Source of the DNA: Trichodesmium sp. MAG_R03
GTDB taxonomy: Bacteria; Cyanobacteriota; Cyanobacteriia; Cyanobacteriales; Microcoleaceae
NCBI GenBank assembly: GCA_023356535.1
Contig: JAKQYF010000023.1
Coordinates: 1-36,246 of the forward strand
Direction: 5' to 3'
DNA: 36,246 nucleotides
Numbering within the stretch: the first letter of the stretch is position 1; each line of letters starts with the position of its first letter. The notes under the pieces are model-generated. The model was not told where the DNA came from. It worked only from the letters and a program-made list of their open reading frames with translations, and searched no databases. Shown one piece after another: positions 1 through 36,246 of this stretch. The translations under genes were made by a program, and so were the position numbers.

Positions 1-1294
1 CTAAACGAATAGTAGAGAGACTGACTGGAATAGCAGATAAATATTGAATTAATTGCCAAGCTTCCTTTGAAGAAGTTGCATAAAAATTATTAATTTGTTC
101 TCTAGGAGTCAGAGGTTCTTCGTCTTCCTCTTCCTCTTCCTCTTCTGGCTCTGAAACCATCAATTCTGAACCTAATCCAGCACCGGCACACCAACTAGTT
201 CCTTTTCCCACCATAACATTAACCCAAGCAGCCATTGATTCTCGTTCTAAATTGAGAATTGGTAACTTAACTGTTTGTTGATTAAGATATTTTCCTTGCC
301 AAAATTCAACAGCAACTGCCTGCCATTTTTGAGTAGAATTTTCCTTTTGATCATTTCCCAATCGCAGTCTAATAGAATAGCAAAGATTTGTACCTTCCCA
401 CATTCTTTCAGGAAAAGGATTGAGGAGAGTTAACTTTTCTTTTGTCGCCCATTGTTGGAGAATATTGATAAATTTATGGTTAATCCAAGCTAGGGAAATA
501 CAATCACTAAGCATCAAAATTAACCGTCTACTATTAGATGAATTTAACTCTTGAGGAGATAGAGTAATAGAAGGAGAATAAAAAGGATGAATTTGCAAAA
601 TTTCGGAATTATTATCCCATTTAATGCGATAAAGTTTGATATCTCGAAATGCTCCTAAATGTTCTAGAAAATCTCGAACTTCTGTTAATAAAGATTGCCA
701 GAGAATCATAGAATCAGTATCTTCTATGAGCAAAGCAACATCTAACCAACGTTCTTGTTTAGGAGATAAAACTGGAAAATAACGGGGAAAGTTAAGGGTA
801 CTAAGTTCTGCACTTATTTTGGCAGTTTCATTGACATCTAATTCCTGAGCAACTCGAGAATTTACTTTTTGTTTGAGGAGTCTAATAAAGCGGCTTAATT
901 CTAGAGTATTACGAAAAATTACCGTGTCTGGTAATTTTATAGGCAATTTTTGTTTAGGAAAAGATTTTTCTTCTGTTTTTTGAGATTTATTCGATGATGG
1001 AATAGTTAAAGGATATTGAGAAGAAGAAGACTTACTAATACCTTCATTTGGTTGTTTACTACCACCTATTTTTGAATCTGGAAAATCATTAGATTTATTA
1101 TAGTTTTTATCAGTTTGTTCCCTACTACTTGAGATTAAATTTTGAGAGTCATTTTGTTCTTGTTCTTGTTCTTGTTCTTGTTCTTGTTCTTGTTGACTAA
1201 CTTGATGCATAAACCATAAAACCTCTGCCATTTGGATCGGATCCAGGTCCCATTGTTCTGTATTTATAAAAGCTATGATTTTTTTTAACATCAT
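1..1294 (-). CDS. SAV_2336-like / degenerate vWA protein, 3' end cut off by window edge
   Basis: The frame is open from an ATG pair at 1294/1291 to the left edge, about 431 codons, so the C-terminus is missing. The first 30 residues are helical, followed by a low-complexity linker with six Gln-Glu dipeptides (about residues 34-46) and a Ser/Lys-rich stretch to about residue 125. From about residue 185 a vWA-like Rossmann core begins with LDVALLIEDTDSM, in which the usual MIDAS DxSxS is altered to EDTDS. A second acidic run of mostly Glu lies near residue 385-395. This arrangement matches proteins annotated as SAV_2336 N-terminal domain-related, which sit beside MoxR ATPases and CHAT or trypsin-like effectors. 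It lies 195 bp downstream of the MoxR gene on the same strand. Inference: the adaptor or sensor of a vWA-MoxR-effector conflict system. The family call is from memory of the motif; the domain limits are approximate. Confidence 0.7.
   Translation of the reverse strand, partial: MMLKKIIAFINTEQWDLDPIQMAEVLWFMHQVSQQEQEQEQEQEQEQNDSQNLISSSREQTDKNYNKSNDFPDSKIGGSKQPNEGISKSSSSQYPLTIPSSNKSQKTEEKSFPKQKLPIKLPDTVIFRNTLELSRFIRLLKQKVNSRVAQELDVNETAKISAELSTLNFPRYFPVLSPKQERWLDVALLIEDTDSMILWQSLLTEVRDFLEHLGAFRDIKLYRIKWDNNSEILQIHPFYSPSITLSPQELNSSNSRRLILMLSDCISLAWINHKFINILQQWATKEKLTLLNPFPERMWEGTNLCYSIRLRLGNDQKENSTQKWQAVAVEFWQGKYLNQQTVKLPILNLERESMAAWVNVMVGKGTSWCAGAGLGSELMVSEPEEEEEEEDEEPLTPREQINNFYATSSKEAWQLIQYLSAIPVSLSTIRL
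1157..1192. repeat. Six tandem copies of hexanucleotide TTCTTG inside the vWA-like gene
   Basis: Six perfect TTCTTG units on the plus strand read as (CAA GAA)6 on the coding strand, giving a (Gln-Glu)6 linker. The unit is a multiple of three, so copy-number change would alter linker length without breaking the frame. Confidence 0.95.
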
Positions 1295-1344
1295 TTAGTA
1301 GAAATATAGAGGAAAGAACTAACCTGTCAGGAAACAAATTTTAG

Positions 1345-1489
1345 TTTGTAGTAGCACCTTAGTCGGTTAAAATTGTTTGTAGTAGGACCTTAGTCCATTT
1401 TATCCGAGGGCTAAAGCCCTAATAGGAGGTTTGATTATTACTATTGTATCTGAGAGCTAAAGCCCTACAACAAAGTTTGATTATTACTA
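1345..1489. repeat. Paired short repeats in the MoxR-to-vWA gap
   Basis: Two copies of TTTGTAGTAGNACCTTAGTC lie at 1345-1364 and 1376-1395. Next come two near-copies of a GAGGGCTAAAGCCCTA motif (about 1406-1421 and 1452-1466), each followed by TTTGATTATTACTATT. The first motif is a short palindrome (AGGGCT-AA-AGCCCT). The block fills most of the 195-bp gap inside an otherwise operon-like cluster and could form RNA hairpins between the two cistrons. Confidence 0.8.
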
Positions 1490-2437
1490 TTATTCTTCTC
1501 CAGTTGTATTGAGATATGCCATTAAACGCTCAATTATTGCCTCTTTTTCCTGAGCATTAGGCGATGGTTTATTCATTAACATAAACCCTACATTAAGTAA
1601 CTGATCAGTTGCCAAAGGTCCCTTTTCTCTTTTCCTCACAAACTCAGAAATTCTGGCTTCAATATCTTGAGTTAAATTATCCCCTAAATGGGCTCTAATA
1701 ATATTAGTTAGCTCATCTTTAGTAGGTTCTTGAATTTCCAGTTGAATGCAACGACGTTTAAAAGGTAAAGGAAATTCTCTTTCTCCATTACTCGTCATTA
1801 TTATAATAGGAAATTTATCACAAGTGATACGTCCATCCACAACTTTATGGGAATTACCATCATAGGTTTCAACAGTTACTTCTTGATAATTCTGATATTT
1901 TTTTAATCTTTGTAGTTCTTTAATAATAAAATAACCTTCCTCAAAAATATTGAGTAAATCATTAGGTAAATCAATATCACTTTTATCAATTTCATCAATT
2001 AATAATACCTTCGGTTTTTGAGAAGAACACATGGCAGTTCCCAAAGCTCCTAAACGGATATAATCTCCAATATTAAGTTGCTCTTTTTCCTGTTGATTAA
2101 TTTGAGCATCCTGTAAACGAGCGATCGCGTCATAATAATATAATCCTTCCTGTAAGGTACTCCTGGTATTGATTGGCCAATGCAAAACTTGTCCTAATTT
2201 TAATTCGGAGGCGATCGCCCTAGCCAAACTAGACTTACCGGTTCCTGGCTTTCCGGTCACCAAAAGAGGGCGATGTAAATAAATAGCCATATTAACAGCA
2301 TTAATAACTTTCTCATTTGCTTGAAAATTATTCTTTTGTTCTTCCTGTTGATTAAAATTCCGCCAAGGGGGAGCTTCTGGCCATTTCTCCACAGTATGCT
2401 CTGTATTATCTCCCTTAAAAATTTGCCAATTACTCAT
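1490..2437 (-). CDS. MoxR-type AAA+ ATPase
   Basis: A 315-residue single-domain AAA+ ATPase. The Walker A motif is GKPGTGKS (residues 62-69) and Walker B is VLLIDEID (144-151). A sensor 1 region reads IIIMTSNGERE and is followed by the PFKRRC arginine motif typical of MoxR proteins. MoxR ATPases act as chaperone-like remodelers that usually work with a vWA partner; here the vWA-like gene follows directly downstream and a CHAT peptidase gene lies upstream, all on one strand. The start at 2437 is the only sensible ATG before the conserved core, yet a heptamer array ends 3 bp upstream of it, so no normal Shine-Dalgarno site is available. Function inferred: energy-dependent switch of a VMAP-type conflict system. 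The ATPase call itself is secure. Confidence 0.93.
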   Translation of the reverse strand: MSNWQIFKGDNTEHTVEKWPEAPPWRNFNQQEEQKNNFQANEKVINAVNMAIYLHRPLLVTGKPGTGKSSLARAIASELKLGQVLHWPINTRSTLQEGLYYYDAIARLQDAQINQQEKEQLNIGDYIRLGALGTAMCSSQKPKVLLIDEIDKSDIDLPNDLLNIFEEGYFIIKELQRLKKYQNYQEVTVETYDGNSHKVVDGRITCDKFPIIIMTSNGEREFPLPFKRRCIQLEIQEPTKDELTNIIRAHLGDNLTQDIEARISEFVRKREKGPLATDQLLNVGFMLMNKPSPNAQEKEAIIERLMAYLNTTGEE

Positions 2438-2440
2438 GAG

Positions 2441-2630
2441 TTTTAGGTGTTAGGTGTTAGGTTTTAGGTTTTAGGTATTAGGTGTTAGGTGTTAGGTGTT
2501 GGGTGTTAGGTATTAGGTATTAGGTTTTGGGTTTTGGGTTTTAGGCTTTGGGTTTTAGGTTTTAGGTTTTGGGTTTTAGGTGTTAGGTTTTAGGTGTTAG
2601 GTATTAGGTATTAGGTTTTGGGTTTTAGGT
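2441..2630. repeat. Heptanucleotide tandem array (STRR-type), about 27 units
   Basis: The plus strand is a run of 7-mers with consensus TNTTAGG or TTTTGGG (variants TGTTAGG, TATTAGG, TTTTAGG, TTTTGGG) for about 190 bp. It resembles the short tandemly repeated repetitive sequences known from cyanobacteria. It is G-rich on one strand and lies in the leader of the MoxR gene, reaching 3 bp from its start codon. On the coding strand every unit carries TAA or CAA, so over 21 nt all three frames are closed. Confidence 0.95.
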
Positions 2631-2711
2631 TTCAGAATTAACAAATTGATAATATCTTACTACAAAATAAATTAATTTTTGCCACAAGGTTAGCTAATAA
2701 GTAGTGCTGAA

Positions 2712-4826
2712 TTAATACCCAAACTTATATTGTCTTTTTTTTGGATAATTATAAGGATTTTCACATAAAAAGCAAAGATGATGTCCTAAATGATGAGGCT
2801 GACTTGAATGAGATTCTCGCCTCTTCTTTGCCACATATTTAGGTAAATCTTGTAGATTTAAAACATTGTCATTATCAGGGTTTATTAATGTATCTAAATC
2901 TATAAGGTGATTAACATTATACTGTTTACATCTAGACCATAAAGCTATAGGAATTCCCGTCTCTATCATCAACTCATAGCTAATATTTTCTAACTCTTCT
3001 AATTTAAAAGGAAAATTAATCCCCAGGATATTCCTTTGACAATCAATATTTTTCAAATAATTATTATCAAGATTTTGACATTGGCAAGCTAAAATATAGT
3101 TACTCAAATTAATCTTTTGTATATTTCTCTGAAGATTTTTCCATTTATCTTTCCATGATTTACAGCAATGTCTATAAGCTATGTGTAAACGTTGAGATGA
3201 ACGAATATGAACAGAAATAAAATTACCACACCCTATCCTTTCATATGTTCTTATTCCATACTCCCAACAATCAACAGGCAAAGATAATAAATTATCAGGA
3301 AGAACCCATTCTATAGCAATATCCCAATCTTTCTCTGGAGGTAAAATATTTTCTAATTCTTCATTGCATTCTTCCATTAGTTTCATAATATTTTCTTCAA
3401 CCTCTGCCTGACTATAAGTTCGATCAGCTTGAAAAGTCTTTGGCAACTTTATAGGCCGAAACTGTTCAGAAGATTCAGGAATTGCCAACCATGTATTAAC
3501 CCGGAATTTATCTGCATCATTTTTCTGAATTTTTGTGCTTTCTAATTTTAAATCTATCGCCAAATAGATATAATTATTATCATCAATAGACTGATTTTCC
3601 TGATTTTCCAACAAATTAGAATCAGTAATATCAAACTTTTTATTTTCGTTTCTTTTAGAGAATGTAGATAATAAACAATCATTAGATTCTATCTTTTCTT
3701 TAACCTCTTCTTTTTGAAATAAATAACCATTTTCTACCCTCATAAAAATAACAGGTGCAGCAAAATCATTACCTAAATAATCAGCTTCTAAAGCCACACG
3801 ATAACGACCATTTTGAGCAGCCACATCAACAGGTTCACCCTTAGCTAATCTTCCATAAAATTCCGCAGAAAAGGCATTAGCTGTAGCATTCTGTACCTTA
3901 TATTGCATTGCCACTACCACAGGAATATTTTGAGCCACAATTTTAGGAGCAACTCCCTTAAAAGCTTCAGATGCAGACTGCTTTCCTCCTTCACAAGCCT
4001 GTAAAAAAACAATACCAGGGCGATGACGAACAAATAATCCGGCAAAAAAATTCTCATTAACCCATTTAGCTCGAATTCTCTTCCCAACTTTTCTTCCTAA
4101 AGCAATTTCTCCTACTTTTTTTCCTGCTTTATCCTCAAAACGACCATGACCAATAAAATGAAAAATATGAGGTTTTCTCTCTAATAACTTATCAATTTCA
4201 ACTTTTGTAGCAGGATTTATAATAGGTAATAATTCAATTTCTTCAGATTGTTCCTTCGCCAACTCTTCCAAATACTCTTGTACTTCTGCATATTCGACAG
4301 GACCTTCATCCTCAGGCGCAGAAATAGCTAAAGCAATTCTCAATTTTTCACCTGGTTTTAATTGTATTGTTTTAGCAGAATTCCATAAAGCACGACGCCG
4401 AGAAAATACTAAATTAGGGTCTGTTCCTAACCAAATCGTACCTTGATTAATCTTTTTAGGAATACATAAAAATTCCCAAGGTAAAGCAGCAAATTCTGGC
4501 ATTTCTTCTTCATCAATATCTAACTCTATTCGTAATTTTTGCTCTTTTTCCTGTACAACTTGAAAGTAAAAATTAATAAAATCTTGACCTAATTTAGAGT
4601 CAAATAAACTATTAAATAAAGCTTCCCCCAACTGACAAGTTTCTTCCGCACTTAATTTATGATTACTGGCAACCTCCAAAAGCCCTTGAATTTCTTGTTG
4701 TTTTTCTTGATAACAAAAGTCTCCAGATGGTCTTCCTAAAGATTTCTTTGCATCATCATATTTTTCAATTTCCACATGATGATTATTTTTCAGATGAATA
4801 CGATAAATATAATAACTATTAGACAT
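2712..4826 (-). CDS. CHAT-domain peptidase with probable VMAP-C tail
   Basis: About 704 residues from the ATG at 4826; a TTG two codons further upstream is less likely. Numbering here counts from that TTG. Residues 1-100 are a helical N-terminal region. Residues about 130-365 are a CHAT (caspase-HetF-like) domain, with HFIGHG giving catalytic His229 and VFLQACEG giving catalytic Cys280, so it looks active. After an acidic, Asn-rich linker (380-420), residues about 420-690 start with LAIDLKLE and include VLPDNLLSLPVDCWEYG, which I match to the VMAP-C (vWA-MoxR associated protein C-terminal) domain. The gene is 66 bp downstream of the 300-aa gene and 274 bp upstream of MoxR, same strand. Family knowledge: CHAT effectors are caspase-like proteases that cut proteins on activation. 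Inference: effector of the ternary system. The VMAP-C label is less sure than CHAT. Confidence 0.88.
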   Translation of the reverse strand: MSNSYYIYRIHLKNNHHVEIEKYDDAKKSLGRPSGDFCYQEKQQEIQGLLEVASNHKLSAEETCQLGEALFNSLFDSKLGQDFINFYFQVVQEKEQKLRIELDIDEEEMPEFAALPWEFLCIPKKINQGTIWLGTDPNLVFSRRRALWNSAKTIQLKPGEKLRIALAISAPEDEGPVEYAEVQEYLEELAKEQSEEIELLPIINPATKVEIDKLLERKPHIFHFIGHGRFEDKAGKKVGEIALGRKVGKRIRAKWVNENFFAGLFVRHRPGIVFLQACEGGKQSASEAFKGVAPKIVAQNIPVVVAMQYKVQNATANAFSAEFYGRLAKGEPVDVAAQNGRYRVALEADYLGNDFAAPVIFMRVENGYLFQKEEVKEKIESNDCLLSTFSKRNENKKFDITDSNLLENQENQSIDDNNYIYLAIDLKLESTKIQKNDADKFRVNTWLAIPESSEQFRPIKLPKTFQADRTYSQAEVEENIMKLMEECNEELENILPPEKDWDIAIEWVLPDNLLSLPVDCWEYGIRTYERIGCGNFISVHIRSSQRLHIAYRHCCKSWKDKWKNLQRNIQKINLSNYILACQCQNLDNNYLKNIDCQRNILGINFPFKLEELENISYELMIETGIPIALWSRCKQYNVNHLIDLDTLINPDNDNVLNLQDLPKYVAKKRRESHSSQPHHLGHHLCFLCENPYNYPKKRQYKFGY

Positions 4827-4892
4827 CAGCAAACACTTATTTAAAAATTAATTAAAAAATTAATAAATATAAAACTAAACAAGGAGATAAAT

Positions 4893-5795
4893 TTACCGTG
4901 GCAACTTTAAATCCCACTCTTCCTGGTGACCTTCAATAAATTTCTTAGCAGCCTCTTCTGGATTCAAACCTAACAAATCTTGAATTCTTTCAGGAAGCCT
5001 AACTAAAACAATATCGCTAATATTAGCTGTCAACCAATTAATATCAATATCAGCCCAGGTTGTCCCAGTTAAAGTAATAGATTTTATTTGTTTAGGAACT
5101 TTAAAAATAACCCCAAACTTAACCGTACCAACTTTCTGTATTTCCTTGTCTTGAATTCGCCAATAACACTCTGGTGAACCCATTCCTTCAGCTACAATTT
5201 CTGGACAACCCAACTCATATTTACAGTCAGGAATAACAGCAAAAGCTTTAAATTTATTTTTACTTGCAATATTAGCCTTCAAATTAGCAGGAACAGACTT
5301 TAATACCTCCGTTATCATAGAAGAATCAATAGCAGCATCCCAAGTTAAATTATGATTAATTCCTATATCCATACCCACACCAATTTTGAGAACTGGTTGC
5401 CATTGATGTTCAGGAAAAATACTTTGAATCATTGTTTTTTCTTCACTAAACTTAAGGTCACAAGTTAAACGCCAAAACTTAGCTCCTGGTTGAGGACGCA
5501 AATTAACATTTAGAGTTAAATAATAAAAATTATAATCATCCTTCATTTGTTGCTTGATGAGATTATTTAACTCTATTCCAGCTTCTTTAAATCTTTTTTC
5601 TGTTAAGTGAATTAACTCATTTTGAGGGTTGCCAAAACGAACTTTAGTCTCCTGTAAATCTTTAATCATCCTGGCAGTAATTCCTAACTTTTTACCACCA
5701 GCTAATACGCCCTCTTGTTTTTGGACTTCTGTAAATAGTTCTTGTAGTAAACTTTCTGCTTGAGCAAAATCAGGTAAATCAAATTTAGCATTCAT
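4893..5795 (-). CDS. Unrecognised 300-aa protein, first gene of the CHAT/MoxR/vWA cluster
   Basis: I do not recognise this family. From the ATG at 5795 it has 300 residues; the frame extends 13 codons further to a TTG, but those codons encode a Tyr/Phe-rich run that looks non-native. The N-terminal 90 residues are helical and charged. The middle (about 95-240) alternates hydrophobic and polar residues as in a beta-rich fold, for example FYYLTLNVNLR and FWRLTCDLKF, and has several Trp. The C-terminus (about 265-300) is helical. There is no signal peptide or membrane segment, so it is probably cytosolic. It is 66 bp upstream of the CHAT gene on the same strand with only an AT-rich spacer, which suggests co-transcription. 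Its job in the cluster is unknown: a ligand sensor or an inhibitor of the protease would both fit. Confidence 0.75.
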   Translation of the reverse strand: MNAKFDLPDFAQAESLLQELFTEVQKQEGVLAGGKKLGITARMIKDLQETKVRFGNPQNELIHLTEKRFKEAGIELNNLIKQQMKDDYNFYYLTLNVNLRPQPGAKFWRLTCDLKFSEEKTMIQSIFPEHQWQPVLKIGVGMDIGINHNLTWDAAIDSSMITEVLKSVPANLKANIASKNKFKAFAVIPDCKYELGCPEIVAEGMGSPECYWRIQDKEIQKVGTVKFGVIFKVPKQIKSITLTGTTWADIDINWLTANISDIVLVRLPERIQDLLGLNPEEAAKKFIEGHQEEWDLKLPR

Positions 5796-6000
5796 TAATT
5801 TTTTATAAAAATATAAATTATCAAAACACAGCAAATTCTAATGTATAATTATATCTTGCTAATAAGATTTTAATCCTCAAACATTATTTTGTAGTATAAC
5901 TGTAGTTTTTGACGGATATTACCTAATTATCCGGATGGCATACCCTAGTATTTGAAAATAGAAACTGAAGTAAAAATTTTGTGTTGATGGGTATGAAAAA

Positions 6001-7494
6001 ATGAAACTATTTCAGAGTATCATCTCATTGTTAGTTACTGGTGTCACAGCGATCGCTCTACCAAATGTGACATTAGCAACAAACCTTAAATTTGATTTAG
6101 ATTTTACTACATCAAATCAGAATATTTGGGGCGAGGAAAACAACAATTTTAGTTGGGATGGTGACAATGCTTCATTAGCAGTAGAGTGGAATGAGTCATT
6201 AGCAAAAAACTATTCTCTGCTTAAAAATACTGGTTGTGCTCAAAAAATTTGGGGTGTTTGTGTTTGGCCAAAAATTGAAGAATTAAATGTAGGTTTTAAT
6301 GCTTTTACAGAAGGTAATTTAGGTTTACAAAATACTTTTAATTTAAACGGTGGTATTGTTGATGCTTTAATTCCAGTTGACTTATTTTTTGAAATTCCAG
6401 ATTCCCCTGTAAAAGCAGGAGAAATATTGACAATTCAATCAGATTTTTCTTTTGATGATAATTCTAGTTTCTCGACAAAAGGTATTAATGCATCCTATGA
6501 TTTAGATCTAATATTTGATGTAGCTACAGGAGTAGATATTAACCCTGTAAATCAACTAGATTTAGGATTTGATATTGATGAAAAAATTAATCTAGTAAAT
6601 CTAGATGGAAATAATATTAATTTACAACTAGATGAAAAATTTGGAGCTTTTGATATTAGTTTACCTCAAGTAAATACAACTGGATTTAAGTCTGAAAATC
6701 CTCTCAAAAATCAATTAATTTCATCTGGTGAGGATGAATTTATGAAAGCAGCCATAGATTTAGATGGTTTAGCTAGCCTCTTATTTGGATTACCATCTTT
6801 GCAAGAAAAGCAAGAATTAGATTTAGGAACTTTTGGGAATCTTGGTTTCTACTACAATCTTTTAGATATAGAAGCAGCAATAACTTTATCAATGTTCCAA
6901 AATTTTTCTTTAACCAGTGAGTTACCAGCAATATTAAAGTTAGAAGATAACACAATAATCAACTTTAATATTGGGGATGAAATTTCCTTAACCATGCCCG
7001 ATAATATAGGAAATTCCCTAGAAGTAGAAGCATTTATTGATTTTAATGCCTTATTTACCAATTCTACTAATTTAGAAATTGATTTTGCTCTAGATTTTAT
7101 AGCAGGAGAATTTGGTTTAGAATTACCTTTGGTTGGCGAGAAAAATCTAGGTCCTTTGTTTGAGAAAAGTATTGGTATTTATGAGACTACTTTTGAGTTA
7201 TTTGATAACACATTTCAATTAGGTGGTTTTAATCAAGAAAAAGTTAATTTCAAAATAGGAACTGTCCCAGAGCTTGAGCAGCCTCAAACACAAATTAGGT
7301 TGCTATCAACAGCATTCTCTCAACCAGTAGAAGATAGTTTATTATCCAGCCAAATAAACCGGAAAAAAGTACCTGAACCTAGCTCAATAATAGGTTTATT
7401 AACATTAGGAATTTTTGGAGGTAGTTTAATATTTAAAAAATCAGAGAAATCTGTCAAGCCCATAAAAAAAGCTAAAATTTTGGTCACTAAATAA
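6001..7494 (+). CDS. PEP-CTERM sorting domain protein
   Basis: A 497-residue secreted protein. Residues 1-26 form a signal peptide ending near LPNVTLA. The body is Asn/Asp-rich and made of short beta segments with many LDLGF-like motifs and no Cys except a pair near residue 80-88. The C-terminus carries VPEPSS (PEP at 458-460), a hydrophobic span of about 15 residues and a basic cluster, which is the exosortase-recognised PEP-CTERM signal. About 20 residues follow the first basic pair, a longer tail than usual. In this family the tail is cut and the protein is exported to the outer surface or matrix. No exosortase is in the window. A five-codon reading frame (ATG at 5987, stop TGA at 6002-6004) overlaps the start codon and could couple or dampen translation. 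Substrate and role are unknown. Confidence 0.88.
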   Translation: MKLFQSIISLLVTGVTAIALPNVTLATNLKFDLDFTTSNQNIWGEENNNFSWDGDNASLAVEWNESLAKNYSLLKNTGCAQKIWGVCVWPKIEELNVGFNAFTEGNLGLQNTFNLNGGIVDALIPVDLFFEIPDSPVKAGEILTIQSDFSFDDNSSFSTKGINASYDLDLIFDVATGVDINPVNQLDLGFDIDEKINLVNLDGNNINLQLDEKFGAFDISLPQVNTTGFKSENPLKNQLISSGEDEFMKAAIDLDGLASLLFGLPSLQEKQELDLGTFGNLGFYYNLLDIEAAITLSMFQNFSLTSELPAILKLEDNTIINFNIGDEISLTMPDNIGNSLEVEAFIDFNALFTNSTNLEIDFALDFIAGEFGLELPLVGEKNLGPLFEKSIGIYETTFELFDNTFQLGGFNQEKVNFKIGTVPELEQPQTQIRLLSTAFSQPVEDSLLSSQINRKKVPEPSSIIGLLTLGIFGGSLIFKKSEKSVKPIKKAKILVTK

Positions 7495-7580
7495 CATATG
7501 AAATCTCATGAATTAGCCACCTTTAATCATATTTATATGACTCAATATTGTGGTTAATTAATCCAACCTAATATAAATAT

Positions 7581-7850
7581 TTAATAAATATGAATCCCTA
7601 GCCAAATTGTTTCTATATTTGGGTCAGTTGATATAATCTTATGTGGAGTTTTTGCCGGGATAAAAATATAACTATCTTTAACTAATTTTGATGTTTTGTG
7701 ATTTATTTCCAATATAGCGGAACCTTGAAGTAATATTACCCATTCATCTTCATCTTGAATAAACTCTTCACTAGTAAAATTTAGGGGTGAAATTATTTTG
7801 TTAATTTTGACGTTTTTATGGGATAGTAAATTATTAAATATCTCTTCCAT
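7581..7850 (-). CDS. Small cupin-domain protein
   Basis: An 89-residue single-domain cupin. Motif 1 is reduced (EWVILLQGSAILEIN) and motif 2 reads SYIFIPAKTPHKI, with a single His likely facing the metal or ligand pocket. Cupins of this size in cyanobacteria are mostly uncharacterised and may bind small ligands or metals in the cytosol. It stands alone, convergent with the PEP-CTERM gene (end-to-end spacing 86 bp). The start ATG at 7850 fits the usual length. Confidence 0.8.
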   Translation of the reverse strand: MEEIFNNLLSHKNVKINKIISPLNFTSEEFIQDEDEWVILLQGSAILEINHKTSKLVKDSYIFIPAKTPHKIISTDPNIETIWLGIHIY

Positions 7851-8102
7851 AATTTTAATAAAATTCAGAACTCGGCAAAGGCTCAGGCACTGATAAACAG
7901 ATTAATCATTTGAAATGCAATAACTTTGAAAAAATATAAATCTTTTGTTATACTTGTCCCTTATAGAACTTACGTGGGTAAACCCACAAACCCGATTTTT
8001 TTGGTCTATTGTTAAAAAGAACGATTTATCTAGAAACCTAGTTTCTTTGCATAAATTCTAATTCAATTATATTCATATTCAATTTTGGGAGTAGTTATTC
8101 TA

Positions 8103-8600
8103 ATGGTCAACAAAAGAATTTGGATCTTTGTATTAATTTTGACAGTTGTAAGTTTTTGGGTAATGAACATCTATCCAACTCAAGCAAACGAAAATACCGT
8201 TAATTATACCCTCACCGACTTAAACAACCGAGATTTTTCTTACAAAGATTTACATGGTGCTTCCTTTGCAGGTGCAACAATGTGGAATGCACATTTTGAA
8301 GGTGCAAATCTGCAAGCCACAATTCTTACTAAAGCAGATTTTTTAAGGGCCAACTTAAAAGCAGCAGATTTCACTGGGACTTTTGCAGATCGAGTTAGCT
8401 TTGATGAAACTGACTTAACTAATGCTATTTTCACAGATGCTATGTTGATGAGTAGCACCTTTCGTGATGCAACAGTGACAGGAGCAGATTTTTCTGAAGC
8501 AATGGTAGACCGCTATCAGATAAAATTAATGTGTGAAAAAGCTTCAGGAAAGAACCCTATCACAGGAGTAGAGACTCGCAAAAGTTTAGGTTGTTCTTGA
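8103..8600 (+). CDS. Secreted or lumenal pentapeptide-repeat protein
   Basis: 165 residues from the ATG at 8103, which has a GGGAG ribosome site at 8087-8091; a TTG at 8085 in the same frame is less likely because that site would lie inside the gene. Residues 1-30 form a signal peptide (hydrophobic IWIFVLILTVVSFWVM, then TQANE). From about residue 40 to 135 there are A(D/N)LXX-type pentapeptides (GANLQ, KADFL, RANLK, AADFT, TNAIF, TGADF) that would fold into a right-handed quadrilateral beta helix. The C-terminus has a Cys pair in the last 25 residues. Such proteins in cyanobacteria are often lumenal or periplasmic; function unknown. Confidence 0.87.
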   Translation: MVNKRIWIFVLILTVVSFWVMNIYPTQANENTVNYTLTDLNNRDFSYKDLHGASFAGATMWNAHFEGANLQATILTKADFLRANLKAADFTGTFADRVSFDETDLTNAIFTDAMLMSSTFRDATVTGADFSEAMVDRYQIKLMCEKASGKNPITGVETRKSLGCS

Positions 8601-8854
8601 GTTAGCATCTAAAATTCTCAAACAAGAGATTAAGCAAAAAGCAATTCCTGTTTAACAACTTATTCAGGATTGCTATATACATAATTAAATATACATACTA
8701 TGTTCTTTTTGTCAAGATTTGATCAAGAATAGTCAGTAATTTGATAAATTTATGGTACTCCAACAGCAAATTTATGGCTACTGTTTAGGAATTTAAATCC
8801 CTGATATCTCCTATTTGTTATATATTAAGGTAACAATCTGTAAAAGATAAATTT

Positions 8855-9502
8855 ATGTTCCAACAAACAGTCTGGATAGCAAGACACGGAAACCGTATCG
8901 ACTTTGTTAACCCTGAATGGTTCAATACTGCGAAAAGACCATACGATCCCCATCTTTCAGATGATGGCATCCTTCAAGCACAAAAACTAGCAAACCGTTT
9001 AATTGGGGAAAATATCACCCAGATTTTTGCTTCTCCTTTTCTGCGAACTGTACAAACTGCCAATGAAATAGCAAAAGTTCTTGATTTAACGATCAAATTA
9101 GATTGGGGTTTATGTGAATGGTTGAATCCAAAATGGATGCTTACCATGCCAGAAACTCTATCTATAGAAAATCTTTTCCAAACTTATAACAGAGTCGATC
9201 TTTCTTATAATGGAGTTACTGCCCAATATCCCGAAACCTGGGAAGCTTGTATGAAGCGCACAGGAGAAACTTCTCAGCGCTTGGTAGCACAGTTCCCTAC
9301 AGAAAATATTTTATTGATGGGACATGGTGCTTCAGTTATTGGTACTGCTGCTGGATTAGTTGGTAAAAATGCGGAGACTGAAGTTAAGGCTTCTCTTTGT
9401 TGTTTGGTCAAAATTGTTATGGGAGAAAAACAATGGGTGATGGAATTAAATGGGGATGCTTCTCATCTAGATAATAAAGAAACTACTATCAAGTTTGTTT
9501 AG
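8855..9502 (+). CDS. Histidine phosphatase (phosphoglycerate-mutase-like) family protein
   Basis: 215 residues. The catalytic motif is ARHGNR with His11 as phosphate acceptor; Arg64 in PFLRT, Glu88 and the second His157 in LLMGHGAS complete the branch-2-like pocket. The layout, with a long insert (about residues 85-130) between the motifs, resembles the UBASH3/Sts-type group more than cofactor-dependent mutases. It would hydrolyse a phospho-ester in the cytosol; the substrate is unknown. It is 187 bp upstream of yebC on the same strand, but the gap holds a short tandem repeat, so co-transcription is uncertain. Confidence 0.9.
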   Translation: MFQQTVWIARHGNRIDFVNPEWFNTAKRPYDPHLSDDGILQAQKLANRLIGENITQIFASPFLRTVQTANEIAKVLDLTIKLDWGLCEWLNPKWMLTMPETLSIENLFQTYNRVDLSYNGVTAQYPETWEACMKRTGETSQRLVAQFPTENILLMGHGASVIGTAAGLVGKNAETEVKASLCCLVKIVMGEKQWVMELNGDASHLDNKETTIKFV

Positions 9503-9615
9503 TTAAGAAGGGAGTAAGCTAGAATTTAGAATTTAGAAGGATTTTTTCTCTGAACGAGGTATACAACAATAAGTCGTTTAGGTGAGCCCAGAAACCACAT
9601 TTTTTCATCAATACA

Positions 9616-9650
9616 AATTTTTGACAATAAAATTTTTGACAATAAAAATT
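9616..9650. repeat. Short tandem repeat upstream of yebC
   Basis: The motif ATTTTTGACAATAAAA occurs twice in direct succession within the 187-bp spacer before yebC. It is AT-rich and each copy contains TTGACA-like bases, so it may lie in the promoter. Confidence 0.6.
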
Positions 9651-9689
9651 ACTGAAGGATAGGATATATTTTTTACAAAATTTGATTTT

Positions 9690-10451
9690 ATGGCAGGACA
9701 TAGTAAGTGGGCCAATATTAAACGCCAAAAAGCAAGAGTTGATGCTGTTAAGGGAAAAGTTTTCGCTAAGGTGTCTCGGCAAATTATTGTTGCAGCTCGC
9801 AGTGGAGCTGACCCTGCTAGTAATTTCAAGTTACGTACGGCGATCGAGAAAGGGAAGGTAGCGGGTATTCCCAACGATAATATTGAGCGGGCGATCGCTA
9901 AAGGTTCAGGCAATTTAAATGATGGAAGTCAACTGGAGGAGATTCGTTATGAGGGTTATGGTGCGGGAGGTATAGCCATTATAATTGAGGCCTTGACAGA
10001 TAACCGCAACCGTACAGCAGCAGACCTCAGAAGTGCGTTTACAAAAAATGGTGGTAATTTAGGCGAGACTGGTTGTGTGAGTTGGATGTTTGAGCAAAAA
10101 GGTGTGGTGAATATTACAGGAACTTATAATGACGATGAGTTATTAGAAGCATCTCTGGAAGGAGAAGCGGAATATTATGAAATTATTTCGGAAGATAATT
10201 TTCAAGGTGTGGAGGTTTTCACAGGAACTACAAATTTAGAAAATTTGAGTCAGGTATTACAAGAAAAAGGCTTTGATGTTAGTGAAGTAGAGTTTCGTTG
10301 GATTTCTAGTAATACTATTGAAGTAAGCGATCCGGAGCAGGCGCGATCGCTGCTCAAATTAATGAATACTCTTGACGATCTGGATGATGTGCAGAATGTC
10401 ACTGCTAATTTTGATATAGCAAATCAACTTTTGAATAATCTCGCGAGTTGA
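9690..10451 (+). CDS. yebC: YebC/PmpR/TACO1 family translation or regulatory factor
   Basis: 253 residues, the usual length. The N-terminus MAGHSKWANIKRQKARVDA is diagnostic, followed by GIPNDNIERAIAKGSG and the GYGAGGIAII(I)E and RNRTAADLR signatures. Bacterial members were first described as DNA-binding regulators; the mitochondrial homologue TACO1 and recent bacterial work tie the family to relief of ribosome stalling at proline-rich sites. The gene is alone and contains two HIP1 sites. Confidence 0.96.
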   Translation: MAGHSKWANIKRQKARVDAVKGKVFAKVSRQIIVAARSGADPASNFKLRTAIEKGKVAGIPNDNIERAIAKGSGNLNDGSQLEEIRYEGYGAGGIAIIIEALTDNRNRTAADLRSAFTKNGGNLGETGCVSWMFEQKGVVNITGTYNDDELLEASLEGEAEYYEIISEDNFQGVEVFTGTTNLENLSQVLQEKGFDVSEVEFRWISSNTIEVSDPEQARSLLKLMNTLDDLDDVQNVTANFDIANQLLNNLAS

Positions 10452-10493
10452 ATACTCTAGCAACTTATATCATTCCCAAATTTACCCATCAGT

Positions 10494-10661
10494 GATTGCA
10501 TGAGCTTTGGAGCTAGCTTCCTGCTTCACTGAAGACCACTAACCGCAGTCTGCAACTTACGGCAGAAATAGGGCAAATAACATACAAGGTAAATGGTAAA
10601 AATTATGTAGTGTGGGCATCTTGCCCGCGTAAATGTACCTCATAACAAAGGAAAGCGCTGT
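10494..10661. repeat. Interspersed repeat block (X1 + W1) with distant inverted copies
   Basis: 10494-10556 (GCATGAGCTTTGGAGCTAGC onward) recurs in reverse at 31954-32022. 10554-10661 (through GGTAAATGGTAAAAAT and GGAAAGCGCTGTA) recurs in reverse at 20533-20640, and a shorter part in reverse near 12318-12376. Copies are about 80% alike by eye. No open frame is conserved, so this is probably old mobile or regulatory DNA. Confidence 0.8.
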
Positions 10662-10703
10662 ATCTTCTCCACAGGCTTAAAATAAGTGAGAACTCCACCT
10701 AAT

Positions 10704-10968
10704 GAGGGCTTGCTGAAAAAGTCTTTTTCAGGAGTAGGAAACCCACCTCTAACATCTCCCAGGATGAGAAGTAGGGACCTTCCATGGAAGGTCCCTACAG
10801 AGGAACAGGGAAGGTATAGATGAGGTAGTCGGATATACTTGTCTCTTGATTATTCTGCCATGGGAGTGCCCAAAATCCTAACTTTTTCAGCCTTTTACCA
10901 CCGAAAAGTTGGGACTTTTTGCTGACAAAATAAGACTAAAGCCTTTATATGTCAATACTTTTATAATT
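10704..10968. mobile_element. T-type MITE, right end lost (copy T1)
   Basis: Starts GAGGGCTTGCTGAAAAAG and runs parallel to the complete copy at 23814-24111 through TATGTCAATACTTTTATAAT. The final TCAGCAAACCC end is missing because the next element (10969-11060) begins there. The centre carries a palindrome, CCTTCCATGGAAGG (10790-10803 approximately), that differs from the centre of the other copy. Confidence 0.8.
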
Positions 10969-11060
10969 CAGGACTTATGCAAAATATGAAAATATACACC
11001 ATCTGTAGGGGTTAACGGCCGTTAACCCCTACTAGATATATTGGTTCTGCCTAAATCCTG
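10969..11060. mobile_element. CAGGACTTACGCA-end MITE, core type 3 (copy A)
   Basis: Ends CAGGACTTATGCA and GCCTAAATCCTG are inverted. The core holds the perfect palindrome GGGGTTAACGGCCGTTAACC, as in the element at 16221-16311. It lies at the broken right end of T1; no clear target duplication. A left-half fragment of another copy follows at 11065-11095. Confidence 0.85.
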
Positions 11061-11180
11061 TCATCAGGACTTAGGCAAAGACACTATATATAGCAGATGA
11101 CAATTTCGACGCTCTTCACTTTAGCTTCATGGGATGCGACACCTAACTGTTTTTATTCAAAAAAACCTTTAGTTATTCAA

Positions 11181-11311
11181 CAGGAATTACGCAAAGGCTC
11201 TATATATAGAGCCTTGGTGCGTTACGAACTGCGCAATTCAAGTCGCGAAGCGTTAGCGGAGCTTGGCGTCAGCAAAACACACCCTACCAATAGCATTCAT
11301 GCATAATTCCT
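11181..11311 (+). mobile_element. CAGGACTTACGCA-end MITE, core type 1 (copy B)
   Basis: About 131 bp with ends CAGGAATTACGCA and GCATAATTCCT. The core contains CTATATATAG and GTCGCGAAGCG, shared with copies at 12170, 19694, 21045 and 32800. A 69-codon open frame here is only the element read through. It ends 24 bp from the stop of the first L,D-transpeptidase gene. Confidence 0.85.
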
Positions 11312-11334
11312 CATGATATAAGAGGAGCTATAAA

Positions 11335-11991
11335 CTATGGTTCTACAACTACCTGGGTACCTACTTGAACTTTCTTAAATAATTTAACCACATCCTCATT
11401 ATACATCCGCACGCAGCCGTGGGAAGCAGCATATCCAATGGATTCTATAGTGGGAGTACCGTGAAACCCAATGGTATCTTTGCCATCTGTCCAAAAACCA
11501 ATCCATCTCAACCCCAGAGCAGTATTTACTCCTGCTGGCATTATCTCGCCTGTCCAGGGGTTCTGCCATTGAGGATTTTCTACCAGTTGAATAACTTTGA
11601 AATTGCCTGTAGGAGTTTCCCAACCTGGTTTACCCACAGCGACAGGATAACTAGCAATTTCTTCTTCTCCTTCATATACATATACCCGCCGTTCCCCTAA
11701 CCGGAGTATGACGCGAACTAAGTTTTCTACTTCTGCTTCTGTACCCAAATATTTTTGGAAGTCTTTGATAGCTTTATTCAATTTTGGCATTAAGCCAGTC
11801 AATGGAAAATTAGCTTCCTCCTGTGTTTGCTGATTATTATTACTTGTTTGAGCAGTAGGGATAGAAGCTATAGCTAAGTTTTTACTAAATAAAAGAATTG
11901 CTGTGATCAGGAAAATAGCTTTTAAATTATGTGTTCCTTGGCTAATTTTGCTCATAAGATATAGCCATTTATTTATTGTAGATTGTATCAT
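11335..11991 (-). CDS. L,D-transpeptidase (YkuD domain), copy 1
   Basis: 218 residues. Residues about 22-45 are a signal or membrane segment (LKAIFLITAILLFSKNLAIA), then a spacer, then the YkuD catalytic domain (about 92-218). The active-site signature is GFHGTP (His177) and SHGCVRM (His191, Cys193). Family knowledge: these periplasmic enzymes form 3-3 crosslinks in peptidoglycan or attach proteins to it. A second copy lies 0.56 kb upstream on the same strand at 12551-13129; the two catalytic domains share GRRVYVY-like, GWETPTG and HGTP motifs and are probably a tandem duplication later split by two small mobile elements. Confidence 0.93.
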   Translation of the reverse strand: MIQSTINKWLYLMSKISQGTHNLKAIFLITAILLFSKNLAIASIPTAQTSNNNQQTQEEANFPLTGLMPKLNKAIKDFQKYLGTEAEVENLVRVILRLGERRVYVYEGEEEIASYPVAVGKPGWETPTGNFKVIQLVENPQWQNPWTGEIMPAGVNTALGLRWIGFWTDGKDTIGFHGTPTIESIGYAASHGCVRMYNEDVVKLFKKVQVGTQVVVEP

Positions 11992-12169
11992 TTTTTACTT
12001 TTAATATATTCCTGGATGTCATTAAACAAGCATTCAGTTTTTCTTAGATCATAAGACACCAAAAGCTTTTGAAAGAATCAAACACCTACAAAAGTTAGCT
12101 GATAACCAATTTCATTCATAACTTTTAATTTTCCTTGGATAGGAATTCCTCCTTCCCAAATAATGTGAG

Positions 12170-12301
12170 CAGGACTTACGCAAAGGTACTATATATAGAG
12201 TCCTAGTGCGTTATGAAGTGCGCAATTCAAGTCGCGAAGCGTTCGCTCCGCTTGGCGTCAGCAAAACATACCCTACCAATGGTGTTCATATGTAAGTCCT
12301 G
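12170..12301 (+). mobile_element. CAGGACTTACGCA-end MITE, core type 1 (copy C), TSD GTGAG
   Basis: 132 bp with inverted ends CAGGACTTACGCA and TGTAAGTCCTG. Perfect 5-bp duplications GTGAG flank it at 12165-12169 and 12302-12306, which shows transposition. It is between the two L,D-transpeptidase genes. Confidence 0.92.
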
Positions 12302-12317
12302 GTGAGTTTAAGTTACA

Positions 12318-12376
12318 GTAAATTCCACCAAGGTGGAGGTACATCCGCGGGCAAGAAGGCAGCACTATGGGAACAT
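12318..12376 (-). repeat. Partial W repeat (copy W3)
   Basis: Read in reverse, this resembles the middle of 10554-10661 (GTAGTGTGGGCATCTTGCCC region). It ends where the MITE at 12380 begins. Confidence 0.55.
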
Positions 12377-12379
12377 TTA

Positions 12380-12471
12380 CAGGACTTACGCAAATTCACC
12401 TTGAAAACCCCATATGTAGGGGGGAATGGCATTTGCCCTCACCCTCGTGTAGTGCCCGTGGGTAAGTCCTG
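12380..12471 (+). mobile_element. CAGGACTTACGCA-end MITE, core type 4 (copy D), TSD ATTTA
   Basis: 92 bp, ends CAGGACTTACGCA and GGTAAGTCCTG, flanked by ATTTA at 12375-12379 and 12472-12476. The core (GGCATTTGCCCTCACCCTCG) is the reverse complement of the core in 20677-20768. Confidence 0.92.
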
Positions 12472-12550
12472 ATTTAATTTTTAATATTTGTACTTCTTAT
12501 ACTTGGAATTTGCTGTATAACTAATAGCTAATGGCTGAATACTTATTTTT

Positions 12551-13129
12551 TTAAGGTTCTACTACCACAATTGTACCGATCCCTACTTTTTCAAATAAAG
12601 CTAGTACATCTCGGTTCAACATTCTAACACAACCATGAGAGGCTGCTTGTCCTACAGTTTCTTCATTGGGGGTTCCATGAAAACCTATGTAGTTTGTGCC
12701 ATCTGTCCAAAATCCAATCCATCTTTCCCCCAAGGGATTTTCTGGGCCAGGAGGTATGATTTCTCCTGTAAAGGGATGTGTCCAAGAAGGATTTGGTATT
12801 TTTTGGATAACTTTATGGGTTCCTGTGGGGGTTTCCCATCCTTCTTTACCAATGGCTATTGGGTAGCTAATTTTTAATTGGTCCTTGTGATAAACATAGA
12901 CACGGCGATCGCTTAATTTTATGACTAAATGAATTTTTTCATTGGGTTTAATATAAAGCTGATTTAGTACTTTTTTTCTCTTTATTGATTTAGGTTTTAT
13001 TCCTGATTGGGATTCAATTAAATCTGTCGCATTTGTAGAAACTCCAGATTGATTTTTTATAGGAGTTAAGCCATAAACTTTCTGCTGTGTATAATTGAGT
13101 AAAATGATTATTCCTAAACTGAAAAACAT
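12551..13129 (-). CDS. L,D-transpeptidase (YkuD domain), copy 2
   Basis: 192 residues. The N-terminus (FFSLGIIILLN) is a short hydrophobic segment, so the protein is probably exported or membrane-tethered, though the segment is short and an upstream start may be missing. The catalytic domain covers about 65-192, with GFHGTP (His151) and SHGCVRM (His165, Cys167). It is shorter than the neighbouring copy at 11335-11991 but shares the DRRVYVY, GWETPTG and WIGFWTDG motifs. Role: cell-wall crosslinking in the periplasm, by family knowledge. Confidence 0.92.
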   Translation of the reverse strand: MFFSLGIIILLNYTQQKVYGLTPIKNQSGVSTNATDLIESQSGIKPKSIKRKKVLNQLYIKPNEKIHLVIKLSDRRVYVYHKDQLKISYPIAIGKEGWETPTGTHKVIQKIPNPSWTHPFTGEIIPPGPENPLGERWIGFWTDGTNYIGFHGTPNEETVGQAASHGCVRMLNRDVLALFEKVGIGTIVVVEP

Positions 13130-13373
13130 TAGTCTATGTAAATTACCAAAATTGATATAGCTTAAACTAATATTTTGACATTTTAAATATTTTTTTTTAC
13201 TAATTTGTTCATGAAATAAATCAATCCTTAACTACAAATAAATATGGTATATTTTTTCCATGCAACATTCCTACAAGTTTCAAGAATAACATAGCAGTTT
13301 AAAAACCGAAAGCAGTTTTTATCAATCTTAATTTAACTGTGAATACTTGCATAAACTTAGCTCAACCAAAATG

Positions 13374-14594
13374 CTATATAGAATTTAAAATTTCCAACAC
13401 CGACTTAGGCAATAATTTATCCTTAAACCACACAATAGGTACTTGTACATCTTTCACTTTTACACCCGCTTTTTCTAAATTTAATCGTTCAGAAACAGCC
13501 AATATTAAATTACCACATTCAGCACTACGTACCTGAGCAAATTTTTTCCTTAAATATTCCGGTCGCCAATATCCAATAATTTCCAATAAATATGATTCCC
13601 CATTAGGATGAACCAATCTAAAATCAGGAATCATCACACTACCAGGAATTGGTATTAAATCAACTTCCCTTTCTAATTTCCACTCAGTTTTTAACTTGGG
13701 CCAACCCTCGGCAAATGATGCTTCTAACATACTATCATAAGGTTTTCCTGGTGGATAATGACTAACTAAATCACAATCAGAATTAAGACTAAATCTACCT
13801 GTTTTCCAAGCTCCGCTAAAAGGATCGCGATTTTGTAAAGTTGCGTGTAAACTCCATTTAGTAACATGCAATAATGCAGGCAACATTTTTGCTAATGCTA
13901 AACCATAACGAGTGCTAGCCTTAAATAAACTATAGGGACCGTCTATTGTCAGAGTAAAACCTTTGTCAGCATCTCCTTCAATATAAGTCATTAATTGAAA
14001 TAATTTCACATATCTAAATAACAGTTTATATTCTCCTGGATCGTTGCGATGAGCATTTAACTCAATATGACTAGCTTTATAAAAAATACCTTGAACTTGA
14101 GAAAGGTTATATCTATGTAATAAATCTTCTGATGTAGGGGCATCAAATTGAGTCAAAATTCGATTTTCTTGTAAGTCTGCATAGAGACCTTTTCTAATTT
14201 CATCAGACACAATTTCTTGGTTTAATTCCTGACTTAATTTAGTTGCTAAATTCTCCAAAGTTAATTGTGTTGATTTAATATTGGGAACAACTTCTGCAGC
14301 GGCAGCAAAAACACGATTTCTTAATTCTATCGGTTCCAGAGGACTGATAATTTCAAAAGTAGAAAAGCTGCCTCTGAGGATATGTGCTAATCCTCGTTTA
14401 AAGCGATAATTAGGGTCATCTCCTTCAATTAACTGTAAACGTTTATCAAGTTCTCCTTGAGTTTTTCCCAATGTTTCTTGAAAACAATTAATCATTTCCG
14501 TAGCAATAGTTAAATTTTTGCCATCTATTTTTAGCTTTTGAGGAATGATTGTTTCTCCAGTTTGACGATGAGAAAGTAAATCTGTTGGTAACAT
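13374..14594 (-). CDS. DUF790 / Bax1-like nuclease
   Basis: 406 residues matching the DUF790 family, whose archaeal member Bax1 is an XPG-like or PD-(D/E)XK-type nuclease that partners the XPB helicase in DNA repair. The start MLPTDLLSHRQTG is typical. The C-terminal nuclease core is visible as MIPDFRLVHP (Asp) then YLLEIIGYW (Glu) and RKKFAQV, near residues 320-355. In other cyanobacteria it is usually found with an XPB-like helicase gene; none is in this window, so the partner must lie elsewhere if present. The function here is inferred from the family. Confidence 0.85.
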   Translation of the reverse strand: MLPTDLLSHRQTGETIIPQKLKIDGKNLTIATEMINCFQETLGKTQGELDKRLQLIEGDDPNYRFKRGLAHILRGSFSTFEIISPLEPIELRNRVFAAAAEVVPNIKSTQLTLENLATKLSQELNQEIVSDEIRKGLYADLQENRILTQFDAPTSEDLLHRYNLSQVQGIFYKASHIELNAHRNDPGEYKLLFRYVKLFQLMTYIEGDADKGFTLTIDGPYSLFKASTRYGLALAKMLPALLHVTKWSLHATLQNRDPFSGAWKTGRFSLNSDCDLVSHYPPGKPYDSMLEASFAEGWPKLKTEWKLEREVDLIPIPGSVMIPDFRLVHPNGESYLLEIIGYWRPEYLRKKFAQVRSAECGNLILAVSERLNLEKAGVKVKDVQVPIVWFKDKLLPKSVLEILNSI

Positions 14595-14696
14595 AATTTA
14601 CTATGTTAAGTCCAAAATTTTAGCAGCTATTATATACATGATTTGTAAGCATTCAGCAGTCAGCTATCAGCTATCAACTATGAGTTATTAACTTAT

Positions 14697-14838
14697 TAGA
14701 GTTGTTGGGAATTAAGTCCCAAAAATGACTAAAACTCAAAACAAGTCCAGGTTTATAGTGCTTTTGAGTCTTAAAATTATGAAAAGTTTATCGAGTAAGC
14801 TTTTGAGCATTTTAAATTTTTATTTCCAAACAACTCTA
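14697..14838. repeat. Possible MITE with AGAGTTGTTNGGAA ends
   Basis: AGAGTTGTTGGGAA at 14698-14711 is the inverted match (13 of 14) of TTCCAAACAACTCT at 14824-14837. About 140 bp, no reading frame, no clear target duplication. The rest of the 14595-15096 spacer shows only a run of TCAGCTAT-like 7-mers near 14650-14690. Confidence 0.5.
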
Positions 14839-15096
14839 TTATATTGGAAGGAGAAATTAGTCTCCAAGGAAAATTAAAAAGTTATGAATGATTTATCCTA
14901 AAAACTGGGCTTCTTTGGGTAAGTCCTAATAGCATCTTATTATATCATAGCTATTGTTAAGAATGGATCAAGCCTAGATAAATCAGGAAAAAGCTTGATC
15001 AAATATAAAACCTTTAATATATAAAGTTTTTAGACTGTTTTTAATGTATTTTTTTTTTTTGCCAAAGTACCCCTTTTTCCTTTTCCCTAAAATATA

Positions 15097-15576
15097 TTAT
15101 TCCACAAACACTGTTGAAAAATTTTCATCAGTTACTTTTCTCAAAGAGAATATAACATTTGCTACCCCAAAACTGAAATTAATATTGTAAGCAAAAGATG
15201 CCTCAGATACATCGAAAAATCCACAGATAAAAGAAAAATCTTCGCAACTAGCAGTTAATCCCAGGAAATGACTGTCTCTAAATACGGCTTCTGCAAATAA
15301 TAAATCACCCTTGCTATAGTCAACTTCTAAAAAACTAAAGTCAAAGTTATCAAGTTTGATTAACTCTATAGCCTTTCCACTTAATTCCGAGTTATTAAAA
15401 CTGAAAGAACCGTAATAGTATTTGTTTATTAATTCCCCTCGATAAGGAGACACCTCAAAATCATATTTAATACTACTTTCTTTGGCTTCACTTGTATTGC
15501 TATTTATCGTAGTAAAGTCTCGGGCTGAATCAGTAGTTATAGGTATAAGTCTATGGTTTATATTTATGTAAGTCAT
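15097..15576 (-). CDS. PEP-CTERM-like beta-domain protein lacking signal peptide and sorting tail
   Basis: 159 residues. The pattern of GSFSFNNSELSG, then a DNFDFSFLEV segment, then a long loop and ASFAYNINFSFG resembles the N-terminal domain of many cyanobacterial PEP-CTERM proteins. Yet there is no N-terminal signal peptide (it begins MTYININHRLIP) and no PEP motif or membrane anchor at the end. It may be a cytosolic derivative, or a remnant whose export signals were lost. The resemblance is by eye only; otherwise a hypothetical protein. It is isolated between long AT-rich spacers. Confidence 0.55.
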   Translation of the reverse strand: MTYININHRLIPITTDSARDFTTINSNTSEAKESSIKYDFEVSPYRGELINKYYYGSFSFNNSELSGKAIELIKLDNFDFSFLEVDYSKGDLLFAEAVFRDSHFLGLTASCEDFSFICGFFDVSEASFAYNINFSFGVANVIFSLRKVTDENFSTVFVE

Positions 15577-16220
15577 TGTAGTTTGTCTTCAAGTGATTTT
15601 TTAGTTTTTTCATAAAATTTAGGTTTGGAAAAATGTTGTTTTTTTACTTAAGTTTAGAAAATCCTAAATCGACGAATGGTAGATGGTTATCTCTTTAGAG
15701 TTTATCAATAAATATTTACCATTGTATTATAAATAATAATTCTTAGTATTTAGATAAAACTTTTGTGAAGATTTTAAATAAAATTGTGGGATGATTATGA
15801 ACATATTTACTGAAAGCCTATGTGTAAAATATTTTTGAGCTAAGTAAGTATAAAATTCTCTTAAACTACTCCATAATTAATGTTTAAACTCTAATAAAAT
15901 TAAGGCTAAAATGTTTAAACTCTAATAAAATTAAGGCTAAAAGGCTAAAATTTAGTTTTTGCACTAATGATTTATCCGGTTGCGATCGCCTATCTTTTGC
16001 TACAAGGATTTAAGGATTTATGGCACCAGAAAATTTTGAACTGCCATTTAATGGCCAATTATTCCCAGACAATTTCTGAGTAGTGATGGCTAGTTTAATT
16101 CTTTGGCTGGATTTTGTTGATAAATATAGGATAAATCCAGTACTAGTAAGAGAAATAGCTTAAATCTGACAATGAGTAGCAACTTAAACTGTAGGAACTA
16201 CACCAAGAGGTAATAATGTA
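15577..16220. other. AT-rich spacer with a 31-bp tandem duplication
   Basis: No gene is supported. It contains a 31-bp unit (ATGTTTAAACTCTAATAAAA...) repeated exactly at 15880-15910 and 15911-15941, and a HIP1 site near 15982. Confidence 0.75.
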
Positions 16221-16311
16221 CAGGACTTACGGAAAACCACTATATCTAGTAGGGGTAACGGTCGTTAACCCCTAGAGATGGTGTATATTTGCATATTTGG
16301 CGTAAGTCCTG
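16221..16311. mobile_element. CAGGACTTACGCA-end MITE, core type 3 (copy E)
   Basis: 91 bp, ends CAGGACTTACGGA and GCGTAAGTCCTG. The flanks are AATGTA (16215-16220) and AATGTA (16312-16317), a 6-bp direct repeat that may be a 5-bp duplication plus a chance match. The core has GGTAACGGTCGTTAACCCC. Confidence 0.9.
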
Positions 16312-16439
16312 AATGTAGTTATTTCAGGCACTCTTGGGTGAGGTATATGATCAAGATGAACTTTTATGGCTAAACCACTAAATCCAGTGTCACAATATTA
16401 TAAATAGAAATCCTTTTTGATTAACTAAGAGAAAATATC

Positions 16440-17174
16440 ATGGCTAATACCAGTAATTTCCGCCAAGCAATGCATAAGGCCAAAGGCCAATCTTTAGTTG
16501 GCCCCAATGTCGTTGCCAATGCTTTACCTTTTGTAGGTGGCGGCCTCATTCTCACAGCAGTAGGTACATTTGGTGGCCTAGGAGTATTAAACTCTAACCG
16601 CGGTCTATTTATGGCTACCTTCTTGATAGCAATCATTGCAGAATTAGTCCTATTTTTTGTAGCCCGGACAATAGCGGAAAAAGGTAATAACAATGTAGCT
16701 CTACCTTTATTGGCTACTTATAGCTTGCTCTCAGGATATACCCTGACTGGTTTAGTGCACGTAGCTTTAACTACCCCAGGAGTAGGTATTGAAAGAATAG
16801 GTTTTGCAGCTCTTGGTTGTGGTATCACTTTTATTGCAGCTCGTCAAATAGGCTCAAATTTGTCTGAAGAAGATGGCATGGCCTTAACAAAAACTGTCAG
16901 CCTGGGAATAATTGGCCTATTCGTGGCGATTATAGGTCAAGTTATTTGTAGCTTATTCGGTATTTATACTGCAGGCTGGTTAGAAATTGCCATCTCTGGT
17001 ATTGGTGTATTTTTATTTGCTGGTGCTGCAGTAGTAGATTTCTACATTTTGCCCCGCAGCTATCGAGATGACCAATATGTTCTCGCAGCTCTCTCAATGT
17101 ACTTAACCTACATCAACCTATTCATATTTATTCTGCGACTTCTAATTGCAATTAGTAGTGGTAGTCGCGACTAG
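16440..17174 (+). CDS. Bax inhibitor-1 (YbhL/YccA) family membrane protein
   Basis: 244 residues with about seven membrane spans, beginning after a 30-residue charged N-terminus. The family pattern is seen in the evenly spaced hydrophobic segments, the GAAVVDFYILPRSYRDDQYVLAALSMYLTYINLF stretch (read in parts, near residues 198-232) and the short polar tail. In bacteria these proteins act as pH-sensitive calcium leak channels or interact with FtsH-type proteases; the role in cyanobacteria is not established. A terminator-like hairpin follows the stop at 17212. Confidence 0.88.
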   Translation: MANTSNFRQAMHKAKGQSLVGPNVVANALPFVGGGLILTAVGTFGGLGVLNSNRGLFMATFLIAIIAELVLFFVARTIAEKGNNNVALPLLATYSLLSGYTLTGLVHVALTTPGVGIERIGFAALGCGITFIAARQIGSNLSEEDGMALTKTVSLGIIGLFVAIIGQVICSLFGIYTAGWLEIAISGIGVFLFAGAAVVDFYILPRSYRDDQYVLAALSMYLTYINLFIFILRLLIAISSGSRD

Positions 17175-17211
17175 GTTCTCAATAGTAATAAGCAGTTGAT
17201 GATATAGCTCT

Positions 17212-17255
17212 GTAGGGGTTTGATAGTACAACCCCTACTTTATTATATTTTTCTG
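17212..17255 (+). terminator. Rho-independent terminator candidate
   Basis: Stem GTAGGGGTT (17212-17220) pairs with AACCCCTAC (17230-17238) around a 9-nt loop, followed by TTTATTATATTTTT. It sits 38 bp after the BI-1 gene and before prfB. Confidence 0.75.
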
Positions 17256-17436
17256 AAAATCCATAACTTTCTATTCTATAGTATAATGAGGTCCAAAAGA
17301 TGCCAATGAGGTAATTTGATTGTTAACTAACCTCTATTTTTTACTTTAGCTATATAGCTTACAGTTGAATGCTATACTAGCAGTAATTATTATAGTTGTA
17401 GTAGTAGATCTAGCTTTAAATTTAGGATACATTGCT

Positions 17437-18559
17437 ATGGAAGTATTAGAAATTAAACGAGAAATAGAAAATTTGTCCTCTCGCCTGGGCGCAACCCAGG
17501 ACTATCTTTGACATTCCGGCATTAAAAGCTAAAATCCAAGATTTAGAACAAATTGCAGCTCAACCGGAATTTTGGGATGACCAAACAATGGCACAAAATA
17601 CTCTGCAAGAATTTAATGATCTGAAGTCTCACCTACAACAATATCAACAATGGCAAAATGATCTGGCAGATACTAGGGCGATCATTGAATTATTGGAAGT
17701 AGAAACAGATGAATCTTTACTTGCAGAAGTAAATTTGATAATTTCTAATCTCAACCATGATTTAGACCAATGGGAATTGCAACAATTATTGTCTGGTCTA
17801 TATGATCAAAATGGAGCAGTTGTGACTATTAGTGCTGGGGCAGGAGGTACAGATGCTCAAGATTGGACAGAAATGTTGCTGCGGATGTATACGCGCTGGG
17901 CAGAAGAGCATAAATATAAGGTACAGTTGGCTGAAATTTCTGAGGGAGACGAAGCAGGTATTAAGTCTGCAACTTTGGAAATTATTGGTCGATATGCCTA
18001 CGGTTATTTAAAGTCAGAAAAAGGTGCTCATCGCTTAGTCAGAATTTCACCTTTTAATGCTAATGGCAAACGACAAACTAGTTTTGCTGGGGTGGAAGTG
18101 ATGCCTATATTAGACCATTCTGTAGCATTGGATATCCCAGAGAAGGATTTTGAAATTACTACTTCTCGTTCTGGCGGTAAGGGTGGTCAAAATGTGAATA
18201 AAGTAGAAACAGCGGTGCGAGTAATTCATATTCCCACAGGTCTTGCTGTGCGTTGTACCCAAGAGCGTAGTCAGTTACAAAACAAGGAGAAGGCTTTGGC
18301 ATTACTCAAAGCTAGGTTACTGGTAATTGCTCAAGAGCAACATACTCAAAAAATTGGTGAAATTCGAGGTGATATGGTAGAAGCTGCTTGGGGCAATCAA
18401 ATTCGTAACTATGTTTTCCATCCTTATCAGATGGTCAAAGATTTACGGACTCAGAAAGAAACTACTGCTATTACTGATGTGATGAATGGTAAGTTAGACC
18501 AATTTATTGAGGCTTATTTACGCCATGAAAATCAAATGGTCGAAACTCAGTCTGCTTAA
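17437..18559 (+). CDS. prfB: Peptide chain release factor 2, with programmed +1 frameshift
   Basis: The coding sequence is joined: 17437-17508 (24 codons) and, after skipping T17509, 17510-18559, giving about 373 residues. Translation of the first part ends MEVLEI...QDYL then TGA; slipping at CTT continues with [13 protein letters not shown]. The stop-recognition tripeptide SPF is at 204-206 and the peptide-release GGQ at 249-251 ([11 protein letters not shown]). RF2 ends translation at UGA and UAA. Autoregulation: low RF2 slows termination at the in-frame TGA and favours the shift, raising RF2. A naive start at 17588 misses the first 50 residues. The next gene follows 111 bp later. Confidence 0.97.
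17498..17512 (+). promoter_or_regulatory. prfB programmed frameshift site
   Basis: AGGACTATCTTTGAC. CTT (17506-17508) is the slippery codon, TGA (17509-17511) the in-frame stop followed by C, the most shift-prone context. AGGA at 17498-17501 can pair with the ribosome as an internal Shine-Dalgarno, weaker than the AGGGGG of E. coli. Confidence 0.95.
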
Positions 18560-18670
18560 TTTTTGCTTAATTTAGTTTTCAGTTTTTTCGGCCTATGGGA
18601 GCATTATTTCCATAATTATAGAGGTTTTCATGTAGATAGACCATAGGAGGCAAGACTAATTTGTGTTCTC

Positions 18671-19282
18671 ATGTCAAAATTCTACAGTACTATCGAACTA
18701 ATAGATATCTTAGCTACGGAGCGCCAAGCTTGTTTACAAGGGCAACGTCTTAATTTGGCTGCAACTCCTCGTACTGGAAACCCAGTAGTTGACCAATTTC
18801 TGAAACCAGAAGCTTTTCAAAAGTTTACTGCTTATCAAGATTTTAAAGCTGCTGTTCATCGCTACCAAAGAGAATATTTGATCTCTGGCATTGTTTGGCG
18901 ACAAGTGATAGTTAATAGTAAAATTATTAGTTTTCCTGTCGTCCATGAACAGTTAATTGCTTTGTCTAATGACTTAGAAATTTTGCAGGCAGCAAAGGTT
19001 TCTGTATTAGACTTCTGGAATCAAGTGACAATAGGAATGGATTTGTATTTAAGTGTGAGTCATGGTCGGGACTTTCGTCAAATAGAAATACAGGAGGTAG
19101 AAGCGATCGCTCAACGTACAGAATGGGCAAATATGCTGAAATGGGAAAAATCAAGTTTTTTGGAGATGCTTCTACAATTGGGATGGGGAAAACCAGAGTC
19201 GGCAGCTTATCGGAGAGGATGGCCTCATTCTGGTAGCGAGTATATTCATGCTGTCAAACCAGGAAAACAACCTATTTGTTGA
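18671..19282 (+). CDS. Conserved hypothetical protein, 203 aa
   Basis: I do not recognise a named family. The protein is soluble, with no signal or membrane segment. It has aromatic and Gln-rich helices, a GRDFRQIEIQEVEAIAQRTEW segment in the middle (in parts, near residues 135-155) and a C-terminal GWGKPESAAYRRGWPHSGSE motif rich in Gly, Trp and Arg. It follows prfB by 111 bp on the same strand and could be in the same transcript. It looks like a real gene because of its normal composition and length. Confidence 0.7.
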   Translation: MSKFYSTIELIDILATERQACLQGQRLNLAATPRTGNPVVDQFLKPEAFQKFTAYQDFKAAVHRYQREYLISGIVWRQVIVNSKIISFPVVHEQLIALSNDLEILQAAKVSVLDFWNQVTIGMDLYLSVSHGRDFRQIEIQEVEAIAQRTEWANMLKWEKSSFLEMLLQLGWGKPESAAYRRGWPHSGSEYIHAVKPGKQPIC

Positions 19283-19524
19283 GATATTAATTTTTAATTA
19301 ATTGACTATCAGGTTCTTCTGAAGGAATACTCCACAAATAGTATTTAACTGTCAGCTAAAAATTTAAAGGTAATAGTGGAGGCTCAACAAATTGAGTAGT
19401 AAAACCTGATTCTCAAGGGAAATTATTAAATTCACCAGTCTATACTTTTAGAGTCTATATACCGGTACTTTGATATTTTTGGCTAAAGTACCGATACTCA
19501 TACATCAACCCTTAATTACTAATC

Positions 19525-19651
19525 ATATCATGTCCGCCTGAATACTTATGCTTTCGTGTCAGGAAGGCAAAGGTCAGAAGTTAGAATACAGAAGGGTTTT
19601 TTCCAAGAAGGACTTCATTTTATGCACAAGCGATGCTACCGGACATGATAT
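19525..19651 (+). mobile_element. Y-type MITE with ATATCATGTCCG ends (copy Y1)
   Basis: 127 bp; ATATCATGTCCG (19525-19536) is the perfect inverted match of CGGACATGATAT (19640-19651). The same element occurs in the opposite orientation at 24843-24968. No coding frame. Confidence 0.88.
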
Positions 19652-19693
19652 CATTGAGGATTTTTTGTTTGACTTTGAATACATTAATTAAAT

Positions 19694-19803
19694 CAGGACT
19701 TACGCAAAGGCACTATATATAGAGCCTTGGTCCGTTACGAAGTACGCTTTTGATGTCGCGAAGCAAAATACACCCTACCAATAGCGTTCATGGGTAAGTC
19801 CTA
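19694..19803 (+). mobile_element. CAGGACTTACGCA-end MITE, core type 1, deleted (copy F), TSD TAAAT
   Basis: 110 bp, about 22 bp shorter than other type 1 copies in the core. Ends CAGGACTTACGCA and GGGTAAGTCCTA; TAAAT flanks it at 19689-19693 and 19804-19808. Confidence 0.9.
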
Positions 19804-19913
19804 TAAATACTAACAGAAATATTAGTACTTCATATACTTGGAATCTACTGTTAAATATTATAGTGGTTATTTACTTTTTTCTACGCTACAGATATTATGG
19901 AAAAGGTTTTAAT

Positions 19914-19965
19914 CTTAGAACAGTAGTATAGATATAAAGCTTAGAATAGTAGTATAGATATAAAG
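19914..19965. repeat. 26-bp tandem duplication upstream of the IS630-like ORF
   Basis: CTTAGAANAGTAGTATAGAT... is present at 19914-19939 and 19940-19965 with one mismatch, ending 10 bp before the ATG at 19976. It covers the place where a promoter and ribosome site would be. Confidence 0.9.
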
Positions 19966-19975
19966 GTAAATAAAT

Positions 19976-20425
19976 ATGGCCGGGGTATGTAAAATAGAAA
20001 TTACAGAAACAGTTCCAGAACTCAAAACATTGTTAAATCATCAAAAGACCGTTAGTGGTTTTCAGAAGATTCAAGCATTGTATTTATTTAAAATTGGTCA
20101 AGTAGCAACTGTCAAAGAATTGGCAATTACTCTAGGAGTAAATCGGATTACAGTGCAACGGTGGTTGAGACAATATCGCAGGGAAGGACTCCTAGGATTA
20201 TTGCAGGTTAAACAAAGTGGGGGGCGCAAACCAGCAATTTCAGCAGAAGTGCGAGATCAGTTGGAAAAACGACTGAATGATCCTGATAATGGTTTTCAGA
20301 GTTATGGAGAAATTCAAACATGGTTGCAGGAGGAATATAATATTAATGCTTCTTACAAGGCAGTTTATGCTACTGTTAGATATCACTTAAAAAGTAAATT
20401 GGTCAAAAATAACAAAAAATCATAG
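19976..20425 (+). pseudogene. IS630-type transposase, N-terminal HTH part only
   Basis: 149 residues: a helix-turn-helix (about 45-75, TVKELAITLGVNRITVQRWL) and a second winged-helix segment (about 85-140) as in the N-terminal half of IS630/Tc1-mariner transposases. The C-terminal DDE catalytic domain is absent; the frame ends in a Lys/Asn-rich tail at 20425 and no DDE motif follows. It may be a truncated transposase, or a stand-alone DNA-binding protein; cyanobacterial genomes often encode such short HTH ORFs as the first of two frameshifted parts. A 26-bp tandem repeat lies just upstream. Intact as a reading frame, so expression is possible. Confidence 0.8.
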
Positions 20426-20532
20426 GCGTTGCTGAAGCACAGGTATGATTTGTGGGGTTAGGGAGAGGGAGTAGTTCTCATCAATAGATATCTCCAGACA
20501 AGGTTCTTAAACCCTTACCCCACTTTTATTAG

Positions 20533-20640
20533 ATACAGCGCTTTCCATTGTTCTGAGGTAAGGCCACGGGGCAAAATGCCAGCACTACATGATTTTTACC
20601 ATTTACCCTGTACCTGATTTGCCAGAAATCTGCTGTAAGT
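20533..20640 (-). repeat. W repeat, inverted copy (W2)
   Basis: The reverse complement matches 10554-10661 through GGTAAATGGTAAAAAT and GGAAAGCGCTGTA. It lies between the IS630-like ORF and a MITE. Confidence 0.8.
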
Positions 20641-20676
20641 ATAATACTGTTTCACGGAAGTTAAAAGTTATACCAA

Positions 20677-20768
20677 CAGGACTGACGCACAGGCACTACA
20701 CGAGGGTGAGGGCAAATGCCATTCGCCCATACACATGGCGCTTTCAAGGTTAATTTACGTAAGTCCTG
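20677..20768 (-). mobile_element. CAGGACTTACGCA-end MITE, core type 4 (copy G)
   Basis: 92 bp, ends CAGGACTGACGCA and ACGTAAGTCCTG; the core is the reverse of copy D at 12380. No clean target duplication (ACCAA and TTATA). It ends 6 bp before the stop of the next gene. Confidence 0.85.
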
Positions 20769-20773
20769 TTATA

Positions 20774-21007
20774 TTAGGACTGTTTTATCGAACATAATTC
20801 AAAAGATTGAACTTCCAACACAGGACCAATCATTGTCAGTGTCATTACATCCTCTCGAACTACACCTGTAACCCTCGCTTTCTGGTCAGACTTACATAGC
20901 TTCTTAGGAGCATCCTTTAATTCATAAGTTACAGCATCAGTCACTAATGCCCAAGTAACAGTACCAAATTCTTGTTTTTTTACAATACCGCTCACTGTAA
21001 TACTCAT
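20774..21007 (-). CDS. Small hypothetical protein, 77 aa
   Basis: Starts MSITVSGIVKKQEFGTVTW and alternates beta-like segments with charged turns (VTGVVREDVMTLTMIGPVLE), which suggests a small OB- or SH3-like barrel. No family recognised. The region around its start is duplicated 260-300 bp upstream at the end of the subtilase gene (see 21268-21330), where an ATG overlaps the subtilase stop. This suggests it was first the downstream partner of the subtilase gene in one transcript. Confidence 0.7.
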   Translation of the reverse strand: MSITVSGIVKKQEFGTVTWALVTDAVTYELKDAPKKLCKSDQKARVTGVVREDVMTLTMIGPVLEVQSFELCSIKQS

Positions 21008-21044
21008 GCTAACTTTTCTTCTCTGCTGACTATAATAAAGTTCT

Positions 21045-21176
21045 TAGGACTTACCCATGAACACTATTGGCAGGGTCTGTTTTGCTAACGCCAAGCGGAG
21101 CGAACGCTTCGCGAGTTGAATTGCGCACTTCATAACACACCAAAGCTCTATATATAGTGCCTTTGCGTAAGTCCTG
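21045..21176 (-). mobile_element. CAGGACTTACGCA-end MITE, core type 1 (copy H)
   Basis: 132 bp in the reverse orientation: left TAGGACTTACCCATG and right TTTGCGTAAGTCCTG. The core matches 12170-12301 reversed. It lies upstream of the 77-aa gene, between it and the subtilase gene. Confidence 0.88.
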
Positions 21177-21267
21177 ATTATGTTTTCAAATTAGATTTTT
21201 AATCTAATTCAGTTAAAGGGTATCACAACAAATTCAATATTGTCTAGTAGAATTTCGATTTAATAGA

Positions 21268-21330
21268 CTGTATTCTTGTTTTTTTGACAATGCCACTTGC
21301 TGTAATACTACTCATGCTAACTTGTTCTCT
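21268..21330 (-). pseudogene. Truncated duplicate of the 77-aa gene start, overlapping the subtilase stop
   Basis: On the minus strand the subtilase ends NKLA then TGA inside GCATGAGTAG; the ATG overlaps this stop and reads MSSITASGIVKKTRIQ, close to MSITVSGIVKKQEF of the gene at 20774-21007. The next codons diverge. The duplicated block also contains the end of the subtilase gene, since CAGAGAA-AAGTTAGCATGAGTA is found upstream of both starts. Confidence 0.75.
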
Positions 21331-23117
21331 GTTCTAATTGCCAAACGTGCTAAACCTAAGCATAACAGGGCATTCACAACCAGGAAAATTTGAGCAGTTA
21401 TACCAGCACCTAACCCCCAAACGGCAGGGTCGATAACTGCATTCACAATTAAACAGCTAGCAACACCAATAGTAGTGCCGATCGCTACCCACTTCCATTG
21501 CTGATGACCTAATAACAACAGAATTAATAATGCTGGAATCAATACACTCGCAAAAATGGGATTCAAAATACCACTACCTTGAATTGCTCCACCAACTTCG
21601 GGCAAAGAACTACCCATCACACGCATAGGCCATTGGGGCAAATCAAAAAAATAGAAACCACGCAGGAAAAATAACCCACTGCTACCAGCAACTAATCCAG
21701 TATGTAGGGGGAAACTCCAACTAAAAGGAAAATAATTCCGCAGCAACCAAGCTAATATATAAGACCCTAACACCATTCCTAACTTAGGTAACAATGCTAC
21801 GGCACCACCATCAAGCCAAAAACCAGGATTAAGATAACCGTTATCATACAACCATCGGCAGAAGTCACGGAAAGTGATTTGACCTTTAATTGCTAACTTA
21901 ACTGCTGCTGCTGCATCTAACTGACCTACACCAAAATGGTTTAGTGGGTCTTCTGTCACAGCTCTAGCAGATTTTTTGAGAATGTTGGTAATTTCTTCTG
22001 GGTCCTGAATACCACTAGCTTTTACTAAAGCTGCAACACCTGCAACGTGAGGAGATGCCATACTTGTGCCTTGGAAGGAAGCAAATACACTCTTACCATT
22101 TTCTGGATTAATAGTTTCTTGCAGAATACCGCCAGCTTCATTTTCATCAGAGATGGAACCACCAGGAGCGGAAATATCAACTCCTGCACCAAAATTGGAA
22201 TATGGAGCTTTTTCTCCAGCAGCGTCAGTAGCGGAGACACCTATAACATGAGGATAACGAGCCGGATAATTTGCTGAATTTTGGTTGGCATTACCTACAG
22301 CAGCAATGATAACTACACCTTTATTATGAGCATAGTCAATTGCTTCTTTCATTATTTGGCTTTCACCGCCACCGCCGAGACTCATATTAATAATATCTGC
22401 ACCATGATCAGCAGCAAATTTTATGGATTCAGCAATATCAGCAACTGTACCACCACCACTAGCAGATAATACTTTTAGGGGCATGATGCTAGCTTTGTAG
22501 GCGATGCCTGCTACACCATAGTTATTATTGGTAGCTTGGGCAATAGTACCTGCAATGTGAGTACCGTGACCGTTGTCGTCAGTAGCTAATGTCCGGTCGT
22601 TAACAAAATCATACCCTGGTACAAATTTTGTTTGTTCTAGATCGGGAACTCTGGAAACACCTGTATCAATTACTGCTACAGTAATTCCGTCGCCTTGGGT
22701 TTCATTCCAGGCAGATTCGACATTGATGCTGCGGAGGTTCCATTGTTTCTCATACATAGGATCGTTAGGAGCCTCTTCACCACTATTAAAGATGATGGCA
22801 TCAGCCCTATAAATATAGTTTGGTTCTATATATTCAATATATTTGCCTAAAGAATTTTTGAGGTTTTTGAAGAGCTGGCGATCGCCCTTGACAATATATA
22901 CATTATCTGATGTGGAAAATTCACTATTCAGACGAGGTGTGACTTGGTACTCATCAGAAATTGTCCTGATTTGATCGACAATTTTAGTAATTCCGAGATC
23001 TTCACGGAAGTCTAAAATAATTGAGTCGTAGACTCCTTTATTAGCCAAACCAGAGAAATTAGATAAGGCCCAACCAAGCCCAATTAAGAATAAGCAGACA
23101 AACAAAAATTTTTTCAT
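21312..23117 (-). CDS. Membrane-anchored subtilisin-like (S8) serine protease
   Basis: 601 residues. A signal peptide or anchor covers 1-19. Residues about 30-105 form a propeptide-like region, and the S8 catalytic domain spans about 120-405. The triad is Asp151 (AVIDTG), His184 (NGHGTH) and Ser352 (GTSMASPH); the oxyanion Asn is 276 (AVGNAN). After it comes a unique tail, about 420-600, with five or so hydrophobic spans (for example LGMVLGSYILAWLLR and VLIPALLILLLLG), so the enzyme is tied to a membrane with its catalytic part outside the cytosol. Substrate unknown. Its stop overlaps an ATG of a truncated duplicate of the 77-aa gene. Confidence 0.95.
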   Translation of the reverse strand: MKKFLFVCLFLIGLGWALSNFSGLANKGVYDSIILDFREDLGITKIVDQIRTISDEYQVTPRLNSEFSTSDNVYIVKGDRQLFKNLKNSLGKYIEYIEPNYIYRADAIIFNSGEEAPNDPMYEKQWNLRSINVESAWNETQGDGITVAVIDTGVSRVPDLEQTKFVPGYDFVNDRTLATDDNGHGTHIAGTIAQATNNNYGVAGIAYKASIMPLKVLSASGGGTVADIAESIKFAADHGADIINMSLGGGGESQIMKEAIDYAHNKGVVIIAAVGNANQNSANYPARYPHVIGVSATDAAGEKAPYSNFGAGVDISAPGGSISDENEAGGILQETINPENGKSVFASFQGTSMASPHVAGVAALVKASGIQDPEEITNILKKSARAVTEDPLNHFGVGQLDAAAAVKLAIKGQITFRDFCRWLYDNGYLNPGFWLDGGAVALLPKLGMVLGSYILAWLLRNYFPFSWSFPLHTGLVAGSSGLFFLRGFYFFDLPQWPMRVMGSSLPEVGGAIQGSGILNPIFASVLIPALLILLLLGHQQWKWVAIGTTIGVASCLIVNAVIDPAVWGLGAGITAQIFLVVNALLCLGLARLAIRTENKLA

Positions 23118-23185
23118 TACTTGAGATATCTATTACTATACTGAGGACTTTTTTACTACCATAGCTTATTGCTTGATATCTTGGT

Positions 23186-23600
23186 TGACATCCTCCCGAC
23201 GCTGCTCTTACCAGACAGGGCGAGATTCCCTCTCATTCCTGTTATGGCAATTCTCAAAAGTCCTGCTATATTTAAAAGCTGGCAACAATAACTTTCCTTT
23301 ATAACCGAAGTAATCATTTTATCTAGTATTTGCTCCAACAAATAATATTGAAAAATAGAAAATTCAAGTATAGCAAAGTTTATGGTAATTGATATTAGGG
23401 GTTTTCTGTTTCATCCCACCCGCTTTCCGGAATTTTCTCCCTTCCGGCTTACTGTCGCTCCACAGACTGACAATCTGGCCTTGGCTAATTCCCAGAATGA
23501 AACTTTTAGGGGTAATCCCTTCGTAGTTGCCTTTCGTGTTCAGTACCTAGAAAAAATTAACTATACATTGTGGGCCGCTAAAGATTGCCCACAGAACTAA
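23186..23600 (-). pseudogene. IS605/TnpB right-end relic, split by another element
   Basis: On the minus strand 23186-23242 ends GGGAGGATGTCAA, the typical 3' end of cyanobacterial tnpB elements where the guide (omega) RNA lies. The rest, 23396-23600, reads as degraded tnpB 3' sequence ending GGTGGGATGAAACAG. Joining the two across 23243-23395 restores GATGAAACAGGAATGA. The two sides share CTGTT (23238-23242 and about 23404-23408), a possible 5-bp target duplication. Confidence 0.65.
23243..23395 (-). mobile_element. V-type interspersed element (copy V2)
   Basis: About 150 bp: GGCAATTCTCAAAAGTCCTG ... AACTTTCCTTTATAACCGAAG ... TTATGGTAATTGATATT. It interrupts the TnpB relic. Other copies are at 24252, 26316, 29795, 33284 and 35903. 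Ends are imperfect inverted repeats related to ATACCAATTACCATAAA. Confidence 0.8.
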
Positions 23601-23813
23601 TCAAAAATCAGAACATCACTCAATATATAGATATACCAGAACTTACAGAAGGGCCATTATTATAGTAATAGTATAAGTATTTAAAATAATGACCAAAAAT
23701 ACATCATATAGCTGGACTTTGAGATTTTTAACCGGAAAATGACTCCAAACCTAGTAGTAGCAAAGGAAATACCTGCAAGAACTAAAAATAGCTAAAGCCT
23801 AGGTAGGGCTTGC

Positions 23814-24111
23814 TGAAAAAGTCTTTTTCAGGAGTAGGGGACCCACCCCTCACATCTCTCAGGAGGAGAAGTAGGAACCTTTCCCTACGCGACATGAAAG
23901 GCATTTTTGTTATGCAACGTCCCTAGAGAGGAACGGGGGATTGGCAGAAGAGATAGTTGGATATATTTGTCTCTTCATTTTTATGCCATGGGAGTACCCG
24001 AAATCTTAACTTTTTTAGCCTTTTACCAGCAAAAAGCTAGTACTTTTTGCCACCCAAATCAGGCTAAAGCTTTGATATGTCAATGCTTTTATGATTAATC
24101 AGCAAACCCTA
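23814..24111 (+). mobile_element. T-type MITE, complete (copy T2)
   Basis: 298 bp. Ends TAGGGCTTGCTGA and TCAGCAAACCCTA are inverted and flanked by TA on both sides, the duplication typical of IS630/Tc1-mariner elements. The centre lacks any transposase gene. The copy at 10704-10968 shares most of its length. Confidence 0.85.
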
Positions 24112-24251
24112 GATAGATCAAGAAAACTATTAATTTAAGATCAAAATATTACTATAATCAGGTTTGGCCCTTATTTTTAACCTATTTTTTCTCAAAGTCC
24201 AGATAGAACCTATTTGGGATCTTTTTTCGGCGATTAGGCGATCGCCAATCT

Positions 24252-24383
24252 CTAATATCAATTACCATAAACTTTTTTGCTATACTTGGGTTTTCTATTT
24301 CTCAATATTATTTGTTGGAGTAAATACTCGATATTATTGGTAACTTCGGTGATCAAGGAAAGTTATTTTTGCAAGATTTCAAG
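24252..24383 (+). mobile_element. V-type interspersed element (copy V3)
   Basis: Begins TAATATCAATTACCATAAAC and contains GGTAACTTCGGTGATCAAGG and AAAGTTATTTTTGCA; the far end is lost. It lies directly before an IS5-type relic. Confidence 0.75.
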
Positions 24384-24412
24384 TTAAACTATCGCCAAAA
24401 CCATCAAAGTTA

Positions 24413-24628
24413 GAGAAAGAGAATTTGGGAAAAAAAGGGTTTGTTCCAGTAAAAGCCAGATAGGTAATAGAAAGAACCAATTCCTGGATGGAGAGGTGTA
24501 AAAGCTTAAGTAAAAACTTTGAAAGGACTCTTCATAACCCTAAAGCTAAGATTCATCTCTGTTTTATTCGACTAATGCTTAAGAGCATGGAGTTGGCGGA
24601 GGATGGTGGCGGCAGCTATATCGCCTAG
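24413..24628 (+). pseudogene. IS5-type transposase C-terminal relic
   Basis: One frame from 24413 reads KKGFVPVKAR, TAG (24461-24463), VIERTNSWMERCKSLSKNF, ERTLHNPKAKIHLCFIRLML, stop at 24626-24628. This is the DDE C-terminus of IS5-like transposases, where the family has RWVVERTNAWMERCKSL; the TAG replaces the Trp codon. Nothing upstream of 24413 is recognisable. Confidence 0.85.
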
Positions 24629-24650
24629 TTTTTCACAGATACCAAATGGG

Positions 24651-24679
24651 TTCTATATAGCGCTACTGCGTAAGTCCTG
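24651..24679 (+). mobile_element. Right half of a CAGGACTTACGCA-end MITE, type 2
   Basis: TTCTATATAGCGCTACTGCGTAAGTCCTG matches the right end of copies J, K and M. The left half is absent. Confidence 0.75.
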
Positions 24680-24842
24680 AACATTTAAAGACTATAGTAA
24701 TATGTAAATATGTGAGCCGTTATTTACCCTCATTGCTATACCTCCTCTGTAATTGCCATATATTTTTTCTGTTCTCTTGATATTTTGTGTACCTGCTGAT
24801 AAAAAGCCCGCACTATTGATTATAGTGCGGATGAAATATCTC

Positions 24843-24968
24843 ATATCATGTCTGGTAGCATCGTTTGTGCATAAAATTAAGTCATTCTTGGAAAAAACCT
24901 TTCTGTCTTCTATCTTCTGCCCTCTGCCAACATCCACCAAAGCATAAGTATTCAGGCGGACATGATAT
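24843..24968 (-). mobile_element. Y-type MITE (copy Y2), opposite to Y1
   Basis: 126 bp with ends ATATCATGTCTGG and GCGGACATGATAT; the interior is the reverse complement of 19525-19651, with CATAAGTATTCAGGCGGACA at its right. Confidence 0.85.
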
Positions 24969-25089
24969 TAATGATTTCGATAATCTATGTTAAGAAGTTA
25001 AAAAGTATAGTTGATAACCTCTCGTGCCAGAAGGTAAGGAAATTTCTACTGTTCCGTACATCTTCGGCTGGATAGGAATATAAGGATTA

Positions 25090-25203
25090 TTAGCTATCAT
25101 TTTGCTGATGTTCATAGTTCACTATCCAATTTGCCAATTCTTCTTCTGTAATCGTTCGCGTACTAAGTTGTAGACGAGAATGAAACTTTAAACCCAAATT
25201 TTT
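25090..25203 (-). pseudogene. 3' fragment of a paralogue of the 213-aa protein
   Basis: Minus-strand frame ending at 25090 reads LKFHSRLQLSTRTITEEELANWIVNYEHQQ then NDS stop. TITEEELANWIVNYE parallels TITKKELLSWLNDRD near the C-terminus of the gene at 25218-25859, which lies directly upstream. A decayed tandem duplicate is the simplest reading. Confidence 0.6.
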
Positions 25204-25217
25204 GGGAAGTTTTATAA

Positions 25218-25859
25218 CTAAGAACTACAACTAGGAATATATGAATTAGAAGGTGTATAGATATTACTATCTCGATCATTGAGCCAGCTTAATAATTCTT
25301 TTTTTGTGATTGTTGCTTCATTAAATTGTGGGCAAGGTGGAAAAGCAATCACTACCGTCAAAACATTAGGACTATTAGGGGTAGGATCTTGAATAGATCC
25401 ATTAGTGATAGTAGCATCAGTTTTAAATACTACTATGCCCAACTGAATATCATCCTTATTAAAAATCGGAAACTGATAAATACTTGTGCTTTTATCTTTG
25501 ACATCAGAAAAAACTTGACTCAGAAATTCACCATATTTAGTCTGGTCTTGAGGTTTTGCACCCATTAATTTTGCTAAAGAAGGCAATTTATCTGCAAAAG
25601 TAGGATTTTCTAGCTGATCAAAATCTTTTGTAGGGTTTTGAAACCAGTGTCTAGCTTGTCTTGCCAAAGGATCTGATTCTGCATATAACCATATATAGGA
25701 AATAATTTGAGAAATCATCTTTGTTTGAGCTAGCATATATCGAAGAACTGAGCCTTGAATTAGCTTGTCAGAGTTTAACTTTTCTAAGAACTGCTTTTCA
25801 GGTAACTCTGATAACTTTTGCGGGTTACTTTCACACAAATTTTCGGAGGATAATACCAT
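25218..25859 (-). CDS. Hypothetical protein, 213 aa
   Basis: No family recognised. ATG at 25859 is chosen because AGGTG lies just upstream; a TTG 13 codons earlier is possible but has no ribosome site. The first 30 residues are polar (SSENLCESNPQKLSELPEKQ), like a leader of ribosomal-peptide precursors, but the protein is too long and lacks a Gly-Gly cleavage site. The middle is helical (SVLRYMLAQTKMISQIISYI), the end beta-like (VLTVVIAFPPC) with a final Ser/Cys-rich tail (SYIPSCSS). A related 3' fragment is just downstream. There is no signal peptide. Confidence 0.65.
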   Translation of the reverse strand: MVLSSENLCESNPQKLSELPEKQFLEKLNSDKLIQGSVLRYMLAQTKMISQIISYIWLYAESDPLARQARHWFQNPTKDFDQLENPTFADKLPSLAKLMGAKPQDQTKYGEFLSQVFSDVKDKSTSIYQFPIFNKDDIQLGIVVFKTDATITNGSIQDPTPNSPNVLTVVIAFPPCPQFNEATITKKELLSWLNDRDSNIYTPSNSYIPSCSS

Positions 25860-26315
25860 AGTGCACCTATCTGATAGTTGTTTATTGCAGTTGAACAATC
25901 TTCTTTCTCTCAGAGAGAATTCAATTATTAACTAAGTTGACAGGAAAATTTGTCGCCATCTAACAAAATGTAAATAATCCCTCAACTCAAATATTGAAAT
26001 ATTTAGAGTAGGTTGGGACTAGTATACAAATACTCAATATAGTTAAATAGTTAAGCTTTTTTAAGTTAAGCTTTTTTATACCTATCTACTTAGGTTTAAT
26101 ATAGTAATCCTAAATGATCTAAGAGAAAGTATTATATGTAGTCGCAAGTATTATGTTTAGTCTATCTAAACCCTAAATAATTTTACTTTTCCATGATACC
26201 TCATTGATATTCAAATTCAGGAGAGCAGAAAGCAGAAGGAACAAAAGTTTAAGCTATTTTACACAAGTCCAGTGATTTTACAAATGATTTAGGATTCCTA
26301 TATGTCTAATGGAAC
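25860..26315. other. AT-rich spacer
   Basis: No gene, RNA or clear repeat is seen, apart from a short direct repeat TTAAGCTTTTTTA near 26050-26080. Confidence 0.6.
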
Positions 26316-26541
26316 TTATACCATTTCTCCAAAGTCTTGTTATCCTTGGAAGATCACAAAATTGCTTTTATTCATAACCGAAGTTACTAAATCAGGACTT
26401 ACGCCACGGCACTAATTGTAGTGGTAATATCTTGAAAAATACGAATTTATACACCATATATAGCGGTACTGCGTAAGTCCTGTAAATATCAAGCATTTGC
26501 TCGAAGTAATAATATTTAGAAATATAAAATTAAATATAGCC
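26316..26541 (-). mobile_element. V-type element (V7) interrupted by a nested MITE
   Basis: The left part (26316-26392, ending TTCATAACCGAAGTTACTAA AT) and the right part (26488-26541, CATTTGCTCGAAGTAATAAT onward) together match copy V5 at 33284-33432. Between them sits the MITE at 26393-26482. Confidence 0.75.
26393..26482 (+). mobile_element. CAGGACTTACGCA-end MITE, core type 2 (copy J), TSD TAAAT
   Basis: 90 bp, ends CAGGACTTACGCC and TGCGTAAGTCCTG, flanked by TAAAT at 26388-26392 and 26483-26487. It is inserted in a V-type element. Confidence 0.93.
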
Positions 26542-26716
26542 CACATCCCGCACTTCATTATGTAGTAAAAAAAATACATGAATTATCATCAGAATTTGAG
26601 TCAACAAATTAAACAAATTAATTCTATAGAACACAAAAAATCAGTGGCATGAGTATTTTTGGCAAACCAGGGAAGTCTCTTGGCAGCAGAAAATACAGGA
26701 GGAACTACACTCCTGA

Positions 26717-26806
26717 TCGGACTTACGCAATGGCACTAATTGTAGTGGCAATTTTGGGAAAATGATAAATTTATGCGCCATATATAGCGGCACTGCGTAA
26801 GTCCTG
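26717..26806 (+). mobile_element. CAGGACTTACGCA-end MITE, core type 2 (copy K)
   Basis: 90 bp, core GGCACTAATTGTAGTGGCAA and CACCATATATAGCGGCACTG type, close to copies J and M. Left end altered to TCGGACTTACGCA; no target duplication. Confidence 0.88.
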
Positions 26807-26887
26807 AGTAATAACAGAGGCTGTAATCCTCATTCTCCGTTAAAAATAACCGTGTAGTATATTTGAAATGCAAAATGTGGGTTGAAA

Positions 26888-27078
26888 GACTTTTATTGAA
26901 GCTTTGGATGCTTTTCGTACAGCAATGCCTTTCCGTTTTTTCGGTTGGTTAATTGAAAACATGAACGTATCTCCCTCTTATAGAGCGGGTTTAGGCTATA
27001 TTTGGGCGGAAAAATTTTGTAATACCAATTTGATAAATATTTGCTACAAAAAGGTCATCTTAATCAGATATGCTTAAA
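26888..27078 (+). pseudogene. Possible gene fragment
   Basis: From about 26888 one frame reads KTFIEALDAFRTAMPFRFF then GWLIENMNVSPSYRAGLGY then IWAEKF before degenerating and stopping at 27076-27078. The first 45 residues look protein-like; there is no start codon (TGA directly upstream) and I do not recognise the family. Region 27079-27500 has nothing else. Confidence 0.4.
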
Positions 27079-27504
27079 AATAGCTGCTCGAATTTATTTT
27101 AGATAGCTTTATCTATTCGTTTTTCTGTTTTTTCTATTTTTCCCTCTTCTTCCTTCTTTCTTCTTCCTTGCTTACACCATCTGTAACAAGCATTTATATA
27201 TAAAATTGGCATAAGTCCCATTAGTAAGGATTATATAGAAATACTAAATAGGTCGTAATAGATATAATAGTAATAATAACATCTCTAGTCAAAAGACAAA
27301 AAATGAATATTATAGATGAACTAGATAATTGTATTAATCAAACATGCATAGGCCAAATAAATTAGCTGCAAGCTAAAAATTTCATCAGACAATTCTATCA
27401 TCTTTGCAGTTCTTTGAAAGCAGTTAAGTGGCTATTTAAGTTTTTTGCGGATGGTCAAATCTTTGATTTCCCAAAACTTTTTCAGTATGGAATTTTGCCA
27501 CAAC

Positions 27505-27533
27505 TGCTATATAGCGGTAATGCGTAAGTTCTG
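27505..27533 (+). mobile_element. Right half of a type 2 MITE
   Basis: TGCTATATAGCGGTAATGCG followed by TAAGTTCTG matches the right ends of copies J, K and M; it ends 8 bp from the stop of the DUF1830 gene. Confidence 0.7.
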
Positions 27534-27540
27534 CTTTTAA

Positions 27541-27798
27541 TTATTCATCAACTTTCAACCCCTTGCATAAAAAATATTCACATTTCATATCACCATTTTC
27601 TTGAGTTTGATAAATTTCTAATTCTGTTTCAGAAACTGCTTCAAATAAGAAACGTTCCCCAGGAAAAACTATACGTTCCCAATATTTATTTTCAGGATTA
27701 CTGATCCTAGCGATCTGCATCTTACAAGTAGTATTTCCATAGAAACAGAGAATTTTTTGGCTCTCTTCTTTTGGTAGTTTATCTAGCGATCTAGTCAC
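27541..27798 (-). CDS. DUF1830 family protein
   Basis: About 85 residues from a GTG at 27798 (AGAGGG lies 12 nt upstream); an upstream TTG at 27840 would give 99. The family core is clear: KILCFYGNTTCKMQIARISN, then WERIVFPGERFLFEA and LEIY. DUF1830 proteins are small cyanobacterial proteins of unknown function. A C-terminal KCEYFLCKGLKVDE holds two Cys. The gene stands alone. Confidence 0.85.
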   Translation of the reverse strand: MTRSLDKLPKEESQKILCFYGNTTCKMQIARISNPENKYWERIVFPGERFLFEAVSETELEIYQTQENGDMKCEYFLCKGLKVDE

Positions 27799-27840
27799 AA
27801 TGTCTAAATTCCCTCTAAAGTTTTTCCTGCTAATTAGCAA

Positions 27841-28233
27841 CCAGACTTAATTTTGATATCTTTGAGTGCCAATACTATAATTATAAGCTAACAGAGATTG
27901 CTTAAGTATATTTTTAATTACTTTTTTTAAATAAAATTAATTTTACTTAAGTTTTCCACTGTCAACCTCTGGGCTATTGTATTTAATTTTTGTTTATCTC
28001 TATTGACAAATTGAATTTCATGTAAGTTGCCTCAAAAAAATGGGCGATCGCTCTTGATATTTAATTATTTTTTCAAGTTTTCTTAATAGTTGACTTTATA
28101 GATGCTAAATCCTTTGCGGAATAAATCTAAGCATAGTTGACTTTTTATTCAAATAAAATTAGCCATAACTTTTTGTGATCATAATTTATTCAAATGATTA
28201 CTAACAAGTTTATGTACAAATAATTTTGTATGC
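27841..28233. other. AT-rich spacer
   Basis: No gene or strong repeat is seen; one HIP1 site near 28043. Confidence 0.6.
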
Positions 28234-29493
28234 CTACTTACTAATAAAATTACTAATTTTGCTAAATAATGTTGATAACACAGTATTAGAGAACAAAAAA
28301 CCTTCAGGATCAGTCAATCTCAAATATCCCTCTATCGGAAGTTTTTGGTTATTAGAAAAATGGGTTGCTACACCTTTTGAATTAATAAACTCTACCCATC
28401 CTAACTGTTGATAGGGTTGTAAATAGATTAATAATTTTTCTACAGTTTCTTGACCAAACTGCTGCGATAACATTACCAAATTTACCCCTTCTGCCAAGCG
28501 GAATCTTAACATAAGTGTTTCTAATAAAAAATCCTGATGGGATGTATCAATACCCTGATTTTCTAGACTATCACCTTGAAACGATAGCAACCATTGATAA
28601 TATTCTTTCCGCGTGGGCGGTCTGGTAAATCTTCGCCCTTCTAAATAGCTGGCTGCACCCATACCAAAGCCATAATAAGAATGATTTTCCCAGTAAACTC
28701 GATTGTGGTGACACTGATAACCAGGCTTAGCATAATTCGATATTTCGTAATGTTCATATCCTGAAATTGATATCAATTGCTGTGCCATTCGATACATTTG
28801 AGCTGCTGTTTCATCTGTAGGCAAAGGAGCATCACCTGGTTGATAATAACGTCCAAAAACTGTAACTGGTTCTAATACAAGGTCATAACTGGATATATGA
28901 GTTGGGGAAATAGCTATTCCGGTTTCCAAAGACGTTCGCCATTGTTCTAAAGTTTGGTGTGGCAGTCCTGAAATTAAATCAATACTGAAGTTAATAATTC
29001 CTACTTGATGCAATGTGTTTATTGCTTTGTAAATATCTAATACATTGTGCGATCGCCCACAAATCTGTAATAAATCATCTTGAAATGCTTGTACTCCCAG
29101 ACTGACTCGATTTACTCCCAGGGATTTATATCCTTCCACTTGTTTCAAGTCAAAAGTTCCGGGGTCCATTTCTATAGAAATTTCAGCATTGGCCACAATT
29201 CCAAATTTTTGTTCTAGGGTATCTAAAATCAAACTTAATTGACCCACTGACAATAGGGAAGGAGTGCCACCCCCAAAAAAAATTGTTTTTAAGGGCTGAG
29301 AAAAAGATTTTGTAATATTTATTTCGTTACAAAGTACCTCCACATATTCTTGAATTGGAGAAAAATTATCACCTTTTTTACCATTACCTACTACAGAAAT
29401 TGGAAAATCACAATAATAGCATCGCCATCGGCAAAAAGGGATATGGACATAAGCCGAACTAGGAATGGAATAATTTTCGATTGGCCTTTTCAC
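28234..29493 (-). CDS. hemW: HemW, radical SAM heme chaperone (HemN-like)
   Basis: 419 residues from a GTG at 29493, with the conserved core beginning directly after (SSAYVHIPFCRWRCYYCDF). The 4Fe-4S cluster Cys are 21, 25 and 28 in CRWRCYYC; GGGTPSLL (SAM binding) and SIEMDPGT follow, then the HemN C-terminal domain. The fourth Cys of true coproporphyrinogen dehydrogenase (CxxxCxxCxC) is not present, which favours HemW, a heme-binding chaperone for heme proteins. Slightly longer than usual; a 15-residue insert around GNGKKGDNFS is seen. Single gene. Confidence 0.93.
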   Translation of the reverse strand: MKRPIENYSIPSSAYVHIPFCRWRCYYCDFPISVVGNGKKGDNFSPIQEYVEVLCNEINITKSFSQPLKTIFFGGGTPSLLSVGQLSLILDTLEQKFGIVANAEISIEMDPGTFDLKQVEGYKSLGVNRVSLGVQAFQDDLLQICGRSHNVLDIYKAINTLHQVGIINFSIDLISGLPHQTLEQWRTSLETGIAISPTHISSYDLVLEPVTVFGRYYQPGDAPLPTDETAAQMYRMAQQLISISGYEHYEISNYAKPGYQCHHNRVYWENHSYYGFGMGAASYLEGRRFTRPPTRKEYYQWLLSFQGDSLENQGIDTSHQDFLLETLMLRFRLAEGVNLVMLSQQFGQETVEKLLIYLQPYQQLGWVEFINSKGVATHFSNNQKLPIEGYLRLTDPEGFLFSNTVLSTLFSKISNFISK

Positions 29494-30333
29494 TATTAAT
29501 TCACTATATTAAGAGTTACAAATTACATCATTTATAAAAATATTTTAAACAATTATGAATTTAATGAGGAGTAGTAGTAGGGTAAATTAGATAAATAGTA
29601 TTTTTTATCGAAAAGAAATATTACTTAAATAATAAAGTAAAAAAAAGCAATTGCATTATGCCCCACAGCATAGTTTGTCTATCAAATCAAGTTAAAACTG
29701 GAAGAAACACTTCTAACTCGTGAATTCTAGACTCTGGCTTCTGTTAAGACTAGTAGAGTGTATTTCACTTTACAATATGAAAAGCGTCAGAATAATACCA
29801 ATTACCATAAACATAGAATGGTAACTTCGGTTATAAAGGAAAGTTATTTTTGTCAGCTTTTAAGCATAGCAGGACTTTTGAGAATTTGTATAACACACCG
29901 AAAATTGATATTATAGATAGTGCGTTACATTTCATTAACATACAGGACTAGACTTAGGAACTCAAGTGCTTTATTTATAAGATTATTTAATTGATTTAGT
30001 ATAAGTGTTTCACTATTTTTCTTAAGTCTTAGTAAGAATACATACGTTAAATAGAGTTTAAGGTAAAAATAGTTACATTATTTTGGCTTTAAGATAAATT
30101 TTGTACTTCAGGAGGAACTTTAAAGCAAAGGCAGCATTATTAATTTTTGACAAATTCTAATGAGTTTAAAATCTAATAATAAAGAGAAGCTTAAAGAATA
30201 GCAAATCAACTGTATAGATATAATAGAAGCAACATTGAACAGCCCAAAATTATGGTTCTTAATCATTATTTTATTGGTTAGTACCTCATTAGAGAAACAT
30301 CTCTATATAAAATAAAAAAACAAACTAAAAAAA
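29494..30333. other. 840-bp spacer with one V-type element
   Basis: Apart from the V element at 29795-29892 and AT-rich runs, I see no gene or RNA. It may include the promoter for the PIN/TRAM gene. Confidence 0.55.
29795..29892 (+). mobile_element. V-type element, internally deleted (copy V4)
   Basis: ATACCAATTACCATAAAC then GGTAACTTCGGTTATAAAGG and AAAGTTATTTTTGTCAGC, ending CTTTTGAGAATTTGTAT. About 98 bp against 150 bp for others; the middle (AAATAATATTTGTTGGAG region) is missing. Confidence 0.8.
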
Positions 30334-31413
30334 ATGCTTGATGTAATCATTATCATTTCATTTGTACTTGCTGGAGCGGGAATAGGTTTCTATAGTATAG
30401 AACTACTTCCACCTAATGTACTACTAGAAGTTACTAACATCGAAGGTTTACGTTCAGTATTATCTGCTTTCACTTCTTTGATTGGGTTTGTAGTGGGATT
30501 GGTATTTCAAACTACATATCGGCGATTGGAAGTAAAAGTCAGACAAATGTCTGTAGATTTATTATTAACTCGGGCTATAGGATTAGTCATGGGATTATTA
30601 GTAGCTAACTTAATGCTGGCGCCACTGTTTTTACTGCCTATTCCCGATGAGTTTAGTTTTATTAAACCTCTTGTGGCAGTTTTAGGCAGCATGATGTTAG
30701 GTTTTACTGGAGTTAGTGTTGCTGATACTCATGGTCGTGGTTTTTTACGGTTAATTAATCCTCACAGTCTGGATGCAGTATTAGTAGCTGAAGGTACTCT
30801 CAAACCTTCTACTACTAAGATTTTGGATACTAGCTGTATTATTGATGGTAGAATAGAAAATTTGTTGGAGACAGGTTTTCTGGAGGGTCAAATTCTGGTA
30901 CCACAATTTGTTTTACAAGAATTACAACTTATTGCTGATGCTTCTAATGATCAAAAAAGAGTCAGAGGTAGACGAGGGTTAGATATTTTAAATAGACTTA
31001 AAGAGGTTTATACTTCTCAGATTCAAATCCATTTTGCAGACTATGAAGAAATTTCTACTGTGGATGCGAAGTTGATTCATTTTGCTCTGGAAATTAATGG
31101 TACTTTACTGACGAATGACTACAATTTATCTAAGGTTGCTAGTTTACAAAAGGTGCCTGTTCTCAATATTAATGACCTAACTCAAGCGGTACGACCAAAT
31201 TATTTGCCTGGTGATACTATTGAAATCAAGATTCGCAAGGAGGGTAAAGAACCTTCTCAAGGTATTGGTTATTTAGATGACGGTACGATGGTTGTTGTGG
31301 AGTCTGGTAGTGAACATGTTGGTGATGAGGTACGAGTTATTGTTACCAGCTCTTTACAAACTTCTGCGGGCAGAATGATTTTTGCTCGTACTCAAGAGTC
31401 GGCGATCGCCTAA
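30334..31413 (+). CDS. PIN/TRAM-domain integral membrane protein (YacL-like)
   Basis: 359 residues. Four hydrophobic spans occupy about residues 5-20, 43-60, 80-102 and 110-130. A PIN nuclease-like domain (about 160-285) begins KILDTSCIIDGRI with Asp165 and later has acidic ELQLIADAS and LLTNDYNL. A TRAM domain (about 290-350; DTIEIKIRKEGKEPSQGIG and DGTMVVVE) would bind RNA. The same architecture is Bacillus YacL. In bacteria the role is unclear, possibly RNA processing at the membrane. The gene stands alone and ends near a HIP1 site. Confidence 0.93.
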   Translation: MLDVIIIISFVLAGAGIGFYSIELLPPNVLLEVTNIEGLRSVLSAFTSLIGFVVGLVFQTTYRRLEVKVRQMSVDLLLTRAIGLVMGLLVANLMLAPLFLLPIPDEFSFIKPLVAVLGSMMLGFTGVSVADTHGRGFLRLINPHSLDAVLVAEGTLKPSTTKILDTSCIIDGRIENLLETGFLEGQILVPQFVLQELQLIADASNDQKRVRGRRGLDILNRLKEVYTSQIQIHFADYEEISTVDAKLIHFALEINGTLLTNDYNLSKVASLQKVPVLNINDLTQAVRPNYLPGDTIEIKIRKEGKEPSQGIGYLDDGTMVVVESGSEHVGDEVRVIVTSSLQTSAGRMIFARTQESAIA

Positions 31414-31556
31414 TCAAGTTAAAAGTTCAAGCTCAAAAATTTGATTAGAGAGATAAAGCGAACTGAGAGCTTGTGACTGTTACCTGTTATCAAGAGGAAA
31501 GCAAACCTTTGGTTTATTAGCTTGAAAGTAGAGACAGCAACCATAATTACATCTAA

Positions 31557-31736
31557 TGTTCTAACTGTGGCTTGAGTTATGATAGAGACTTAAATGCTAG
31601 CTTGAATCTAGCTAGCTATGGCGGTCACTTTGACTGTGAGCTTGTGGACTCGATAACGCCGACGTTGCCAGGTAGAAGCAGTAATAGAGCAGACTCTTCA
31701 AAAATCTATGATTTTACAGATAGTTGTAGGTTTTAA
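31557..31736 (+). pseudogene. TnpB (IS605 OrfB) C-terminal relic
   Basis: One frame reads CSNCGLSYDRDLNASLNLAS and continues to a stop at 31734-31736 (59 residues). This is the second zinc-ribbon Cys pair and the DRDLNAS catalytic Asp motif at the C-terminus of TnpB. A TAA stands directly before the Cys codon, and the RuvC catalytic body is absent. Confidence 0.9.
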
Positions 31737-31814
31737 GAACGGTAAAACTTAATTGGGCCAAGACTTATATATAAGCAGATAGAGACTTTAATGGTGCTGT
31801 AAATTAAAAAAACT

Positions 31815-31903
31815 CAGAACTTACGCAAAGGCAACAACTGTAGTGCAAAAGTTTCAAATAATTACCGATCAGCACTATATATAGCGGCACCGCGTAAGTC
31901 CTG
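31815..31903 (+). mobile_element. CAGGACTTACGCA-end MITE, core type 2 (copy M), TSD AAACT
   Basis: 89 bp, ends CAGAACTTACGCA and CGCGTAAGTCCTG, flanked by AAACT at 31810-31814 and 31904-31908. Confidence 0.93.
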
Positions 31904-31953
31904 AAACTATCTAATAGCTTTAGTTCCAAGGGATTTGAAGCCTGCTATTGAAG

Positions 31954-32022
31954 ATCAGCTACAGACTGCGCTCAGTGGTCTTCTGTCAAACAGGAAGCTA
32001 GCTCCAAAGCTTATGCAATTCC
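31954..32022 (-). repeat. X repeat, inverted copy (X2)
   Basis: The reverse complement matches 10494-10556, including TTTGGAGCTAGCTTCCTG and GAAGACCACT. It ends about 60 bp before the glycosyltransferase start. Confidence 0.85.
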
Positions 32023-32080
32023 ATGGGTAAGTTTGGGTAAGTTTAGTCTAAAGTCATCTATAGTTTTACAGAATCTAAAA

Positions 32081-32731
32081 ATGAATAATCAACGGTTAAT
32101 TATTTTTACTCGTTATCCGAAACCAGGAACAACAAAAACACGGTTAATTGCTGCTTTGGGAGCTGAAGGTGCAGCAAATATACAGTCTCAGATGACTAAG
32201 ATAACTATCACAAAAGCTAAGAAGTTATCTAATATGATGTCGTTGTTAGTTGAAGTCCGATTTGCTGGGGGCAATTTACAATTAATGAAAAACTGGTTAA
32301 GAGATGATTTGGAGCTTGATTTAAAATATCAAGAACAGGGTACAGGTGATTTAGGTGAACGTATAACAAGAGCTTTTGAATCTGCTTTTAATCAAGGGGT
32401 GAAGTCTGTAGTAGTTATTGGTACAGACTGCCCAAGTTTAACTCATGAGATTATGTTGGAAGCTTTTACTAAATTAACTAAATCTGATGTAATAATTGGT
32501 CCGGCAACAGATGGAGGTTATTATCTAATTGGCCTCAAAAAAATTATTCCAGAGTTGTTTCAAGGAATTAATTGGGGAACTTCTGAGGTATTGTCAAAAA
32601 CTGTGGCGATCGCTCAAAATCTTAATTTAGCTATTGACTATTTACCTGAACTTTCTGATATTGACCGTCCAGAAGACCTAGAAAAATTACAATGTCAGGA
32701 CTTAGGTAGTACCGCTATATATGGCGCATAA
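32081..32731 (+). CDS. TIGR04282-type glycosyltransferase (arsenosugar-associated), C-terminus altered by a MITE
   Basis: 216 residues from ATG at 32081 (a TTG at 32033 is less likely). Start NNQRLIIFTRYPKPGTTKTR is the TIGR04282 signature, a nucleotidyl or glycosyl transferase-like fold, with VVVIGTDCPSL, DVIIGPATDGGYYLIGL and INWGTSEV. The family is linked to arsenosugar biosynthesis or rSAM/selenodomain operons; the partner family member (TIGR04283) lies 0.8 kb downstream. The last codons, CQDLGSTAIYGA, are encoded by the MITE at 32696-32785. The ancestral end appears to have been LQY stop, one codon after the conserved DIDRPEDL motif. Confidence 0.9.
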   Translation: MNNQRLIIFTRYPKPGTTKTRLIAALGAEGAANIQSQMTKITITKAKKLSNMMSLLVEVRFAGGNLQLMKNWLRDDLELDLKYQEQGTGDLGERITRAFESAFNQGVKSVVVIGTDCPSLTHEIMLEAFTKLTKSDVIIGPATDGGYYLIGLKKIIPELFQGINWGTSEVLSKTVAIAQNLNLAIDYLPELSDIDRPEDLEKLQCQDLGSTAIYGA

Positions 32732-32785
32732 ATTTGTCATTTTCAAGGTATTGCCACTACGGTTAGTACTGTTCTGTCATTCCTG
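32696..32785 (-). mobile_element. CAGGACTTACGCA-end MITE, core type 2 (copy N), inside a gene 3' end
   Basis: 90 bp; the reverse complement matches copy K at 26717. Flanks AATGT (32691-32695) and AATAT (32786-32790) are a 4-of-5 duplication. It supplies the stop codon (TAA, 32729-32731) now used by the glycosyltransferase gene. Confidence 0.9.
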
Positions 32786-32799
32786 AATATTAAATTAAT

Positions 32800-32931
32800 G
32801 AGGACTTACCCATGAACGCTATTGGTAGGGTGTGTTTTGCTGACGTCAAGCTGCCCTAACCCTTCGCGACATGAAAAGTACACTTCGTAACGCACCAAGG
32901 TTCTATATATAGTACCTTGGCCTAAGTCCTG
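32800..32931 (-). mobile_element. CAGGACTTACGCA-end MITE, core type 1 (copy O)
   Basis: 132 bp, reversed relative to copy C: GAGGACTTACCCATG to GGCCTAAGTCCTG, with TTCGCGACATGAAAAGTACA in the core. No target duplication. Confidence 0.85.
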
Positions 32932-32947
32932 AGGGTCAGATAACGAG

Positions 32948-33146
32948 TCATGGTAGTCGCCGATAGAATTCAGAGTTTTTCGTTAATACATAATTTGCTG
33001 CTTGATTAAAATCAGTTTCAGATTCCTGTAACCAAGTCAGCAATTTTTGATTCTAGGATTTTCTCTGGTGAGATATCCTGTTCCTTGACAATTTCTTGGA
33101 GTTGTTGGTATTGTTCTGATGAGAGTTTTATGGTGATTTGGTTCAT
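32948..33146 (-). pseudogene. Frameshifted small antitoxin-like protein
   Basis: The ATG frame from 33146 reads MNQITIKLSSEQYQQLQEIV through SPEKILES, then stops at 33018. In the next frame NQKLLTWLQESETDF and FNQAANYVLTKNSEFYRRLP continue to a stop at 32948. The two parts make one protein of about 65 residues of a cyanobacterial CopG-like or antitoxin-like family, with the break near GAATCAAAAATT. No toxin gene is seen beside it. Confidence 0.75.
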
Positions 33147-33195
33147 GGGTTTTTCCTTTTGTTAGAGTTGACCTTTGAATGCGCGTTGTCATACC

Positions 33196-33284
33196 CAGGA
33201 CTTACGCAAAGGCACTAATTATAGTTTAAATATCTGAAAAATTTATCAAAAAACACCATATATAGCGGCACTACGTAAGCCATG
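33196..33284 (+). mobile_element. CAGGACTTACGCA-end MITE, core type 2 (copy P)
   Basis: 89 bp; left CAGGACTTACGCA is perfect, right end decayed to ACGTAAGCCATG. It abuts the V element at 33284. Confidence 0.85.
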
Positions 33285-33432
33285 ATAGCAATTCTCAAAA
33301 GTCATGCTATACTTAAAAGCTTGCAAAAATAACTTTCCTTTATAACCGAAGTTACAATTCTAAATATTATTTGCTCCAACAAATAATATTTAGAAATAGA
33401 AAATCCAAGTATAGTAAAATTTATGGTAATGG
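33284..33432 (-). mobile_element. V-type element (copy V5)
   Basis: GATAGCAATTCTCAAAAGTC to TTTATGGTAATGGG, with the ATTATTTGCTCCAACAAATAAT palindromic centre in parts. It is near full length. Confidence 0.85.
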
Positions 33433-33516
33433 GTCTAAGTCCTAGCTAATAGCTAAGTACTGTTAGGGCAGTATGTCACACAAAATGCTTATATAAGTTC
33501 CCTTGCTAAAAAATTG

Positions 33517-34200
33517 ATGAGTAGTATTTCGATTATTATTCCCGTGTTAAATGAAATTGGTACGATCGCCCAAATTATTTCCACAGCTCAAACAGGAAAA
33601 AATGTAGAAATAATTGTGGTTGATGGTGGCAGTAATGATGGTACTATTGAAGTCGTTAAGTCTTTAGATGTTAAACTTATTTATTCTCCTCCCGGTCGTA
33701 GTGTTCAAATGAATTCTGGGGCAAAGATAGCAACGGGAAATATTCTTTTGTTTCTTCATGGAGATACTTTTTTACCATTAAATTTTGACGAATTATTAAG
33801 AGAAATTATAGCTAAACCGAATATTATTGCAGGTGCTTTTAAATTAGGTATTAGAGGAAGAAAAAGAAGTTTACGAATAGTTGAGATCATGGTAAATTGG
33901 CGATCATGTTATTGGCAAATGCCTTATGGAGACCAAGGAATTTTTCTGTCGGCTAAAGTATTTGAAGAAGTTGGTGGTTTCCCAGAGATACCAATTATGG
34001 AAGATTTTGAGTTGATCCGAAAGTTAAGGAAAAGAGGGCGAATTTCAATTGTATCAAAACCAGTATTAACTTCTGGTCGTCGGTGGCAGAAGTTAGGAAT
34101 ATTTAAAACTACTCTAATTAATCAAGTGGTAATCATTACTTACTTACTTGGGGTGTCTCCAAAGAGATTAGCCCAATGGTATCGTAGTCATCTTAAGTAG
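33517..34200 (+). CDS. TIGR04283-type family 2 glycosyltransferase (arsenosugar-associated)
   Basis: 227 residues from ATG at 33517 (TTG one codon earlier). A GT2 fold: ISIIIPVLNE, the VVDGGSNDGT nucleotide-binding Asp motif, and ILLFLHGDTFLP with the HGDT metal site; later GGFPEIPIMEDFEL (acceptor ED) and the SGRRW tail typical of TIGR04283. The C-terminus has a hydrophobic patch (LINQVVIITYLLGV), probably membrane-associated. It pairs with the TIGR04282 gene upstream; the gap between them is filled by three MITEs, a V element and a broken antitoxin, so the former operon is split. Confidence 0.92.
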   Translation: MSSISIIIPVLNEIGTIAQIISTAQTGKNVEIIVVDGGSNDGTIEVVKSLDVKLIYSPPGRSVQMNSGAKIATGNILLFLHGDTFLPLNFDELLREIIAKPNIIAGAFKLGIRGRKRSLRIVEIMVNWRSCYWQMPYGDQGIFLSAKVFEEVGGFPEIPIMEDFELIRKLRKRGRISIVSKPVLTSGRRWQKLGIFKTTLINQVVIITYLLGVSPKRLAQWYRSHLK

Positions 34201-34417
34201 GGCTGGCTAATTAAATATCAAAGCATTGACAAATAAAGTCTAAAGCCTTTTTAGGATTGAGAAAAGTGCTTATTTTCACTCTCTTTGTGCAACAAAGCCC
34301 AGTAGAAACCTAAATAAGATTAACTTTTCTAAAGTTGAAGACCAATTTTGAGATTAAAATACACCTATCTCCTAAAATAAGAGCTTAATATACTCCAATC
34401 CAGAGGAAAGAATAAAT

Positions 34418-34903
34418 ATGACACAAGCGACAGATTCAGGATTTGTTCAACCCTACAAAGGAGACCCTTTCGTAGGTCATTTATCCACTCCCATCAGTGA
34501 TTCTGACTTTACCAGAGCATTTATCGGTAACTTGCCTATTTATCGCCGAGGTCTATCTCCAATTCTACGTGGTCTAGAAGTAGGCATGGCTCACGGTTAT
34601 TTTATAGTTGGCCCTTGGGCAAAACTTGGTCCATTAAGGGATTCTGCAGTTGCTAACTTAGGTGGACTAATTTCCACGATCGCTTTAATTTTAATCGCTA
34701 CCATTTGTCTATCTACTTATGGCCTAGTTTCTTTCCAAGGAGAAAGTGCTGAAGGAGCAGACCCATTAAAAACTTCTGAAGGCTGGAGTCAATTTACTGG
34801 TGGTTTCTTCATCGGTGCAATGGGTGGTGCCATTGTTGCTTTCTTCCTACTCGAAAATTTTGAGCTTGTAGACTCAATGTTCCGAGGTTTTGTTAATAAC
34901 TAA
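34418..34903 (+). CDS. psaL: Photosystem I reaction center subunit XI (PsaL)
   Basis: 161 residues. The N-terminal VQPYKGDPFVGHLSTPISDS is the PsaL signature; RGLEVGMAHGYFIVGPW and two hydrophobic spans follow. PsaL lies at the trimer or tetramer contact of photosystem I in the thylakoid membrane. The ribosome site GAGGAAAG is about 10 nt before ATG. psaI follows 140 bp downstream on the same strand. Confidence 0.98.
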   Translation: MTQATDSGFVQPYKGDPFVGHLSTPISDSDFTRAFIGNLPIYRRGLSPILRGLEVGMAHGYFIVGPWAKLGPLRDSAVANLGGLISTIALILIATICLSTYGLVSFQGESAEGADPLKTSEGWSQFTGGFFIGAMGGAIVAFFLLENFELVDSMFRGFVNN

Positions 34904-34911
34904 ATACCTCA

Positions 34912-34957
34912 TATCAGTTATCAGTATCTCGGACTGAAGCTAGAGATTTGAAAACTG
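34912..34957 (+). repeat. Direct repeat after psaL, copied after psaI
   Basis: TATCAGTTATCAG then TCGGACTGAAGCTAGAGATT; the partner at 35176-35225 reads TATCAGTTAATAG then CCGACTGAAACTAGAGACTT. The two stops are each followed by this unit. Confidence 0.8.
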
Positions 34958-35043
34958 AAATTTATTTTTTCTAATCCCCTATCCAAGGGGCTAAATTAGG
35001 CGATCGCCTACTTTTAAATTGTGTAATTGAAGGAGAATTTGAA

Positions 35044-35160
35044 ATGACTGGTTCTTATGCAGCATCTTACTTACCTTGGATTTTAATTCCTGTAGTTACC
35101 TGGTTAATGCCAATTGTAGTTATGGGTTTATTGTTCGTCTATATTGAGAGTGATGCTTAG
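35044..35160 (+). CDS. psaI: Photosystem I reaction center subunit VIII (PsaI)
   Basis: 38 residues: [18 protein letters not shown], then [20 protein letters not shown]. One membrane helix with a short N-terminus, exactly the PsaI pattern. PsaI helps hold PsaL in the complex. AGGAG lies about 11 nt before the ATG. Too short for ordinary gene-length cut-offs. Order psaL-psaI on one strand; HIP1 in the 140-bp gap. Confidence 0.95.
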
Positions 35161-35175
35161 TTTAGTTATTAGTTA

Positions 35176-35225
35176 TTAGTTATCAGTTAATAGCACATCC
35201 GACTGAAACTAGAGACTTGAAATCC
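35176..35225 (+). repeat. Direct repeat after psaI
   Basis: Second copy of the unit at 34912-34957. It follows the psaI stop by 15 bp. Confidence 0.8.
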
Positions 35226-35304
35226 TGTTAAAAGCTCCCCCTTTCAAAGGTAGACTACAGCAGGGATGTTCCATGGAACGTCCCTATATTATTGTAGTTG
35301 TGAT

Positions 35305-35560
35305 TTGACATCCTCCCCGGCCTAAAGGCACTGGGTAACAACCAAGCCGTAGCTCCTCGGTGGGTTGACGTTTCACAGGCTGCCACTACTTTGGCAGTAG
35401 TCTTACACTTGCCTCCACGTCCGTTTAAAGTCTCGGTATGCCCACCCGCGACTAATATACTTCTTGTGAACTAAGAAGCGTCATAACATAACTTGTGAAA
35501 AAAAATCAACTAAAAAGTCGCCCGCTTATGGGCGAGGCTTTAAACCCAATTTTTCGGTAA
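35305..35560 (-). mobile_element. Internally deleted IS605-type element with TnpB tail and omega-RNA-like end
   Basis: Read on the minus strand: a left-end hairpin (CGCCC-GCTTAT-GGGCG on plus at 35519-35534) with GGGTTTAAAGCC nearby, then sequence coding VAGGHTETLNGRGGKCKT, a TnpB C-terminus (plus 35400-35453), then the right end CCGGGGAGGATGTCAA (35305-35320), where the omega guide RNA of TnpB elements normally lies. Almost all of tnpB and any tnpA are gone. Confidence 0.75.
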
Positions 35561-35565
35561 GCTAA

Positions 35566-35754
35566 TAGGAGTTACGCATTGACAGAAAATCCCAAATCTG
35601 TCAATGCTAAATTTAGTATTTTTTCAGACATTTGGCCAATTTTTCATAGGCGATCGCCTATGAAAGATAACTGTCAAAGCAAAATCGTTAATGGTTAGAA
35701 TGCACGATATTCGTTAAATCACATTAATTAAAATTTGTCAATGCATAAGTCCTA
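35566..35754 (+). mobile_element. YAGGACTTACGCA-end MITE, core type 5 (copy R), TSD GCTAA
   Basis: 189 bp. Ends TAGGAGTTACGCATTGAC and GTCAATGCATAAGTCCTA form an 18-bp inverted repeat with a few mismatches. GCTAA flanks at 35561-35565 and 35755-35759. The centre holds a HIP1 palindrome (CATAGGCGATCGCCTATG). Confidence 0.92.
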
Positions 35755-35902
35755 GCTAATACCAATTATAGCAATGAGCGCTCACATATTTACATATTAC
35801 TATCGTCTTAAAAATGTAATACAAATTCAGCTAGTATTACCAATACTTTCAGATATATTACATTAGTAGCCATTTGTACCATGTAAACATACAAGCGCAC
35901 GT

Positions 35903-36055
35903 TGCCATACCATAAACTTTGCTATACTTTGATTCTATATTTTTAAATATTACTTGTTGTAGCAAATACTCGATAAAATGGTAACTTCGGTTATAAAGGA
36001 AAGTTATTTTTGCCAGTTTCTAAGTATTGCAATACTTTTAAGAATTGGTATTATT
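35903..36055 (+). mobile_element. V-type element (copy V6)
   Basis: GCCATACCATAAACTTTGC to CTTTTAAGAATTGGTATTAT. Near full length, just 27 bp upstream of comB, so it may include the gene's promoter. Confidence 0.85.
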
Positions 36056-36081
36056 TGGTACTATAAGTGATAATGTAAACA

Positions 36082-36246
36082 GTGAAAATATTCGTCTATC
36101 ATACCCCAGAAGAAACTCCCACCGAGAATATGCCAGACTGCGCGATCGCAGTTGATGTCCTCAGAGCAACAACAACAATGGCTACAGCTATCTACGCAGG
36201 TGCAGAAGCAGTACAAGTATTTAGCGACATTGAAGAATTAATGACG
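36082..36246 (+). CDS. comB: 2-phosphosulfolactate phosphatase, N-terminal part, cut by window edge
   Basis: The first 55 codons from a GTG at 36082: [20 protein letters not shown] then [17 protein letters not shown]. The DVLRATTT motif is the ComB hallmark. ComB removes phosphate from 2-phosphosulfolactate in the sulfolactate/coenzyme M-type pathway; in cyanobacteria the product's use is unclear. An in-frame ATG occurs only at codon 17, after conserved residues, so GTG is preferred. The rest lies beyond the window. Confidence 0.92.

What the first reader, a model, noticed from the sequence alone, without database searches (positions are those of the whole stretch)
1..5834. Four-gene vWA/SAV_2336 - MoxR - CHAT(VMAP-C) cluster with an unrecognised first gene
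Seen: four minus-strand genes in order 300-aa protein, CHAT peptidase with intact His229/Cys280, MoxR ATPase, vWA-like protein with degenerate MIDAS. Known: comparative genomics predicted vWA-MoxR-VMAP ternary conflict systems with peptidase effectors. Inferred: this is such a system, in which ATP-driven MoxR/vWA remodeling releases a caspase-like CHAT protease. The new part is the 300-aa soluble, beta-rich protein at the head of the cluster, which I cannot assign and which could be the trigger sensor or an inhibitor.
Basis: partly seen in the sequence, partly recalled or inferred. Interest (0 to 1): 0.75.

Follow-up and report, generated by a model that had tools for sequence, protein, structure and literature searches.

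The report
Caspase-like protease paired with pore-former
Cyanobacteria carry a recurring pair of neighbouring genes, one for a caspase-like (CHAT) protease and one for a protein predicted to fold like bacterial pore-forming toxins, joined to many different kinds of likely sensor genes; the protease likely cuts its partner, which would then perforate the cell's own membrane, perhaps to stop an infection.

Summary
In detail: X300 (~300 aa), a CHAT+VMAP-C protein with intact His229/Cys280, a MoxR-type ATPase and a SAV_2336/vWA-type protein cut off by the contig end. The open question, the first gene, gets a new answer. X300 is an unnamed family in 36 of 388 genomes of the order. In 33 of 38 places with usable flanks it lies directly upstream of a CHAT gene on the same strand; only 10 of 38 have VMAP-C. 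Elsewhere the CHAT proteins or their neighbours carry NB-ARC-TPR, NACHT, iSTAND, PNP, EAD10, FGE, caspase or GUN4 modules. So X300 belongs with CHAT, not with MoxR/vWA. AlphaFold models of two clades (about 23% identical, separate alignments) both find hemolysin/leukocidin-type pore-formers (50 of 50 and 49 of 50 listed Foldseek rows), but TM-scores are low (at most 0.38), there is no sequence-level match, and the second aligner ties the second clade with common beta-sandwiches. Best reading: X300 is a latent pore-former released by CHAT cleavage, a functional analogue of the gasdermin-caspase pair, moved between sensors as a cassette. Cleavage and pore formation are untested.

The parts
4893..5795 (-). 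X300: 300-aa protein, predicted latent beta-pore-forming effector; family without Pfam/NCBIfam/PADLOC name
   Evidence: no family hit; 29-member alignment A1; start at the ATG chosen from homologues
5655..5795 (-). N-terminal helix plus Gly-rich linker of X300 (residues 14-60 of the ORF), not covered by the toxin-fold matches; proposed inhibitory part (inferred)
   Evidence: helix 23-43; linker 42-51 pLDDT <50; matches span 61-313
5682..5711 (-). conserved but unstructured linker EGxLAGGxKLG of X300, proposed CHAT cleavage region (inferred)
   Evidence: motif conserved in clade A, longer in 4 of 29 rows; not seen in clade B
5319..5390 (-). residues 149-172 of X300: longest run with strong amphipathic beta periodicity, candidate membrane-inserting strand (inferred)
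   Evidence: beta moment up to 2.5 over 11-residue windows; the single highest window, 2.53, is at 122-132
2712..4832 (-). CHAT-VMAP-C protein (706 aa from TTG; ATG two codons in)
3810..4628 (-). CHAT peptidase domain, His229 and Cys280 intact
2754..3512 (-). VMAP-C domain
1490..2437 (-). MoxR-type AAA ATPase
   Evidence: AAA_5 over cut-off, bpMoxR just below
2..1294 (-). SAV_2336 N-terminal (vWA-like) protein, truncated by contig end
   Evidence: relation to VWA_CoxE

Best explanation
The 300-aa gene and the CHAT gene beside it form a recurring gene pair in which the CHAT protease likely activates, by cutting it, a probably cytosolic protein predicted to fold like hemolysin-type pore-formers, which would then perforate the cell's own membrane. 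In the window, the VMAP-C part of the CHAT protein, the MoxR ATPase and the SAV_2336/vWA-type protein would sense invasion and switch on the CHAT protease (inferred from the published ternary-system schemes). The likely cut is in the conserved glycine-rich linker between the N-terminal helix and the beta-rich core (inferred, clade A only). In relatives the same pair stands with other likely sensors, among them NB-ARC-TPR, NACHT, iSTAND-MoxR and EAD10 proteins. Shown: the gene pair, its linkage, the intact His/Cys pair, the exchange of partner modules, one fusion of X300 to the C-terminus of a SAV_2336-type protein. Predicted: the fold. Inferred and untested: cleavage, release, pore formation, defence.
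Confidence: 0.48

Rival explanations
1. X300 is a protease-activated effector of another kind: a generic beta-sandwich protein whose released fragment acts by binding a target, not by making a pore.
For: Linkage and exchange of partner modules demand only a CHAT substrate or effector; clade B VIA rows mix with generic beta-sandwiches; TM-scores are low.
Against: Listed Foldseek rows are nearly all one toxin class in two separately aligned clades; clade A matches cover 142-193 residues against 114 for the one generic sandwich listed.
Confidence: 0.25
2. X300 is an inhibitor or chaperone that keeps its CHAT protease silent, one of the first reader's suggestions.
For: Gene order and one-to-one linkage with correlated distances would also suit a protease-inhibitor pair.
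Against: Partial X300 genes lie beside full-length CHAT domains in 3 places (L077, L080, L081; assembly error not excluded), which would leave an unchecked protease; X300 occurs without CHAT in L060 and L062; it is fused to a SAV_2336-type protein in L046.
Confidence: 0.15
3. X300 is the trigger sensor that binds an invader signal and hands it to CHAT.
For: First gene of the cluster; soluble beta-rich protein; in L046 it sits at the C-terminus of the SAV_2336/vWA-type protein, which PMC10907252 reads as the sensor end.
Against: The neighbouring modules already supply likely sensors and change while X300 stays; sensors are expected to vary, yet X300 has 66 columns at least 90% identical in clade A.
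Confidence: 0.1

Closest known systems
[quoted passage not shown] 2020, PMC7159879; passages read)
   Same: VMAP-C, MoxR and a vWA-type component; peptidase in the N-terminal region of VMAP; [quoted passage not shown]
   Different: That paper says caspase-type VMAPs always have an alpha/beta-hydrolase neighbour; here X300 is the neighbour. 'Hemolysin' and 'leukocidin' occur 0 times in its text; its pore-forming effector is the 2TM SLATT domain. 28 of 38 usable X300 places have no VMAP-C match in the stretch fetched.
Bacterial gasdermin with caspase-like protease (Johnson et al. 2022; paper not held; recalled, and seen only as cited in PMC12799240 and PMC10907252)
   Same: A gene for a latent pore-former next to a caspase-like protease; proteolytic release; cell death logic (for X300 inferred)
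   Different: X300's predicted fold resembles small beta-barrel toxins; no gasdermin structure was among the rows listed, which does not exclude kinship. The proposed inhibitory part is N-terminal.
Nuclease-protease pairs and canu (PMC12799240; passages read)
   Same: A latent effector and its protease acquired again and again by unrelated immune systems
   Different: The partner here is a predicted pore-former and not a nuclease; the protease is CHAT, not trypsin-like or CanA.
Alpha-hemolysin/leukocidin family (Pfam PF07968)
   Same: Predicted core fold over residues 61-313
   Different: No detectable sequence similarity, no hydrophobic N-terminus, extra N-terminal helix, sits in a protease gene pair
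Type III-E CRISPR protease Csx29 (TPR-CHAT) with substrate Csx30 (PMC10028731; abstract, introduction and section list read)
   Same: A CHAT protease in an immune system with a defined protein substrate
   Different: Csx30 is a sigma-factor inhibitor, not a pore-former; the trigger is RNA-guided

Membership tests
VMAP ternary conflict system | VMAP-C domain | tested here: met
   PF20028 66 bits, cut-off 27
VMAP ternary conflict system | MoxR-type AAA ATPase gene | tested here: met
   AAA_5 over cut-off; bpMoxR 25.6 bits, cut-off 27
VMAP ternary conflict system | vWA component | tested here: inconclusive
   No Pfam vWA hit; SAV_2336_NTERM over cut-off; its profile matches a VWA_CoxE protein in L074; gene truncated
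VMAP ternary conflict system | peptidase in the N-terminal region of VMAP | tested here: met
   CHAT 69-341, VMAP-C 441-693, His/Cys intact
VMAP ternary conflict system | alpha/beta-hydrolase gene beside a caspase-type VMAP (said to be always present) | tested here: inconclusive
   None among the four proteins scanned; other window ORFs were not scanned and the contig ends inside the SAV gene
Alpha-hemolysin/leukocidin family | sequence match to the family profile | tested here: not met
   0 of 29 members at E<=10; 0 in own genome
Alpha-hemolysin/leukocidin family | family fold | tested here: inconclusive
Alpha-hemolysin/leukocidin family | secreted protein with signal peptide | tested here: not met
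   N-terminus MNAKFDLPDFAQAE has no hydrophobic stretch (by eye; no predictor was run); highest 19-residue hydropathy 0.9, at position 250
Alpha-hemolysin/leukocidin family | oligomeric transmembrane beta-barrel | not testable with these tools
   needs protein and membranes
Bacterial gasdermin system | gasdermin fold | tested here: inconclusive
   no gasdermin among the listed rows; absence there proves nothing
Bacterial gasdermin system | adjacent caspase-like protease gene | tested here: met
   CHAT adjacent in 35 of 38 usable places
Bacterial gasdermin system | proteolytic release of pore-forming fragment | not testable with these tools
   needs a cleavage assay

The most novel reading that the evidence does not exclude
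A new family of protease-gated pore-forming effectors: bacteria evolved a second 'gasdermin', built on an alpha-hemolysin-like fold, kept in the cytosol and released by a CHAT caspase-like protease; the pair is a cassette that has been plugged repeatedly into ternary MoxR systems, NLR-like NB-ARC and NACHT receptors, EAD adaptors and others in multicellular cyanobacteria.
Probability: 0.46. Interest if true: 0.88.

Novelty: new variant of a known kind. Interest (0 to 1): 0.74.

Why it matters
CHAT proteases are numerous here (24 matches in this genome alone, fragments included), but few of their substrates are known (recalled). A one-to-one partner that follows the protease through many kinds of system points to its substrate and makes it directly testable. 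If the fold prediction holds, a toxin architecture known for attacking animal cells has an intracellular counterpart used for the bacterium's own regulated death, parallel to gasdermins. It would also give an effector for part of the predicted VMAP systems, in relatives of Trichodesmium, whose mass cell death is of ecological interest (recalled).

Tried and rejected
Sequence routes to the identity of X300 gave nothing: Pfam, PADLOC and NCBIfam on the window protein, Pfam on 29 members at E<=10 (only single-member hits at E 0.05 or worse to unrelated families), PDB sequences with the profile (two designed proteins at E 8), Pfam Leukocidin in the own genome. The viral structure library gave one row at E<=0.001, not informative. 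X300 as the alpha/beta-hydrolase partner that Kaur et al. expect was dropped: beta-rich model, no Pfam hit. No gasdermin was listed; this was not taken as evidence. An M48 peptidase as CHAT replacement in L068 was dropped: a LemA gene lies between. The 637- and 1827-aa neighbours in L048 stayed unassigned. Eight literature searches listed (at most 20 rows each, titles and abstract starts seen) no paper that pairs a hemolysin/leukocidin-like protein with CHAT; preprints and most subscription papers are not held, so this is weak evidence of novelty. Relatives' proteins were called from ORFs, so gene starts are approximate; several stretches are short, so absence of MoxR/VMAP there is not shown.
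Full report
What is there. The four genes of the finding are real and lie where stated. Reading on the minus strand: X300 (4893-5795 from the ATG supported by homologues), the CHAT-VMAP-C protein (2712-4832), a MoxR-type AAA ATPase (1490-2437) and a SAV_2336-type protein (2-1294) cut by the contig end. CHAT and VMAP-C pass Pfam's cut-offs, AAA_5 passes and bpMoxR falls just short; SAV_2336_NTERM passes NCBIfam's cut-off. The CHAT His229/Cys280 pair is intact and is conserved in all 36 domains compared. The genome has a second such cluster (contig C181).

The X300 family. X300 has no hit in Pfam, PADLOC or NCBIfam at E<=1. Protein searches found 55 relatives with the single sequence, 148 with the alignment (120 listed), and 24 with a distant member. 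Genome searches found it in 13 of 59 genomes of the relatives set, 6 of 386 spread over the phylum and 36 of 388 of the order; the sets overlap and each counts the own genome. Two clades exist: A (window) and B (L050, L051, L073), about 23% identical but clearly homologous (hhalign 99.8%, E 9e-28). One relative is named as Desulfobacterales (P0122), so the family is not strictly cyanobacterial.

Linkage. I fetched the neighbourhoods of all 47 places (the window included) and of the 2 plasmid records. Four lie at a contig edge (L035, L040, L047, L058) and seven are fragments (L072, L076-L081); these eleven were set aside. Of the remaining 38, 33 have a CHAT domain directly downstream on the same strand (one of them, L046, a broken gene), 2 have one adjacent in another orientation (L037 divergent, L075 convergent) and 3 have none (L060, L062, L068). 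Three of the seven fragments lie beside a full-length CHAT domain (L077, L080, L081); L076, L078 and L079 do not, and L072 has none in its 4.4 kb. VMAP-C is present in only 10 of 38 (window, L034, L036, L038, L039, L042, L046, L049, L052, L053); 4 more have MoxR matches without a VMAP-C match (L037, L069, L071, L074). Several of the other stretches are short, so these are lower bounds.

Exchange of partner modules. What the CHAT proteins or their neighbours carry varies: NB-ARC-TPR (L044); GUN4 (L050, L051) and FGE (L037); PNP (L054), EAD10 plus a second CHAT (L055), NACHT (L059; in L073 AAA passes and NACHT stays below cut-off), FGE-sulfatase (L061), caspase C14 (L064); iSTAND plus MoxR plus vWA in the Anabaena plasmid pANACY.03 (L074). 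L045, L065 and L066 were labelled by likeness to L044 and L064 and not scanned. On the X300 tree the label 'VMAP' needs 6 changes, at least 4 of them forced by branches with strong support; all labels together need 14, against 17.2 in shuffles, so partners are partly inherited and partly exchanged. X300 and CHAT distances correlate (Mantel r 0.94), which shows that they travel together but does not by itself separate co-evolution from shared descent; L034 and L036 (X300 85%, CHAT 55% identical) are a counter-example.

A telling fusion. In L046 X300 forms the C-terminus of a 1545-aa protein that begins with SAV_2336 and continues with NB-ARC and TPR. [quoted passage not shown] The authors of PMC10907252 prefer the reverse: the vWA protein's C-terminal part senses and the VMAP N-terminal domain is the effector. 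The fusion therefore leans towards, but does not prove, an effector role; the CHAT gene beside it is frameshifted, so this locus may be decaying.

Mechanism. A protein without hydrophobic N-terminus or long hydrophobic helix, with conserved aromatic, Gly, Pro and Leu columns and few conserved catalytic-type residues (3 of 38 columns over both clades, 12 of 66 in clade A), tied to a protease with an intact active site and found with that protease in many kinds of system, is best read as the protease's substrate and the system's effector. In clade A the N-terminal helix (23-43) is joined to the core by a conserved yet unstructured Gly-rich linker (42-51), longer in 4 of 29 rows; I propose the cut there. 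Clade B lacks this motif. Residues 149-172 show the longest run of amphipathic beta periodicity and are my candidate for the membrane-inserting strand. Both are inferences.

Relation to known systems. The logic equals the gasdermin-caspase pair (recalled; paper not held) and the nuclease-protease pairs of PMC12799240 (passages read), which were also acquired repeatedly by unrelated immune systems. The sensor half of the window is a VMAP ternary system in the sense of PMC7159879 as far as it could be tested. X300 is not filed as a leukocidin, because the sequence test failed and it has no visible secretion signal; the claim is that it is predicted to work like one, inside the cell.

Verdict. 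Observation confirmed; interpretation partly supported; the first gene is most likely a CHAT-activated pore-forming effector (0.48), otherwise another CHAT-activated effector (0.25), an inhibitor (0.15) or a sensor (0.10).

Noticed in passing
G000:C181 (L034 3150-7093): Second X300-CHAT-VMAP-C-MoxR cluster in the same genome; its X300 is about 48% identical to the window's.
   Followed up: yes
whole genome G000: 24 CHAT matches (fragments included) and 7 VMAP-C matches in one genome; 2 X300 places.
   Followed up: partly
L062 3034-12859: X300 without CHAT, close to a pPIWI_RE three-gene island.
   Followed up: no
L046 9267-13937: SAV_2336-NB-ARC-TPR-X300 fusion protein with a frameshifted CHAT gene downstream.
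   Followed up: partly
L072 531-4199: One ORF with partial VMAP-C, the C-terminal half of X300, PNP, a weak NACHT match and TPR: looks like a recombination product.
   Followed up: no
L043 and L048: X300-CHAT followed by a ~637-aa and a >1750-aa protein without any Pfam hit: an unnamed partner type.
   Followed up: partly
L052 14315-17233; L049 15443-19279: SAV_2336-type proteins end in different modules: OAA-type lectin plus FGE (L052), receiver plus caspase plus FGE (L049).
   Followed up: no
window 2-1294: Low-complexity Glu-Gln run (QEQEQEQE) near the N-terminus of the SAV_2336-type protein and an acidic run near the contig end.
   Followed up: no
window 6001-7494: Divergently oriented secreted-looking protein with a PEP-CTERM-like tail (VPEPSS, by eye).
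   Followed up: no
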